Positions 1 through 64,000 of a DNA stretch of 64,000 bases are shown here, one piece after another. This DNA comes from Myxococcus hansupus. Lineage in GTDB: Bacteria > Myxococcota > Myxococcia > Myxococcales > Myxococcaceae. Every line of letters starts with the position of its first letter. Position 1 is the first letter of the stretch. The translations under genes and the position numbers were made by a program. Where the stretch lies: assembly GCF_000280925.3 (NCBI RefSeq), contig NZ_CP012109.1, forward strand, positions 2,748,501 to 2,812,500, read 5' to 3'. The notes under the pieces were generated by a model. It had not been told where the DNA came from. It saw only the letters and a program-made list of their open reading frames with translations, and ran no database searches.

Positions 1-95
1 GTGGGGACAGGGCCTCGCGAAGCACGAGAAGTGAGATAGAGTCTCAAACACCCCTGTTCCCGCGCTCCCCCGCGCGTCCCCACCCCGGCCCGCCC

Positions 96-1877
96 TTGTC
101 CAGTACGAATACGCGACTGAAGTCCGCGCCCCCGTCCGACGCGCCCTCGGACGATGCGGCGCTCCCGCCGTCCGAGCGGACGGGCACCCAGGACGTCACG
201 GGGACGCGTGAGTCCACCGCCACCCGGCTGACCGGCCCCCTGGGCATGGGACAGGGGGAGGGGGGGACACGCACCCTCATCGCTCCGCTGGAGGCGGGCG
301 AGCTGCCCAACGTGGCCCTCATCAAGGGCCTGCGGTTGGATCAAATCCTCCTGCTCACCACCGGTGTGCTGGTGGTGCTCATCGTCGGCCTGCTGGCGGC
401 GCTGTCGGTGGCCTCCACGCAGTCGCAGTTCGAGGAGACGGCGCTGGTCTCCAAGGAGCGCATCCAGGAGCAGGCGCGCGAGCTGGGCCAGACGGTGGGG
501 CAGACCATCGCGCTCACGTCGGCCACCAACCTGCGCGACAACAACTACGCCTTCCTCGAGGAGGTGGCCGGCTCCATCGTCAAGACGAACCCCAACATCC
601 TCCGGGTGCAGATTTTCGACCCGGACGGGGTGCGCATGGCGGACAGCGAGGGCGCCTCCGAGGACAAGGAGGACGCCGCCCCGGTCCGCCGCGCCGAGCG
701 CCGCATGGTGAGCGCCTTCTACCAGGGGCAGCCCATCTCCGAGATTCAGGAGCCCATCGACTATGGCTCCAGCAGCGGCAAGGGGCTGGTCGTCATCAGC
801 TACTCGCTGGGCGGGCTGCAGAAGCAGTTGGAGGCGCTGGAGCAGGACAAGCGCGCGACGGTGCGCGCCAACACGCTGCGCATGCTGGGCCTGGGGCTGG
901 GCTTCGTGGTGCTGGCCGGCGTGCTGGTGGCCTACCAGAGCCGGCGCATCACCCGGCCGTTGGGCATGCTGACCAGCAAGGTGATGCAGCTCGCCGCCGG
1001 AAACCTGGGCGCGCGCGCGGGCACCGCCCAGGGCGCGGGCCGCGAGGTGGTGACGCTGGGCGTGGTGTTCAACCACATGGCCGAGCGCATCAAGGTGCTG
1101 CTGGAGGACGTGCGCGCCAAGGCCCAGTTGGAGCGCGAGGTGTCGCTCGCGCGGACCGTTCAGGAGACGCTGCTGCCCGGGCGCGAGGGCGTGCAGGTGG
1201 GGCCGCTGCGCATCGCCGGGCTCGTCATCACCGCGGATGCGTGCGGCGGTGACTGGTGGTTCCGCGCCGCGCTGGATGAGCGGCGCGTCGTGATTGGCAT
1301 TGGCGACGTGACGGGCCACGGCCTGTCCACCTCGCTGGTGGCCACCAGCGCCACCAGCGGCTTCGCCTCCGCGATGACGCTGCGGGAGCCTTCGCAGGTG
1401 AACGCGCAGATGCTCATCACCGCGCTCAACGTGACGTTGGCCAACGTGGGCCGCGGCGAGCACCAGATGTCCAGCGCGCTGGCCGTCATCGACGTGTCCA
1501 ACGGCTACATCGACTACGCGGCCGGCGCGCACCCCAGCGCGGTGGTGTTCAACAAGCACAGCGGCCAGCTCGCGTCGCTGCCGGCGCGCGGCCCGCTGCT
1601 GGGCGCGTCCGTGGCGTCCCAGTTCACCTCGCGGCAGGCGCAGCTTCGGCCCGGTGACGTGGTGGTCTGGTTCACGGACGGCCTCACCGAGGCGCGGGAC
1701 GGCGCGGGCAAGCTGTACGGCACCCAGCGTCTGGCCGCCGCCATCCAGGCCCATTCCCACCTGTCCGCGGAGGCGCTGCGCGACGCGGTGCTGGCGGACG
1801 CCCGCGCCTTCAGTGCCGGCCAGCCGCAGCGCGACGACATCACCGTCGTCGTGGCCGAATTCAGCCCCGCCGCCTGA
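96..1877 (+). CDS. Membrane-bound SpoIIE/PP2C-type serine phosphatase with HAMP domain
   Basis: 593 aa from a TTG start; no clear ribosome site is seen, and an ATG at 246 is an alternative because the first 75 residues look disordered. A membrane segment lies at about residues 84-105, an extracytoplasmic sensor region follows, and a second membrane segment is at about 266-284. A HAMP linker (about 285-335) and a short coiled stretch lead into a SpoIIE-type PP2C domain (about 365-590). Metal-binding acidic motifs are visible: CGGDWW, GDVTGHG, FTDGLTEARD and QRDDITVVV. Family knowledge: such RsbU-like enzymes dephosphorylate STAS-domain anti-anti-sigma factors in response to a signal. A STAS-containing kinase and an RsbW-like ATPase are encoded downstream at 8123-12132, so this is the likely phosphatase arm of the same switch (inference). 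The gene lies 23 bp before the TPR gene. Confidence 0.9.
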   Translation: MSSTNTRLKSAPPSDAPSDDAALPPSERTGTQDVTGTRESTATRLTGPLGMGQGEGGTRTLIAPLEAGELPNVALIKGLRLDQILLLTTGVLVVLIVGLLAALSVASTQSQFEETALVSKERIQEQARELGQTVGQTIALTSATNLRDNNYAFLEEVAGSIVKTNPNILRVQIFDPDGVRMADSEGASEDKEDAAPVRRAERRMVSAFYQGQPISEIQEPIDYGSSSGKGLVVISYSLGGLQKQLEALEQDKRATVRANTLRMLGLGLGFVVLAGVLVAYQSRRITRPLGMLTSKVMQLAAGNLGARAGTAQGAGREVVTLGVVFNHMAERIKVLLEDVRAKAQLEREVSLARTVQETLLPGREGVQVGPLRIAGLVITADACGGDWWFRAALDERRVVIGIGDVTGHGLSTSLVATSATSGFASAMTLREPSQVNAQMLITALNVTLANVGRGEHQMSSALAVIDVSNGYIDYAAGAHPSAVVFNKHSGQLASLPARGPLLGASVASQFTSRQAQLRPGDVVVWFTDGLTEARDGAGKLYGTQRLAAAIQAHSHLSAEALRDAVLADARAFSAGQPQRDDITVVVAEFSPAA

Positions 1878-1900
1878 CTTCCTCCTGGGACTCCACACGC

Positions 1901-4417
1901 ATGCGACGCTCCCCACGCCATCCCCGGTCGCGCCGTCTCACGCCGGCACTCGCGCTGATGACCACCCTGTGCGGCGCCCCCGCGCTCGCGCAGTACCGGC
2001 CGCCGCCCATGTCGGAGTCGCAGCGCCTGGTGCGCGACGGCGAAGCGGCGCAGGTGTCCGCCAGCGCCGCCACCGCTTCGGGCAACAAGAAGGAGGCGGA
2101 GGAGAAGCACCGCAAGGCCCTGGCGCTCTTCGAGCAGGCGCTGACGGTGGAGCCGGGCTCGGTCGCCGCCGCCGCGGGCCTGGCCACCAGCGCCAACGCG
2201 CTCAATGACTGGCAACGCACCGTGGACCGCGTGCAGCCGGTGCTGACGGCGAACCCCGCGGAGCTGTCCCTGGCCTACCCGGTGAGCGTGGCCTACTTCA
2301 AGCTGCGCCGCTTCCAGGAGGCGGTGCCGCTGATGGAGCAGGTGGCCGCCGCCGACAAGGCCGAGCACCTCATCGTCCACTACTACCTGGCCAGCTACTA
2401 CCTCTACGTCCAGCAGGGCGACGCGGCGGCGGCGCGGCTCAAGCGCTACCTGGCGCTGCGCCCGCAGGCGGTGGCGGGCAACGACTACCAGATTCACGAG
2501 CTGTTGGGCCGCGCCCACGTGCTGCGCCGGGACGCGGCGGCGGCGCGCGCGTCCTTCCAGCAGGCGCAGGCGGGGAAGCCGGAGTCCCCGTCCGTCCAAC
2601 TGGGCCTCGCCCAGGTGCTGGAGCTGGAAGGCAAGCTGGTGGAGGCGCGCACGTTGCTGGAGGGCGTCACCACGCGCTTCCCGCAGGCGGGCGAGGCGCG
2701 CGAGAAGCTGGCGCGGCTGTACCTGGGCGCGGGGGAGGTCGCGAAGGCGGACGTGCAGGCGGACGCGCTGGTGAAGCTGGGCAGCTCCGCCGCCGCGCAC
2801 CTGCTGCTGGGCGACGTGCGCTTCGCGCAGAAGAACGCGACCGCCGCCGAGGCTGAGTACCGCAAGGTGCTCCAGCTTCAGCCCGGGTTGGTGCTGGGGC
2901 AGATGGCGGTGGGCAAGGCGCTCCAGGCGCAGGGCCGTCACGAAGAGGCCATCCAGTTCCTGGAGAGCGCGGTCCGCTCGGGCGCCAACAGCCTGGAGCT
3001 GTACGCGAACCTCGGGTCGGTCAACCGGCGCGCGGGCCGCTTCCAGCGCGCGGTGGAGGTGCACCGGCGCGTGGTGGAGATGGCGCCGCGTCAGGCGCTG
3101 GGCTACGTGCTGCTGGGCGCGGACCACTTCGCGACGGGCCAGTGGGACCAGGCCATCGAGGACTACGCCAACGCCTTGCAGGTGGAGCCGGAGCACGCCG
3201 GGGCGAAGCAGTGGCTGGCCCGGGCCCTGGCGCACCGCGCGAGGGACCGCGCCGGGACGGGGCGACTGGAGGACTCCGTTCGCGACCTTCGCCGCGCCTA
3301 CGACTTGGACCGGGGCGCGCCCATGGCCCGCCGGCTGGGCGCCGCGCTGCTGGAGACGCGCGCGTACGCCGACGCGCGCAAGGTGCTGGAGCAGGGCGTG
3401 TCACTGCCCGGGGCCACGTGGCGTGACGGCCTGCTGCTCGGCTACGCGCGGCTGGCCACGAACGACGCGCAGGCCGCGCTGGACGCCTTCACCCGCGCGG
3501 GCGCGCAGACGGAGGAGCCCGACGAGAAGGCCGAGACGTCCGTGGGCGCCGCGCTGGCCGAGGTGGAGCTGGGCAAGGTGGACGCGGCGGTGCAGCGGCT
3601 GACCGAAGTGGGCCCCTCGCGGGCCGCATCGCAGGTCGCCGGCGCGAACCTGCCGCGCGTGCTGGTGCGCCGCGCGCTGGCGCGGCTGGAGGCCGGTGAC
3701 GCCGAGTCCGCGGACCGCGACCTGGACCTGGTGGACAAGCTGGGCACGGGCAATCGCAAGGACCTGGTGAAGCTGGCGCAGTTCGTCCGCGGGCTGGCGC
3801 GCGCGGAGGCGGGGCGTCACGCGGAGGCGAACACGGCCATCACCAAGGCCCTGACGCCCGCGCAGGCCTGGGCGTGGCCCAACACCCGCGGGCTGGCCAC
3901 AGCATTCCTCCTCTACAAGAAGGGGCAGGTGCCGGCCGCGCGCAAGCAGCTCACCGCCGCGGCGAAGAAGCCGATGCCCGGCCAGCCCAAGTGGCTGACG
4001 GCGATGACGGGCGCGCTCCACCGCCGCGAGGCGTCGCAGGCCTATGGCGCCGGCAACATGAAGGTGGCGGAGAAGGCCTTCAAGGCCGCGCTCGCGGACA
4101 GCCCCAACGACGCGCTGGTGCAGCACAACCTGGCCTGCGTCGACTGGCGCAAGGGCCGGGCGACGGAGGCGCTGGAGACGTGGCGCAAGCTGGAGTCCGC
4201 CGTCCCGGTGGCCGCGCTCAACCTGGGCATCGACGCGCAGGAGCGCCGCAAGGACGCGGGCGAGGCGGTGGCGGCCTGGCGCCGCTACCTGGCCTCGGGC
4301 TCCGGTCCGCGCATGGCGCAGGTGCGTGAGTGGAAGGACCGCTTGCAGAGTCTGCATGGCCTCGCCGATTCCGCCTCGGGCGCGCCGGCCGACGCCACCG
4401 TGGAGGAGACCCCGTGA
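1901..4417 (+). CDS. Exported TPR-repeat protein
   Basis: 838 aa. The N-terminus is basic (MRRSPRHPRSRR), followed by a hydrophobic stretch and an Ala-rich cleavage region ending near residue 30 (APALAQ), so it is predicted to be exported to the periplasm or outer membrane. Nearly all of the rest consists of tetratricopeptide repeats, seen as repeating A-x-x-x-Y/F-x-x-A-L patterns with P near the ends, for example in ALTVEPGS, VLQLQPG, ALQVEPEHAGA and AYDLDRGA. TPR arrays act as protein-protein scaffolds; nothing here identifies a partner. Its stop codon overlaps the start of the next gene (ATGA-type overlap at 4414-4419), so it is translationally coupled to the PhnD-like binding protein. A scaffold role for that transport or sensor complex is an inference. 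Confidence 0.8.
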   Translation: MRRSPRHPRSRRLTPALALMTTLCGAPALAQYRPPPMSESQRLVRDGEAAQVSASAATASGNKKEAEEKHRKALALFEQALTVEPGSVAAAAGLATSANALNDWQRTVDRVQPVLTANPAELSLAYPVSVAYFKLRRFQEAVPLMEQVAAADKAEHLIVHYYLASYYLYVQQGDAAAARLKRYLALRPQAVAGNDYQIHELLGRAHVLRRDAAAARASFQQAQAGKPESPSVQLGLAQVLELEGKLVEARTLLEGVTTRFPQAGEAREKLARLYLGAGEVAKADVQADALVKLGSSAAAHLLLGDVRFAQKNATAAEAEYRKVLQLQPGLVLGQMAVGKALQAQGRHEEAIQFLESAVRSGANSLELYANLGSVNRRAGRFQRAVEVHRRVVEMAPRQALGYVLLGADHFATGQWDQAIEDYANALQVEPEHAGAKQWLARALAHRARDRAGTGRLEDSVRDLRRAYDLDRGAPMARRLGAALLETRAYADARKVLEQGVSLPGATWRDGLLLGYARLATNDAQAALDAFTRAGAQTEEPDEKAETSVGAALAEVELGKVDAAVQRLTEVGPSRAASQVAGANLPRVLVRRALARLEAGDAESADRDLDLVDKLGTGNRKDLVKLAQFVRGLARAEAGRHAEANTAITKALTPAQAWAWPNTRGLATAFLLYKKGQVPAARKQLTAAAKKPMPGQPKWLTAMTGALHRREASQAYGAGNMKVAEKAFKAALADSPNDALVQHNLACVDWRKGRATEALETWRKLESAVPVAALNLGIDAQERRKDAGEAVAAWRRYLASGSGPRMAQVREWKDRLQSLHGLADSASGAPADATVEETP

Positions 4418-5328
4418 TGAAGGCACCTCGTTTCCTCCTGGCGGGCCTGTTGCTGGCCTGCTCCCTGACGGCCAGCGCCGCGGCGCCGAAGAAGGCGACG
4501 CTGGGCGTGTTCCTGGCCACCACGCTGGCGGATGGACAGGAGCGCTTCGAATACGCGGAGGCCCTGGCCGCTCGGCTGACCCAGACGCTGGACGTGCCCG
4601 TCGCGGCGAAGAGCTTCGGCCGCTACGAGGACTTCTCGCGCGCCGTCGCGGGCGGGCTGGTGGACTTCGCGGTGGTGGACGCGTGGGCCGCCGTGCAACT
4701 GGGCGGCAAGGCGAAGCCGGTGGCCTGGGCCTCGCGCTCGGGTGACACGCAGCAGCGCTGGGCCATCGTCTCGCTGCAGCGCGGCGCGGTGAAGGACCTC
4801 GCCGGCAAGCGGCTGGCGCACGTGAAGGGCGCCGGCCCCTCCGACCCGAAGTTCGTCTCCCATGTCGTGCTCGGCGGCGACCTGGATGCGCAGCGTCACT
4901 TCAAGCTGACCCCCGTGCCCAACGTGGAGTCGGCGTTGAAGATGCTGGAGGCGAAGGGCGCGGACGCGGCGCTCGTCCCGTTGGCGCACGTGCCCAAGGG
5001 CAAGGAGGTGCGCACGCTCTTCCGCAGCGGCCGCGTTCCCGGCGCCGTGCTGGTGGACCTGCGCAACCACGAGGCGGCGCTCAACGGCGCGCTGGGGGCG
5101 GTGGGCGCGGTGGCCCCGTTCGATGCCTTCGCGCGGCTCCAGGACAAGGACTTCGAGGACTTCAGCCGGCTCGTGACGAAGGGCCCCCCGCGCCGTCAGC
5201 CGGTGCTCGCCGAAGGGCCGGACCTTCACGTGGAGGCCGAGGTGCTGGTGCGCTCCGAGGAATTGGGCCCCGCGCTTCCATCCTTCGTGGGGGACCTCGC
5301 CGTCTCCTCGGAACAGCCGGACGACTGA
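4417..5328 (+). CDS. PhnD-like periplasmic substrate-binding protein
   Basis: 303 aa from the ATG at 4417, which overlaps the upstream TGA; an in-frame GTG at 4414 is possible. The first ~23 residues form a signal peptide (MKAPRFLLAGLLLACSLTASA). The mature protein has features of the PhnD / PBP type 2 family: an early strand GVFLATTLADG, EYAEALAARLTQTLDVPV, YEDFSRAVAGGLVDFAVVDAWAAVQL, and a later LAGKRLAHVKGAGPSDPKFVS. Family members bind phosphonate, phosphite or other small anions for ABC import, and some serve as sensor inputs. No permease or ATPase gene is adjacent, so the ligand and partner are unknown. Its position after a TPR protein and before a TonB-dependent receptor could mean a shared uptake or sensing pathway (inference). 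Confidence 0.75.
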   Translation: MKAPRFLLAGLLLACSLTASAAAPKKATLGVFLATTLADGQERFEYAEALAARLTQTLDVPVAAKSFGRYEDFSRAVAGGLVDFAVVDAWAAVQLGGKAKPVAWASRSGDTQQRWAIVSLQRGAVKDLAGKRLAHVKGAGPSDPKFVSHVVLGGDLDAQRHFKLTPVPNVESALKMLEAKGADAALVPLAHVPKGKEVRTLFRSGRVPGAVLVDLRNHEAALNGALGAVGAVAPFDAFARLQDKDFEDFSRLVTKGPPRRQPVLAEGPDLHVEAEVLVRSEELGPALPSFVGDLAVSSEQPDD

Positions 5329-5346
5329 TTGTTTCCCGTGTTTCTA

Positions 5347-5365
5347 GAGAATGAGAGTCAGCGAC
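5347..5365 (+). promoter_or_regulatory. Candidate Fur-type operator upstream of the TonB-dependent receptor
   Basis: The 19 bases from GAGAATGAGA to CAGCGAC match the classical 19-bp Fur box at 12 of 19 positions by eye, with most matches in the left half (GAgAATGAgAgTCA). It lies 160 bp before the receptor start and just after the PhnD-like gene. TonB-dependent receptors are commonly iron-regulated, which makes the match plausible. The right half is poor and no promoter was located with certainty. Confidence 0.3.
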
Positions 5366-5524
5366 TTGGCCCGGCCCTGTCTCTGAGGTAGCTTGAAAAT
5401 GATGGCGTCGGTGTCCAGCCATGAAGACGCGTTCCCCCGGACGCTGGGGTTGACGCCGCGCACGTCACCGGGTCGTACGTACAGGACCGCGGGTGTCCAT
5501 GCTCCACCCTTGGATGTGAGAACG

Positions 5525-8119
5525 ATGCACTCGACTGTGTTCGGTGAGCCGCGGCGAGGCGCGGCGAAGGCGGTTGCCGGACGCCGCGCTCTGCGCGCCG
5601 GCCTGCCTCTATCCCTCATGCTGTGCGTTCTGGCCTTCGCCGTTCCCTCTGTCGCGGGAGCTCAAGAGGCCGCCGAATCCGAAGCGCCCACGAAGGTGAA
5701 GCGCCGCAAGCGGGTGGTGAAGCCCACCGCGCCCGCGCGTCCGGCCGCCAAGAGCGCGAAGAAGCCGCGCAAGGCCGTGAAGGCGGCCCCCGTGGAGCCG
5801 GAGACGGACCTGGATGCGTCCACGGAGGAGGCCCAGATTCCCGTATTGGGTGGGCCCTCCACGGATGATCCCACGCCCGCGAGCCCGCCGCCCGCGCCGG
5901 CCCCCCTCGACCCGGTGCCGTCGCCTCACGCCGCCCCCATGACGGCCGAGCCCGCCGCGCCGCTGCCGCCGCCCATGGTGGGGCCGGACTTCAATCCCTC
6001 GGACGCGCCCCTGTCGCCGCCCGCCACCGCCACGCTGCCCGCCGTCCCGGCGCCGCCGCCGTCGAACGTGCCCATCACCGCGCCCTTCGCCGAGCCCGCC
6101 ATGAACCGGCCCCTGCCGCCGCCCTCGGCGCTCGCGGGGCTGGACGTGGATCCGCTGGGCGGCGCCGACTCCCTGGAGGAGTCCGTCAACCGCGTGTTGA
6201 GCGAGGCGGTGGTGACCACCGCCGGCAAGCGCAGCCAGCGCATCTCCGAAGTGCCGCTCACCGTGTCCTGGATTCCCGCCGAGGAACTCGAGGGCACGGG
6301 CCAGTTCACGCTGTGCGAGGCCATCCAGTACTTTCCCGGCATGGAGTGCCGCCGGGGTTCCATGCGCAAGGCGGCGGTGAGCGCGCGCGGCCTGGGCTCC
6401 AACTACCTCTCCAACCGCCTGCTGCTCCTCCAGGACGGCCGTCCGCTGACGGACCCGTGGACGGGCCAGTTCTACGCGGATGAGACGACGCCGCTCACCA
6501 ACCTGAAGCAGGTGGAGGTCATCCGCGGCCCGGGCTCCTCGCTGTACGGCTCCAACGCCTTCAGCGGTGTCATCAACATCATCCAGCGCCAGCCCTCCGA
6601 CCTCATCGAGAAGGGGAAGAACGTGGGCGCCGAGGCCCGCGTGCTGGCGGGGCAGGACCAGACGTGGCGTCTGCACGGCACCGTGGCCGGGCGGGGCGGT
6701 CCGGTGGAGGCGCTCTTGGGCTACTACGGTTTCGGCTCGGACGGCCCGCAGCTCTTCAACGACCCGCGCGTGGGCCGGGTGGACAACAACCAGCACTCGC
6801 TGGTGCACCAGGTCAACGGCAAGGTGCGCGTGGGGCCGCTGGCGCTCGACGCGGACTTCACGGACGGCGAGATTGGCCGGCCGGGTGGCACGCACATCTC
6901 CACCGTGGGCAACTGCGGACGCTGCCACTACACGCCCAACGACTCCGAGGCGGTGCAGAACTTCAACGCCTCCGCGCAGGTGGATCAGCAAGTCACGGAG
7001 AACCTGCGCCTCTTCGGTCAGGCCTACGGCTTCTTCAAGCGCCGCGACGTGTTGATGGAGAACGCCTTCGGTGGCGACCCCACGCGCGCGCTCGGCAAGC
7101 GGCGCCGGCTGGGTGGCGAGGCGCGCGCCCTGTGGACCATGGGCGACCTCAACGTCACCTTTGGCGGTGACTTGAAGGCGGACGCGGTCAACGTGCCCAA
7201 CGTCCTGCCCGAGCTGACCATGGACGACACGCGTCAGACCATCCTCGGTGGCTTCGTGGACGCGGAGTACCGCCTCTTCGACCGCCTGGTGTTCGGCGCG
7301 GGCGCCCGCTACGACCGCTACCAGATTCCGGAGCGCGTCTGGCAGAACCGCACGGACCAGATTTCGCCCCGCGCCAGCGTCGTGTTCCACGCGGTGCCGG
7401 AGCTGCTGACGGTGCGCACCAACTACGGCCGCGCCTTCCGCGCGCCCACCCTGGCGGAGCTGGCCATCAACCAGCAGATGTACGCGGCCACACTGGTGGG
7501 CAATGGGAACTTGCGCGCGGAGACGCTGGACACCCTGGAGGCCTCGGTGGATTTCTGGCCCTTCGAGCGGAGGGTGCGTCTGACGGGCACGGGCTTCTAC
7601 AACCTGGCCAAGAACTTCATCAACCAGCAGCTCGTCTTCGGCTCCGTCTCCCAGTTCCAGAACATGGGCGACGCGCGGGTGGCGGGCTTCGAGCTGGAGG
7701 CGGCCGCGCAGATTCCGTCCATCAACTCGTCCTTCGACGTGGCCTACCAGTACCTGGACGCGAAGGCGCTGCCCTACAACGACGGGCCCTCGGCGCCGCT
7801 GGACTACGCGCCCACCCACCGCATCTACGCGCGCGGACGCACCAACATTGGCAAGGTGGCCTTCGTGGAGCTGTACGCGTTGCTCGTGGGCACGCGCTTC
7901 GATCCGGGCTTCCTGGTGGATGAGAACACCGGCCTGCCCACCACCCGCGTGCAACTGCCCAGCTACCTCACGGCCAGCGCGCGCGTGGGCTTCAACATCT
8001 ACGACGGCGTCTCCGTGTCGTTCCTGGGCTCCAACCTCTTCAACGCGCAGTACGAGGAGTCCCACGGCTTCCCGGCGCCGCCCCAGTCCTTCTTCAGCGA
8101 AGTGAAGATTCGTTACTGA
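5525..8119 (+). CDS. TonB-dependent outer-membrane receptor
   Basis: 864 aa from the ATG at 5525, chosen because it gives a signal peptide (MHSTVFGEPRRG, then a hydrophobic LPLSLMLCVLAFAVPSVAGA). A frame open from 5393 would add 44 residues with no signal. After cleavage comes a long basic then proline-rich linker (about residues 50-205). A plug domain follows: VVTTAGKRSQRISEVPLTV, QYFPGMECRRG, LLLQDGRPLTDPW, VEVIRGPGSSLYGSNAFSG. The rest is a 22-strand-type barrel ending in the aromatic residue of SEVKIRY, the usual outer-membrane insertion signal. Such receptors import iron chelates, vitamin B12 or other ligands with TonB energy. Odd feature: the barrel carries a CGRCH motif (6913-6927) inside a probable loop. 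The stop is followed after 3 bp by the next gene. Confidence 0.9.
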   Translation: MHSTVFGEPRRGAAKAVAGRRALRAGLPLSLMLCVLAFAVPSVAGAQEAAESEAPTKVKRRKRVVKPTAPARPAAKSAKKPRKAVKAAPVEPETDLDASTEEAQIPVLGGPSTDDPTPASPPPAPAPLDPVPSPHAAPMTAEPAAPLPPPMVGPDFNPSDAPLSPPATATLPAVPAPPPSNVPITAPFAEPAMNRPLPPPSALAGLDVDPLGGADSLEESVNRVLSEAVVTTAGKRSQRISEVPLTVSWIPAEELEGTGQFTLCEAIQYFPGMECRRGSMRKAAVSARGLGSNYLSNRLLLLQDGRPLTDPWTGQFYADETTPLTNLKQVEVIRGPGSSLYGSNAFSGVINIIQRQPSDLIEKGKNVGAEARVLAGQDQTWRLHGTVAGRGGPVEALLGYYGFGSDGPQLFNDPRVGRVDNNQHSLVHQVNGKVRVGPLALDADFTDGEIGRPGGTHISTVGNCGRCHYTPNDSEAVQNFNASAQVDQQVTENLRLFGQAYGFFKRRDVLMENAFGGDPTRALGKRRRLGGEARALWTMGDLNVTFGGDLKADAVNVPNVLPELTMDDTRQTILGGFVDAEYRLFDRLVFGAGARYDRYQIPERVWQNRTDQISPRASVVFHAVPELLTVRTNYGRAFRAPTLAELAINQQMYAATLVGNGNLRAETLDTLEASVDFWPFERRVRLTGTGFYNLAKNFINQQLVFGSVSQFQNMGDARVAGFELEAAAQIPSINSSFDVAYQYLDAKALPYNDGPSAPLDYAPTHRIYARGRTNIGKVAFVELYALLVGTRFDPGFLVDENTGLPTTRVQLPSYLTASARVGFNIYDGVSVSFLGSNLFNAQYEESHGFPAPPQSFFSEVKIRY

Positions 8120-8122
8120 CCT

Positions 8123-8965
8123 TTGAGTACCGCTCCCCATCTGGAGGCCGGCGGCCTCCTGTTGATTGCCGACACATCGCTTCCTGCCGAGGTGGTGGAG
8201 CAAGCGGCTCCCATCCTCGCGCAGGGCGGCCTGGCGCTGTGCCAGGGACCCGGGGTGCCTTCCGGGCCCCGGTGCCTGGTGCTCTTCGATGGGAAGCTGT
8301 CGCCCGCGCACGCGGACTGCCTGCGGCGCGAGCCTCCGGCGCTGCTGCTGGCCCAGCGTGGGAGCGAAGGCCGTCCCTCCGCCTGGGAGGTCCGCCTGCT
8401 GGGAGACCTGCTCCGCGGAGCGCCGCTGCTTCCCGCGGACGGGGTCCGGCATCGTCTCCAGACGGTGGCGGACATCGCGGCCACGGGAGAGGCGGCGGGG
8501 AAGGCCGTGACGCAGGCGGGAGGCTCCCGCGCGGCCGCGTCCCTGGTGGGGGACGTGATGCATGAGCTGGCCGCCAACGCGATGCTGGACGCGCCGGTGG
8601 ATGCGCAGGGGCAGCACCGCTATGCGCACCGCCGCACGGAGGTGCGCGAGGTGGCGCCGGAGGACGCCTGCGAGCTGTCCTTCGTCGTCCACGACGGCCG
8701 CATGTGGCTGGAAGTGATGGACCGCTTCGGCGGTTTGCGTCCGGGGCCCTTCGCCCGGACGTTGGAGGGGTGGGGCGGGCGCGTCCAGGTGGATGCGTCC
8801 GGTGGAGGGGCAGGGCTGGGCCTGCGGCGCATCCTGGAACACAGCGACGTGGTGGCTGTTCGTGTGGCCGCTGGCCGGGAGTCGCGAGTCCTCTGTGTGG
8901 TGGACCTCGGGGAGGCCCGCCGCCGCGCCACACAACCCAAGTCGCTGCTGTTCTGTCTTCAATGA
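8123..8965 (+). CDS. RsbW-like HATPase (anti-sigma-type ATP-binding protein)
   Basis: 280 aa from a TTG only 3 bp after the receptor stop. The N-terminal half (about residues 1-135) is unrecognised. The C-terminal half looks like a GHKL/HATPase_c fold: an N-box-like HELAANAMLDAPVD, a central VMDRFGGL strand, and a glycine-rich ATP-lid segment GGGAGLGLRRI. No histidine phosphoacceptor region or membrane segment is seen, so a serine kinase or anti-sigma role of the RsbW/SpoIIAB type is more likely than a sensor histidine kinase. Its ATG/TGA overlap with the STAS-kinase gene (8962) indicates translational coupling. With the SpoIIE phosphatase at 96 it could form a partner-switching trio (inference). 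Confidence 0.65.
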   Translation: MSTAPHLEAGGLLLIADTSLPAEVVEQAAPILAQGGLALCQGPGVPSGPRCLVLFDGKLSPAHADCLRREPPALLLAQRGSEGRPSAWEVRLLGDLLRGAPLLPADGVRHRLQTVADIAATGEAAGKAVTQAGGSRAAASLVGDVMHELAANAMLDAPVDAQGQHRYAHRRTEVREVAPEDACELSFVVHDGRMWLEVMDRFGGLRPGPFARTLEGWGGRVQVDASGGGAGLGLRRILEHSDVVAVRVAAGRESRVLCVVDLGEARRRATQPKSLLFCLQ

Positions 8966-11900
8966 GGTCAGGGCCGGTGGATAGCCAGGTTTCCAACGCC
9001 ATCATCAGCCGGCTCCGGGTGGGGACGATTACCCACGTCCGGATCTCCGGCGTCATCGACGAAACGTTCCCACTGACCTCCCACACCCCGGAGCTGAACG
9101 GGCTGTTGGTGGTCGACCTGGGACAGGTGGAGCGCATCAGCTCCTTCGGGGTCCGGCGGTGGATTGAGTTCGCCGCCAAGCTGCCCCCCGGGGCCCTGGG
9201 CCTCTACGTGGTCCACGCGCCGCCCGTCATCGTGGACCAGCTCAACATGGTGGAGGGCTTCGCCGGCGTCGCGCGGGTCCTCTCCGTGCTGGCGCCCTAT
9301 ACCTGCCGCGCGTGCAACGAGGACCGGCTGCGGCTGGTGAACCTGCTGGACGAGGCGCAGGTCATCTCCGAGGAGCGCGCGCCGGACCACACGTGTCCGG
9401 TCTGCTCCGGGCCGCTGGAGTTCGCGGACATCCCCGGCGAGTTCTTCGACTACGCCCGGCGGCAGCAGTTCGGCCAGGTGGACCCGGTCGTCATGCGCTA
9501 CCTGCGCGCCAGCATGCCGGCGGTGCAGCCGGAGCTGTCGCAGCACCTGAAAATCATCCAGGACGACATCACGTACATCACCCTGGCCAGCGCGTTGAAG
9601 GGTGACCTCAACGTGCGCAAGCTGGCGTCGGGCCTGGAGGGCCGCGTCGGTTTCGACTTCAGCCACGTCAGCAAGGTGGAGCCGGAGGCCCTGCCGAAGC
9701 TGGAGCAGGTGCTGGAGACGGCGGCCCAGGGCGCGCACGTGGTGCTGTGCCGCATGCCGCCGCCCGCGCTGGCGGTGCTGGCGCGCTCGGCCAAGGTGTT
9801 GCCGGTGCGGCTGGCCACGCTGTGGTTGCCGTGTGACTGCCGCAACTGCGGCCAGGTGAGCCACCAGCGGCTCCAGGCGACGGACTACCTGGCGAGGCTG
9901 CGGGCGCAGGACGCGGGCGTGGAAGTCACGTGCCCCATCTGCGCGGGCAACGCGCGCGTCCCCCACATGCCGCAGCTCCAGGGCCTGCTGGCCCGGATGC
10001 AGCTCACGGACCGGCCGCTGGAGGACCTGGAGACGCTGGAGACGCGCGCCCTCAGCCAGTACCTCTTCGGCGCCACGAACATCGACCCGGCGGCCCGGCA
10101 GGGCGCGTCCACGGACATCTCCAACTCGCTGGGCAGCACCAAGCTGAACGTCATCCGGCGGCTGGGGCAGGGCGGCATGGCGGAGGTCTTCCTCGCCAAG
10201 CAGGTGGGCGTGAAGGGCTTCGAGAAGTTCGTGGTGATGAAGAAGATTCTCCCGCAGTTCGCGGAGAACCCCGAGTTCGTCGACATGCTCTTCGCGGAGG
10301 CCCGCGCCAACGCGCGGCTCACGCACCCCAACGTCGTGCAGACCTTCGACGTGGGCGTGTCCGACGGCGTCGCGTACATCCTCATGGAGTACGTGCGCGG
10401 CCCGGACCTGAAGAAGCTGGTCATCGAGCTGCGGCGTAAGGGCCTGGCGCTCCCGCTGGAGCACGCGCTGCGCATCGTGGCGGAGGTGGCCGCGGGCCTG
10501 CACTACGCCCACGCCTACGTGGACCCGGCGGGCACGCCGCATCCGGTGGTGCACCGGGACGTCAGTCCGCACAACGTGCTCATCTCGCTGGATGGCGCCA
10601 TCAAGCTGAGTGACTTCGGCATCGCCAAGGTGGCGGGCGAGGAGCACACGCAGGCGGGCGTGCTGAAGGGGAAGATTTCGTACATCTCCCCGGAGGCGGC
10701 CTCCGGGCGCACGCTGGACGCGCGCAACGACGTGTTCGCGCTCGGCGTGGTGCTCTTCGAGCTGCTCACCGGTCAGCTCCCGTTCCGCAGGGACCACGAC
10801 GCCGCGACGTTGCAGGCCATCGTCCGGGACCCGGCGCCAGTGCCGTCGCAGCTCAAGCCGAACATTCCGCAGGACGTCTCCGACCTCGTCCTCCGCGCGC
10901 TGGTGAAGGACCCCGCGCGCCGCACGCCGTCCGCGGCGGCGCTGCGTGAGGAGATTGAAGCGGTGATGGCGCACCACCGCCTCAACTCGTCGCCCGCGGC
11001 GGTGGCGCAGTTCTTCAAGGACACGCTGGGCGACCGGCTGGTCGAGTTCGCTCCGTCCGCGGTGAGCGGCACGGGCAGTCATCCCCGTCCGGTGCCCTCG
11101 GGGTCGGGCAGCGGCAACATCGGCGGCGGCGAGATGGCGGCGCCCACGGATGGGCGGACGCCGAGCCACGGCCGAGTGCCCGTCGTGGGCGGCCGGCCCG
11201 CCACGGGTGGCAGCGGTGGCATCCACAGGCCCGGGCCTCCCGTGCCCTCGGTGCCGCCACCGCCGCCGCGCCCGGTGGGCGTCGCGAGCCCGCTGCCGTC
11301 GCGTCCTCCCGCGCCTCCGCCCGCCGAGGACTCGTTCCCTGGCATCTCCGTGACGGAGGATGAGGACGGCGACCGGACGGAGATGGTGCCGCTCAACCTG
11401 GGCGCGCCGCCGCCGCGGGTGGAGGCTCCGCCTCGGCCCGTGGCGCCCGCCGCGCGTCCGCCGCAGCAGCAGGGTCCGGTGCCTCGTCCGTCGGGGCCGG
11501 TTCCGGCCCTAGGCACTGGCGCGACCGCGACGGGTGCGCGGCAGCATGAGGCCCCTCCGGCCCGGCCCGCGCCCGCGGCTCCGGTGGCGCGCGCCACCTC
11601 GGGCGACAGCGGCGAGCCGGACAAGCGAATCCCTTGGAAGTTGCTGGGCATCGCGGGCGGCGGTGCCCTGGTGCTGGCCGTTGTGGCGGTGGTGATGGCG
11701 CGCAGCGGGGGTTCGACGTTCGTCAACGTGGGGCCCGCGGAGCATGTCTATGTCGGCGGCCTGCGCCACGAGCCGGGGACGGAGATGCATGACCCCTCGG
11801 GCGGGTCGCTGCTCATCTCCACCGCGGTGGACGGGAAGCTGCGGCGTTTCGGGACGACGCAGCAGCGCGCGGACATCGACGTGCGCACATTGGCGGATGC

Positions 11901-12132
11901 CTCGCCCGAGCCCGGCACCACGGGGTTGCTCAGCGTCACGGACACCGCGCCAGGCTGCGAGGTCCACGTCGGCGGGAACCTGATGCCGGGTGGCACGCCC
12001 CTGATGAAGGCGCGCATCGAAGCGGGCCGGGAGCTGGAGGTCCTGGTTCGCTGCCCCACGGGTGTCAACAAGGTGTGGGTGATGGCGGTGCCGGGACAGC
12101 AAATCGAAGTGAAGTCGCGGCGGCGAGACTGA
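8962..12132 (+). CDS. Hanks-type Ser/Thr kinase with two N-terminal STAS-like/zinc-ribbon units
   Basis: 1056 aa from the ATG at 8962 overlapping the upstream stop. Residues ~10-100 look like a STAS domain (LLVVDLGQVERISSFGVRRW). They are followed by a Cys4 ribbon (CRACN ... CPVC, about 114-150), a second degenerate STAS-like segment (FDFSHVSKVEPEALPKL), and a second ribbon (CDCRNCG ... CPIC, about 292-335). The kinase domain spans about 395-670 with a glycine loop GQGGMAEVF, VVMKKI lysine, catalytic HRDVSPHN and DFGIAKV. Then come a Pro/Gly-rich linker, one membrane segment (about 892-914) and a ~140-residue extracytoplasmic tail. Hanks kinases are abundant in myxobacteria; the STAS-ribbon front end is unusual. 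Coupling to the RsbW-like gene suggests that STAS phosphorylation feeds into kinase control (inference). Confidence 0.85.
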   Translation: MRSGPVDSQVSNAIISRLRVGTITHVRISGVIDETFPLTSHTPELNGLLVVDLGQVERISSFGVRRWIEFAAKLPPGALGLYVVHAPPVIVDQLNMVEGFAGVARVLSVLAPYTCRACNEDRLRLVNLLDEAQVISEERAPDHTCPVCSGPLEFADIPGEFFDYARRQQFGQVDPVVMRYLRASMPAVQPELSQHLKIIQDDITYITLASALKGDLNVRKLASGLEGRVGFDFSHVSKVEPEALPKLEQVLETAAQGAHVVLCRMPPPALAVLARSAKVLPVRLATLWLPCDCRNCGQVSHQRLQATDYLARLRAQDAGVEVTCPICAGNARVPHMPQLQGLLARMQLTDRPLEDLETLETRALSQYLFGATNIDPAARQGASTDISNSLGSTKLNVIRRLGQGGMAEVFLAKQVGVKGFEKFVVMKKILPQFAENPEFVDMLFAEARANARLTHPNVVQTFDVGVSDGVAYILMEYVRGPDLKKLVIELRRKGLALPLEHALRIVAEVAAGLHYAHAYVDPAGTPHPVVHRDVSPHNVLISLDGAIKLSDFGIAKVAGEEHTQAGVLKGKISYISPEAASGRTLDARNDVFALGVVLFELLTGQLPFRRDHDAATLQAIVRDPAPVPSQLKPNIPQDVSDLVLRALVKDPARRTPSAAALREEIEAVMAHHRLNSSPAAVAQFFKDTLGDRLVEFAPSAVSGTGSHPRPVPSGSGSGNIGGGEMAAPTDGRTPSHGRVPVVGGRPATGGSGGIHRPGPPVPSVPPPPPRPVGVASPLPSRPPAPPPAEDSFPGISVTEDEDGDRTEMVPLNLGAPPPRVEAPPRPVAPAARPPQQQGPVPRPSGPVPALGTGATATGARQHEAPPARPAPAAPVARATSGDSGEPDKRIPWKLLGIAGGGALVLAVVAVVMARSGGSTFVNVGPAEHVYVGGLRHEPGTEMHDPSGGSLLISTAVDGKLRRFGTTQQRADIDVRTLADASPEPGTTGLLSVTDTAPGCEVHVGGNLMPGGTPLMKARIEAGRELEVLVRCPTGVNKVWVMAVPGQQIEVKSRRRD

Positions 12133-12184
12133 GCGGCTCGGTTCCGGGCGTGACGCCACGTCCCGGACAAAGGGTGCGAAACGC

Positions 12185-14518
12185 ATGAAGGGTTGGACCC
12201 TCTTCCCCCACCTCGTGGTTCGCACGACTGGCTTTGCTTTCGACGGGCTGGAGCGGCTGGGGTGCCCGGCCGCCGCCGAGGCCGCGCGACGGCTGGCGGC
12301 GGAGCAGCGGGCCCTGGATGCGCTCCGGGCGCAGGGCCCTCGGGTCAAGCGCCCACCGCGCGCGGTGCTGGCCGCGTTGAAGGCAGGCCGCCCCGTGGAC
12401 ACCGAAGGGCTGGCGTCACCCGAGCTCTTCGCTGAATGGAACGCGCGGGCCCAGGCCTGTCAGGACGCGGAGGCTGCCTTCGCGTCCGCGATGAAGCAGG
12501 AGACGCAAGGCGTGGAGGCCGCGCTTCGAGCGCTCCGGGACGCGCCACGCTTCCTGGAAGCCGTGGCCAGCTCCAGTCCGCCCGTGGCTCGGGATTTGTT
12601 GGAAGGGCGCGATGGCGCACGGCTGCGGAGGCAGGTGGCCAGCTACCTCCAGCGCCTGTGCGCGAAGAACGAGACGATGGGGTTCTTCGGGCCCATCAAC
12701 TACGGCCGGGTAGACGCGGACGCGCCCACGGGCATCACGGTGCGCTGGTCCGGTCCGGAGGTGCTCACGGGGCGGAACACCTTCGCGGCGTCGTGGCTGG
12801 TGCAGGGGCTGGTGCGCGCCATCGCGTTCGACCCGGAGGTCGCGCCGTGGCTGGTGCTGCGCCGCAAGGCCTTCGCGGAGGTGCCTTCACGCAAGGCGAT
12901 GCCCGCGCCGGAGAGCGCCGAGGCGATGTTGCCCCGGTTGGTCGAGGTCGTGGACGGTACGCGGACGCTCGCGGGGGTGGCGTCGTCCCTGGGCGTGGCG
13001 CCCGGCCTGGTGCGTGAAGCGGCGCGAATGGGCTGCGAGAAGGGGCTGCTCACGCACCAGTTGGAGGTCCCCGCGGCCACGCACCATCCCGTGGACGACC
13101 TGGCCGAGCGCGTGGCCGGCTTGCCCTGCGCCGCCGCCCGTCGCCACGTCGAGGGCTTGAGCGCGCTGCTGGTGCTGATGGGCGGCTACGGCGCGGCGGA
13201 TGCCGCCGGGAAGATGGCGCTCCAGGTCGCCTTCGCGCAGCGGGCGAAGACGCAGTGGGGCGTGACACCTCCCTTGGAGCGAGGGCCCGCTTCGGAGTCG
13301 CACAACTTCTATCAAGACCGGCTGGCCCTCCGGGAGGAGTGCGGCGGCGACCTGCGGGTGGAGGTCGGGGGCGAGCGGGCGCGAGAGCTGACGGCACGCC
13401 TGGAGCCCGCGCTGGCGTGGATGGGTGTGGCGGCGAGGCGGACTCGCGAGGCGGCGCGCTCCACCGTGGCGGGGTTGGTGGGGGCGCGGACGGTGCCTTT
13501 CTGGAAGGTCGCGGCCGCGTATGCGGACCGGCCGGTGCCCCAGGACACGTCGGTGGCGGAGGTGCTCGCGGGCGCGGTGGAGGATGCCTCCGCGCGGACG
13601 GTGGACCTGGGGCGGGTGACGCCGCCACCGCTGACGGACGAGGTGAAGGCCCTGCCGCTCGTCACCTCCGTGGACCTGCTCGTGGGTGCGCGGGATGTGG
13701 AGGCGTGGAGCCGGGGCGACTACGAACTGGTGATGGGCGACGTGCACGACACGGCGCTGGTCTGGGGCTGGGCGCTCCAGTTCCATGACGCCCGGGGCAA
13801 GGTGGAGAGCGCCATGGTTCAGGCGCTGGGGGCCTTGAGCCGGCCCGTGCCCCTGGTGACGGTGCTCGCGTCGCGGCGCACGGGGCTGCTGCCTTCGGAG
13901 TTCCCAGGGCCGGTGGTGGAGCTGGGGGGCGTCAGTGCCCGCGCTTCCGCCTGGCGGCTGCCGCTGGACGACCTCTTCGTGGAGAGTGATGGAACCCAGG
14001 CGCGGCTGGTGTCGAAGCGTCTGGGCTCCGAGGTGTGCCTCTACAACGGCGAATTGGAGAGCCTGGTCCACACCGCCTTCTCCCTGCCGCGCATCCGGCC
14101 ACTGCGCGTGTCGTTGGGGACGCATACGCCCCGGCTGACGCTGGGCGGCGTGGTGGTGCAGCGCGAGCAGTGGCGGTTGGCGCCGGACGCCCGAGAGCGG
14201 TTGCTCGCGTGCCGTGACGACGCGGCGAGGCTGCGCGCGGCCGTGGACATCTGGGACGCCCACGGGATGCCGGACTGCGTGTTCGCGAAGTTCAAGGACG
14301 AGCGCAAGCCCGTGCTGGTCGACGTGCGCAGCCCTCTGTTGCTGCGCGTGTTCCTCAACCTGCTGGAGCAGAAGGAAGAGGTCATCCTGTCGGAGATGCT
14401 GCCGTCGCCGGAACAGCTCTGGCTGCGAGGCCCGTCGGGCCGTCACACCGTGGAGCTGCGGTGCACGCTGCTGTGGGGCGCGGAGCCGCCCGAGTCCCCC
14501 GGGAGCACGCGGGAATGA
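12185..14518 (+). CDS. LanB-type (lantibiotic dehydratase family) protein 1, glutamylation half only
   Basis: 777 aa. It resembles the N-terminal glutamylation domain of class I lanthipeptide dehydratases. The subfamily hallmark RLCAKNETMGFFGPI sits at about residues 155-170, and the C-terminal region has VCLYNGELESLVHTAFSLPRIRPL, LTLGGVVVQREQW and FAKFKDERKPVLVDVRSPLL (about 700-720). Known chemistry: this domain transfers glutamate from glutamyl-tRNA to peptide Ser/Thr; a separate SpaB_C-type domain then eliminates it. No elimination domain is recognisable here or in the following genes. Related stand-alone proteins (PEARLs) instead append amino acids from aminoacyl-tRNA to a peptide C-terminus. 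Its stop overlaps the next start (ATGA at 14515), so it is co-translated with that gene. Which reaction applies cannot be settled from sequence alone. Confidence 0.75.
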   Translation: MKGWTLFPHLVVRTTGFAFDGLERLGCPAAAEAARRLAAEQRALDALRAQGPRVKRPPRAVLAALKAGRPVDTEGLASPELFAEWNARAQACQDAEAAFASAMKQETQGVEAALRALRDAPRFLEAVASSSPPVARDLLEGRDGARLRRQVASYLQRLCAKNETMGFFGPINYGRVDADAPTGITVRWSGPEVLTGRNTFAASWLVQGLVRAIAFDPEVAPWLVLRRKAFAEVPSRKAMPAPESAEAMLPRLVEVVDGTRTLAGVASSLGVAPGLVREAARMGCEKGLLTHQLEVPAATHHPVDDLAERVAGLPCAAARRHVEGLSALLVLMGGYGAADAAGKMALQVAFAQRAKTQWGVTPPLERGPASESHNFYQDRLALREECGGDLRVEVGGERARELTARLEPALAWMGVAARRTREAARSTVAGLVGARTVPFWKVAAAYADRPVPQDTSVAEVLAGAVEDASARTVDLGRVTPPPLTDEVKALPLVTSVDLLVGARDVEAWSRGDYELVMGDVHDTALVWGWALQFHDARGKVESAMVQALGALSRPVPLVTVLASRRTGLLPSEFPGPVVELGGVSARASAWRLPLDDLFVESDGTQARLVSKRLGSEVCLYNGELESLVHTAFSLPRIRPLRVSLGTHTPRLTLGGVVVQREQWRLAPDARERLLACRDDAARLRAAVDIWDAHGMPDCVFAKFKDERKPVLVDVRSPLLLRVFLNLLEQKEEVILSEMLPSPEQLWLRGPSGRHTVELRCTLLWGAEPPESPGSTRE

Positions 14519-16137
14519 AGCTGCTCGTCCTGCCGCCGCATCGCGATGTGACGTTGGCTCCGGATGCGCCCGCGGGGTGGCACTGCGTGGATGTGGCCCG
14601 TGACTTCTGCCGCCGCGTCTTCGCAAGGGAGGCCGTGGAGTCCGAGGCGCGGCTTCGTGAGAACGCGCCGGCCACCGCGCAGTCCATGCGGGAGCTGTTG
14701 CTGCTTCGCGCCGCTCAGTCACTGTGGACGCGTGAAGGCGCCGGCCCGCACACGGGCCTGCGTGCCCAGGGCGCGGTGCTGACCGCCATCTCGGGCCCTC
14801 CGCACGGCGTCCACTTGCGGCTGGATGATGTGGAGTTGGAGGGCGGCACCACCGAGCGAAGCGCGGACGTCCTGCGGGCTATGGACGCTCCCGTGGCCTA
14901 TCTGGCCGAGCTGGTCCAGGCCGCGGAGCGCTTCGCGGACGCCGAGCGCGTGCGGCTCTGGATTGACAGGGACCTTCAATTGCCCGCGGCGGCCTGGCTC
15001 GCGCGGGCGTGTCCAAGGCACGTGCCGCTCGAAGTCGCGGGGCCTTTCGCCTGGCAGTACCGCGAGGTGCTCCAGCACCTGTCCGTGTTCCAACGGGCGG
15101 CCTTCGTCGACGCGCCCCCGCTGCGCTGGCAGCTTGCCGGTGATGTCCATGGCGCCACACGGGCACGCCTCGTCTGGATTCCCGAATCTCAGGGCCTGCG
15201 CTTCGGTGAGGCTCAAGCCCCCGCTTCGGACGCCGAGGCGGCCCCTGTCGCGCGTCACCCCGCCTTGGGGACCAGTACGCCCGAGGCGGTGCGGGCCTTC
15301 ACCGATGAGGCCCGGTGGGCGGGGCACGTGTCGCTCGATTCGTTGCTGCGGCCCGACGCGCTGGTGGAGAGCGGCTGCGAAGTGGCCATCGTGGGCTTCT
15401 GCGCCTTCAGCGAAGGCGACGTCGTGGACCCCTGGGGTGCCAGAATCCCGCGCGCGTCGTTGGTGCAGGGGGCTCGCGGGTTCCGGGCGGCCGGTGGGCG
15501 GATTGTCGCGGAGTGGTGGGTGGGCGCCCCGGGCATCGATGCCGCCGCGTTGGAAGCGACGTTCAACGCACTCGATGGCGAGCCGCTGTTCGACCATGTC
15601 TCTGGCGTGCGTCCCTTCCATTGGACACGGATGTCGTTGCCAGGGGGCGTCCCTCGCCTGTGGCAAGACGTGAACGTTGGCGCGCCTCCCGAGGACCGTG
15701 ACCTCGCGCGAAGCCTGCCGTTCGAACATGCCGGGTCGATACCCAGCAGCAGCGTGCCGCAGGTGCTCGCGGGGCTCGCGAGTCGCTTGCTGGCGCGCGC
15801 TCCGCTGAGTCCCGGACGTGTCGCCGCCGCCTGTCTTCCGGATGCGACAGCACCCGTCTCCGAGGACGGTGGCCCTCGCGGCATCGTGCTCGATGCCGAC
15901 TGTGCGCTGGTGCAGCTCCCCGCTGGTCTGGACGGTGCGGCGCGCGCGTCCTGGTACGCGGCGAATCTGCGGACGGGTGGGGTGCTCGCGATGGATGCAC
16001 GGCTGGCGCCGAAGCTGGCCGGACTCACGCGCCCCGGGGAGGTGGCCCAGGTCCTGGGGGCTGTCCCGGAGGCGCAGCGGGGGAAGCTGGTGGAGACGCT
16101 GGTGGCCCGGTCGGTGCTGACGAAGGTGAACGGATGA
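14515..16137 (+). CDS. Unrecognised protein between the two LanB-type genes
   Basis: 540 aa from the ATG at 14515, overlapping the stops and starts of both neighbours by 4 bp. I do not recognise the family. A run of predicted strand-helix units (RVRLWIDRDLQLP, HVPLEVAGPFAW, AAFVDAPPLRW, CEVAIVGFCAFSEGD, GGRIVAEWWVGAPG, VSGVRPFHWTRM) looks like an alpha/beta barrel. The opening MKLLVLPP and the general layout recall B12-binding radical SAM proteins, but there is no CxxxCxxC cluster motif and cysteines are few and scattered. It may be a catalytically dead relative or a new fold partner. Strict coupling to two LanB-type proteins implies a stoichiometric complex or a shared substrate (inference). 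Confidence 0.6.
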   Translation: MKLLVLPPHRDVTLAPDAPAGWHCVDVARDFCRRVFAREAVESEARLRENAPATAQSMRELLLLRAAQSLWTREGAGPHTGLRAQGAVLTAISGPPHGVHLRLDDVELEGGTTERSADVLRAMDAPVAYLAELVQAAERFADAERVRLWIDRDLQLPAAAWLARACPRHVPLEVAGPFAWQYREVLQHLSVFQRAAFVDAPPLRWQLAGDVHGATRARLVWIPESQGLRFGEAQAPASDAEAAPVARHPALGTSTPEAVRAFTDEARWAGHVSLDSLLRPDALVESGCEVAIVGFCAFSEGDVVDPWGARIPRASLVQGARGFRAAGGRIVAEWWVGAPGIDAAALEATFNALDGEPLFDHVSGVRPFHWTRMSLPGGVPRLWQDVNVGAPPEDRDLARSLPFEHAGSIPSSSVPQVLAGLASRLLARAPLSPGRVAAACLPDATAPVSEDGGPRGIVLDADCALVQLPAGLDGAARASWYAANLRTGGVLAMDARLAPKLAGLTRPGEVAQVLGAVPEAQRGKLVETLVARSVLTKVNG

Positions 16138-18431
16138 GTGAGCCCTGGACGTTGGGCGAAGTATTCGTGTTGCGGCACGCGGGGTTTCCCTTCGACTGGT
16201 TGGAGTCGCTCGGGGTGTCCGAGGCCGTGCAGGACGATGTCGCCCGGTTGCTCGAGGCCGAGGACGCGCTCGTGGACGCCATCGGCACCGAGGGCGGCGC
16301 ACCGGGGGCTCAGGCGGTACGCGACGCCCTGGCACAAGGCCGGGAGCCCAAGCTGGATGCACGGCTCGCTGCGTCCTGCCACGACGCGCTCGTCCGTTAT
16401 CGCGACCACCGCGCGGCGCTGCAGTCGCGATACGCCGAGGAGCGCAAGTCCCTGCGCAGGCGGCTGCGTGAGCGCGCCGCGGACGCCGCCATTCAAGAGG
16501 CCGTGTTCCTCTCCAGCCCGGCGATGTTCGACAACGTCTGGGTGCGCTACCTGCGAGGCGGCGAGCGGCCGGACACCTCGGATGTGCGTAGGGTGGAGCG
16601 GCAGGTCTACACGTATCTCCAGCGCTTCTGCGCGAAGAACGAGACCACCAGCTTCTTCGGCCCCATCTCCTACGGCGAGCGCACCACGGATGACGGCTAC
16701 GACGTGCGCACGGTGCCCAGCGGCAACACGCGCCGCCGCACGTTCTTCTCCTTCTGGGCCGTGACGGAGCTGGCCCGCGCGGTGGGGCGGGAGCGCACGC
16801 TGCGCCCCCATCTGCCCCTGCGCATCAACCCGCTCTTCACGCTGTCGCCGGGCCGGGCCGCCTGCGCGCCACTGAAGCTGGAGGTCGCCCTCTCACCGCA
16901 AGCGGAGCAGTTGTTGTCCGTCCTGCGGGAGCACGCGGTGCCCTCCGATGCGGCCCGGGTGCTCGGTGTGCCGGTGGAGGACGTGGAGCGGCAGGCGATT
17001 CCCCTGGTGAAGACCGCGCTGCTGCTGTGGGGGCTCCCGTTCCGGCCCAACGACTTCGCCACCTTCGAGAGCGTGCGGGATGCCGTGGCGGCGCTGCCGG
17101 ACCTGGAGGCGCGCACGCGCTGGCTGGAGCGGCTGGACACCCTGGCGCGCCTCAAGGCCGACTTCGAGACAGCGGACCTGGCCCAGCGGCGAGAGCTGTT
17201 GCCTCGCCTGGAGGCCTTCTTCACCGAAGTCACGGGCAAGCCGGCCCGTCGTGGCGACGGTCAGGTCTACGCGGACCGGCTCATCCTCTACGAGGAGGCC
17301 AGCTCACCGTTCCGTTTGCGCTTCGGCGCCACCTTCACCGCGGAGCTGGAAGCGGCGCTGACCGGGGCCCTGGAGCTGTCGGCGGCCTATGGCGAGAAGG
17401 TGCAGCGCGGCTTCCGCGAGCAGGTCCGCGACGCGCTGGGCCCCGATGCCGGCCCCATGGACCTGTTGGACTACGCCGTGCGCCTGCGTCCAGACGGCGT
17501 GACGGGGAGCCGCTTCTCACCCGTGCCGCCGGTGATGCTGGAGCCAGACGCGGCTCGCGCCCGCGCGGTGCCGGTGGACTTCCTGGGCACGTCCACCCCG
17601 GGTGGGCGCTACGCCTTGCCGGACGTGTGTCTGGCGGCGAAGCCGGACGGCGGCGGCTTCGAGGTGATGCTGGCGCGCGTCCATCACCACCTGCTGCTGT
17701 GGAGCTGGCTGAGCGCCTTCCAACCCGAGCGCGAGCGGTATGCCTCCGTCGCGTCACGGTGGTTGGAGAAGGACGACGCCGCGCGGGGCCTCGTGGGGCT
17801 GTCCATCCGCAGGCGCAACAAGGGCTTCTACGTCTACCCGGGGCGGCGGCTGGTGTACTCGGTGTCGGACGTGCTCGACGTGGAGGACGGCGCGCTCACG
17901 CCGCGCGACGTGAAGGTGCTCCCCACGCCCGAGGGGCCGGTGCTCGTGGATGGCCAGGGGGCGCGGCTGAGCCTGTACCTGCCGCTGGACGACTTCTCGT
18001 CCTACCCGCCCTTCGCGGCGCTGGCCCATCCGCAGGTGTTGCACGCGCCGCTGCGCACGCAGGGCGAGCACCTGCCTCGGCTGAGCGTGGGCGGGGCGGT
18101 GTACCAGCGCGAGCGGTGGAACCTCCCGGCGTCGCGGCTGGCGAAGCCCGCGGGCTTCGAGCTGTTCCTCACCGTCCAGCGGGAGCGGCGGGCGGGTGGG
18201 TGGCCTCGCTTCGTGTTCATGCGCAGCTCGAAGGAGCGCAAGCCCTACCTCATCGACACCGCGAGCCCCTTCGCCGTGGACCTGCTGTCCCATCTGGCTC
18301 GGGACGCGGAGCGGCTGTCCGTCGAGGAGATGTACCCGGCGCCCGAGCAGCTCTGGCTGCGGGATGAACGGGGCCGCTACACCTGTGAGCTGCGGATGCA
18401 GTTCACCCGGTGGAGTGGGGCGCCTGTGTGA
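16134..18431 (+). CDS. LanB-type (lantibiotic dehydratase family) protein 2, glutamylation half only
   Basis: 765 aa from the ATG overlapping the upstream stop (ATGA). It is a clear paralogue of the protein at 12185. The two share the opening layout (VLRHAGFPFDWLESLGV versus VVRTTGFAFDGLERLGC), the hallmark RFCAKNETTSFFGPI (about residues 162-176), the mid-region QVYADRLILYEEA versus NFYQDRLALREEC, and the C-terminal RSSKERKPYLIDTASPFA and PAPEQLWLRDERGRYTCELR. Like its paralogue it ends after the glutamylation-type domain, with no SpaB_C-type elimination domain. Two non-identical copies in one operon suggest either a heteromer or sequential tRNA-dependent steps on one peptide (inference). 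The next gene is 105 bp downstream. Confidence 0.75.
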   Translation: MSEPWTLGEVFVLRHAGFPFDWLESLGVSEAVQDDVARLLEAEDALVDAIGTEGGAPGAQAVRDALAQGREPKLDARLAASCHDALVRYRDHRAALQSRYAEERKSLRRRLRERAADAAIQEAVFLSSPAMFDNVWVRYLRGGERPDTSDVRRVERQVYTYLQRFCAKNETTSFFGPISYGERTTDDGYDVRTVPSGNTRRRTFFSFWAVTELARAVGRERTLRPHLPLRINPLFTLSPGRAACAPLKLEVALSPQAEQLLSVLREHAVPSDAARVLGVPVEDVERQAIPLVKTALLLWGLPFRPNDFATFESVRDAVAALPDLEARTRWLERLDTLARLKADFETADLAQRRELLPRLEAFFTEVTGKPARRGDGQVYADRLILYEEASSPFRLRFGATFTAELEAALTGALELSAAYGEKVQRGFREQVRDALGPDAGPMDLLDYAVRLRPDGVTGSRFSPVPPVMLEPDAARARAVPVDFLGTSTPGGRYALPDVCLAAKPDGGGFEVMLARVHHHLLLWSWLSAFQPERERYASVASRWLEKDDAARGLVGLSIRRRNKGFYVYPGRRLVYSVSDVLDVEDGALTPRDVKVLPTPEGPVLVDGQGARLSLYLPLDDFSSYPPFAALAHPQVLHAPLRTQGEHLPRLSVGGAVYQRERWNLPASRLAKPAGFELFLTVQRERRAGGWPRFVFMRSSKERKPYLIDTASPFAVDLLSHLARDAERLSVEEMYPAPEQLWLRDERGRYTCELRMQFTRWSGAPV

Positions 18432-18536
18432 CAGCCTTTGACATCCAGGGCGCATCCACGCCCAGAATGGCCTTTTCCCCGGCCTGGCGGTGCTGGCTGC
18501 CTTGCCAGGATGACGGGCCCATTCAGGAGACAGTCA

Positions 18537-18962
18537 ATGTCCGGTGACAACGTCGTCGCGCCCCCCGCCAAGAAGCTCCGGCGGCCGGTGGAGGAGGTTC
18601 GCGCGGAGCTTCTGGCCGACGCGGACGTGAAGGAGCAGGCCCGCCTGCTCAAGGTGCCGCTCGCGGACTACGTCGAGAAAATCATCGACTACGCCCTCAA
18701 CCCGGAGAAGCCGCCCCAGATCCAAATCGTCCCGGACGAGGAGCTGAAGGCGAAGGACCCGAACGTGCCCACCATCGCGGAGGTGGAGGCGCACCTGCAG
18801 GGCATCATCGACGGTGACGTCGTCATCAGCCGCGCGCACCAGCGGGACGGCTTCAGCGACAGCGACAGCGACGCCCGCTACAAGGCCGCGCTCGGATCCG
18901 ACACCGCCCCGACGGGCGCCCCCGAAAAGCGCCAGGGCCCGGACAAAACCCCGAAGAACTGA
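18537..18962 (+). CDS. Small charged protein of unknown function, possible RiPP substrate
   Basis: 141 aa from the ATG at 18537, preceded by an AGGAGA ribosome site 8 bases upstream. No signal peptide, membrane segment or cysteine is seen. Residues ~20-60 are helical and charged (VRAELLADADVKEQARLLKVPLADYVEKIIDYAL). The tail from ~100 is low-complexity and rich in Ser, Asp, Lys and Pro (GFSDSDSDARYK ... PDKTPKN). It is not a recognised family. A helical leader-like front with a flexible Ser/Thr-containing tail, directly after two tRNA-dependent LanB-type enzymes, makes it a candidate substrate or scaffold peptide. That is inference; it may equally be an unrelated conserved protein. Confidence 0.6.
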   Translation: MSGDNVVAPPAKKLRRPVEEVRAELLADADVKEQARLLKVPLADYVEKIIDYALNPEKPPQIQIVPDEELKAKDPNVPTIAEVEAHLQGIIDGDVVISRAHQRDGFSDSDSDARYKAALGSDTAPTGAPEKRQGPDKTPKN

Positions 18963-19023
18963 TCCACGCCGGAGGGGCCGGGGCAGCTCCGCCAGGGAGT
19001 CTCCTGGCCCCTGGGTGCTGGCC

Positions 19024-19067
19024 AAGTCCCTGAAATCGCAGGGACTTCACGGGGTGTCCGTTTTTTT
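19024..19067 (+). terminator. Hairpin plus T-run, terminator- or attenuator-like
   Basis: A perfect 9-bp stem, AAGTCCCTG / CAGGGACTT, with a 6-base loop occupies 19024-19047. A run of seven T follows at 19061-19067. A competing shorter stem, GGAC (19042-19045) with GTCC (19056-19059), would sit directly before the T-run and excludes the 9-bp stem. The site lies 62 bp after the 141-aa gene and about 100 bp before the Gly/Ala-rich gene, so it could end the upstream transcript or regulate read-through. Confidence 0.45.
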
Positions 19068-19165
19068 CAGGGCGCTGGGAAACAAATGCCCCGACCCCCC
19101 GACAATTCCCACATCAGTCACATTTGCTGGCCGCCAGACGGCCACGCTCGAAAGGGGCAGTCACC

Positions 19166-19567
19166 ATGTCCAAGGCATTCAAGGCGATCGGCAAGGTCCT
19201 CAACGTCATCAAGCCGTTCGTGTCCATGGTCAACCCGCTGCTCGGCGCGGCGATTGGCTTCGCGGGCAACCTGGCGCAGGGCAAGAACCCCATCCAGTCC
19301 CTGCTCGGCGCGGCGACGGACCTCATCCCCGGCGGCGGCGCGTTCAAGAACACGATTGGCAAGTTCGCCAGCAACTTCCTGATGGAAGGCGCGGGCGGCA
19401 ACAGCCTGCTGAGCGGCGCGCTGAACCTGGCCACGGGCAAGGGCAAGGTCACCGACGTCATTGGCGACATGCTGAAGAACACGGCCAAGACGGGCCTGAG
19501 CCAGCTCGGCATGAACAACGCGGCCGAGCTGTCCGCGCAGCGGATGTCCCAGTTCCTGGTGTCGTAA
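19166..19567 (+). CDS. Gly/Ala-rich amphipathic small protein
   Basis: 133 aa from the ATG at 19166 with an AAGGGG ribosome site 8-10 bases upstream. The sequence is strikingly rich in Gly, Ala, Asn, Leu and Lys, with repeated small-residue helices (NPLLGAAIGFAGNLAQGKNP, SLLGAATDLIPGGGAFKN, NSLLSGALNLATGKGK). It has no cysteine, no secretion signal of the Sec type and no double-glycine cleavage site followed by a short core. Such composition is seen in pore-forming bacteriocins and in phage or contractile-particle accessory proteins, but no family is recognised. It lies 12 bp before the next gene and so is probably co-transcribed with it. It is a second possible substrate or effector of the LanB-type locus (inference). 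Confidence 0.65.
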   Translation: MSKAFKAIGKVLNVIKPFVSMVNPLLGAAIGFAGNLAQGKNPIQSLLGAATDLIPGGGAFKNTIGKFASNFLMEGAGGNSLLSGALNLATGKGKVTDVIGDMLKNTAKTGLSQLGMNNAAELSAQRMSQFLVS

Positions 19568-19579
19568 TATCCTGGGCGG

Positions 19580-19960
19580 ATGACACTCGAACCCTACGTC
19601 CCAGAGCTGCACTTCGAGCACATCAAGGCTTGGTTGCAGTCCTGGGACGAAATCGTCACCCCGGACGGCCTGCCCAAGACGGGCTTCGTGGTTCCCGGCA
19701 AGGCCGCGGGGTTCATGTACAGGACCGACAGTTCGCTGGCCCTGATTGAAAACCTCGTCGCCGCTCCGGGACTGTCGAAGGAAGAGCGCAACGAAGCGGT
19801 GGACCTCGTCGTGGCGGCCATCTGCAAGGAGGCCACGCAGCAGGGGTTCAAGATTCTCCTCGGCACCACCCAGTTGGATGCGGTGGTGAAGCGCGCGGAG
19901 AAGCACGGCTTCATCTACGTGGATGGCGGTTTCCACGTCATCGCGTTGCGGCTCGCCTGA
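19580..19960 (+). CDS. Small GNAT-like protein lacking an obvious acetyl-CoA loop
   Basis: 126 aa. The order of elements fits the C-terminal part of the GNAT fold: strand LALIENLVAAPG, a long helix NEAVDLVVAAICKEATQQGF, strand KILLGTT, helix LDAVVKRAEKHGF, strand HVIALRL. The usual acetyl-CoA pyrophosphate loop (R/Q-x-x-G-x-G/A) is not evident between the first strand and helix, so enzymatic acetyl transfer is uncertain. It may be a binding or immunity-type partner for the Gly/Ala-rich protein encoded 12 bp upstream (inference). The stop is followed after 1 bp by the flavoprotein gene. Confidence 0.55.
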   Translation: MTLEPYVPELHFEHIKAWLQSWDEIVTPDGLPKTGFVVPGKAAGFMYRTDSSLALIENLVAAPGLSKEERNEAVDLVVAAICKEATQQGFKILLGTTQLDAVVKRAEKHGFIYVDGGFHVIALRLA

Positions 19961-19961
19961 C

Positions 19962-21053
19962 ATGCGCCCTGGCGCGGACATCGTGATTCTGGGAGCCGGC
20001 GTCGTGGGCCTTTCGGCCGCGCGCCGGCTTTCTGTTTTGGGCGCGACCGTCACCGTGCTGGACGCCGTGGCGCCGGGAGGCCGGGGCTCGCGCGCCGCCG
20101 CTGGGGTGGCCATTCCCTCCGTCCGGTTGTTCGACGACCCGGTGATGCTCGCGTTCGCCCGGGCCGGCCGCGCCACGCTGACCGAGGACCTGGCCGCGTT
20201 GCCCGGCGGCACCTCGCTGCGGCGTGGGAACGGCATCCTCCGCATCGTCCCGGACGCCAAGGCGCGCGACGCGCTGGCGGCGAAGGCGGCGGGGGACGCG
20301 GAGGGGCTCGGCACGTGGCGGGACGCCGCGAGCCTGGTGTCCCTCGAGCCCGCGTTGGAGGGCACGCCTCTGTTTGGCGCCTTCGAGACGGCGCAAGGCC
20401 ACCTCGTGGACACGGATGGCTACGTGGACGCGCTCTTGAAGGCCGCCACGGACGCGGGCGTGCGGACGCGGTTGGGCGTGGCCGCGCGGGCCGTCACGGA
20501 GACCTCCACGGGCGTCGAGGTCCTCACGGAAGGCGAGACGCTCCGTGCGGATCAGGTGCTGGTGTGCGCGGGGCCCTGGTCGACCCAGGTGGACGGCCTG
20601 CCCGCGTTGCCGCTGAAGCCCGTGCGGGGGCAGATGCTGGTGGTGCACCAGCCGGGGCTGCACCTGACGCGCGTCGTCTCCGGGCCCACGTACCTGGCGC
20701 CCTGGCGCGACGGCGAAATCGTCGTCGGGGCCACCGAGGAGGACGCGGGCTTCGTGGAGCAGGTGACTCCTGCGGGCCTGCTCCACCTCAGCGCCACCGT
20801 GGCGAAGCTGGCGCCGCGGCTGCGGGATTCCCGCTTCGTTCGCGCGTGGGCGGGCCTGCGCTCGGCGACGCCGGATGGCCGCCCGTACATCGGCCGTCAT
20901 CCCGGCCTGGAGCGCGTGTTGCTCGCCACGGGCCTGGGCGGCCAGGGCATCCTCACGGGCGCGCACACGGGGGCCCTGCTCGCGGAGCTCGCGGCGCAGG
21001 GCCACTGCGCCGCCGCCGAGCCCTTCGCACCCTCGCGCGTCAGTACAGGTTGA
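19962..21053 (+). CDS. FAD-dependent amino-acid oxidase, glycine oxidase (ThiO)-like
   Basis: 363 aa from the ATG at 19962. The N-terminal dinucleotide-binding motif IVILGAGVVGLSAARRL is followed by the acidic end of the second strand (VTVLD). Further DAO-family features are a GPWSTQVDGLP segment, PVRGQMLVV, GPTYLAPWRDGEIVVGATEEDAGF and the C-terminal FAD-contact region ATGLGGQGILTGAHTG. Family members oxidise glycine, sarcosine or D-amino acids with O2, giving an imine and H2O2; ThiO supplies iminoglycine for thiazole synthesis. No thi genes are nearby, so the substrate is open. It may belong to the preceding small-gene group or be independent. It overlaps the convergent TPR gene by 14 bp. 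Confidence 0.85.
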   Translation: MRPGADIVILGAGVVGLSAARRLSVLGATVTVLDAVAPGGRGSRAAAGVAIPSVRLFDDPVMLAFARAGRATLTEDLAALPGGTSLRRGNGILRIVPDAKARDALAAKAAGDAEGLGTWRDAASLVSLEPALEGTPLFGAFETAQGHLVDTDGYVDALLKAATDAGVRTRLGVAARAVTETSTGVEVLTEGETLRADQVLVCAGPWSTQVDGLPALPLKPVRGQMLVVHQPGLHLTRVVSGPTYLAPWRDGEIVVGATEEDAGFVEQVTPAGLLHLSATVAKLAPRLRDSRFVRAWAGLRSATPDGRPYIGRHPGLERVLLATGLGGQGILTGAHTGALLAELAAQGHCAAAEPFAPSRVSTG

Positions 21054-22944
21054 CCGGGTCGAAGGGGCGGTTGAGCTTCGTCCGGGCGCGGGGGAGCGCG
21101 CCGTGGATGGCCTGCGCGTCTCCCTGCGACAGCGCCTCCTTCAGCACCTGCGTCTGCTGGGGCCAGGTGGTGCTGGCCTCGGCGTAGCGCAGGGCCTGGG
21201 ACCAGTCCGTGCGTCCTCCCGCCAGGGCCTGTCCGGCCAGGCTCTCCGCCGTCTTCAGCGGGTCGCCAATGGCGCGGGCGTGCTCCTCGGCGCGGGCGAA
21301 CCAGTCCACGGCCGTCGCCTGCTGCTGGTCGTCCAGGAACAGCCGCCCCAGCTCCGCGGCAATCACCTGCCGGTGGAAGGAGTCGCCCAGCGCGTCGGCG
21401 TTGGCGAAGGCCTCGGTGAAGTGGGCCACGGCGGCGTCGCGCTCACCCGCGCCCAGCTCCAGTCCCGCCAGCCGGTAGCGGTGGTGCTTGGCGAAGTTCA
21501 CGCCCCAGCTCTCGCTGATCTTCTCGAACCGGCGCCACGTGGAGATGGCGTCGCCGTACTGCCGCGCCGTCTCCTGGAGGTAGCTCGCGTTGGAGATGAG
21601 GTTGATCTTCAAGTGCGTGGCGCTGGCGTCGTGCAGATCCCCCACGCAGCGCATGGCGAGCTTTTCCTCCACCAGCGCCTTGTCCAGCTTGCGCTCCTGG
21701 AACCAGGTGAGCGCGCAGACGTTGCGAAGCCAGCCCTCTTGCAGCGCGCGGTCTGGCGCGGTGCTGCGCTCCAGGGCGGCGAGCCCCGCGGCGACCTCTT
21801 CCCGCGCGTTGGGAAGCTGCCCGAAGCGCTTCGTCAGCGTGAGTGCGCGGAACATATGGAGCCGCGCCACCATCTCCGGAGGAATCCGGCACGCCAGCCC
21901 CCGGCCGAAGGCCTCCATCGCCGCGTCATGCGCGCCGGTGTAGACGTGGACCACGCCCATGCTGCGCGCGAACAGGGCCCGCAGCTCCTCGGCGTCGCCC
22001 AGGCTGCTCCGGTCAATCTCGATGGCCGGCGTCGCGAAGCCCGTGTCCAGGCTGTCCCAGGCCTGGAGGACACGCCCGGGCAGCGAAGCGGCTTCGCCCT
22101 CCGCCAGCGCCGCCAGGCCCCGCTCGGCGGCCAGCATGGCGCCTTCGTAGTTCGTGGTGAAGAAGCAGCTCCGGATGGCGAGGATGGCCGCGGCCACGCG
22201 CGTCTCGGGGGCCTGCGCCGCATCCACCGCGAGCTGGAGATACCGCCCCTCCAGGTCCACGGGGGCCTCCAACGCCCGGCGGGACACCGGCCCCGGCGTG
22301 GGTGCCCGCGGCGCGCGCAGCCGGTCGCAGAGCGAGTCCAGGTAGGCCTGCCGCCGGGCCTCGAACGCCTCCGCGCCGTGCGGCCGGCGCACGTTCCACC
22401 CCGTCATCAACAGGGTGCCCTCCAGGCCCTCCAGCCGGCTCCACTCGGCGGCGCGCATCACGGCGCGCAGGCTGACCAGGTCACACTCGCCCGCGCCGTG
22501 GAGGACCAGCGGGCGGCCACTGGCGCGCAGCGTCTCCACGAGCGCCTTCGCGGCCACGTTGAGGACCCAGAACATCTGTTCGGATTCGCGGTGGAGCCGT
22601 CGCTCGGAGGGCGTCAGCGCCAGGTCGCTCAGGTCCGGCACGCCGTCGATGGCGCCCGGGAAGAGTCGGTTCCACTCGGAGGGGTTGGCGAGCGACAGGG
22701 CTCGCACCGCGTCGGGCGCGGCCTCTTCACACGCGCGGAGCACCTTCCGCAGGCCGCCGAAGGCGACCGGCAACGCCACCCCCACGTCCACTTCGATGGC
22801 GTTCGAGGGCAGGGTGACGGGACGCGCCGTCTCCACGGTGACAGCCAGCTCGCCGCGGGGACGCGCGACATGGGGACTCACGGGAGGCTCCTCGAAGGGG
22901 GGCGCAAGGCCGGGATGAGACACAAATACCTGTCTCATGCGCAT
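21040..22944 (-). CDS. Large TPR-type helical-repeat protein
   Basis: 634 aa from the ATG at 22944, chosen because an AGAGG ribosome site lies about 7 bases upstream; GTG 22950 and ATG 22938 are alternatives. Residues ~35-185 form a predicted alpha/beta domain (AIEVDVGVALPVAFGG, RPLVLHGAGECDLVSLRAVMRAAEW). It resembles the Walker-B region of STAND-type regulators, but no Walker A is present. From ~200 onward the protein is helical repeats of TPR type (AMLAAERGLAALAEG, AMEAFGRGLACRIP, AVAHFTEAFANADALG, AVDWFARAEEHARAIG). No membrane or export signal is seen. It may be a peptide- or protein-binding regulator; the target is unknown. It is convergent with the flavoprotein gene. Confidence 0.75.
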   Translation of the reverse strand: MRMRQVFVSHPGLAPPFEEPPVSPHVARPRGELAVTVETARPVTLPSNAIEVDVGVALPVAFGGLRKVLRACEEAAPDAVRALSLANPSEWNRLFPGAIDGVPDLSDLALTPSERRLHRESEQMFWVLNVAAKALVETLRASGRPLVLHGAGECDLVSLRAVMRAAEWSRLEGLEGTLLMTGWNVRRPHGAEAFEARRQAYLDSLCDRLRAPRAPTPGPVSRRALEAPVDLEGRYLQLAVDAAQAPETRVAAAILAIRSCFFTTNYEGAMLAAERGLAALAEGEAASLPGRVLQAWDSLDTGFATPAIEIDRSSLGDAEELRALFARSMGVVHVYTGAHDAAMEAFGRGLACRIPPEMVARLHMFRALTLTKRFGQLPNAREEVAAGLAALERSTAPDRALQEGWLRNVCALTWFQERKLDKALVEEKLAMRCVGDLHDASATHLKINLISNASYLQETARQYGDAISTWRRFEKISESWGVNFAKHHRYRLAGLELGAGERDAAVAHFTEAFANADALGDSFHRQVIAAELGRLFLDDQQQATAVDWFARAEEHARAIGDPLKTAESLAGQALAGGRTDWSQALRYAEASTTWPQQTQVLKEALSQGDAQAIHGALPRARTKLNRPFDPVNLY

Positions 22945-23093
22945 CCTCACATCCTCTCAGGAACCGAGGCAAATGGGGCTGCCTCGAAAATGACGTTTCA
23001 CCATGCGTCATTCCCGGCATGTCCCGATGCGTCGAGCCTCGCCCCCAGGCGTTCCGCTCCCAGCGGATGCCGGTGTGTCACGGCCCGGATGCT

Positions 23094-23402
23094 TCAGTCG
23101 TGCGTGCCGATGTGCTGATCGCCGTGGTGGTCGCAAATCCAGTGGAAGGCACACGAGCAGGCGACCGCGCGCGCCTGGGTGCAGCACCGGCCACCGAAGT
23201 GCTCCGGCAGGGGCTCCGCCTCGTCGTCCTCGGGCGGCTCCGGCAGGCACCGGGGGGCGGCGCGTCCAGACTCGGCCGGCTCGTTGTCGCAGCAGCCGCG
23301 CTCCATGCAGCCGGGGCACAGCGACAGCTCGCAGTTGGCACACCAGTCGAAGATTTCACCGGCGTTTCCGCGGCGCTCACATCCTCCACAACTGTCGAAC
23401 AT
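23094..23402 (-). CDS. Small Cys-rich, probably zinc-binding protein
   Basis: 102 aa with 17 cysteines and several histidines. A GGAGG ribosome site sits 8 bases before the ATG. Cysteines are arranged as ribbon-like pairs and knuckles: CGGC near the N-terminus, CANC ... CPGC, a CC pair, then CC, CSC, and a C-terminal cluster with C and several H (CDHHGDQH). The middle is acidic and Pro-rich (PEPPEDDEAEPLPEH). It is probably an intracellular zinc or other metal-binding protein; no named family is recognised. It stands between divergent genes with its own promoter region. Confidence 0.65.
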   Translation of the reverse strand: MFDSCGGCERRGNAGEIFDWCANCELSLCPGCMERGCCDNEPAESGRAAPRCLPEPPEDDEAEPLPEHFGGRCCTQARAVACSCAFHWICDHHGDQHIGTHD

Positions 23403-23612
23403 GGACGACCTCCAGTCGCATGCCCGTGAAGGTAGAGCGGGGGTCTGACAGGCGAAGCGTCCAGTCGGTCACGCTCCGGAGGCAAAGGCTTCCATCCGTG
23501 AACGTCTCCTGGCGGGAATGTGGGGCAATGAACCGTCGTGAGAAGACGGGCGCGCGTGATTGGAACAAGCTGGCGGCCGGGCCCGTCTTACTTGGGGGAA
23601 GGAGCGACGCCC

Positions 23613-24164
23613 ATGCGCAAGCAACGGCGGATCATCGGTGTCTTCGGTTCTGGCAAGGAGGACCACGCGGAGCGCGTCATCCCGCTGGTGCGCTGGATTG
23701 CCGAAGCGGGGTTCGACTTGCTCACGGGGGCGGGCAGCGGCGTGATGCGCACGGCGGCGGATGCCTTTGTCCAGGTGGAGTACCGGCATGGCATCTCCAT
23801 TGGCATCGTCCCGGGCACGGTGACGGGCAGGGAATACAAGCCGCGGTCGGGCTACCCCAATCCCAACGTGGAGCTGCCCATCTACACGCACCTGCCGCTC
23901 AGCGGCGAGCAGGGGACGGATCCGCTCAGCCGCAATCACATCAACGTGCTCACGCCGCACGCGCTGGTGTCGCTGCCCGGAGGCGCGGGCACCGTGGCGG
24001 AGGCCGCGCTGGCCCTGCGCTACGGCAAGCCCGTCATCCTCTACGGGCCGCCGGAGTCCTTCCGCCGCTTCCCGGCGGAGCTGGAGCGGACGGACTCGCT
24101 GGAGCGGGTGGCCGAGTTCCTCCGCGCCGCGGTGCGTGACCCGTTGCGTCTGGCCGCGCAGTAG
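23613..24164 (+). CDS. LOG-family (SLOG) nucleotide-sugar or cytokinin-type phosphoribohydrolase-like protein
   Basis: 183 aa from the ATG at 23613, which has a strong GGGGGAAGGAG ribosome site; an upstream in-frame extension to 23538 lacks one. The Rossmann-like fold begins IIGVFGSGKED and carries LLTGAGSGVMRTAADAF. The family hallmark PGGAGTVAEAAL (PGGxGTxxE) contributes the substrate and catalytic Glu. LOG proteins hydrolyse the N-glycosidic bond of adenosine 5'-monophosphates, and relatives (TIGR00725 type) bind molybdenum cofactor or nucleotide signals. There is no neighbouring pathway to choose between them. It is followed after 88 bp by a small membrane protein gene. Confidence 0.8.
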   Translation: MRKQRRIIGVFGSGKEDHAERVIPLVRWIAEAGFDLLTGAGSGVMRTAADAFVQVEYRHGISIGIVPGTVTGREYKPRSGYPNPNVELPIYTHLPLSGEQGTDPLSRNHINVLTPHALVSLPGGAGTVAEAALALRYGKPVILYGPPESFRRFPAELERTDSLERVAEFLRAAVRDPLRLAAQ

Positions 24165-24252
24165 CCCGGGCGAACGTCTAGAATGGGGCACTTGGGGGAA
24201 CGGGCCCGGGCCACCCAGGCAGGGTGGGCCGTGACGTCTCGAGTGCGCCATC

Positions 24253-24648
24253 ATGATCAGTGCCGAAACACCGCTCGCGAGCTGGTTCCTGGTCATCGCC
24301 GGGACGCTCTTCCTGGTCGTCTTCGCGCTCCCCCTGCTGCTGATGCCCCTGACGTGGGCGCGCTGGTTCGGGTGGCGGCTGCCGGAGGGTAACAATCACC
24401 TCACGGTGTACTTTGGCCGCTGCCTGGGGGCCGTGGCCCTGGCCATCATCCTGACGGCGGCGCGCTTCGTGTCCCGGCCGGGCCCTGCCATCTTCGACCT
24501 CATCGGGTGGGTGAGCGCGGGGATGGTCGTGGTCCACGTCTGGGGGGCCCTGAAGAAGGCGCAGCCGGTATCCGAGACGGTGGAGATCGGCTTCTATGCG
24601 GTGGTAGGCGTGCTCGCCATGTGGATTCGCTTCAACGCCCTCTCCTGA
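24253..24648 (+). CDS. Small integral membrane protein
   Basis: 131 aa with four hydrophobic segments: about residues 10-32 (WFLVIAGTLFLVVFALPLLL), 57-75 (CLGAVALAIILTAARF), 83-100 (IFDLIGWVSAGMVVVHVW) and 112-128 (IGFYAVVGVLAMWIRF). There is no signal peptidase site and no recognised family or catalytic motif. It ends 7 bp before the cyclase gene, so the two are probably co-transcribed; a membrane-anchoring or sensing role for the cyclase is possible (inference). Confidence 0.7.
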   Translation: MISAETPLASWFLVIAGTLFLVVFALPLLLMPLTWARWFGWRLPEGNNHLTVYFGRCLGAVALAIILTAARFVSRPGPAIFDLIGWVSAGMVVVHVWGALKKAQPVSETVEIGFYAVVGVLAMWIRFNALS

Positions 24649-24655
24649 GCGCACG

Positions 24656-27600
24656 ATGTCACCGGTGGACCTCGACCCCATCCTCGCGACGCTGGCGCCC
24701 TACATCCCCGGCGCCGTGCTCCGGCGTCTGGAGCGCACGGAGGCGCACGCGCTGCCGCTGGTGGAGCCCGTCCGGGGCGCCATCCTGCTGCTGGACATCG
24801 CGGGCTTCACGCCCATCGTCGTCAGCCTGAGCGGCGCGGGGCCCCGGGGCATCGACGCGCTCCAGCGGCTCTTGACGAGCTACTACACGGAGATGATCGA
24901 CGTCGTGAAGGACCACGGCGGCGACATCTACCAGTTCGCCGGTGACTCCATCCTCGCGTGCTTCGAGGAAGAGCCCGGCACGGGGCCCACCGGCGCGGTG
25001 CAGCGCGCGGCGCGGTGCGCGCTGGATGTCCAGGCCCGGCTGTCCCGCTTCGTCCAACTGGAGCTCTTGGGCCAGCGCTTCACCGTGTCGTCGCGCATCG
25101 GCATCGGGTTTGGCGAAGCCCACCGCGTGGTGCTGGGCGCCACCGGGCTGTGGATGCACCCGGCGCTCATCGGTCAGCCGCTGACGCAGGCGGTGGCGGC
25201 GGAGAAGCGCGCCACCGTGGGCGAGGTGCTGCTCAGCGCGGAGGCCTGGGCCCTGCTGCCAGAGCCCGCGCGCCAGGGCGTGTCCCGCGACGGCGCCTTT
25301 CGCTTGGAGCCCTCCGCGCCGCTGACCGCGCCACCGGCCCCGGCGTTCGTGCTGCCAGCGGGGGAGGAGATGGTGGCCCGGTGCTCGCTGCTGCTGCACC
25401 CGGTGCTCTTCACGAAAATCACGACGGCGCACCAGGAGTACAGCGGCGACTTCCGCGACGTCACCTGCTTCTTCCTCCGCTTCAACAGCGCCCGCGCCAC
25501 GTCGAGCACGGAGGACTTCACCCGCGAGCTGAACGCCTTCTACGAGTACGTCCAGCGAGAGAGCGCGCACCACGGCGGCGTGCTGCTGATGACGGACTTC
25601 ACCGACAAGGGGAACGTCCTCTACGTCATCTTCGGCGCGCCCACCGCGCTCCAGAGCAAGGAGGTGCTGGCCTGCCGGCTCGCGTGCAAGCTGATGCGGG
25701 AGCAGGAGTCGTTCCCCTTCGTGGAGGCGCTGCAGATTGGCATCGCCACCGGCCCGGCGTACTTCGGTGACATGGGCTCGCCCTGGCGCAAGGGCTACTC
25801 CGCGCTGGGCGAGGTGGTGAACATGTCCGCGCGCCTGATGACGCACGGTCAGGGCAGCGGCATCCACATCGACGCGCAGACGGAGCGCAAGCTGTACCAG
25901 GGCGGCTTCGCCACCGAGTTCGTGGAGGATGCGCGGCTCAAGGGCGTCTCGCGCACCGTCCCCGTCTACCGGCTCACGTCGGAGGTGCGCCGCAGCCTGT
26001 TCCTCAAGGGCAAGGGTGACATCGTCGGCCGCAAGCGCGAGCTGGCGACGCTGCGCCAATCCCTGGACGCGTCGTTGGGCGGTCAGGGGCGCATCTGCGT
26101 GGTGTCGGGCGAGGCGGGCATCGGCAAGTCCCGGCTCGGCGCGAAGGTGGTGGAGCTGGCGGAGGCCAAGGGCGCGCGCTGCCTCTACGGCATCTGCTAC
26201 TCGTACGAGATGTTCACACCCTTCTTCCCGTGGAAGGAGGTGCTCATCCAGCTCTTCGGCCTGCACGAAGGCGATGACGTGGACACGCAGATGTCGCGGC
26301 TCCGTCAGGGCTTCGCTGGGCTGGAGGACACGGGGCCGGAGTGGGTGCCGGTGCTGGCGGGCATCCTCGGGCTGCCCGTGGAGGAGTCACCGCTCACGCG
26401 CGACCTGGACGCGCGGCAGAAGAACCAGAAGCTCTTCCAGGTCATCTTCCAGCTCCTGGAGAAGCTGTCCCGCCAGACGCCGGTGCTGCTGTTCTTCGAG
26501 GACCTGCACTGGGCGGACAACATCTCCGTGGACCTCATCGAGTACGTCGCCGCGCGGCTGGCCTCGCTGCGGCTGACGCTGCTGGTGACGATGCGGCCGG
26601 GCGAGCACCTCAAGAGCCTCAAGGGGCTGCCGGGGCTGCACCGGTTGGACCTGTCCAGCCTGGACGACGAGGAGACGCGGGCACTGCTGCGGCTGCACCT
26701 GCGCATGGAGACGCCGGACACGGCGCTGGAGGAGATGCTCCAGGCCAAGGTGCAGGGCAACCCGTTCTTCATCGAGTCCATCGTCCAGGGGCTGGTGGAG
26801 AAGGGCTACCTGGGGCCGGTGGCGCCGGGCGCCGAACTCATGGAGCTCAAGCGCGGCCTCCAGGGCCTGGCGCTGCCGGACTCCATCCAGGACGTGGTGC
26901 TGTCGCGCATCGACCTGCTCACGGAGACGGAGAAGCTGGTGGTGCGCGTGGCGTCCGTGGTGGGGCGCATCTTCACGCTGGAGGCCGTGGCCGCGCTGGC
27001 GCCCGGCTCGGTGTCGCCCGAGCGCATCCGCGAGGCCATCGACACGCTGACGCGGCTGGGGCTCATCCTCCTGGAGATGGAGGAGCCCTTCACCTGCATC
27101 TTCAAGCACATCGTCATCCGAGACGTGGCGTACACCACGCTGCTGGTGTCGGCGCGCGAGGACCTGCACCGGCGCATGGCGCGCTTCATCGAGGCCCGCG
27201 CGGGAGACAACCCGGTGAAGTCCGCGGGCATCCTGGCCTACCACGCGCTTGCCGGGAACGACGAGGTGAAGGGCCTGGAGTACACGATGATGGCGGCGCG
27301 CAGCGCGCGCGAGCAGTACGCCAACGACGACGCGGTCCATCACTACAACCGCGCCATGGAGATTCTCGGCGGCACGTTGGCGCTGGACCCCGAGGAGGTC
27401 CTGCGCCAGACGCACGTCGTGATGAAGGAGCTGGCGGAGACCTTGCTCAACGCGGGCAACTACGCGGGCGCCATCCTCATGTTCGAGCAGTGTCTGGCGG
27501 ACGAGGAGCAGGTGCCGCGCCGCGCGGAAATCCACCTGGGCCTGGGCCGCGCCCACCAGGAGAAGGGCGAGTCGAAGCGCGCCATCCAGGAGCTGGAGAC

Positions 27601-28921
27601 CGCCTTGGAGCTCATGGGGCGCGACATGCCCCGGAGCCTGCCAGCGCTGGTGGTGCGCTCGCTCCTGGCCATGGGGCTGCACCTGCTCTACGGCCTGTTC
27701 CCCTGGCTGGTGCGGCCGCTGGGCGCGCGGTTGCCGCTGTACCTGAAGCAACTGTCGACGCTCATCTCGCTCATCAAAATCTACTACTTCGCGGACATCG
27801 GGAAGCTCACGTGGGCCACGCTGGTGGCCACGACGATGGCGGAGCGCTCGCGCAGCGAGTACGGGCTCAGTCTCGCGACCAGTTACTACGGCTCGCTGCT
27901 GTTCGGCTCGGGCATGGTGTGGCGCTCGGGGCACTGGTGCCGGCGCGCGCTGGAGCATGCTCGCCGCTCACGCGACTCGGCCGCGGAGGGCGTGGCGCTG
28001 AGCCGCCTGGCCACCCACGCCATCTTCACCAACGCGCAAGCCCAGGCCACCGAGTATGGCGAGCAGGCGGTGGCGCTGCTGCGGCAGGTGGGGGACATGT
28101 GGGAGGTTCAGACGGGGCTGATGATGCAGGCCACCAGCCTGTTCCTCGCCTCGCGCTTCGAGGACGCGGAGCGCGCGTACCGGGAGATGGGCCGCGTGGG
28201 CGTGGAGCTGAACGCGCTGATGCACCAGGGCTGGTCCCACGCGTGGGTGCCCATGTGCCGCTACCTGCGCGGTGACGGAGACGTGGGCGAGCTGTGCGCG
28301 GAGCTGGAGGAAGGCCTGCGCATCAGCATCGACGTGCAGGACCTGGCCAACCAGTGCGCCAGCTTGAATCACCTGGTCAACGTGGCGGTGCGTGAACACC
28401 AGGTGGAGGAGGCCGCGTTGATGGCGGTGCGCGCGGACGAGGCGCTGTGGCGCTACCACGTGCTGGTGCCCTTCCTCCAGATTGGGCTCGTGGACGCGGC
28501 GGAGGGCGCGCTCTTCGCCTTGGAGCAGGGCGCCGTCTCCGTGCCCCCGGAGCAGCTCTGGGCCATCTACCGTCGCTGCGCGCTCAAGGCCCGGGCGCTG
28601 GGGACGCTCTATCCGTACCTCCGCGGCCCGGCCATGCGGGTGATGGCGCGCGCGAAGGCGCTCAAGCGGGGCGCCAAGGCCGCGGAGCCGCTGTTCGACC
28701 GCGCGCTCGCCGTGCTGGAGGCTACGCCCAACCGCTGGGAGACGGGCGTGGCCTACCTGGACGCGGCCGCGGCGCTGCCGCACCGGAGGACGGCGCTGCT
28801 GGCCCGCGCGCGCGACATCTTCACCGCCATTGATGCCCAGGCGGAGCTGCGGCGGGTGGCGCAGTGGGAACCCACCGTCATCGATGCGACGGCGCGGCGG
28901 GTTCCCGTGGCGCTCACGTGA
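24656..28921 (+). CDS. Tandem class III cyclase / AAA ATPase / TPR protein (soluble adenylyl cyclase-like)
   Basis: 1421 aa. The first cyclase homology domain (about residues 35-205) keeps both metal-binding aspartates (LLLDIAGFTPIV and QFAGDSILACF). The second (about 265-440) lacks the first one (VTCFFLRFN) but keeps the substrate-side GYSALGEVVNMSARL. A P-loop ATPase of STAND/AAA type follows: Walker A GEAGIGKSRL (about 485) and Walker B VLLFFEDLHWAD (about 612). From about 850 the rest is helical TPR-like repeats. This order of active plus degenerate cyclase, NTPase and helical repeats is that of mammalian soluble adenylyl cyclase and of related bacterial proteins. No membrane segment is seen, so it is a cytoplasmic cAMP or cGMP producer. 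It ends overlapping the convergent radical SAM gene by 8 bp. Confidence 0.88.
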   Translation: MSPVDLDPILATLAPYIPGAVLRRLERTEAHALPLVEPVRGAILLLDIAGFTPIVVSLSGAGPRGIDALQRLLTSYYTEMIDVVKDHGGDIYQFAGDSILACFEEEPGTGPTGAVQRAARCALDVQARLSRFVQLELLGQRFTVSSRIGIGFGEAHRVVLGATGLWMHPALIGQPLTQAVAAEKRATVGEVLLSAEAWALLPEPARQGVSRDGAFRLEPSAPLTAPPAPAFVLPAGEEMVARCSLLLHPVLFTKITTAHQEYSGDFRDVTCFFLRFNSARATSSTEDFTRELNAFYEYVQRESAHHGGVLLMTDFTDKGNVLYVIFGAPTALQSKEVLACRLACKLMREQESFPFVEALQIGIATGPAYFGDMGSPWRKGYSALGEVVNMSARLMTHGQGSGIHIDAQTERKLYQGGFATEFVEDARLKGVSRTVPVYRLTSEVRRSLFLKGKGDIVGRKRELATLRQSLDASLGGQGRICVVSGEAGIGKSRLGAKVVELAEAKGARCLYGICYSYEMFTPFFPWKEVLIQLFGLHEGDDVDTQMSRLRQGFAGLEDTGPEWVPVLAGILGLPVEESPLTRDLDARQKNQKLFQVIFQLLEKLSRQTPVLLFFEDLHWADNISVDLIEYVAARLASLRLTLLVTMRPGEHLKSLKGLPGLHRLDLSSLDDEETRALLRLHLRMETPDTALEEMLQAKVQGNPFFIESIVQGLVEKGYLGPVAPGAELMELKRGLQGLALPDSIQDVVLSRIDLLTETEKLVVRVASVVGRIFTLEAVAALAPGSVSPERIREAIDTLTRLGLILLEMEEPFTCIFKHIVIRDVAYTTLLVSAREDLHRRMARFIEARAGDNPVKSAGILAYHALAGNDEVKGLEYTMMAARSAREQYANDDAVHHYNRAMEILGGTLALDPEEVLRQTHVVMKELAETLLNAGNYAGAILMFEQCLADEEQVPRRAEIHLGLGRAHQEKGESKRAIQELETALELMGRDMPRSLPALVVRSLLAMGLHLLYGLFPWLVRPLGARLPLYLKQLSTLISLIKIYYFADIGKLTWATLVATTMAERSRSEYGLSLATSYYGSLLFGSGMVWRSGHWCRRALEHARRSRDSAAEGVALSRLATHAIFTNAQAQATEYGEQAVALLRQVGDMWEVQTGLMMQATSLFLASRFEDAERAYREMGRVGVELNALMHQGWSHAWVPMCRYLRGDGDVGELCAELEEGLRISIDVQDLANQCASLNHLVNVAVREHQVEEAALMAVRADEALWRYHVLVPFLQIGLVDAAEGALFALEQGAVSVPPEQLWAIYRRCALKARALGTLYPYLRGPAMRVMARAKALKRGAKAAEPLFDRALAVLEATPNRWETGVAYLDAAAALPHRRTALLARARDIFTAIDAQAELRRVAQWEPTVIDATARRVPVALT

Positions 28922-30329
28922 GCCGCTGCGGCCGCAGCCCGAGCTGGCTCATCTGCTGCGTGTCCCAGTACTCCAGCGCGTCCTGACCGGCGATGTAGCG
29001 GCGCGCGGTGTTCTTCACCGGGTTGCGGATGCTCGTGATTTCGGGCCCGGAGAAGAGGATGGTCTGCTTGTACCGGGGCATGTCGCTCATCGTGAGCTTG
29101 GACCAGTAGTGGCGCGCGATGTTGGGCAGGCTGCCGAGCTGGGCGCACAGCCGGTGGAAGTGCTCGATGACCTCCGAGGTGTGCAGGTTCTTGGGCTGGT
29201 GACAGAGCGTGTAGCCGTCGTAGTCGCGGCTGAGCGTCCCGGGCAGGAGCCGGCCATCGGCCTGGAGCTCCCGGAAGAAGGGCGTCTCCGGGTAGGGACA
29301 CACGATGCCCAGGAAGGTGACGGAGAAGTACTGGAGGTCCGCGAGGTACTCGGGGAGCTTCTCCAGGTACTCGTTGGTGTCGCCGTCCGAGCCGACGATG
29401 AGGCCAAAGGACAGGAGGATGCCGGCGGAGAAGACGCGGCGGATGACGGCGTCGACCTCGCTCAGCTTGTTCTGCCCCTTGTTCATGGCCTTGATGGAGT
29501 CGGGGTTGAGGGATTCCAGGCCGGTGTAGACATAGCGGCAGCCGGCCTTGGCCATCAGCTTCACCAACGCCTCGTCCTTGAGGACGTTGAAGGTGAGCGC
29601 GCAGCCCCACGTCTTCTTCAGCGGGATGAGGGCCTCGCACAGTTCCCGCAGGTACTTCGGTGAGCCCCCGAGGTTGTTGTCCAGGAAGATGAACGCGTCA
29701 TCCATCATCCCCATGAAGTTGGGGTTCCAGTGCATGCGCGTCTGGATTTCGTCGATGACGTGGGCGACGGGGCGGTAGCGGTAGCGCTCGTTGCCGGTGA
29801 GGACGCAGAAGTTGCAGGAGAAGGGGCAACCGCGCGACGCCTCGATGCCGGGCAGGCGCAGCTTGTTGTGCGTGAAGTCGATGAGGTCGTAGCGCGAGGG
29901 CCGGATGGCGGTGGGGCCCAGCGGCGGGCGCTGGTAGCGCGGCTGGAGCTGGCCCTTCTCGAAGTCCTCGATGAGGGCGGGGACGTTGGCCTCGGGCTCA
30001 CCGGTGATGACGGCGTCGAAGTACTGCTGCGCGTCGTCGGGGAAGTAGCTGGCGTGGCGGCCCCCGGCCACCGTCTTCATGCCGCGCTGGCGGAAGAGGG
30101 TGGAGAGCACCTTGGTGTGCTCATAGAAGGAATGCAGATAGGAGAAGAAGACGAGGTCCCAATGGCGGTCCATGGGGATGTCGCGCTCCTTCTCGTTGAA
30201 GATCTCCACCTCCGCGTGCTCGGGGCACAGGCCGGCGATGAGCTCCGGCACGGAGGACTGCATGATGGAGGGTTCCTTGATGCGCAGCCGGGTGGGGTGC
30301 GTGTACGTGGCGATGACGGCAATCCGCAT
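28914..30329 (-). CDS. B12-binding-domain radical SAM enzyme
   Basis: 471 aa from the ATG at 30329, where the fold begins (MRIAVIATY); a longer frame from 30383 adds 18 unlikely residues. Residues ~1-145 match a cobalamin-binding-type Rossmann domain (DLVFFSYLHSFYEHTKVLSTLF, VAGGRHASYFPDDAQQYFDAVITGEPE) without the histidine-ligand DxHxxG motif. The radical SAM core carries the cluster motif CPFSCNFC (CxxxCxxC) at about residue 175, and later ALTFNVLKDEALVKLMAKAGC and YVYTGLESLNPDSI. The class uses S-adenosylmethionine and often cobalamin for methylation or rearrangement. Substrate unknown; no pathway genes are adjacent. It is tail-to-tail with the cyclase gene. Confidence 0.88.
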   Translation of the reverse strand: MRIAVIATYTHPTRLRIKEPSIMQSSVPELIAGLCPEHAEVEIFNEKERDIPMDRHWDLVFFSYLHSFYEHTKVLSTLFRQRGMKTVAGGRHASYFPDDAQQYFDAVITGEPEANVPALIEDFEKGQLQPRYQRPPLGPTAIRPSRYDLIDFTHNKLRLPGIEASRGCPFSCNFCVLTGNERYRYRPVAHVIDEIQTRMHWNPNFMGMMDDAFIFLDNNLGGSPKYLRELCEALIPLKKTWGCALTFNVLKDEALVKLMAKAGCRYVYTGLESLNPDSIKAMNKGQNKLSEVDAVIRRVFSAGILLSFGLIVGSDGDTNEYLEKLPEYLADLQYFSVTFLGIVCPYPETPFFRELQADGRLLPGTLSRDYDGYTLCHQPKNLHTSEVIEHFHRLCAQLGSLPNIARHYWSKLTMSDMPRYKQTILFSGPEITSIRNPVKNTARRYIAGQDALEYWDTQQMSQLGLRPQRLT

Positions 30330-30680
30330 GCGATGACGTGGCTCCAAGAAGAGGCGGCGTGGCCACGGAGCGGCAAGGAGCATGCGTCATAGGGTTCGGC
30401 TCCCCCGGCCTGGCCTTGAAAACAGAATCCCCCTGTTTCACGGCCTACGCAAAATGACAGCGGGGTGAAGTCTGAATCTCAGGCTCAATCCTCCTGTGCG
30501 CAGCGGACGTCAGGAGTTCCGGAGTGTCACAGCGCGAACTCGACTCACGTGCAGTGAGACGCGTCACGCGGTGTGCATGGAATTTCAGTGAGCAGGTCAT
30601 TATCTAGTGAGGGTCCGCTTGTCGGCCCCCCCCGACGCTCGAACCGCTTCGTTCTCCCCCCGCCCCCGCGAGCGCCCCCC
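30330..30680. other. Intergenic region between divergent radical SAM and YceI genes
   Basis: About 350 bp without a convincing gene. It should hold both promoters. A dyad CTCAC-GTGCA-GTGAG at 30544-30558 is operator-like, and a GACGCGTC palindrome lies just after it. No firm -35/-10 pair was found. The last 80 bp before the YceI start are C-rich and give no classical ribosome site. Confidence 0.4.
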
Positions 30681-31214
30681 ATGTCCGTGAGCACCTGGAG
30701 CATCGATCCTTCGCATTCCTCCGTCTTGTTCGTGGCCCGCCACATGGTGGTGGCGCGCGTCCACGGCCGCTTCGAGCGTTTCAGTGGAACGCTCCGCGTG
30801 AATCCCGACCAGCCCATCCAGGGCGAAGTCGACATGACTGTTGAAACGGCGAGCATCTACACCGGCGCGCCGGACCGGGATGCGCACCTGCGCTCGCCGG
30901 ACTTCCTCGACGCGGACGCCGCGCCCAAGCTCACCTTCCGCAGCACGAAGGTGGAGCCCACGGGCGGTGCCAGCTTCCGCCTGCTGGGGGACCTGACCAT
31001 CCGCCATGTCACCCAGCCCGTGGCCTTCGAGGCGCGTCACACCGCCACGTCGAAGGACCCGTGGGGCAACACGCGCCTCATCTACTCCGCGCGCGCCACC
31101 ATCAACCGCACGGACTACGGCATCCGCTGGAACAAGACGCTCGACAACGGTGGGTGGCTCGTCGGCGAGAAGATCGACCTGGAGTTGGACATCCAGGCCA
31201 TCCCCGCGGCCTGA
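30681..31214 (+). CDS. YceI-family lipid-binding protein
   Basis: 177 aa from the ATG at 30681, where the family begins (STWSIDPSHSSVLFVARHM). Typical YceI elements follow: VHGRFERFSGTLRV, VDMTVETASIYTGAPDRDAHLRSPDFLDA, KLTFRSTKVEP, LLGDLTIRHVTQPVAFEA, and the NRTDYGIRWN stretch near the end. YceI proteins form a lipocalin-like barrel that binds isoprenoid or amide lipids. Unlike E. coli YceI this copy has no signal peptide and is predicted cytoplasmic, which is common in myxobacterial and actinobacterial homologues. It ends 9 bp from a convergent gene. Confidence 0.92.
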   Translation: MSVSTWSIDPSHSSVLFVARHMVVARVHGRFERFSGTLRVNPDQPIQGEVDMTVETASIYTGAPDRDAHLRSPDFLDADAAPKLTFRSTKVEPTGGASFRLLGDLTIRHVTQPVAFEARHTATSKDPWGNTRLIYSARATINRTDYGIRWNKTLDNGGWLVGEKIDLELDIQAIPAA

Positions 31215-31223
31215 GCAGCGCGC

Positions 31224-32216
31224 TCACGGCGCGGGCATGAAGTCCGCGTAGACGGCGGCGTGGTCGGAGCCGCCAAAGCCGCCACGCGGATCGCGCATGG
31301 CCCGGAACGAGCCGGGCACATACGTTCCGCCTCCGCGCGCCAGGTACAGGTGGTCGATGGCCTGGCGCTCGCCGTAGAACGAATACGTCCACGTCTCGTC
31401 ATCTGGCCGGTCGCTGGCGACGCGCAGCAGTGCGCCGTCGCGCTCCAGTGCTTGGATGGGCTCCGAGCCCGGCACGTCGTTGAGGTCGCCGCCCAGCACC
31501 ACCAGCGCGTTCGGCGTTGCCTGGGCGACGCCCGCGATGATGTCGCGTGCGGCGGCGGCCTCCGCGAAGCGTCGCCCCGGGTCGTCGCTCGACTTGGAGC
31601 GGAAGTGCGCGGAGAAGACGATGACCTGCTTGCCGTCCACGTCCAGGTGGACCTCCAGCAGCTCCCGCGCGAAGCGCGTCTCCGTGCCATCCGGCCGCCA
31701 CAGCGTGCGGTGGCGGTGGCCTCGGACGCGGGTGATGGGATGGACGGAGATGACGGCCACGTCCACCGACGCCGGCGCGCCCGTCTCGCCCAGCTCCGAG
31801 TAGCCGAAGCGGGGGAGGCGGGACGTCAGCGCGTCCAGTGATGCCTGCGTCTCCACCTCGGCGAGCAGCACCACGTCCGCGTTCAGTCGTGAGACGGCGG
31901 CGGCGAGCCGGTCCGCCTTCAATCCGAACTCGGAGGGCGTCGGCAGGGCCTCGTAGTTGCTCCCGCCGCACGCGCCGGAGTCGCACACCGTGTCGAAGAA
32001 GCGCTGCACGTTGTACGCGGCGATTCGGACGCTGCCCTCGAGCGCCGAGTCGGGCGGCTCGGGGGTGCCACAGCCCGTGCCCACGCAGTCGTCCGGCCCG
32101 GGGACTGGTGGCGTCCAGCGCCCGTCGCATCCGGACAGCGACAGGAAGGCACCCAGCAGGACGGCGGCCTGGGTTCGCGTGATGCGCCAGCGGGTGGGAC
32201 GGAAGGCGAGTGACAT
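31224..32216 (-). CDS. Endonuclease/exonuclease/phosphatase (EEP)-family lipoprotein
   Basis: 330 aa from the ATG at 32216; longer readings lack a signal. A lipoprotein signal ends in the lipobox LSGC (about residue 29), so it is predicted to be anchored outside the cytoplasm. EEP-family catalytic motifs are all present: RIAAYNVQRFF (Asn), LLAEVET (Glu), FSAHFRSKSSDD, VVLGGDLNDVPGS (Asp/Asn) and GGSDHAAVYA (Asp/His). Such metal-dependent hydrolases cleave phosphodiester bonds, in DNA, sugar-phosphates or sphingomyelin. An exported lipoprotein form suggests extracellular DNA or phospholipid degradation, suited to a predatory or scavenging life (inference). Two extra cysteine clusters (CVGTGCGT, CDSGACGG) may form disulfides. 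Confidence 0.88.
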   Translation of the reverse strand: MSLAFRPTRWRITRTQAAVLLGAFLSLSGCDGRWTPPVPGPDDCVGTGCGTPEPPDSALEGSVRIAAYNVQRFFDTVCDSGACGGSNYEALPTPSEFGLKADRLAAAVSRLNADVVLLAEVETQASLDALTSRLPRFGYSELGETGAPASVDVAVISVHPITRVRGHRHRTLWRPDGTETRFARELLEVHLDVDGKQVIVFSAHFRSKSSDDPGRRFAEAAAARDIIAGVAQATPNALVVLGGDLNDVPGSEPIQALERDGALLRVASDRPDDETWTYSFYGERQAIDHLYLARGGGTYVPGSFRAMRDPRGGFGGSDHAAVYADFMPAP

Positions 32217-32392
32217 GCGCGCGGCAGCGTACTCCAACGCGGCGCGGGCGCGGCCGGGCAGGCGGGCACAGTGTTCGCGGAAGGCTTCTTGGCCCCACGC
32301 GCATTGCTTCCAGGAAAGGGTTACGGCATGACAGCGAGTGCGGTGGGGCGCGTGCCCGCCGTACGGACCGGGCACGGAGGCGCGTTCGCGGC

Positions 32393-32539
32393 ATGTTTTT
32401 CGAGATTCTCATTGGCGCCGCGGTGATGACGCTCATCACCGTGCTCTTCACCGGGCCCGGGATGTGGAGCTCCACCTGGGGCTACCGGAAGAAGGAAGGC
32501 AAGGGCACCTCCGAGCCTCCCGACGACGCGAAGAAGTAG
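32393..32539 (+). CDS. Small single-pass membrane protein
   Basis: 48 aa from the ATG at 32393. A hydrophobic segment FFEILIGAAVMTLITVLF spans about residues 2-20. A WGYRKKEGKG stretch and an acidic/basic tail ending DDAKK follow. No ribosome site stands out, and the family is not recognised. It is supported mainly by the sensible membrane-plus-charged-tail design and its fit between neighbouring genes; it could be a chance ORF. Confidence 0.45.
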   Translation: MFFEILIGAAVMTLITVLFTGPGMWSSTWGYRKKEGKGTSEPPDDAKK

Positions 32540-32553
32540 TCGCCGGACGTTCG

Positions 32554-32859
32554 TTATTGGCAGATGCCCGGGCAGTCGGTCGCTCCCGAGCCCGGTGAGC
32601 AGGCATCCAGCGGGTCGTCGACGCACCGCGTCCCCGGTGACACGCAGCTACCGTAGAAGCCGCCACAGCACTCGGTGTAGCCCGCTGGCACGTCGCACGG
32701 CGTCGCGAAGCTTCGGCACTCGGCGCCGCCCGCGGCTGGACGGGCGAACACGAGCACCTGCGCGCAGCCCTCTCCGTTGTTGTCGTCGGAGCCCCCACTG
32801 CAAGCCGTCAGCAGCAGGGAGGCCAGGGCCGCGCCCGCGGCCATCATGAGTCGGTCCAT
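32554..32859 (-). CDS. Small Cys-rich lipoprotein
   Basis: 101 aa. The start is followed by a lipoprotein signal peptide with lipobox LLTAC (Cys at about residue 20) and a Ser/Gly/Asp linker (SGGSDDNNGEG). The Asp is at +5 rather than +2, compatible with outer-membrane sorting. The mature part holds ten further cysteines in pairs (CAQV ... CRSF, CDVP ... CCGGFYGSC, CVDD, CSPG, CPGIC), typical of small disulfide-rich myxobacterial lipoproteins. Function unknown. It is convergent with the 48-aa gene. Confidence 0.75.
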   Translation of the reverse strand: MDRLMMAAGAALASLLLTACSGGSDDNNGEGCAQVLVFARPAAGGAECRSFATPCDVPAGYTECCGGFYGSCVSPGTRCVDDPLDACSPGSGATDCPGICQ

Positions 32860-32914
32860 GTCCGCTATCTGGCCAGGACCGGCCCGCGCGTCCAGCCCCC
32901 CACACGCTGGGATG

Positions 32915-34383
32915 TCATTCCACGAGCATCCGCTTCACGGGGGCGGGGTCCACAGCGACCATCAACGGCCGGGTGAAGTTGCTGAACGACACCAGCGCCT
33001 GGCCTGGGGCGAGCCTTGAGACGCGGTTCCACAGGCTCTCATCGATGCTGCCCGCTGTCTTCTGCATGCGGGCGATGACCGAGCTGTCCGCGATTTTGTG
33101 GATGACGAAGTTGTTGATGAGGCCCAGCACCTCGTTAGGGAGATGCTGTGGGAGCTGGGTGACGAACACGAGCCCCATCCACCGTTTGCGACCCCGCTTG
33201 GCGATCTTCGCCACCTGCTCGAAAAGTACGGGCATCTGGGAGATGCGGTGGGTGGAGAGGAACTCGTGGGCCTCCTCGATGATGATGAGCACCGGCGTGA
33301 CGGAGCCATCCTGGGTGTTGGCTGATTGGTAACGAGCTTCTTGGGCCTCCTGAAGGCCCCGGAGGATGTCAGCGATGACCAGATTGTTGAGCTGTGGCGA
33401 ATCGGTGTCCGACAGGTCGATGACGGACACTCGGCCCGGTGCGAGCATGGAGTCGTAGTCCACCGCATCCACGTTGCCCACGTCGAAGATGCCCAGGCGC
33501 CGGAGGCGGTGCAGTTTGCTGGCGAGCGCCTTCCAACTCACCTCGTGGCGGCTGCTCTGCGCCATGACCCGGGCCATCACCCGGCCAAAGCTGCTCCGGA
33601 ACTCAGTGCGAAGGTTCAACCCACGGGAGGGGGCCTTGGCCGTGGTATCGGGTTCGGCCTCCTGCTCATCCTGATCTTCCAGTAGCGATGCTTGTTTCCT
33701 TGGAGTCGATCGCGACTTTCCTCGCGTTTCGGATTTCCCCTCGTCGCTCAAGCTGTAGATGTACGCGCTGACGACATCCAGCACGTGATCAATGGTCATC
33801 TGAGGGTAGCCCGTGGACAGTTCATCGACATCGAGGACCTGACGACGCTCCTCCTCCGTCTGAGGATAGATCTTGAAATCCTCCATCAGGAGCTTGGTGA
33901 CGTCATAAGCCTTGAGGAACCGTTCTTGCTGCGCGTCCGACATGTCTAGAATCTCTGCCAGCGCGTAGGGCGAGAGGCTGGAGAACTTGAGTGAAAATGC
34001 GCGCCTGTTCCGGTGTCTCGGGTTGAGGCTGTCGCGGCCGATGAGGTGGTGGATGTGCAGGTCTTTAACGCCCTCTGCCTTCTGACCGCGGCGACGGAGT
34101 GCCTCGATCATTGCGGCATGGTCCGTCGGCTTGTCGACGTGGGTGTACTCACCTTCGACGTCGAAGACGATGGTGGCGATGCCCTGCTGCTGGGCACGGT
34201 GGATGAGTGTGGCGACGGTGGTGGATTTGCCCCCGCCTGTCGTTCCAATAATGCCGGTGTGGCGGGGGAGGATGGATTTGTCCCGAGGATTGAGGCGGGC
34301 CTCCATCTTGTCGTAGCCCACGACGAGGCCTAGGCACAGGTCGCCGCCTGTCCCGAGCACCCGTGCGCTCTCCTCATCGTCTA
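32915..34383 (-). pseudogene. HerA-like ATPase, C-terminal part, cut off by the IS630 insertion
   Basis: This is the 3' 488 codons of a HerA/DUF87-type DNA translocase. It starts mid-protein at DDEESARVLGTGGDLCLGLVVGY. It holds Walker A IGTTGGGKSTT, a Walker B-like LIIIEEAHEFL, the VTQLPQHLPNEVL sensor segment, and the FVIHKI motif typical of HerA. HerA forms a hexameric ring that drives DNA through and works with NurA nuclease in end resection or in defence complexes. The N-terminal HAS-barrel lies across the insertion at 35602-36558. An open frame runs on from the element into this part, so a fusion starting inside the IS is possible, but the HAS-barrel needed for NurA contact would be missing. 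Confidence 0.85.
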
Positions 34384-34410
34384 AACCACCGCTCGTGATT
34401 CTCGATCGCG
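34384..34410. repeat. Left terminal inverted repeat of the IS630 element, next to TA at 34382-34383
   Basis: It begins AACCACCGCTCGTGATTCTC and ends CGCG. Compared by eye with the reverse complement of 35575-35601, it matches at 19 of 27 positions, including the first three bases and the TCTCG block. Confidence 0.85.
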
Positions 34411-34475
34411 GTTGGTGAGCGGGCGGGCGCGCGGGGCGCGAGGAAGAGGCAGGGGCGCATCCCGTTCGGCTCTGT

Positions 34476-35573
34476 GTGCGCAGAAGACCAGGAATCGGAA
34501 AGGCCCCGCCCAGGGATAAAGGTAGGCTGCGTCTGTCGCGGCTGCAGCGCCGCTCCCTCATTCGCTGGGGAGAAAGGAGCGGCTGCCCGCTCACCCTGCG
34601 ACGGTGCATGGCGGTGGTGGGAGTGTCGCGCGGCAAATCGTGCAGCGAGGTCGCACGTGCGCTGGCGTGCGCCACCTCCACCGTCGTCTCCGCGGTCAAT
34701 CGTTACCGGACGGGACGGCGTAAATCCCTGGTGGACCGCAGGGCAGCCAATGGCGAGGCGAAGGTGGATGAGCGCTTCCTCGCCATTCTCTCGCGTGTGC
34801 TGGCAGGTACTCCCGAAGAGGTGGGCTGGTGCCGCCCGACGTGGACGCGGGAGTTGCTCGCGCTGGAGATGGAGCGCCGGGGCTTGGCGCGGGTGTCGGT
34901 TGCCACCATGGGCCGTGCGCTTGCCACCCTCGGTGCGAGCCTGAAGGCGGCCAAACCCGTCGTGGGCTGCCCTTGGCCGGGCTGGAAGCGGCGCCGGCGC
35001 CTCTTCGAACTGCGGTGCCTGGAAGCCTATGCCCAGTGCGACGAGCCGGTCCTCTACGTGGACGAGGTGGACATCCACCTCAATCCGAAGGTGGGACGCG
35101 ACTGGTGTCTGCCCGGCCAGCGCCGGGTGGTGCTCACGCCAGGCAACAACAAGAAGCGATACTTGGCTGGCGCCCTGGACTCGAAGACGGGCCGCCTCAC
35201 CTGGGTGGAAGGCAAGTCGAAGGCCAGCTCCCTCTTCATCCAACTCCTTTGGCGCATCTGCGGTGAGTACCGTGGCGCGCCACGAATCCACCTCATCCTG
35301 GACAACGCCTCCATCCACAGCAGCAAGAAGACGAGGAAGGCGCTCGAGCAACTCGACGGTAGGATTGTCCTCCACTTCCTGCCGCCTTACTGCCCGGACG
35401 CCAATCGCATTGAGCGCGTCTGGCTGGACCTCCACTCCAACGTCACCCGCAACCATCACTGCCGCACCCTCCAGAAGCTGATGCGACGCGTCCAGGCATA
35501 CCTGCTCGCTCGCAACGCCCAGCGGCGTGCCAGTCCTATCCTCCGCAAGGTCCATCTACGGCGCGCCGCCTGA
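34476..35573 (+). CDS. IS630-family DDE transposase
   Basis: 365 aa from a GTG start (others possible a little downstream). The N-terminal part is a helix-turn-helix DNA-binding region (about residues 40-85, CMAVVGVSRGKSCSEVARALACATSTVVSAVNRY in outline). A linker follows, then the DDE catalytic core: D in LYVDEVDIHLNP, D in HLILDNASIHSS, and E in PDANRIERVWLDL, the spacing expected for IS630/Tc1-mariner proteins. The frame is intact, so the element may still be active. It reads on the strand opposite to the interrupted HerA gene. Confidence 0.92.
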   Translation: MRRRPGIGKAPPRDKGRLRLSRLQRRSLIRWGERSGCPLTLRRCMAVVGVSRGKSCSEVARALACATSTVVSAVNRYRTGRRKSLVDRRAANGEAKVDERFLAILSRVLAGTPEEVGWCRPTWTRELLALEMERRGLARVSVATMGRALATLGASLKAAKPVVGCPWPGWKRRRRLFELRCLEAYAQCDEPVLYVDEVDIHLNPKVGRDWCLPGQRRVVLTPGNNKKRYLAGALDSKTGRLTWVEGKSKASSLFIQLLWRICGEYRGAPRIHLILDNASIHSSKKTRKALEQLDGRIVLHFLPPYCPDANRIERVWLDLHSNVTRNHHCRTLQKLMRRVQAYLLARNAQRRASPILRKVHLRRAA

Positions 35574-35574
35574 A

Positions 35575-35601
35575 CGCGTGCGAGATTCGTGATCGGCCGT
35601 T
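35575..35601. repeat. Right terminal inverted repeat of the IS630 element, next to TA at 35602-35603
   Basis: Its reverse complement begins AACGGCCGATCACGAATCTC and ends CGCG, pairing with the left end. The transposase stop codon lies 2 bp inside it. Confidence 0.85.
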
Positions 35602-36558
35602 TAGTAGGAAGACAGGGCTTTGGGGACGCGGCCGGAAGCGCGGCGGCTTGAGTGAGCCGTCGACCTCCTCGCCAACAATCTCGATTTCCGCCCGGCCATG
35701 GTAGTCGAATGTATAGGCCAGCTTCTTTCCGTGAGTGACGACTCCAATGGCCATGGTGGAATTCGCGGGCACTGCGTTGGGTTCCGCGAACGGGCCCCGA
35801 ACGACGACACCGAGGTACGCCCGGCGGTCATCCTTCGACTTCACCCGCACCAAGGTCTGTGACGCGAGCAGGTGCAAATCCTCGCGCGTCAGCAACACCG
35901 TGATGAGATTGTCCTGGCTGGACGTCACGTCGAAATGAGTGAAGCCCACGGCCGCTTCCAACTCGGGATCCACCTGCGGACCGGACTTCGCTTGCTGCTT
36001 GAGCGCATCCAATTCATTCAGGAGCGCTGGAGGTGTCCGTTGGACGACCTCCTTGTCTGCTGAAGGCGGGGGCACTGGGCCGTGCCCTTTGCCATTCATC
36101 ATGGGTGTGGGGGCCACGGAGACGGGCCGATGTTGCCCGTTCAATCCCCCAGGAGGAGGAGGGCGATTGCCGCCGGAGGGCGGGCGCATGGTGGTGGAGG
36201 GGGGCGGCTGCGCAGCGCCTGATGGCATCCCGGGATTCCGAGCTGGGGGCGCGGGTGGACCCGCTTTCGGAGTGAACGGGACGCGGGCCTCGCCACCAAC
36301 TGGTGGATTCACCGGCCGCGAACCCGCGCCGGCTCCACTGGGTTGGGAGGCCGTAGCCGCATGGCTGTTCGGTCCAGGCGGGACTTGCGCCTGGCTGGAG
36401 CTCGTGCGCCGGTAGCCTGGCGGAGGCTCTCCCCAGTTTCCGGGCACCTCAGGTGCATTGAAGGCCCGTGAAGGTGTCTTGCCATTGATAGGAGGTTGAC
36501 CTCGGGCTGCGCCTGCACCTGGCGAGCGTTGTCCCTTGCCGTCGTCAGCGATGCTCAT
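35602..36558 (-). pseudogene. HerA-like ATPase, N-terminal part (HAS-barrel), truncated by the IS630 insertion
   Basis: 319 codons from the ATG at 36558, which has an AGGAGAG ribosome site 5 bases upstream, up to the target TA. Residues ~1-165 are low-complexity and Pro/Gly-rich. About 195-319 form the HAS-barrel domain that caps HerA and binds NurA (NLITVLLTREDLHLLASQTLVRV, RRAYLGVVVRGPFAEPNAV, YTFDYHGRAEIEIVGEEVDG). The frame runs ~20 residues into the element before stopping. It starts 12 bp after the NurA-like gene, as the last gene of the operon. Joined to 32915-34381 it would encode an 807-aa protein. Confidence 0.85.
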
Positions 36559-36570
36559 GACTCTCCTGAC

Positions 36571-37758
36571 CTAATGGCGTTTGATGTGCTCGTTGAAGAA
36601 CTGAAGACTGGCGCCCGCCTGCGCGTAGGCGTCGTGTACCAGCCCCATAAAGCCGTCTTCACCAAAAGCACTGCGGCACGATGCCTCCGCGACGTCGAGC
36701 AGCATGGGGAAGCCGCGCTCGGGCCGGAGAATGCTATCCGCCATTGCGATGCGCGCGGCGAGGTGGGCATGGTCACGGTGCGCGTAGAACGAGCGCGGCG
36801 GGGTTCGCTCGGAGGCGCGAAACACGCCAGAGATGACCTCCGGGCAGCACTCGCTGACGAAGTTCGCCGCGAAATGCTGGCTGCGGTCCCCGTACTTCCA
36901 ATTCCCAATGACCCGTCGTCCAAACCGCTCGAGCGTCTCGAAAATGATGTACTCGCCAGCCTGAAGCGCATGGCCAATGGTCAGGATTCCGCGCTCTTCT
37001 AGTGCGCTTGGAACAAAGACGAACTTCTTGTGCTGTTTGATGAGGCGCCGGAGAACGCTCAGTGATGCTCGTAGAAGGCTCATGTATCCTGAGCCGGTGA
37101 GCAGTTCCTGTGCACACGGGTTCCCATGCCCGATGCGCCACTCTGCCTCGGATTTGTCCACCAGTACAGCCCGCTCGGCATAGGTCCGGATGCCCCGGCG
37201 GGCGAGTTTGGACAATGACTCCTTGCGGGGACTGGCGGAGCGCTCCATGCGGAGGTCGATGCAGTCCATCGCGGCCTGCACGGGATCCACGCTCTGGTCA
37301 GACATCTCCTTGCGAAAGAGTCGTTGAGAAAACGTGCCTGACGTGCCGCCGTAGCTCACTGCGGCGATTCCGATTTGAGTGATGCCGAGAGGCAGACTTT
37401 CATGACTGGTCGAGACACTGTTGACAGCCTCAACTCGCCCAGAAAAGAGCAGGCTTTGGTGGACGGTTGCCAGTTCGTCCGATGTGGCTCTGTAAACTCC
37501 CGCTTCCTCGGCGCCCCCGCCTGAGTTGGGGAGAATCCGAGGAAGGACGCGCTGCCGGATGATGCTCCGGACGGCGCTCTCCTTGTCCACGGCGTTGGAG
37601 ATCTCTTGCCGGAAGCGCGCCATGATGCTGGCCAGATCGAGCCCTTGCGACCACGTATCGAGGTCGAGGGTCATCAATAAATCTTCGCCGAACGCATCCC
37701 GGAAATCCTCGTCACCAAAGAGGTCGGCGCCGTCGTCGTTATCGAAGTCCTGCGCCAC
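36571..37758 (-). CDS. NurA-like nuclease-family protein (HerA partner)
   Basis: 395 aa from a GTG with an AGGAGG ribosome site 5 bases upstream. The assignment is by position and layout. It sits immediately before a HerA gene. It has an early strand (VEAVNSVSTSH) where NurA normally carries the catalytic Asp in a DGS-like motif, and later FVFVPSALEERGILTIG. It ends with RPERGFPMLLDVAEASCRSAFG, resembling the NurA C-terminal 'R-G-F/Y-P-x-x-L-x-x-A' block. The expected DG motif reads VN here, so catalytic residues may be altered or placed elsewhere. If NurA, it would trim DNA ends threaded by HerA. It lies 2 bp after the metallopeptidase gene, so expression is coupled. Confidence 0.55.
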   Translation of the reverse strand: MAQDFDNDDGADLFGDEDFRDAFGEDLLMTLDLDTWSQGLDLASIMARFRQEISNAVDKESAVRSIIRQRVLPRILPNSGGGAEEAGVYRATSDELATVHQSLLFSGRVEAVNSVSTSHESLPLGITQIGIAAVSYGGTSGTFSQRLFRKEMSDQSVDPVQAAMDCIDLRMERSASPRKESLSKLARRGIRTYAERAVLVDKSEAEWRIGHGNPCAQELLTGSGYMSLLRASLSVLRRLIKQHKKFVFVPSALEERGILTIGHALQAGEYIIFETLERFGRRVIGNWKYGDRSQHFAANFVSECCPEVISGVFRASERTPPRSFYAHRDHAHLAARIAMADSILRPERGFPMLLDVAEASCRSAFGEDGFMGLVHDAYAQAGASLQFFNEHIKRH

Positions 37759-37760
37759 GG

Positions 37761-38489
37761 TTACCTCCTCTCCTCGCCAAGGAACTGGATGATGGAAAAC
37801 GGCTGTGGACGCTTGTGGGGGCGCAGCGTACGCAGATAGCCACGGGCTTTTTCCTCGGGGAGTCCGAAGTACCGAGACAACAATGCTGCTCCCTCATTCG
37901 CTGGGACGGATTGCAAGAGTTGGCGAGCATGTGTCGCTGGGGCGAGAATCTCGAGCGCAAGCCGATCCGCGCGTCGCTCGGCCTCAGCTACGGCGCCAGA
38001 AAGAATGTGCCCGGTTGGATTGCGGTCCATGAGTTTGATTTGGACGCCCAAGGGGACTTGTCCGAGGACCGACGACACTTTCTCGTCCAGATTGGCGCGT
38101 CGTTTCCCATTGAGTACCGGAAGGATTCCTTCTCCGAAATGATGCAATGCGCGCTCACGGGGGAGCAGGTGATCCAGCACGAAGTGTGCGACCTCGTGAG
38201 CCACGGTGAATCGTTGCTCGGCTTCAGTGTCCCCGGTGTCATGGAAGAGGAGCGCCGAGCCCGCCCTTGCGACCATGCACCCATACAGTTCGCGCTCGGC
38301 ACCAGGAATGGTCCGACGAACGCCTCGGAGCAAAATCCAATCCAGGACGTGTCGGGTCGTCAATCCAGGAACGGGAACAAGTTCCACGTGCAGCCTTTTT
38401 TCTGCCTCTGCGGCAATGTCCCGAGGAAACGCCGTGAGGTGCTGCATCCCACTGAGGGACATGGCTTCATCCAACCAATGACCAATCAA
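37761..38489 (-). CDS. ImmA/IrrE-type metallopeptidase
   Basis: 242 aa from a TTG whose TTGA overlaps the stop of the upstream gene; an ATG at 38462 is an alternative. The zinc-protease motif FTVAHEVAHFVLDHL (HExxH) is centred at about residue 99. Downstream AVAEAERRADRLALEIL supplies the third zinc ligand region (E-x-x-A-D). This is the ImmA/IrrE layout (DUF955). Family members cleave XRE-type repressors: ImmA acts on ICEBs1 ImmR, and IrrE/PprI acts on DdrO after DNA damage in Deinococcus. The upstream gene encodes just such an HTH protein, so regulated repressor cleavage controlling the HerA/NurA genes is a reasonable inference. Confidence 0.85.
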   Translation of the reverse strand: MIGHWLDEAMSLSGMQHLTAFPRDIAAEAEKRLHVELVPVPGLTTRHVLDWILLRGVRRTIPGAERELYGCMVARAGSALLFHDTGDTEAEQRFTVAHEVAHFVLDHLLPRERALHHFGEGILPVLNGKRRANLDEKVSSVLGQVPLGVQIKLMDRNPTGHILSGAVAEAERRADRLALEILAPATHARQLLQSVPANEGAALLSRYFGLPEEKARGYLRTLRPHKRPQPFSIIQFLGEERR

Positions 38490-38863
38490 GGGATGTTCTC
38501 GTCGTCGTGAGTGCGGTCCCGCGCCGCGAGCTGAATCGTCGCATTCTCGGCGGCAAGTTCCTCGTCTGATTCCGCGTTTAGGGCCGTGATGACTTCGACA
38601 TGCCGGAGCACGCGAATGAGTTGCCGGAGTTCAACCGAGAACTGCTGGGCGACCGCCGCCGACTGTTCCGCGAATGAGTCGCCCACTGGACGTCGGCACA
38701 AGGACATCCACTGAAGCACGTCGGGAGTGCATCCCAGTTTCTGGGCCAAGGCAGAGGAGGTCATGCCTTCAATCTCAAGGTAGCGCTCGAATGCATGGCC
38801 GAGCATCCAGTCCGCCCTGGTGCTCCGTTTGGCCGCCGCTTCGAGCCAATCAGGAATTGACAC
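38486..38863 (-). CDS. XRE-type helix-turn-helix protein
   Basis: 125 aa from the GTG at 38863, which has a GGGAGG ribosome site 6-7 bases upstream; a longer frame begins at 38881. An HTH lies at about residues 30-60: FERYLEIEGMTSSALAQKLGCTPDVLQWMSLCRRP. The rest is helical (VAQQFSVELRQLIRVLRHVEVI) with an acidic tail. It is probably a DNA-binding regulator and the natural target of the ImmA/IrrE-type protease encoded next. It overlaps the sigma-factor gene by 14 bp and the protease gene by 4 bp. Confidence 0.7.
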   Translation of the reverse strand: MSIPDWLEAAAKRSTRADWMLGHAFERYLEIEGMTSSALAQKLGCTPDVLQWMSLCRRPVGDSFAEQSAAVAQQFSVELRQLIRVLRHVEVITALNAESDEELAAENATIQLAARDRTHDDENIP

Positions 38864-39449
38864 TGACAACCTCCCTTCCAAATCGCTGTAACCACTTGAT
38901 GATGCGATCGCGATGCCGCTTCACTTCACGTCGAACGTCGAGCGTGGGGAGATGGCTCAGGCCAAGCACCGCGCCAAGCCGTTGGGTCGACCTCTCACCC
39001 AGCAGAATGTGCGCCAGGACCGCTCGGTCGAGCACCCCAAGGTCGGATTTTTCAATGCGGTCCACGATGCGGCGCGCCTCCACTGCATCCTCCAAGCTGT
39101 CCTTCGGAGACCTCCCCAAGAGTTCGAAAAGGACACCGAATTTTTCTTCACGGAGGACCCGCCTGAGGGTGGCGCGGTACCAGTCCGTGAGCGTGTTCTT
39201 GGCGGATTGCGTCAAGTACGAGAGGAGGCTGCCCCGGTCCGGGTCAAAGCGTTCGGGCGCTTCGAGGTAGTCCATCAGTACGTCAATGGCCGCATCACGT
39301 GCTTCTTCGGGCGTGCACCTGCGTGCTCGAATCACCGTCGAAATGATGGGGCCCATGAAGAGCTCGAAGGCCTCCTTGTACGCCACTGACTCTTTCCGAA
39401 GGATGCGCGCATGCAGCGCGTTCTCCTGTTCCTGCATTGGATTCCCCAT
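38850..39449 (-). CDS. ECF-like sigma-70 family RNA polymerase sigma factor
   Basis: 199 aa from the ATG at 39449 with a GAGGAG ribosome site 4-5 bases upstream. Region 2 is recognisable at about residues 25-95 (AIDVLMDYLEAPERFDPDRGSLLSYLTQSAKNTLTDWYRATLRR), including the aromatic -10-melting segment. Region 4 lies at about 125-190 (DRAVLAHILLGERSTQRLGAVLGLSHLPTLDVRREVKRHRDRI), with an HTH that reads -35 elements. No anti-sigma gene is seen. As first gene of the operon it may direct transcription of the operon itself, with the XRE protein and protease as controllers (inference). The leader 39450-40121 should contain its promoter. Confidence 0.8.
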   Translation of the reverse strand: MGNPMQEQENALHARILRKESVAYKEAFELFMGPIISTVIRARRCTPEEARDAAIDVLMDYLEAPERFDPDRGSLLSYLTQSAKNTLTDWYRATLRRVLREEKFGVLFELLGRSPKDSLEDAVEARRIVDRIEKSDLGVLDRAVLAHILLGERSTQRLGAVLGLSHLPTLDVRREVKRHRDRIIKWLQRFGREVVSVNS

Positions 39450-40121
39450 CCTGACTCCTCATCGGAAGTTTCCGCGCGCACCCCATTTACGTGTGCGTAT
39501 GTGCTCCTTCGGTGCCGTCCTGGCGAGTTCGACGGAGACGTGTTTCCGAGACATCCCAGATGGTTTCTGGAGTTCGTTCCGTCTGTCTGTACCTCCCAGG
39601 TGGTATTGCCTTGAACGCTTGTGCAGGTGAGTGTTGCGGCATCGCGACAGAGGCATCGAAAGGCTTCCGGTGTCTGTCGACATGCCGTGCCGAATACGTG
39701 CGCCTTCTGTTCAAAAAGATCACAAGGCAAGGGAGGGCTCAATACCTGTGGTCTGAAAACAACGGGGCGCGCTGCTCCCTGCTGCGAAGGGGGCGGACCC
39801 ACTTCATTAGGAGTGCGTTGGAATGACTCGGTGCAGTCATCGCGCACCCGCATGGGCAGACGCCGCAAGTCCATACCTCTCTGGAGGTAAAGACAGTGAA
39901 ATCACGGGGCGGCATCGTGCGAGCGATGCGGGGCGTGGTCCCGCGCGGCCCGGGATGACTCAGGGGGGACGTCCTGGACTCAGCGCCGAGCTGGGGCAGG
40001 GGGCTGCCTGGCTTCAGGCGCGAGCGCGCGGGACGGGAACGACGGAGCCGGGCGGGACGGGAGCAGCGGGCCCGCCCGGCGTCTGGGGAGAGGTGCGATC
40101 ACTCCTCACCTGCGTAGGGGT
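39450..40121. other. Long intergenic region upstream of the sigma-factor operon
   Basis: About 670 bp with no convincing gene. Several open frames occur, but none has family features. A possible 20-codon leader ORF on the + strand at 39896-39958 follows a good GGAGGT site but has no stated function. The left half is visibly less GC-rich than the right, so the island border may lie near 39880-39960. The hairpin at 40047-40080 belongs to the chitinase transcript. Confidence 0.5.
40047..40080 (-). terminator. Strong GC hairpin downstream of the chitinase gene
   Basis: A perfect 10-bp stem GCCGGGCGGG / CCCGCCCGGC with a 14-base loop lies 41 bp past the stop of the minus-strand chitinase gene. 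No T-run follows on the minus strand, so it may act as a transcript-stabilising or weak terminator structure. Confidence 0.45.
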
Positions 40122-41336
40122 TCAGCAGCCCAGGTTGCCGCCCGGGCTCACGCCCAGCATGTTCGTGAACCGGTTGTAGTTGTTGATGCGGCTCTGGACC
40201 TGGCCCGGGTTGCCGCCGTTGCACTCGATGGCGCCGTTGATGGCGCGGATGGTTTCGCCAAAACCCCGGCCCTCCACCATGGCGCGATGGGCGGGAATGG
40301 AGCCGGCGCCGGCCTGCGTGGTCCAGAACCAGAAGGCGGAGCGCCACGAGGCGTTCGCGTCCCGCGCGAGCAGGTCCGGGTCGGTGTGGAGCGGCAGGCC
40401 CAGCGCGGTCCCGGCGGCGCAGTAGTTACCGTTCCACGACAACTGGATGGGACCGCGTCCGAAGTAGCGCTTCCCGGCGACGCAGTTGCAGCCCGGCGGG
40501 CCCCACGAGCCGCAGTACTCACCCTGTGCAATCTCCTCGATGTAGACGAAGTTGCCCGTCTCGTGCGCCGTGTTGGCGAAGAAGGCCGCCACCTCGCGCT
40601 TGCGTGTCTCCAGCGTGCCGGTGTTCGCGAAGGCGGGCATGGTCCGCGCCGCGGCAATCAGCGCGCTGTACGTGTAGAAGGGGTTGCGGTTGGGGAACAT
40701 GGCGTTGAACGTGGACTCGCTGAGAATCTCAGCCAGGCCTGTGCCGCCGTTGCCGCCACCGTCCACCCGGTCAAAGCTCCACAGTTGGTTCGTGGCGCCG
40801 CTGTAGGGGTACTGGACGGTCTCCGTGCCGTCGTCGGGGCGGCCCCAATACAGGTCCACCGCCATGTCCGTGTGGCGCAAGTGCATGCTGAACTGCGTGC
40901 CACCCCGGTTGACGAAGCGGAACTGCTGGTGATTTCCGCCGCCGTAGGTCCATTGATGAATGCGCGCGTTCTGCGCCGTGCTCGCACCTTCGATGTCGAG
41001 CCCCTTGTTGCTGTTCACGTTGATGATGCTGAAGTAGCCACCAGACGTGGGCGTGATGCGGAAGCGCTGGGCGTTGGTGCCATTGCAGGTCCACTGCTGC
41101 ACCTTGGCGCCGTCCGCCGTGCTCGACGACGCCACGTCGAGACACTTCTGCGTCACCATCGAGCGGATGACGTAGGTGCCCTGGGTGATGCTGGTGACGA
41201 GGGCCTCGCCTTGCACTTCACCGAGCGACTCGGGCTGGGCGGGCGTGGGCTCGACGCCGCCGCAGCCTCCCAGGACGCTCAGGCCTCCACAGAGTCCGAG
41301 CAGGGCCAGACCGCGGGTCACGAAATTGCCAGACAT
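40122..41336 (-). CDS. GH19 chitinase-like lipoprotein with ricin-type lectin domain
   Basis: 404 aa from the ATG at 41336, with an AAGGAAG ribosome site 6 bases upstream. The lipoprotein signal ends in the lipobox VLGGC (about residue 25). Residues ~50-190 are a ricin B-type beta-trefoil: QKCLDVASSSTADGAKVQQW, NKGLDIEGASTAQNARIHQW and repeated Q-x-W signatures. The glycoside hydrolase family 19 domain follows from about 200: EVAAFFANTAHETGNF with the catalytic Glu (HETG), then KRYFGRGPIQLSWNGNY and GFGETIRAINGAIECNG. GH19 enzymes hydrolyse chitin or peptidoglycan-type glycans with inversion. The lectin domain would hold it on cell-wall or fungal polysaccharide, fitting a predatory soil bacterium (inference). 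Confidence 0.9.
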   Translation of the reverse strand: MSGNFVTRGLALLGLCGGLSVLGGCGGVEPTPAQPESLGEVQGEALVTSITQGTYVIRSMVTQKCLDVASSSTADGAKVQQWTCNGTNAQRFRITPTSGGYFSIINVNSNKGLDIEGASTAQNARIHQWTYGGGNHQQFRFVNRGGTQFSMHLRHTDMAVDLYWGRPDDGTETVQYPYSGATNQLWSFDRVDGGGNGGTGLAEILSESTFNAMFPNRNPFYTYSALIAAARTMPAFANTGTLETRKREVAAFFANTAHETGNFVYIEEIAQGEYCGSWGPPGCNCVAGKRYFGRGPIQLSWNGNYCAAGTALGLPLHTDPDLLARDANASWRSAFWFWTTQAGAGSIPAHRAMVEGRGFGETIRAINGAIECNGGNPGQVQSRINNYNRFTNMLGVSPGGNLGC

Positions 41337-41502
41337 GATTGCTTCCTTGCGCAAGAGGGTGCGGGCGCTCCGCGCGGGGTGGTCGCGGAGGCCTCGGCTC
41401 CGGACGCCGGAGCCGCAAGGACTGTAGGACAATCAGTAAAGTCTGGAAAAGCTGACAAATTGGCCAAAGCCCAATCGTTGAGGACTGGACTTGGCTGTCA
41501 CG

Positions 41503-42870
41503 TCAGACGTGTTGGCCCTCCAGCGGAGGTGTCCGGGGTGCCAGCGCATCCGGAAGTTCGTCCTCCACGGCGCGGACGCGTGGAGAGAGCCAGGCTGTCA
41601 GAACGCTGAGCACCAGCAGGAAGCCCAGGACGACGTAGAGCAACGCGATGCCTCGGCCCGGGCCGGTACCCAGGACCTGCCCCAGGCTTCCGGCGAGGAG
41701 CCCATCGTGGGCCATCCACGGGTCGAAGACCTTGTCGGCCAGGGGGCCCGCGAGCAGCGCGGCGAGCGGGGGGGCGGCCAGCGCCAGCAGCCGACGCGTG
41801 GCGAAGACGCGGCCCTGGATGGCCGGAGGCACCTTGGTCTGCCAGATGGCCTGCGAGCTGCCATTGCCCACCGGACTGGTGAACATGAAGAGGAACGCGG
41901 CGCCCGCGAAGAGGTACACGCTGGCGGGCATCGCCGCGGCCCACAGCGCCACGCCCGCGACCAACTGCGCGCCCAGCAGGCCCACGACGCGCCGCTTCGG
42001 CCCGCCCCAGACGCCCATCGTGATGCCGCCCAACAGGATGCCGCAGCCCGCGCAGGTCACCACCCAGCCCAGGGTGGTGGGCGAGGCGAAGCTCAACACC
42101 AGGGGGGTAATCAGCACCGTGACCAGCACCGTGAACAGGTTGACCGCCGAGCTGAAGGCCAGCAGCCCGAGCAACCCCGGACGCTCCCGGATGAACCTCC
42201 AGCCCAGGACGACGTCCTCCTTGAGAGAAGGTCGGCTGCGTTGCGTGCTCTCATCCCGCGGGGGCTGCGGAATGAGAACGGACAACAGCGCGCCGAGCGC
42301 ACAAAGGTACGTCGACACGTTGATGAGCAGCACGCCCTGGAGCCCGATGGTCACCACGAGCACGCCCGCAAGCGCGGGGCTCAGCAATTGTCCCGCGCCA
42401 ATGGCCAGCTCAATCATTCCGTTGGCCCGGCCCAGGTGCTGCTTGGGAATCAGCAAGGCCGTCGAGGTGGAGAAGGCCAACGTGTGGAAGGTGCTGCATG
42501 CGGAGCCCATCGCGAGGGGCAGGTAGAAGTGCCAGCTTTGCAGGCTCCACAACCCCGCGCGGTCCGCGCTGACCATCCCCCACATCAACAGGACGGTGGT
42601 GATGGCGCCCAGGTCCGCCAGCAGCATCACCCGCTGGCGGTTCCTCCGGTCCACCAGCGAGCCCGCGATGGGCGCGAGCAACATCATCGGGAGGAACCCG
42701 AAGAAGGACGCCAGCGAGTACTCCGTGACGGAATCGCTGTTCTGGTAGACGAAGACGCCCACCGAGAACTGCGTCAGCCCCGTCCCCAAGGAGGAGATGA
42801 GCTGACCCAGCCAGATGACGCCGAAGACGTGGATGGGGTTGGTGACGGCGCGCCTGCTCGTGGAAGTCAT
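41503..42870 (-). CDS. MFS transporter, probable exporter of the NRPS product
   Basis: 455 aa from the ATG at 42870, 4 bp after the NRPS stop, so it is the next gene of the same transcript. About twelve hydrophobic segments are present in two halves, separated by a charged loop (PQPPRDESTQRSRPSLKEDVV). The MFS motif A is seen as GSLVDRRNRQRVM between helices 2 and 3. The type (MFS_3/EntS-like) is common beside NRPS clusters, exporting siderophores or antibiotic peptides and giving self-resistance. The direct coupling to the NRPS supports export of that peptide. A short basic leader in frame from 42903 is unlikely to be used. Confidence 0.88.
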   Translation of the reverse strand: MTSTSRRAVTNPIHVFGVIWLGQLISSLGTGLTQFSVGVFVYQNSDSVTEYSLASFFGFLPMMLLAPIAGSLVDRRNRQRVMLLADLGAITTVLLMWGMVSADRAGLWSLQSWHFYLPLAMGSACSTFHTLAFSTSTALLIPKQHLGRANGMIELAIGAGQLLSPALAGVLVVTIGLQGVLLINVSTYLCALGALLSVLIPQPPRDESTQRSRPSLKEDVVLGWRFIRERPGLLGLLAFSSAVNLFTVLVTVLITPLVLSFASPTTLGWVVTCAGCGILLGGITMGVWGGPKRRVVGLLGAQLVAGVALWAAAMPASVYLFAGAAFLFMFTSPVGNGSSQAIWQTKVPPAIQGRVFATRRLLALAAPPLAALLAGPLADKVFDPWMAHDGLLAGSLGQVLGTGPGRGIALLYVVLGFLLVLSVLTAWLSPRVRAVEDELPDALAPRTPPLEGQHV

Positions 42871-42874
42871 GCGG

Positions 42875-45800
42875 TCAGGGCGCCTCAGCCGGCTGCGTGT
42901 CACGGGAGTTGAACAAGGAGGACAGGGCCTTCACGAGCGCGTCCAACGCGGGGGCGCGCAGGAGGCTGTAGTGGTCGCCGGGAACATCCACGACGTCCAC
43001 CTTCGCGGCGAATGTACCCCAGCCACGGTCGGACGACATGGGCCCTGTCGCCTCGCTCTCGGTGCCGCGGAACACGGTGAGGGCACCGGAGTACGGCTGG
43101 AGCGTGTGCTGCCGCAGCGCTTGATGATTGGCGACGAACACGCGCTGGAGCGTGCGGAGTTGTTCCAGGCCGACCTCGGGGACGAAGACGCCTGACTCGC
43201 GCCCCTTCTGAAGCAGGGCTTCCAGTTGGGCGTCGGGAGGCAGCGTGCTCACTGCGCCCGCGTCGGACACGTCCACGCCCGAGGTCCGGGCCAGGTCGAG
43301 CGCGAAGAGCGTGGCGGCGGAGTCGTCCTCTCCCGCGACGGCGCCCTGGGCAAGGGCCGTCGGGCTGGGCTCGATGAGCGCCAGCACGTCCACGGATTCG
43401 CCCTGCGCGTGTAGCAGCCGCGCCATCTCATGCGCGACGACCGCGCCGAGCGACCAACCGCCGAGCCGGTACGGGCCGTGCGGTTGGACGGTGCGGATGG
43501 CCTCGACGTAGGCCTGGGCCATCTCCGAGAGGGACTTGCGCGGCGGCTGTCCGCCGTCGAGCCCCTGGGCCTGCAGGCCGTAGACGGGCTGCTGCCGCCC
43601 CAGCCGGCGGGCCAGCTCGACGTAGGCGAAGACGTTGCCGCCCACGGGGTGAACGCAGAAGAACGGCGTCCCAGTGCCTTCGGGTTGCAGCGGCACCAGC
43701 GGCGACCAGCGCCTGGGCTCCTGCCGCAGCAGCGTGGCCAGCTCCTCCACCGTCGGCGCCTGGAAGAGCGCGGCGATGGGGAGGTCTCGGCCCAACCGCT
43801 CGCGAATCTGCGCGACGAGACGGACGGCGAGGAACGAGTGGCCTCCCAGTTGGAAGAAGTCATCGCGCGCGCCGACGGACGGGAGGCCGAGGACCTCTTC
43901 GAAGAGGCGTGCCAGCTCCAGCTCCGCGACATCGCGCGGCGCGACCTGCGAGCGCGACGCGGTGCCGGCTTCCGGGGCGGGGAGCGCCTTGCGGTCGACC
44001 TTGCCGTTCGGCGTCAGCGGGAAGGCACCCAGCGTGATGAACGTCGAGGGCACCATGAAGGCAGGGAGCTGTTGGCGCAGGTGTGCGCGGAGGGCTTCCG
44101 GCTCCAGTGTGACGTTCGCGCTCGGGACGACGTAGGCGACGAGCCGCGTGTCTCCAGCGGAGAAGACATGCGGGGTGACCAGGGCCCCCTCGACGTTGGG
44201 ATGGGCCTGGATCGCGGACTCGATTTCACCCAGTTCGATGCGGAAGCCGCGCAGCTTGACCTGGAAGTCGATGCGGCCGAGGTACTCGAGCTCGCCGTTG
44301 GAGAGCCAGCGGACGCGGTCTCCGGTGCGGTAGAGGCGAGCCCCCGGCGTGTCGGTGAAGGCGTCGGGGATGAAGCGCTCGGCGCTGAGGTCGGGACGGC
44401 GGAGGTAGCCGCGCGCGAGGCCGGCGCCGCCGATGAAGAGCTCACCCGGGATCCCGGTGGGGACGGGCTGAAGCTGCGCATCGAGGACGTAGAACCGCAC
44501 GTTGGCCAGTGGGCCGCCCAGCGTGGGGCGCGGTCCTGCGCCACGGATGGCCCTGGCGGTGGAGTCGACGGTGCACTCGGTGGGGCCGTAGACGTTGAAG
44601 GCCTGGAGGCGCGGATGCGTGGACAGCCGTGCCCACAGCGCGTCGTCAATGGCTTCGCCACCGACGAGGACGCGCAGGTCGCGCGTGCCCAGACCCGCGT
44701 CGAACAACATGCGCAGGTGCGAGGGCGCGCAGTCCAGGACGTCGAGGTGATGCTTCTCGACCCACGCGACGAGCAACGAGGCGTCCTCGCGGGCCGCTTG
44801 CGGAACGACGCACAGGGTGTGTCCGTCGGAGAGCTGGACGAGCTGCTGCACGGAGGCGTCGAAGGAGAGCGGCGCGTTGAGTGAGACGCGCAGCGGCGAG
44901 GTGACACCGTCGTAGACGGTACGCGCGAGGGCGGCGCGCAGGTTCATGACGGAGCCGTGCGTGACCTCCACGCCCTTGGGCCTGCCCGTGCTGCCGGAGG
45001 TGTAGATGACGTAGGCGGGGTGGGCCGCGGAGGCGAGCGGCGACGGGTTGTTCGCGGGGAAGGCCGCGGCGGAGGCCTCGTCGAGGCAGAGGACGTCGAC
45101 GCCGTGAGGCGCGAGTGAATCCGCGAGGTGAGGCTGCGTGAGGACGAGCAGGGGCTGCGCGTCCTGGAGCATGAAGCCGATGCGCTGCGCCGGGTAGGTG
45201 GGGTCGAGCGGGAGGTATGCGCCGCCCGCCTTGAGGATGGCGAGGAGGGCGACGAGCATGTCGGCGGAGCGCTCGAAGCAGAGCGCGACGCGGACTTCGG
45301 GACGGACACCCCGCTGACGCAGGAGCCCCGCCCACTGGTTGGCGCGCTGATTGAGCGCGCTGAAGGAGAGAGACGCCTCATCGGAGAGGACGGCGAGCGC
45401 GTCAGGCGTGCGAGCGGCCTGGGCCTCGAAGCGCTCGTGGAGGCACCCGTCCCAGGAGAACGACTGGTGGGTGTCGTTCCACGTCGAGAGCAGTTGCTGG
45501 CGCTCCGAGCCCGCGAGGATGGAGAGCGAAGAGACGCTGCTCTCGGGGTGAGCGACCACCGCCTCGATGAGCGCGTGGAAGTGCGCGGCCATGCGCTGAG
45601 CCGTCGCGCCATCAAACAGGTCCGAGTTGTAGTTGAGCGTGCCGCCGTAGCCGCCGTTGGTCTCAGCGAGCGTGAGCGTCAGGTCGAACTTGGCGAGCGG
45701 GCTGTCAAACGAGAGGGGCCGGACAGTGAGGCCCGTCAGGTCGAGCGCCTCTTGAGGCGTGTTCTGCAGAGAGAACATCATCTGGAATAGGGGCGAGTGG

Positions 45801-48800
45801 CTGAGGCTGCGCTGAGGGCGCAGCTCCTCGACGAGCTTCTCGAAGGGGACGTCCTGGTGCTCGTAGGCGCCCAGGGTCGTCTGCTTCACCTGGGCGAGGA
45901 GCTGGACGAAGGACGCACCAGAGTCGATGCGCGCGCGCAGGACGAGCGTGTTGACGAAGAAGCCGATGAGGCCTTCGAGCTCGGAGCGGGTCCGGCCTGC
46001 GATGGGCGATCCGACGCTGACGTCATCCTGACCCGAGTAGCGAGACAGCAGAAGCTGCCAGGAGGCGAGCAGCACCATGAAGGGCGTGGCGCCGTGCGTG
46101 TGTGCCAGTGCATTGATACCGGCCGCGAGCGCCGGAGGAATGGCGAAGGGCAGGGAGTCGCCGCGGTACGTCTGAACGGCGGGACGCGGCCTGTCGGTGG
46201 GCAGCTCGAGGACAGGCGGTGCGCCCGTGAGCTGGTCGCGCCAGAAGTCGAGCTGGGCCTGGAGGACGGGGCCGTGGAGCCAGCCGCGCTGCCACGCCGC
46301 GAAGTCCGCGTACTGAATGGGCAGCGGCGAGAGCGGCGACGGCGTGCCCTGCGCCAGTGAGAGGTAGAGCGCACCGAGCTCACGGATGAGCACGCCCATG
46401 GACCACCCGTCGGAGACGATGTGGTGGAGGGTGAGGACGAGCACGTGCCGCTCGGAATCGAGTCGGAAGAGGCGAGCACGCAGCAGCGGACCTTCGGACA
46501 GGTTGAACGGACGCTGGGCCTCTTCGGAGACCTGGCGACGCGACTCCGCGTCCTGCTCGGCTGGCTTCAGTCCGCTGAGGTCGACGAGGGGAAGCGGGAC
46601 CTCGAGGTGCGGAAGGATGCGCTGGACGGAGTCCGCACCCTGCGCCGCGAAGGTGGTGCGAAGAGACTCATGCCGGAAGGTGAGCGCTTCCAGTGCCTGC
46701 TGGAGGAGCGCTGGCTGCAGAGCGCCCTCGAGAAGGACCGCGGTGGGGATGTTGTAGGCGGCGCTGCCGGGCTCGAGCTGATCGATGAACCAGAGGCGTT
46801 GCTGGGCGAACGAGAGCGGGAGGTTTCCGTCGCGTGCAGCGGGCACGAGCGGCGGTGCGGCTGCGCTGGGGCGTGTGCCCGCGTCGATGCGAGCAGCCAA
46901 TGCGGCGATCGTCGGTGCCTCGAAGAGCGCGCGCAGGGGCAGCTCGATGCCCAGGTCCCGGCGAAGGCGTGAGACGACCTGCGTGGCGAGCAGGGAGTGC
47001 CCACCCAGCGAGAAGAAGTCGTCCGTCCTGCTCACCTTGTCGACGCGGAGGAGCTGCGCCCAGAGCGAGGCGATGCGTTCCTCTGTCGGCGTTTGCGGAG
47101 CCTCGAAGGCGCGCGAGTCGGAGAGCTGCGAGGCGATGGGCGCGGGGAGCGCCTTCCGGTCAACCTTGCCGTTGGGTGTCAGAGGCAGGGCGGCGAGCGG
47201 CACGAAGAGGGCGGGCACCATGAAGTCCGGCAACCGCTCGCGCACGAAGTGGCGGAGAGCCTCTGTATCGACGGAGGGTGACGCGACGACGTACGCGACG
47301 AGGCGCTTGTCGCTTTCCGAGAAGGCGTGGACGAGAACGACGGCGGAGTCGACGCCGGGGTGCGCCCGGAGCGCGGACTCGATTTCACCCAGCTCGATGC
47401 GGAAGCCGCGCAGCTTCACCTGGAAGTCGATGCGGCCGAGGTACTCGAGCTCACCGTTGGGCAACCAGCGGACCCGGTCGCCCGTGCGGTACATGCGGCT
47501 GCCGGGGACGTTGGCGAACGGGTCGGGCACGAAGCGCTCGGCGGTGAGGTCCGGCTGACCGAGGTAGCCGCGAGCGAGGCCAGCGCCGGCGAGGTAGAGC
47601 TCGCCCGGAGCGCCGACAGGCTGGAGTTGGAGCTGAGGGGTGAGGACGTAGGCGCTGGACTGAGGAAGAGGAGCGCCGATGGAGGGCTCGACGACGTCGG
47701 CGGGGACCCGGGTGAAGGTGGAGTAGGTGGTGTCCTCGGTGGGGCCGTAGAGGTTGAAGACGTCCTGGACGGAGGTGGAGGCGTAGAGGGCGCGCGCGAG
47801 GGTGCCCGGGAGAGGTTCACCCGCGAGGTTGATGGTGCGCACGGAGGCGGGAATGGCCCCGAGGCGGAGCAACTCCGCGATGGCGGAGGGCACGGTGTTG
47901 AGGAGCGTCACCTCCTGCGCGGCGGGGAGCGTGGCAAGGGCCAGCGCGTCGTCGGCGAGCAGGACGCAGCCACCGCAACTGAGCGGCGCGAAGAGCTCGA
48001 AGACGGAGAGGTCGAAGCAGACGGAGGTGGAAGCGAGCGTCCCCGCGAGCTGGGCCGGAGAGAAGGTGCGCGTAGCCCAGTCGAGGAAGGAGGTGGCACT
48101 GGCGTGGGAGATGGAGACGCCCTTGGGCTTGCCGGTGCTGCCCGAGGTGTAGATGAGGTAGGCGAGGTTGTCGTCGCCGACGGTGGAAGCCGGCGCGTCG
48201 GTGGGCAGCGAGGCGAAGTGAGCCGGCAGCGCGTCGAGGAAGACGGTGCTGGTGGCCGGGAAGTCGAGCTGCAGGGACGCGGGCAGAGCCTGGTGCGAGA
48301 GCAGGAGGCGAGGCTCGGCGCTGGAGAGCGTCGACTCAATCCGCTGACGGGGGTAATTGGGGTCGAGGGGGACGTAGGCGCCGCCCGCCTTGAGAATGGC
48401 GAGGAGGGAGACGACCAGCTCGGCCGAGCGCTTCATGCAGACAGCGACGCGGACATCGGGCCCCACACCGAGAGACTTCAGCAGGTGAGCGAGGCGGTTG
48501 GAGCGAGCCTCCAGCTCTCGGTAGGAGACGCGCTCGGTGCCGACGACGAGGGCGGTGGCGTCGGGCGTGAGAGTGGCCTGCTCCGAGACGCGCTGGTGGA
48601 TGAGCCCACGGCGCAGCGGGGTGCGCAGGTCGTTCCACTCCGTCAGCAGTCGCTGGCGCTCGATGCTCGAGAGGAACGAGAGAGAAGAGACGGCCTGCTC
48701 GGGGTGCTCGACAATGGTTTCGAGCAGCGAGTGGAAGTGCGCGGCCATCCGCTGGACTGTCGAGGCGTCGAACAGGTCCGAGCTGTAGTCCAGGACACCT

Positions 48801-51800
48801 TCGAGGGCTCCGTTCACCTCGGTCATCACCAGACTCAGGTCGAACTTGGCGACCGGACTGTCGAACGAGAGTGACCGGACGGTGAGTCCCGAGAGGTCGA
48901 TGGCCTCTTGAGGCGTGTTCTGCAGAGAGAACATCACCTGGAAGAGGGGCGAGTGGCTCAGGCTGCGCTGCGGGCGCAGTTCCTCGACGAGCTTCTCGAA
49001 GGGGACGTCCTGGTGCTCGTAGGCGCCCAGGGTTGTCTGCTTCACCTGCCCGAGGAGCTGCGCGAACGAATCACCCGCGTCGATGCGTGCGCGCAAGACG
49101 AGCGTGTTGACGAAGAAGCCAATGAGGCTTTCGACTTCAGTCCGCGTGCGGCCGGCAATGGGCGATCCGACGCTGATGTCGTCCTGTCCCGAGTAGCGAG
49201 ACAGCAGGAGTTGCCAGGAGGCGAGCAGCACCATGAACGGCGTGGCGCCGTGGCTTTGAGCCAATGCGTTGACGCGTGTGGCGAGTGTCTGCGGAATGGT
49301 GAAGGAAAGCGTGGCGCCGCGATACGTCTGGACAGCGGGCCGAGGCCTGTCCGTGGGCAGCTCCAGGATGGGCGGAGCGCTCGCGAGCTGATTGCGCCAG
49401 AAGTCGAGCTGGGCCTGGAGGGCCGCCCCCTGAAGCCAGCCGCGCTGCCACGCCGCGAAGTCGGCGTACTGAATGGGCAGCGGCGACAGCGGCGACTGCG
49501 TGCCCCGAGCCAGTGCGATGTAGAGCGCGCTCAACTCCCGGATGAGCACACCCATGGACCAACCGTCGGAGACGATGTGGTGGAGGGTGAGCACGAGCAC
49601 GTGCCGCGCGGGGGCGAGGTGGAACAGTCGCGCGCGCAGGAGCGGGCCGTCCGCGAGGTTGAAGGGGCGCTGGGCTTCCTCGGAGACCCGACGACGCGTC
49701 TCCGAATCTTGCTCTGTCTCAGGCAGGTGACTCAGATCGACCTGCGGGAGCGGGACATCGATCGTCGGAAGGATGTGTTGCGCCGCATCGCCTGCTTGAG
49801 CGGGGAACGTGGTCCGGAGGGATTCGTGCCGGAGGGTGAGTGCCTCCAACGCTTGCTGGAGCAACTCGGGCTGGAGGTCGCCTTCCAGAAGGACGGCGGT
49901 GGGGATGTTGTAGGCGGCGCTGCCGGGTTCGAGCTGGTCGATGAACCAGAGGCGCTGCTGGGCGAAGGAGAGGGGCAGGTCACCGTCGCGTGAAGAGGGC
50001 ACGAGCGGCGGCGCGGATGCGCTGGGACGTGAGCCGGAGTCGATGCGAGCGGCGAGCAATGCGAGGGTCGGCGCCTCGAAGAGCGTACGCAGGGGCAACT
50101 CGATGCCCAGCTCACGGCGGAGGCGCGAGACGACCTGCGTGGCGAGCAGGGAGTGCCCACCCAGCGAGAAGAAGTCGTCCGTCCTGCTCACCTTGTCGAC
50201 GCGGAGGAGCTGCGCCCAAAGCGAGGCAATCAGCTCTTCCGTCTTCGTCCGAGGCGCCTCGAAGGAACGCGAGTCCGAAAGCTGCGAGGCGATGGGCGCC
50301 GGGAGCGCCTTCCGGTCGACCTTGCCGTTGGGTGTCAGAGGCAGGGCGGCGAGCGGCACGAAGAGGGCGGGCACCATGAACTCAGGGAGCCGCTCACGGA
50401 GGAAGAGTCGGAGCGCGTCGGTGTCCAGAGCCGCGGAGGGAACGACGTACGCGACGAGGCGCTTGTCGCTGTCCGAGAAGGCGTGGACGAGGACAACGGC
50501 GGAGTCGACGTCGGGGTGCGCCCGGAGCGCGGACTCGATTTCGCCCAGCTCGATGCGGAAGCCGCGCAACTTCACCTGGAAGTCGATGCGGCCGAGGTAC
50601 TCGAGCTCACCGTTGGGCAACCAGCGGACCCGGTCGCCCGTGCGGTACATGCGGCTGCCGGGGACGTTGGCGAACGGGTCCGGGACGAAGCGCTCGGCGG
50701 TGAGGTCCGGCTGACCGAGGTAGCCGCGAGCGAGGCCAGCACCCGCGAGATAGAGCTCGCCCGGAGCGCCAACAGGCTGGAGTTGGAGCTGAGGGGTGAG
50801 GACGTAGGCGCTGGACTGAGGAAGAGGAGCGCCGATGGTGGGCTCGACGACGTCGGCGGGGACCCGGGTGAAGGTGGAGTAGGTGGTGTCCTCGGTGGGG
50901 CCGTAGAGGTTGAAGACGTCCTGGACGGAGGTGGAGGCGTAGAGGGCGCGCGCGAGAGTGCCCGGGAGAGGCTCGCCCGCGAGGTTGATGGTGCGCACGG
51001 AGGCGGGAATGGCCCCGAGGCGGAGCAGCTCCGCGATGGCGGAGGGCACGGTGTTGAGGAGCGTTACTTCGCGCGCGGCGGGCAGCGTGGCGAGGGCCAG
51101 CGCGTCGTCGGCGAGCAGGACGCAGCCACCGCAACTGAGCGGGGCGAAGAGCTCGAAGACGGAGAGGTCGAAGCAGACGGAGGTGGAAGCGAGCGTCCCC
51201 GCGAGCTGGGCCGGAGAGAAGGTGCGCGTGGCCCAGTCGAGGAAGGAGGTGGCGCTGGCGTGGGAGATGGAGACGCCCTTGGGCTTGCCGGTGCTGCCCG
51301 AGGTGTAGATGAGGTAGGCGAGGTTGTCGTCGCCGACGGCGGAAGCCGGCGCGTCGGTGGGCAGCGAGGCGAAGTGAGGCGGCAGCGCGTCGAGGAAGAC
51401 GGTGCTGGCGGCCGGGAAGTCGAGCTGCAGGGACGAGGGCAGAGCCTGGTGCGAGAGCAGGAGGCGAGGCTCGGCGCTGGAGAGCGTCGACTCAATCCGC
51501 TGACGGGGGTAATTGGGGTCGAGGGGGACGTAGGCGCCGCCCGCCTTGAGAATGGCGAGGAGGGAGACGACCAGCTCGGCCGAGCGCTTCATGCAGACAG
51601 CGACGCGGACATCGGGCCCCACGCCGAAGGACTTCAGCAGGTGGGCGAGCCGGTTGGAGCGAGCCTCCAACTCCCGGTAGGAGTGGCGCGCGGTGCCGAC
51701 GACGAGGGCGGTGGCCTCGGGCGTGCGAGCGGCCTGCTCGGAGACGCGCTGGTGGATGAGCCCACGGCGCAGCGGGGTGCGCAGGTCATTCCACTCCGTC

Positions 51801-54800
51801 AGCAGTTGCTGACGCTCCGTGCTGGGGACCAGCGGGAGCTTCCACACGGGCTGGGTCGCATCGGCGGCAATGCCTTCGAGCAGGACACCCAGGTGCCCGG
51901 CCATGCGCTGAATGGTCGCCGCGTCGAACAGGTCCGAGTTGTAGTTGAGCGTGCCGTTGTATCCGCCGTTGGACGCGGCCAACGCGAGGCTCAAGTCGAA
52001 CTTGGCCACCGGGCTGTCGAGTTCGAGAGGCCGGACGGAGAGACCCACCAGATCAAGCGCCTCTTGAGGCGTGTTCTGCAGAGAGAACATGACCTGGAAG
52101 AGGGGCGAGTGGCTGAGGCTGCGCTGAGGGCGCAGCTCCTCGACGAGCTTCTCGAAGGGGACGTCCTGGTGCTCATAGGCGCCCAGCGTCGTCTGCTTCA
52201 CCTGGGTGAGAAGCTGCACGAAGGACGCATTCGCGTCGATGCGAGCCCGCAGGACGAGCGTGTTGACGAAGAATCCGATGAGGCTTTCGAGCTCCGCGCG
52301 AGTGCGGCCTGCGATGGGTGAGCCGACGCTGATGTCATCCTGTCCGGAGTAGCGAGACAGGAGGAGCTGCCACGCCGCCAGCAGCACCATGAAGGGCGTG
52401 GTGCCGTGGCTCTGGGCGAGCGCGTTGATGCGGGCCGCCAGCGCCTGGGGGATGGTGAACGGCAGGGAGTCGCCGCGATACGTCTGGACGGGAGGACGCG
52501 GCCTGTCGGTGGGCAGCTCCAGGATGGGCGGAGCGCCCGTGAGTTGATTGCGCCAGAAGTCGAGCTGGGCCTGGAGGACGGGGCCCTGGAGCCAGCCGCG
52601 CTGCCACGCCGCGAAGTCCGCGTACTGCACCGGCAGCGGCGCGAGAGGTGAAGGCAGGCCCTTCGCCAATGACAGATAGAGCGCACCGAGCTCACGGATG
52701 AGCACACCCATGGACCACCCGTCAGAGACGATGTGGTGGAGGGTGAGCACGAGGACGTGCCGGGCGTCCGCGAGGCGGAAGAGGCGTGCTCGGAGGAGAG
52801 GACCCTCCGCGAGGTTGAAGGGGCGCTGGGCCTCCTCGGCGACCCGGCGGCGCGTCTCCGCGTCCTGCTCGGCTTGGTTCAACCCGCTGAGGTCAACCAG
52901 GGGAAGCGGAACCTCCAGGCGCGGGAGGATGCGCTGGATGGCGTCCTCACCTTGCGCGGCGAACGTGGTGCGCAGGGACTCATGCCGGAGGGTGAGTGCC
53001 TCCAGGGCCTGCTGGAGCAGCTCGGGCTGGAGGTCGCCTTCCAGAAGGACGGCGGTGGGGATGTTGTAGGTCGCGCTGCCGGGCTCCAACTGGTCGATGA
53101 ACCAGAGACGCTGCTGCGCGAAGGAGAGCGGCAGGTCGCCGTCGCGTGAAGCGGGCTGGAGCGGTGGCGCGGACGCGCTGGGCCGCGAGCCCGCGTCGAT
53201 ACGAGAGGCCAGCGAGGCGAGCGTCGGCGCCTCGAACAGCGCGCGCAGGGGCAACTCGATGCCCATCTCACGGCGGAGCCGGGAGACGACCTGGGTGGCC
53301 AGCAGCGAGTGCCCACCCAGTGAGAAGAAGTCGTCGGCCCTGCCCACCTTGTCGACGCGGAGGAGCTGCGCCCAGAGCGAGGCGATCAACTCCTCGGTCT
53401 TCGTCTGCGGTGCCTCGAAGACGCGCGCGTCCGAAAGCTGAGAGGCGATGGGGGACGGGAGCGCCTTCCGGTCGACCTTGCCGTTGGTCGTGAGGGGAAT
53501 CGCGGCAAGCGGCACGAAGAGGGCGGGCACCATGAACTCAGGCAGGCGCTCGCGCAGGGAGACGCGGAGGGACTCCGTGTCGAGGGTGGCCGCCGAAGCG
53601 GGGACGACGTAGGCGACGAGGCGCTTGTCGCTCTCCGAGAACGCGTGGACGAGGACGACAGCGGTGTCGACGTCGGGGTGAGCCCGAAGCGCGGCTTCGA
53701 TTTCACCCAGCTCGATGCGGTAGCCACGGACCTTGACCTGGAAGTCGATGCGGCCGAGGTACTCGAGCTCTCCGTTGTCCAACCAGCGGACGCGGTCCCC
53801 CGTGCGGTAGAGGCGTGCCCCCGGCGAATCACCGAAGGCGTCGGGGATGAAGCGCTCGGCGGTGAGGTCGGGGCGGCGGAGGTAGCCGCGCGCGAGGCCG
53901 GCGCCGCCGATGAAGAGCTCGCCCGGAACGCCCGCGGGAACAGGCTGGAGGTGCGAGTCGAGGACGTAGAAGCGCGCGTTGGCCAACGGGCCACCCAGCG
54001 AGGGCTGAGGCCCCGCGCCACGGATGGCCTTGGCGGTGGAGTCGACGGTGCACTCGGTGGGGCCGTAGACATTGAAGGCCTGGATGTGCGGATGCGAGGC
54101 GAGACGCGCCCAGAGGGCTTCGTCGATGGCCTCACCACCCGAGAGGACGCGCAACGCCCTGGAGCCCAGCCCTTCATCGAGCAGGAGCCGCAGGTGGGAC
54201 GGCGAGCAGTCGAGGACGTCGAGCTGGTTTCGCTCCAGCCACGCCACCATCAGGCGCACGTCTTCGCGCACTTCCTTGGGGATGACGCAGAGGGTGTGCC
54301 CGTCGGTGAGCTGCACGAGCTGCTGGACGGAGGCGTCGAAGGAGAGTGGCGCGTTGAGAGAGACGCGAAGAGACGATGTGACGCCCGCGTACACCGTACG
54401 CGCGAGGGCCGCGCGCAGGTTCATGACGGAGGCGTGGGTGACTTCGACGCCCTTGGGCCTGCCGGTGCTACCCGACGTGTAGATGACGTAGGCCGGGTGG
54501 TCGGCGGAGGCGAGAGGAGGCGGATTGGTGGCGGGGAAGTCAGCGGCAGCGGCGTCATCGAGGCAGAGGACGTCGAGGCCGTGAGCGGAGAGAGACTCAA
54601 CGAGGTGCGGCTGAGAGAGGACGAGCAGGGGCTGCGCGTCCTGGAGCATGAAGCCGATGCGCTGAGCGGGGTAGGCCGGGTCGAGCGGGACGTAGGAGCC
54701 GCCAGCCTTGAGGACGGCGAGGAGGGCGACGAGCATTTCGGCGGAACGCTCGAAGCAGAGGGCGACGTGGACCTCGGGACGAACGCCCCGGTGACGAAGG

Positions 54801-57800
54801 AGGCCGGCCCACTGATTGGCGCGCTGGTTGAGAGCGCTGAAGGAGAAGGAGGCTTCGTCGGAGAGGACGGCGAGCGCGTCGGGCGTGCGAGCGGCCTGAG
54901 CCTCGAAGCGCTCGTGGAGGCCGCCTTCCCAGGGGAGCTGCTGTCCGGTGGCATTCCAGTCGCGAAGGATGCGCTGCTGCTCCTCCGTCGACAGCAACGT
55001 GACCTGGTCATGACGCGCATCGGGCGTCGTCGCGAGCGTCTCCAGCGCGCGCAGGTAGTACTGGCTGACGGTCTTCACCCACGAGGCATCGCGCGTCGCG
55101 CCCGTGCTGGACACGGCGAAGTCGAGCGCCGACGTGGCGGGGTCCAGGGAGAACGAGACGTCGAGCGGGAGCTCCATCCAGGCCGCGGCATCGACCTCTT
55201 CGATGACCCGGATGCCTTCGCGCTCCATCATGTCGCCCATGACGTGGAAGTGGACGAAGTTGAAGAGCGTCTGGAACAGGGGCTGGCCGCCGAGCTTCTT
55301 CTTCAGCCGCGCCATGGGGTAGCGGCGGTGCGGTAGCAGCTCGCGCTCCCGCTTGGCGACCTCGCGAATCAGCTCCCGCCAGGTGCCACCCGTGAGCATG
55401 AGCGGGAAGGGCACGCTGTTGAGGAACAAGCCAATCATGCGCTCGCCGTCCGCGACCTCGGGACGGCCGTTGCTGACGAGGCCGGTGACGACCGAGTTGC
55501 TTCCGTCCACGAAGCTGGACACCCGCAGGTGCGTGGCCAGCAGCACGCTCTTGAGCGAGACACCCAGCTCCTGCGCCACGCGCTGCAAGCGCTCCTGAAG
55601 GTCAATGGACACACTGACCTTGTGGCGGTGCATCATGTCGGGCTGGCCGCTCTGGCTGGGCGGCCGCGCGGTAGGCGGTTCGACCTCGCTCATGCGCTCC
55701 AGCCAGAACTGCTCATCGCGTCCCGAGGACAGCGATTCCCTCTCCAGCGCGACGAACTGGCGGTAGGTGACGGCCAGCGGGGGCGCCGCGGGCGAGTCAC
55801 CGCCGGCGAGCAGCTCCAGGTATCGGCCGAGCAGCTCGGTGAAGACAGACGTCGCGCTCCAGCCGTCCAGGATGGCGTGGTGGAACAGGAACGTGAGCTG
55901 GAGCGTGGTGTCGCTGCGCCGGTGCACGGTGGTGTGCAGCAGCGGAGCCCGGGTCCAGTCGAAGTTCTGCCGGCGGTACGTCTCCGCCCAGTCGCGCAGG
56001 AACACGTCCTGCTCCGCCCTGGAGAGGTGGCGCAGGTCCTCGAAGCGCAGAGAGGGCTCCACCTGCCGGTGCACGAACTGGATGGGCTCGCTGTAGCCCT
56101 CCAGGTCGAACGACGTCCGGAGGATGGAGTGACGGTTCATCACCTCCTGGAGCGCCTGGCGAATCCGCGTCTCGTCCAGCGCCAGCTCCAGGTGGAGGCT
56201 GAACATGTCGTGGTAGATGCCCGTGCCCACGTGCAGCGTGCTCTCGAAGAGCATGCCGGACTGGAGGTACGTCAGCGGGTAGGCGTCCTCGACACCCTCG
56301 GGCATGCGCTGCCGGTCCTCCTCGGTGAGGAGGCTGAACGGCGAGGACTCCACGGCGGGCTTCACATGGGCCGTGGACTTCAGCTCGGACGACAGCTCGC
56401 GGATGGTGGGGTGCTGAAGGAGCGCCATCATCGGCAGCTCCAGCCCCAGCTCCCGCAGCTTCGCGACCACCTGGATGCTGCGCATCGAGTCGCCACCCAG
56501 GTCGAAGTAGCTGTCATCGATGCCCACCTGCTTCACGCCCAAGACCTCGCACCAGACCCTGGCGAGCGCCACTTCGGCGGGCGTGCGCGGCGCTTCGAAC
56601 GGGAGCCCTTCTTCGCGAGCCTCGGCCTCCGGCGGGGGGAGGGCCTTGCGGTCCACCTTCCCGTTGGCGTTGAGCGGCAAGGCCTCCATGGGCACGAAGA
56701 CCGCCGGAACCATGTAGTCCGGCAGCCGCTGGGCCAGGAAGTCATGCAGCGCGCGCGGCTGCACGGACTCCGGGCCATCCATGCCCACGAGGTACGCGAC
56801 GAGCCGCTTGTCACCGGGTACGTCCTCGCGCACCGCCACCACGGCCTCCTGCACGCCGGGGGCGCGCTGGAGCTGCGCTTCGATTTCGCCCAGCTCGATG
56901 CGGAAGCCGCGCACCTTCACCTGGAAGTCGGTCCGGCCCAGGAACTCCAGCGTGCCGTCCGCGAGCCAGCGTGCACGGTCTCCCGTGCGGTAGAGGCGCG
57001 CGCCGGGAGCGCTGCTGAACGGGTGCGGAACGAACTTCTCCGCGGTGAGGTCCGGCCGGTTCAAGTAGCCCCAGGCGAGGCCGTCGCCACCGACGAACAG
57101 TTCACCCGGAACACCCACGGGAGCGGGCTGCAGGAAGGTGTCCAGCACGTACGTGGTGGAGTGGCCCAGCGGTCGGCCGATGGGAACGGAGGACCCCAGC
57201 GACATGCCAGGGCGCAGCGTGTACGTCGCGGAGAAGGTGGTGTTCTCCGTGGGGCCGTAGCCGTTGACGAGCACGGCGTTGGAAGGCACGCGGGACAGGT
57301 GCTGGAGCACGCGCTGCATGGGCAACACGTCGCCACCCGCGAGCACCTGCCGCACCGTCGCCAGCGAGGCGCCCATGTGGAGGACGGCCTGCTCGAAGAG
57401 GGCCGCCGTCAGCCACAGCGTGGTGACGCCGTGCGCCTCCAGCAGGGCGCCCAGCTCATTCAGCGCGGGCGTTCCGGGAGGCGCGAGCACCAGCCGTGCG
57501 CCGTGGAGCAAGGCGCCCCAGATTTCCAGCGTGGATGCGTCGAAGGCCACCGGCGCGAGCTGGAGGAACACCTCATCGGGGCCGAACTGGATGAACGGGT
57601 TGGCGCACACCAGACGCACCACGCCCCGGTGCGGCACGCACACGCCCTTGGGCACGCCCGTGCTTCCGGACGTGAACATGACGTAGGCCAGGTCGTCGCC
57701 GCCCACCTTCGCGGGCGGCGGAGCGTCCGCGGGCTGCCGCGCGAGCATGGCTTCATCCGCGTCCAGGCAGACGAACAGGGAGCCACCCGCGGGCAGCTCG

Positions 57801-60800
57801 TCCGCCAGCTCCTCCAGTGTGACGATCACGCTGATGCCGGCCTCCTGGAGGAAGAACGAGATGCGCTCGGCCGGATAGCCTCGGTTGATCGGCACGTAGG
57901 CGCCGCCCGCCTTGAGGATGCCCAGCAGACCCACCACCAGTTCGAATGAGCGTTCCAGGCACAGGCCCACACGCGTGCCAGCGTCCACACCGTAGGCGCG
58001 CAGGTGATGCGCGAGCTGGTTGGACCGCTGATTCAGCTCACCGTACGTCAATTGCTCATCACCGAAGATGAGCGCCACCGCATCCGGAGTCCGCGCCGCC
58101 TGCTCCGCGAAGCGGACGTGGATCGGCATGTCCCTCGGGTAGTCGGCGGACGTGGCGTTCCAGTCCAGGAGGACCTGCTGACGCTCGGAGACGGGGAGCG
58201 GGCTCAGGTCGGAAAGACGCGCGTGCTCGTTCGAGACGAACGCCTCCAGGAGCACGCGGTAGTGCTCCATCATCCGCGCGACGGTGGCGCGGTCGAAGAG
58301 GTCGGTGTCGTAGTTGAGCACGCCGCTCACCCCGTCCGGCCCTTCGCCGAGCACGAGGCTCATGTCGAACTTGGCGGTCTCGATGTCCACGTCCAGCACG
58401 CGGAGCGACAGGCCCGGCAGCTCGAGGCGAACGGGGGGCGTGTTCTGCAGGGTGAACGTCACCTGGAACAGCGGCGAGCGGCTCGTGTCGCGCGGTGGCT
58501 TCAGCACCTCCACCAGCTTCTCGAAGGGGACGTCCTGGTGCTCGGTGGCGCCCAGCGTGGCCTGCTTCACCTGGGAGAGCAGCTCACTCACCGTGAGCTG
58601 TGGCGACAGCCGCGCACGGAGGATGACCGTGTTGACGAAGAAGCCAATGAGGTCTTCCAGCTCCGAGCGGTTGCGTCCCGCCACGGGCGAGCCCACGGAC
58701 ACATCCTCCTGTCCCGAGTAGCGCGACAGCAGGAGCTGCCAGGCGGCCAGCATCACCACGAAGGGCGTGGTGCCGGTGCGCCGGGCCAGCTCCTGGATGC
58801 CCTGGGCCACGGAGAGCGGGAGCTGGACGGGGAGGCCCGCGCCGCGATTGGCTTGCACCGCCGGGCGAGGTCTGTCCGTTGGAAGCTCCAGCGCCGACGG
58901 GGCCCCCGTGAGCTGCTCCCGCCAGTAGTCGAGCTCCGCCTCCAGGACGGGCCCCTGCATCCAGTCGTGCTGCCACCGGGCGAAGTCCGCGTACTGCACG
59001 GGCAGTTCCGGCAGGCTGGGGGCGCCGCCGCGAAGGCCGGCCTCGTAGAAGGCGGCGACCTCACGGACCAACACGCCGATGGACCAACCATCCGAGATGA
59101 TGTGGTGCATCGTGACGAGCAGCACGTGGTGCTCGGGGGCGAGCCGCAGGAGGCGGGCCCGGAAGAGCGGGCCGCGCTCCAGGTCGAAGGGCCGGTGGGC
59201 CTCTTCGTTCGCCAGCGTGCGCGCCTGCGCCTCGCGTGCGGACTCCGGCAATGAAATCAGGTCCTCCACCGCCAGCGTGAAGCTGACGTTGGGATGGAGG
59301 ACCTGGACGGGGAGTTCCTCGTGATTCCGGAACGTCGTGCGCAGGGCGGCCTGGCGGCTCACCACGGCGCGGAGTGCCTGCTCCATGCCGGCAGGGTCCA
59401 GCGCTCCGTCGATGCGAACCGCCGCGGGGATGTTGTACGCGGCGCTTCCCGGAGCCAGCCGGTCGACGTACCACAGTCGGCGCTGCGCGCTGGACTGGGG
59501 CAGGGGCTGTCCGGCGGGGGCCGGCTTCAGCGGAGGAAGGGCGCTCTGGCCCGGCGTCGCGTCCAGCTTCGCGGCCAGCGAGGACACCGTCCGCTGCTCG
59601 AACAATGCGCGGAGCGGGAGCTCGACGCGGAACGTCGAGCGGATGCGTGAGACGAGCTGGGTGGCCAGCAACGAGTGGCCGCCGAGCTCGAAGAAGTCGT
59701 CATTCGCGCCAACGGGCTTCACCCCGAGCAGGTCCTCGAAGAGCCCGGCCAACGTCTGCTCCGTACCCTCTCGCGGCGGCACGTGCGTGCGCGTCCCGGC
59801 CTCGTGCGGCGCGGGCAGCGCGTTCCGGTCCAGCTTCCCGTTCGTGTTGAGCGGGAGCGCCTCCAGCACCATGAGCGCGGAGGGCACCATGTACTCAGGC
59901 AGCCGCTCCTTCAGGAAGGTTCGCAGCGTGGCCACTTCCAGGGCCTGGCCCGCGGTGGGAACGACATAGCCCACGAGTTGAGGGGCCGCGCCGTCCTTGC
60001 GGACGATGACCGCGGACTCGCGCACGTCGGCGTGCTCGGTGAGCGCGGCTTCGATTTCACCCAGCTCGATGCGGAAGCCGCGCAGCTTGACCTGGAAGTC
60101 GATGCGGCCGAGGTACTCGAGTTCTCCGTTGGCGAGCCAGCGGACGCGGTCTCCGGTGCGGTAGAGGCGCGCACCCGGCGAAGCGCTGAAGCCGTCCGGG
60201 ATGAAGCGCTCGGCGGTGAGGTCGGGGCGGCGGAGGTAGCCACGCGCGAGGCCGGCGCCACCGATGAAGAGCTCGCCCGGGACACCCGTGGGCACAGGCT
60301 GAAGCTGCGCGTCGAGGACGTAGAAGCGCGCGTTCGCCAACGGACCGCCCAGTGAGGGACGGGGCTCCGCGCCACGGACCGTCTTGGCCGTCGAGTCGAC
60401 GGTGCACTCGGTGGGGCCGTAGACGTTGAAGGCCTGGAGGTTCGGGTGTGCGGACAGCCGCGCCCAGAGGGCTTCGTCGATGGCTTCACCCCCCACGAGG
60501 ACGCGCAGGGGCTGCGCACCGAGCCCTTCGTCGAGCATGAGCCGCAGGTGGGACGGCGAGCAGTCCAGGACCTCCACCCGGTGACGCTCCAGCCACGCCA
60601 CCATCAGGCGCACGTCTTCGCGCACCTCCTTGGGGATGACGCAGAGGGTGTGTCCGTCGGTGAGCTGCACGAGCTGCTGGACGGAGGCGTCAAAGGCAAG
60701 CGGCGCGTTGAGCGAAACGCGAAGCGGAGACGTGACGTCTGCGTACACCGTACGCGCGAGGGCCGCGCGCAGGTTCATGACAGAGGCGTGGGTGACTTCG

Positions 60801-63800
60801 ACGCCCTTGGGCTTGCCGGTGCTACCCGACGTGTAGATGACGTAGGCCGGGTGGTCGGCGGAGGCGAGAGGAGGCGGATTGGTGGCGGGGAAGTCGGCGG
60901 CAGCGGCGTCGTCGAGGCAGAGGACGTCGAGGCCGTGAGCGGAGAGCGACTCAACGAGGTGCGGCTGAGAGAGGACGAGCAGGGGCTGCGCGTCCTGGAG
61001 CATGAAGCCGATGCGCTGAGCGGGGTAGGCCGGGTCGAGCGGGACGTAGGAGCCGCCAGCCTTGAGGACGGCGAGGAGGGCGACGAGCATTTCGGCGGAA
61101 CGCTCGAAGCAGAGGGCGACGTGGACCTCGGGACGAACGCCCCGGTGACGAAGGAGGCCGGCCCACTGATTGGCGCGCTGGTTGAGAGCGCTGAAGGAGA
61201 AGGAGGCTTCGTCGGAGAGGACGGCGAGCGCGTCGGGCGTGCGAGCGGCCTGCGCCTCGAAGCGCTCGTGGAGGCCGCCTTCCCAGGGGAACGGCTGGTG
61301 GGTGTCGTTCCAGGCGGAGAGGAGTTGCTGCCGCTCGGTGCCGGACAGGAAGGAGAGCGAAGAGACAGCCCGCTCGGGGTGCTCGACGATGGTTTCGAGC
61401 AGCGCGTGGAAGTGTACGGCCATCCGCTGGACGGTCGCGGCGTCGAACAGGTCCGAGCTGTAATCCAAGACGCCTTCGAGCGCACCGTTGCCCTCGGTCA
61501 GTGAGAGCGACAGGTCGAACTTGGCGACTCCGCTGTCGAGCGCGAAGGGACGGAGCGCCAGTCGCGGCAGGTCGAGGGCCTCTTGAGGCGTGTTCTGGAG
61601 GGAGAACATCACCTGGAAGAGAGGCGTATGGCTGAGGCTGCGCTGCGGACGCAGCTCCTCGACGAGCTTCTCGAAGGGGACGTCCTGGTGCTCATAGGCG
61701 CCCAGGGTCGTCTGCTTCACCTGCCCGAGGAGCTGAACGAAGGACGCACCGGAGTCGATGCGCGCGCGCAGGACGAGCGTGTTGACGAAGAAGCCGATGA
61801 GGCCTTCGAGCTCGGTGCGCGTGCGGCCGGCGATGGGGGAGCCCACGCTGACGTCGTCCTGTCCCGAATAGCGAGACAGCAAAAGCTGCCATGCCGCCAG
61901 CAGCACCATGAACGGCGTGGCGCCGTGGCGCTGGGCGAGCGTGTTGATGCGAGCCGTCAGTGTGGAGGGAATGCTGAAAGGCAGCGCCGCTCCACGGTAC
62001 GTCTGGACGGCGGGACGGGGCCTGTCAGTGGGCAGCTCGAGAACGGGCGGAGCGCCCGTGAGCTGATTGCGCCAGAAGTCGAGCTGGGCCTGGAGGACCG
62101 CGCCCTGGAGCCAGCCGCGCTGCCACGCCGCGAAGTCGGCGTACTGCACCGGCAGTGGGGCCAGTGACGAAGGCGTGCCCTGCGTCAGCGACAGGTAGAG
62201 CGAGCCCAACTCACGAATGAGCACACCCATGGACCAACCGTCGGAGACGATGTGGTGGAGGGTGAGCACGAGCACGTGTCGCGCGGGGGCGAGGCGGAAC
62301 AGTCGCGCGCGCAGGAGTGGGCCGTCCGCGAGGTTGAAGGGGCGCTGGGCCTCCTCGGAGACGAGGCGGCGGGTCTCCGCGTCCTGCTCGGCTTCCTGCA
62401 TTCCGCTCAGGTCGACCCGCGGAAGCGGAACCTCCAGGCGCGCGAGAATGCGCTGGAAGGCGTCCTCACCTTGCGCGGCGAACGTCGTGCGGAGGGATTC
62501 GTGCCGGAGGGTGAGTGCCTCCAACGCTTGCTGGAGCAGCTCGGGCTGGAGGTCGCCTTCCAGGAGGACAGCGGTGGGAATGTTGTAGGCAGCGCTGCCG
62601 GGCTCCAACTGGTCGATGAACCAGAGACGCTGCTGGGCGAAGGAGAGCGGCAGGTGTCCCTCGCGTGAAGCGGGCACGAGCGGCGGCGCGGACGCGTTGG
62701 GACGCGTGCCCCCGTCGATGCGTGAAGCCAACGCGGCGAGCGTCGGCGATTCGAAGAGGGCGCGCAGGGGCAGCTCGACGCCCAGCTCGCGACGGAGCCG
62801 GGAGACGACTTGCGTGGCCAGCAGCGAGTGCCCACCCAGCGCGAAGAAATCATCGGCCGCGGTGATGGACTCGACGCCGAGCAGCTCGGTCCAGAGCGCG
62901 GCGACCCGCTTCTCGGTCTCGGTCTCCGGTGCGCGCGCCGCGGCGCGGGCGAGGGACTCCGCGCCGGGAATGGGGAGCGCGCGGACGTCCAGCTTGCCGT
63001 GCGCGGTGAGCGGCAGCGCGGGCAGGGAGACGAACGCGGCGGGGACCATGTAATCGGGGAGCACCTCGGCGAGGCGCGCGCGCAACGACGCCGCATCCAG
63101 GGCCGCATCCCCCTGCGGCACCACGTAGGCCACCAACCGTGAGTCACCGGACGCGTCCTTCCGGACCATCGCCGCGGCCTGCCGGGCTCCTGCGTGAGCG
63201 ACGAGGGCGGACTCCACCTCGCCCAGCTCCACGCGGAAGCCTCGCAGCTTCACCTGCGCGTCCAGTCGGCCCAGGAACTCCAGCGAGCCGTCCGCGCTCC
63301 AACGCACGTTGTCGCCCGTGCGATACAGCCGCCCACCCGGCGTGCCGCCGAACGGGTCGGGAACGAACTTCTCCGCGGAGAGGTCCGCGCGGCCCAGGTA
63401 CCCACGCGCCAGACCCACGCCGCTGATGAACAGCTCGCCCGCGACGCCCGCGGGCACCAGCTCCATGGCGCCATTGAGCACGTACAGCCGCGTGTTGGGC
63501 CACGGCTTGCCCATGTCCGGCGCGCGCGTGCCGTTCGCCGCCAGCGGCTCACGGGTGATGGAGGCGCAGACGGTGACCTCGGTGGGGCCGTACGCATTGA
63601 GCAGACGGACGCGGCCAGCCCAGGCCTGGACCAGCTCCGGCGTCAGTGCCTCGCCCGCGCAGATGAGCGTCTCCAGCGACGACAGGCCCCGCGGCTCCAG
63701 CCGTGCGAGCACCGACGGCGTCAGGGTGACGGCGGTGATGCGATGCTCGTCCAGCAACGCACGCAGCGGTGCGTCGGGCAGCAGCCGCTCCCGCGGCGCC

Positions 63801-64000
63801 ATGACCAGCGTGGCTCCCGCGACGAGCGTGGCGAACACCTCGCACACGGCGGCGTCGAAGCCGGGGGACGCGAACTGAAGAACGCGGCCCTGGGGGTGGT
63901 AGCCGTGCGCGTGCGCGGCGGCCACGGCGGTGTTCACCAGACCGCGATGGCTCAGCAGCGTGCCCTTGGGACGGCCGGTGCTTCCCGACGTGTAGATGAT
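42875..64000 (-). CDS. Giant nonribosomal peptide synthetase (3' part; 5' end outside window)
   Basis: An uninterrupted frame of 7041 residues enters at the right edge inside an adenylation domain ([13 protein letters not shown]) and ends at 42875. Order: A(partial)-T, then six C-A-T modules, then a type I thioesterase. All adenylation domains keep YTSGSTG, YGPTE and YRTGD motifs. Carriers keep LGGHS, or LGGDS in module 3. Condensation domains keep HHxxxDGWS. No epimerase, methyltransferase or cyclisation domain is seen. Signature residues read by eye suggest aromatic?-Gln-Val-Gln-Ala-Ala-Gln. The product would be released by the thioesterase as a linear or cyclic peptide of at least seven residues and exported by the MFS protein encoded 4 bp downstream. 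Peptide identity is not recognised. Confidence 0.95.
42878..43689 (-). other. NRPS terminal thioesterase domain
   Basis: About 270 residues. The opening [19 protein letters not shown], nucleophile motif GGWSLGA (near 43450), and late GDHYSLL histidine identify a type I thioesterase that releases the chain by hydrolysis or macrocyclisation. Confidence 0.9.
43690..46839 (-). other. NRPS module 7 (C-A-T), predicted Gln
   Basis: LCL-type C domain (HHIVSDGWS near 46410). A domain code D-A-Q-D-V-G-V-V-D plus Lys, Gln-like. Carrier [14 protein letters not shown] near 43845, directly followed by the thioesterase. Confidence 0.8.
46840..49989 (-). other. NRPS module 6 (C-A-T), predicted Ala
   Basis: Same domain order and the same specificity residues as module 5 (D-L-F-N-N-A-L-T-Y). 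C domain HHIVSDGWS near 49570, carrier [10 protein letters not shown] near 47010. Confidence 0.75.
46981..48620. repeat. Near-identical direct repeat, copy in NRPS module 6 (partner 50137-51776)
   Basis: Carrier through most of the A domain. The two copies align without gaps at an exact offset of 3,156 bp (1,052 codons, one module) and differ at scattered bases only. This shows recent duplication or gene conversion. Confidence 0.85.
49990..53139 (-). other. NRPS module 5 (C-A-T), predicted Ala
   Basis: LCL-type C domain (HHIVSDGWS near 52720). A domain code D-L-F-N-N-A-L-T-Y plus Lys, which matches an Ala-type code as I recall it; Gly cannot be excluded. The A-T part is almost identical to module 6. 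Confidence 0.75.
50137..51776. repeat. Near-identical direct repeat, copy in NRPS module 5 (partner 46981-48620)
   Basis: Second copy of the module 5/6 repeat. Outside these limits, in the C domains, the two modules diverge more. Confidence 0.85.
53140..56344 (-). other. NRPS module 4 (atypical C - A - T), predicted Gln
   Basis: The C domain differs from all others: it opens [14 protein letters not shown] and has HHAILDGWS (near 55870), features closer to DCL/dual types than to the LCL type. A domain code D-A-Q-D-S-G-V-V-D plus Lys, Gln-like. Carrier [10 protein letters not shown] near 53320. Confidence 0.8.
54421..54936. repeat. Near-identical direct repeat, copy in NRPS module 4 (partner 60775-61290)
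   Basis: About 515 bp covering the first part of the A domain; it matches module 2 at an offset of 6,354 bp with very few differences and ends sharply where the linker before the A domain begins. Confidence 0.8.
56345..59519 (-). other. NRPS module 3 (C-A-T), predicted Val
   Basis: C domain (HHIISDGWS near 59095), A domain code D-A-L-W-L-G-G-T-F plus Lys, matching Val-type codes. The carrier reads [13 protein letters not shown] (near 56495), with the Asp form usually seen in carriers paired with epimerases. No epimerase follows. The module is clearly less similar to its neighbours than they are to each other. Confidence 0.8.
59520..62679 (-). other. NRPS module 2 (C-A-T), predicted Gln
   Basis: LCL-type C domain ([20 protein letters not shown] near 62240), A domain code D-A-Q-D-V-G-V-V-D plus Lys, one residue from the known Gln code DAQDLGVVDK, and carrier [10 protein letters not shown] near 59680. 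Part of the A domain (60775-61290) is almost identical in DNA to module 4. Confidence 0.8.
60775..61290. repeat. Near-identical direct repeat, copy in NRPS module 2 (partner 54421-54936)
   Basis: Second copy of the module 2/4 repeat. The downstream halves of the two A domains are similar but clearly less identical, so the match is a local conversion tract. Confidence 0.8.
62680..64000 (-). other. NRPS module 1 (A partial - T)
   Basis: Adenylation domain from the A3 core onward, then carrier ([12 protein letters not shown], near 62835). Specificity residues aligned by eye to GrsA read D-A-C-T-I-A-A-V-C plus Lys, close to the Phe/Tyr-type code DAWTIAAVC; an aromatic substrate is likely but not certain. 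Whether a C domain or initiation domain precedes it lies outside the window. Confidence 0.8.

What the first reader, a model, noticed from the sequence alone, without database searches (positions are those of the whole stretch)
32915..39449. Sigma factor - XRE HTH - ImmA/IrrE protease - NurA-like - HerA operon: a candidate regulated defence or DNA-processing system
Five genes on one strand overlap or lie within 12 bp of each other. ImmA/IrrE proteases are known to cleave XRE repressors, in one case in response to DNA damage. HerA-NurA resects DNA and related HerA pairs act in phage defence. Adding a dedicated sigma factor would make a self-contained sensor, switch and effector cassette. I know of no described system with this exact composition.
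Basis: partly seen in the sequence, partly recalled or inferred. Interest (0 to 1): 0.8.

Follow-up and report, generated by a model that had tools for sequence, protein, structure and literature searches.

The report
Myxobacterial HerA operon with degenerate NurA
A five-gene set shared across one family of predatory soil bacteria pairs a DNA-pumping motor, and a partner that looks like a DNA-cutting enzyme with an incomplete cutting site, with its own gene switch; in this strain a jumping gene has broken the motor gene.

Summary
The five genes are real and in the stated order, but HerA is split by a recent IS630 insertion, so this strain's copy is probably dead. Relatives carry it intact. The set is confined to Myxococcaceae-type genomes and co-occurs strictly: NurA-like and ImmA genes are found in the same 56 of 195 phylum genomes. 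The middle protein has a NurA fold, but no row of 23 keeps both catalytic aspartates: the first is lost in 22, the second in at least 18. It is nevertheless under purifying selection. Upstream of sigma lie a conserved palindrome and a promoter-like element, whose full patterns occur only at this locus in the genome. It very probably equals MXAN_4535-4539 of M. xanthus; published proteomics (PMC12288472) shows sigma and HerA-like protein falling, not rising, after mitomycin C. I read it as an autoregulated sigma/HTH/ImmA switch (CapH/CapP-like) driving a HerA translocase with a probably non-cutting NurA-fold partner. Defence against foreign DNA is plausible but unproven: the flanks read are not obvious defence islands and inheritance looks mostly vertical. 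New variant of a known kind.

The parts
38850..39449 (-). ECF-like sigma factor, 199 aa (probably MXAN_4535 in M. xanthus)
   Evidence: Sigma70_r2 34.6 bits over cut-off 24; TIGR02937 47.3 bits over cut-off 42.9, residues 25-188
   Evidence: AF2 pLDDT 83.9, six helices; weak lambda-repressor-like matches; conserved LA..LGC...L..L.LCR.P core
37761..38489 (-). ImmA/IrrE-type metalloprotease, 242 aa (probably MXAN_4537)
   Evidence: Peptidase_M78 25.8 bits over cut-off 22; PADLOC capP E 3.7e-8; HExxH and E..AD invariant in 16 of 16 rows
36571..37758 (-). NurA-fold protein with incomplete catalytic site, 395 aa (probably MXAN_4538)
   Evidence: no family hit; VIA Z 10.2 to Sulfolobus NurA 2ygk; motif loss
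35605..36558 (-). HerA N-terminal part (proline-rich stretch and conserved region before the ATPase domain), cut by the IS; the frame runs on into the IS to 35536
   Evidence: continuous with the ATPase part in one frame in relatives
34381..35604 (+). IS630 element, transposase 34476-35573
   Evidence: second copy 100% identical over 1,224 bp
32915..34380 (-). HerA ATPase part (with the N-terminal part probably MXAN_4539)
   Evidence: DUF87 E 3.4e-21; PADLOC HerA E 1.7e-28, mad8 E 2.3e-25
39506..39533 (-). promoter-like element GTCGAACTC-N13-CGAA upstream of sigma
   Evidence: strict form in 23 of 27 upstream regions; single exact match in the genome
39585..39605 (-). palindrome TACC-N8-GGTA followed by N-AGAC, candidate operator
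   Evidence: 22 of 27 upstream regions at -153 to -160; genome search
39874..39894 (+). second, oppositely oriented copy of the palindrome element
   Evidence: one mismatch; an opposite-facing copy in 5 of 27 upstream regions: the window and L031-L034

Best explanation
A clade-specific, autoregulated operon. Shown here: strict association of the genes in Myxococcaceae-type genomes, NurA fold of the fourth protein, loss of at least one canonical catalytic Asp in every row read, intact protease and ATPase motifs in relatives, conserved upstream elements, and a broken herA in this strain. Inferred: the sigma factor transcribes its own operon from the GTCGAACTC-N13-CGAA element; the HTH protein binds the palindrome; the ImmA-type protease cleaves the HTH protein when a DNA-derived signal such as ssDNA appears, as CapP cuts CapH and PprI cuts DdrO. 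HerA forms an ATP-driven dsDNA pump, and the NurA-fold protein caps it as a partner that probably does not cut by NurA chemistry; it would unwind, pull or strip DNA, or hand it to another nuclease. Purpose, least certain: an accessory genome-guarding function, most likely against foreign DNA. Because the palindrome lies about 70 bp upstream of the candidate promoter and the products fall after mitomycin C, the HTH protein may be an activator whose cleavage turns the operon down.
For: NurA-like and strong ImmA matches in the same 56 of 195 genomes; HTH protein in those 56 plus one with a partial copy; gene order in 30 of 30 loci, HerA in 29. NurA fold: VIA ranks 1-9, Z 10.2 to 5.8, next unrelated 4.0. 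First Asp lost in 22 of 23 rows; second position S/P/T in 23 of 23, or Asp in 5 of 23 if read one residue on; no row has both; dN/dS 0.07-0.29. HExxH invariant in 16 of 16, Walker A and B present in 21 of 21. Upstream elements. In-frame HTH::NurA-like fusions beside sigma. Published fall of sigma and HerA-like protein after MMC and joint fall of MXAN_4536 and 4538 transcripts in a masABK mutant.
Against: Protease cleavage, HTH binding and sigma use of the promoter are untested. The AF2 model is of middling quality (pLDDT 62.6), Foldseek gave no hit at E <= 0.001, and profile comparison with six NurA proteins was not significant. Asp at residue 251 in 5 of 23 rows could be the second catalytic Asp. 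Other conserved His/Asp/Glu residues might form a different active site. The HTH fold match is weak. The bare palindrome TACC-N8-GGTA is not rare (47 in 475,245 bp of 26 loci, these sites included). The equation with MXAN_4535-4539 is by gene order and description. The masABK array changes were not restored by complementation.
Confidence: 0.45

Rival explanations
1. Classical anti-phage or anti-plasmid defence: a damage-responsive CapH/CapP-type switch turns on an active HerA-NurA nuclease that degrades invading DNA.
For: CapP-like protease; HerA resembles PADLOC HerA and mad8 models; CapH+CapP control immune operons (PMC13373217 passages); losses, decayed copies and an IS insertion; a DUF6119 gene near 3 of 26 loci.
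Against: Incomplete NurA active site in 23 of 23 rows; MMC lowers rather than raises two of the proteins; present in 25 of 27 genomes of the genus; neighbours are mostly metabolic and shared between genomes; no match of the NurA-like protein in plasmids, phages or viral contigs.
Confidence: 0.2
2. DNA-repair cassette: the operon supplies double-strand-break end processing, with HerA and the NurA-like protein working beside SbcCD/Mre11-Rad50-type enzymes.
For: HerA-NurA resects ends in archaea and Deinococcus (PMC9960219, PMC12977600 passages); an SbcC/Rad50-like gene lies within 5 kb upstream in 4 of 26 loci, with a metallophosphoesterase gene read beside it in three.
Against: HerA-like protein and sigma fall after MMC while RecN, RecA and SbcCD1 rise in the same study; incomplete NurA active site; absent from 139 of 195 phylum genomes.
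Confidence: 0.15
3. DNA-transfer pump, like the TdtA/NurA-like pair needed for DNA donation in Thermus transjugation.
For: TdtA, an ATPase of the HerA type, is encoded next to a NurA-like protein and both are needed for efficient donation (PMC5365140 passages).
Against: I saw no integrase or relaxase beside the intact operons read, though annotation there was partial; the Thermus operon in the passages seen has a restriction enzyme and no sigma or ImmA gene.
Confidence: 0.07

Closest known systems
HerA-NurA DNA end-resection complex (Sulfolobus, Thermococcus, Deinococcus)
   Same: HerA-family ATPase with intact Walker motifs beside a NurA-fold protein, NurA gene immediately upstream of HerA
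   Different: catalytic Asp motifs incomplete in every row; no detectable sequence similarity to NurA families; long proline-rich HerA N-terminus; sigma/HTH/protease head
CapH+CapP, ImmR/ImmA and DdrO/PprI repressor-protease pairs
   Same: HTH gene followed by an ImmA/IrrE-type protease with HExxH; best PADLOC match CapP
   Different: a sigma factor precedes the pair; HTH protein too divergent for family models; published direction after MMC is down for sigma and HerA
HerA-effector defence systems (HerA with DUF4297 or SIR2 partners) and MADS Mad8
   Same: HerA ATPase next to a second subunit; PADLOC HerA and mad8 matches
   Different: partner is a NurA-fold protein; no other mad or DUF4297/SIR2 family was matched by the operon proteins; partner names other than mad8 are recalled
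TdtA/NurA-like pair of Thermus ICETh1
   Same: NurA-like gene immediately upstream of a HerA-family ATPase
   Different: mobile element with restriction enzyme and integrase there; none seen here

Membership tests
NurA nuclease | NurA (RNase H-like) fold | tested here: met
   VIA ranks 1-9: eight chains of entries titled NurA or HerA-NurA and 1zup, a putative RNase H-like nuclease of T. maritima; Z 10.2-5.8, next unrelated Z 4.0; model pLDDT 62.6
NurA nuclease | catalytic Asp of motif I and motif II (D58, D133 in S. islandicus) | tested here: not met
   motif I Asp in 1 of 23 rows; motif II position S/P/T in 23 of 23, or Asp in 5 of 23 one residue on; no row has both; mapping by fold and motif, not by significant alignment
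NurA nuclease | sequence match to family models | tested here: not met
   no Pfam, NCBIfam or PHROGs hit; PF09376 finds nothing in the own genome
HerA ATPase | HerA central domain with Walker A and B | tested here: met
   DUF87 76.8 bits over cut-off 23.2; motifs in 21 of 21 relatives. NCBIfam HerA equivalog cut-offs (800 bits or more) are not reached
ImmA/IrrE (M78) protease | HExxH zinc site | tested here: met
   25.8 bits over cut-off 22; invariant in 16 of 16 rows
CapH+CapP regulatory pair | XRE-fold DNA-binding partner beside the protease | tested here: inconclusive
   gene order fits; fold matches weak, CapH Z 4.2, ImmR Z 3.7
CapH+CapP regulatory pair | ssDNA-stimulated cleavage of the HTH protein | not testable with these tools
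   needs proteins
ECF sigma factor | sigma-70 family match with region 2 and region 4 | tested here: inconclusive
   TIGR02937 over cut-off, residues 25-188; region 2 by Pfam; region 4 not found by Pfam
MADS | eight-gene set including a methyltransferase (recalled) | tested here: not met
   only the HerA-mad8 match among the operon proteins
Anti-phage defence system | location in defence islands or mobile elements | tested here: inconclusive
   flanks mostly metabolic and conserved; no formal enrichment test; no plasmid or phage match for the NurA-like protein
Anti-phage defence system | protection against phage | not testable with these tools
   needs experiment

The most novel reading that the evidence does not exclude
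A family-wide HerA motor whose NurA-fold partner has become a non-cutting subunit, run by a sigma/HTH/ImmA circuit that DNA damage turns down rather than up: a HerA-pseudonuclease DNA pump with a new kind of three-gene switch.
Probability: 0.27. Interest if true: 0.75.

Novelty: new variant of a known kind. Interest (0 to 1): 0.58.

Why it matters
HerA motors pair with many effectors in repair and defence. A conserved pairing with a NurA fold that has lost canonical nuclease residues would show that the NurA shell does something besides cutting, and would make that testable in M. xanthus, a genetically tractable, harmless species that very probably carries the operon as MXAN_4535-4539. The sigma/HTH/protease head is a compact regulatory layout with conserved upstream sites, and published proteomics already points to an unexpected direction of response to DNA damage.

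Tried and rejected
Simple damage-induced repair cassette: weakened by the MMC proteomics. Membership of MADS: only the HerA-mad8 resemblance. DdiA (MXAN_0633), the M. xanthus XRE regulator of the damage response, is another gene, beside pomXYZ and not predicted to be in an operon. A wider sigma or HTH regulon: one-mismatch matches to the promoter pattern are at control level (20 hits in all against 21 for the reversed pattern) and the full palindrome pattern occurs only at this locus. Sequence-level proof of NurA homology: profile comparisons failed, the PDB profile search found no NurA, and a PDB search with the canonical-motif NurA of L060 found none either. Reading the 'Comamonas sp. KCTC 72670' locus (L033) as transfer outside myxobacteria: its flanks match the M. 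xanthus context, so a mislabelled record is likelier. A formal defence-island enrichment test was thought of and not run.
Full report
What is there. The window lies in a 9,490,432-base single-contig genome at 2748501-2812500; close relatives of the locus are labelled Myxococcus. On the minus strand five genes follow one another: sigma 39449-38850, a small HTH protein 38881-38486, an ImmA/IrrE-type protease 38489-37761, a NurA-like protein 37758-36571 and HerA from 36558. Two-kilobase bins over 32001-40000 are 0.60-0.65 G+C, against 0.67-0.74 for most of the rest. HerA is interrupted by an IS630 element at about 34381-35604 whose transposase reads on the plus strand. A second copy, 100% identical over 1,224 bp, lies at 6435765-6436988, so the insertion is recent. 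It parts the HerA N-terminus from the ATPase domain, so this strain's system is probably inactive.

Distribution. The NurA-like protein is found in 56 of 195 genomes held for the phylum, all in one family, and in 25 of 27 genomes of the genus. A profile search added no convincing genome; the five additional ones have best E 0.08 to 0.38. Strong ImmA matches (E 2.5e-67 or better) occur in the same 56 genomes; five other genomes have short matches at E 7.5e-9 to 3.7e-6. The HTH protein occurs in those 56 plus one genome with a partial copy. In 30 loci from 30 genomes, own included, sigma, HTH, ImmA and NurA-like stand in this order, and HerA follows in 29; in L026 the contig ends. The genome-contig scan gave 26 loci (of 49 pattern matches), labelled Myxococcus, Pyxidicoccus, Corallococcus, Archangium, Hyalangium, Citreicoccus and MAGs, plus one labelled Comamonas whose flanks are those of M. 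xanthus. Of the 26, twenty carry both HerA halves in one frame; L042, which that script flagged, has one 735-aa frame; four end at a contig end before HerA; L055 is a decayed second copy. The NurA-like protein matched no record of the plasmid and phage collections at E 0.1 and no viral contig (59 pattern matches, none confirmed); the ImmA protein matched no plasmid at E 0.01.

The NurA-like protein. No Pfam, PADLOC, NCBIfam or PHROGs family matches it. An AF2 model from 23 sequences has pLDDT 62.6 and pTM 0.58. Foldseek ranks Sulfolobus NurA first, at E 7.4e-3, with nothing at E 0.001 or better. VIA-align gives ranks 1-9 to eight chains titled NurA or HerA-NurA and to 1zup, a putative RNase H-like nuclease of T. 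maritima, with Z from 10.2 (rmsd 5.8, 203 aligned) down to 5.8; the next, unrelated entry has Z 4.0. Published work names D58, E116 and D133 of S. islandicus NurA as critical (PMC4351679, passages) and D49 of T. kodakarensis NurA as essential (PMC12977600, passages). Six NurA proteins (one from a held genome, five from plasmids) keep A/S-[IV]-DG and DGPLA in 6 of 6. In the present family residue 113, in the first site, is N10 A5 S3 Y2 H1 T1 D1 in 23 rows, followed by a LP..I.Q.G pattern that recalls NurA. In the second site FVFV is followed by S11 P8 T4 at residue 250; residue 251 is Asp in 5 rows (L036, L037, L046, L047, L055), which could be the second Asp if the alignment is shifted by one. 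No row has both. The single D113 belongs to L048, a divergent groundwater MAG that reads AVDG: an apparent intermediate that supports the motif assignment. Profile-profile comparison did not reach significance, so the residue mapping rests on fold and motif. The gene is not decaying: dN/dS is 0.07-0.29 in four pairs, against 0.05-0.23 for the HerA ATPase part and 0.30-0.49 for sigma; dS in the window pair is near saturation.

The switch. The protease has an invariant HExxH and a later E..AD motif in 16 of 16 rows, and its best PADLOC match is CapP at E 3.7e-8. The HTH protein is confidently predicted as six helices; many listed structure matches are lambda-repressor-like, among them CapH, ImmR and DdrO, but all are weak and the top VIA row is a homeodomain protein (Z 4.9). 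CapP is activated on binding ssDNA and cleaves CapH (PMC13373217, passages); ssDNA likewise stimulates PprI cleavage of DdrO (PMC10904395, abstract and passages). Upstream of sigma two elements are conserved: a palindrome TACC-N8-GGTA, 153-160 bp before the sigma start and followed by N-AGAC, in 22 of 27 upstream regions (23 of 27 by a looser pattern), and GTCGAACT-N14-CGAA, 82-89 bp before the start, strict in 23 of 27. The bare palindrome is not rare in itself (47 in 475,245 bp of the 26 loci, these sites included), but the longer pattern has only two hits in the genome at up to one mismatch, both in this intergenic region, and none for the reversed control. The promoter-like pattern has one exact hit; with its 19 one-mismatch hits it is at the control level of 21. 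The four outer pairs of the palindrome are complementary in 23 of 23 rows; pair 7 changes together (T-A for C-G) in three rows and pair 5 becomes C-G in four, while pairs 5, 7 and 8 are often unpaired.

M. xanthus data. The gene beside sigma in the window is a GH19 class I chitinase with lectin domains. In M. xanthus 'Chitinase, class I' is MXAN_4534 (PMC4158809, passages), MXAN_4535 is an 'ECF-sigma factor' and MXAN_4539 a 'HerA-like DNA helicase' (PMC12288472, abstract, section 5 part 1 and passages). The numbering fits sigma, HTH, ImmA, NurA-like and HerA; the equation is an inference, as no DK1622 annotation was held. In that study HerA-like protein falls (log2 -2.3) at 5 h of mitomycin C and is not significant at 10 h; sigma falls (log2 -2.5) at 10 h and is not significant at 5 h; neither changes significantly without LexA. 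In a masABK deletion MXAN_4536 and MXAN_4538 transcripts fall 60- and 34-fold (PMC3546991, passages); the array changes were not restored by complementation. Both suggest joint regulation, and neither shows induction by damage.

Context and turnover. In M. xanthus-type loci the upstream neighbours are an NRPS gene, an MFS exporter and the chitinase, and a small putative lipoprotein and shared genes lie downstream. In many other loci a LuxR-type gene, a haem-oxygenase-like gene and a GNAT/FeeM-like gene lie within 5 kb upstream: 13, 12 and 12 of 27, window included. L037 has LuxR and haem-oxygenase-like genes upstream and M. xanthus-type genes downstream, which suggests one ancestral locus. An SbcC/Rad50-like ATPase gene lies within 5 kb upstream in 4 of 26 loci (L038, L039, L041, L043); a metallophosphoesterase gene was read beside it in L039, L041 and L043, and Pfam confirmed the domain in L041 and L043. 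Of six second copies looked at, L074, L075 and L076 have the five genes; L072 and L073 (the latter the same locus as L055) are sigma plus an in-frame HTH::NurA-like fusion without ImmA or HerA; L077 has a truncated NurA-like gene, no ImmA match, and HerA. So the operon looks mostly vertical but dispensable and prone to loss. Canonical NurA (PF09376) is absent from the own genome; two other DUF87 matches exist there.

Interpretation. The shown parts support a self-contained regulated HerA module. Function is inferred: a HerA pump with a NurA-fold cap that probably does not cut, controlled by a sigma/HTH/protease circuit. Defence is plausible by analogy with CapH/CapP-controlled immune operons and HerA-effector pairs, but context and the damage data do not favour a classical damage-induced defence. 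I found no paper that describes this operon as a system in the searches, which cover open-access papers only and of which several listed only a part of their hits.

Noticed in passing
L072 (G115:C80:360000-372000), L055/L073: Second copies in which the HTH protein is fused in frame to the NurA-like protein beside a sigma gene, without ImmA or HerA; L072 sits next to the small lipoprotein that follows the operon in M. xanthus-type loci while an intact operon lies about 57 kb away.
   Followed up: partly
L105, L106, L107: An extra HTH gene lies just upstream of sigma, giving HTH-sigma-HTH-ImmA-NurA-HerA.
   Followed up: no
L101, L102: HTH gene matches without sigma or ImmA next to the LuxR-type gene that often flanks the operon: possible remnants at the old locus.
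   Followed up: no
L038, L039, L041, L043: SbcC/Rad50-like ATPase gene (with a metallophosphoesterase gene in the three of them where it was read) close upstream of the operon, recalling archaeal herA-nurA-mre11-rad50 clusters.
   Followed up: partly
L039, L049, L056: A DUF6119-type gene lies near the operon; Pfam confirmed for L056 only.
   Followed up: no
L060, L067: HerA-like (DUF87), canonical-motif NurA and DNA methyltransferase genes side by side in a myxobacterial-family MAG and on a haloarchaeal plasmid: a possible separate defence cassette.
   Followed up: no
window 39874-39894: Second, oppositely facing palindrome element in the intergenic region, also present in L031-L034; no convincing gene starts there.
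   Followed up: partly
L033 (BNCN01000007.1): Record titled Comamonas sp. KCTC 72670 carries the operon with M. xanthus-type flanks; probably a mislabelled Myxococcus genome.
   Followed up: no
window 42875-63937: One open frame of 7,020 codons with repeated NRPS-like modules upstream of the operon.
   Followed up: no
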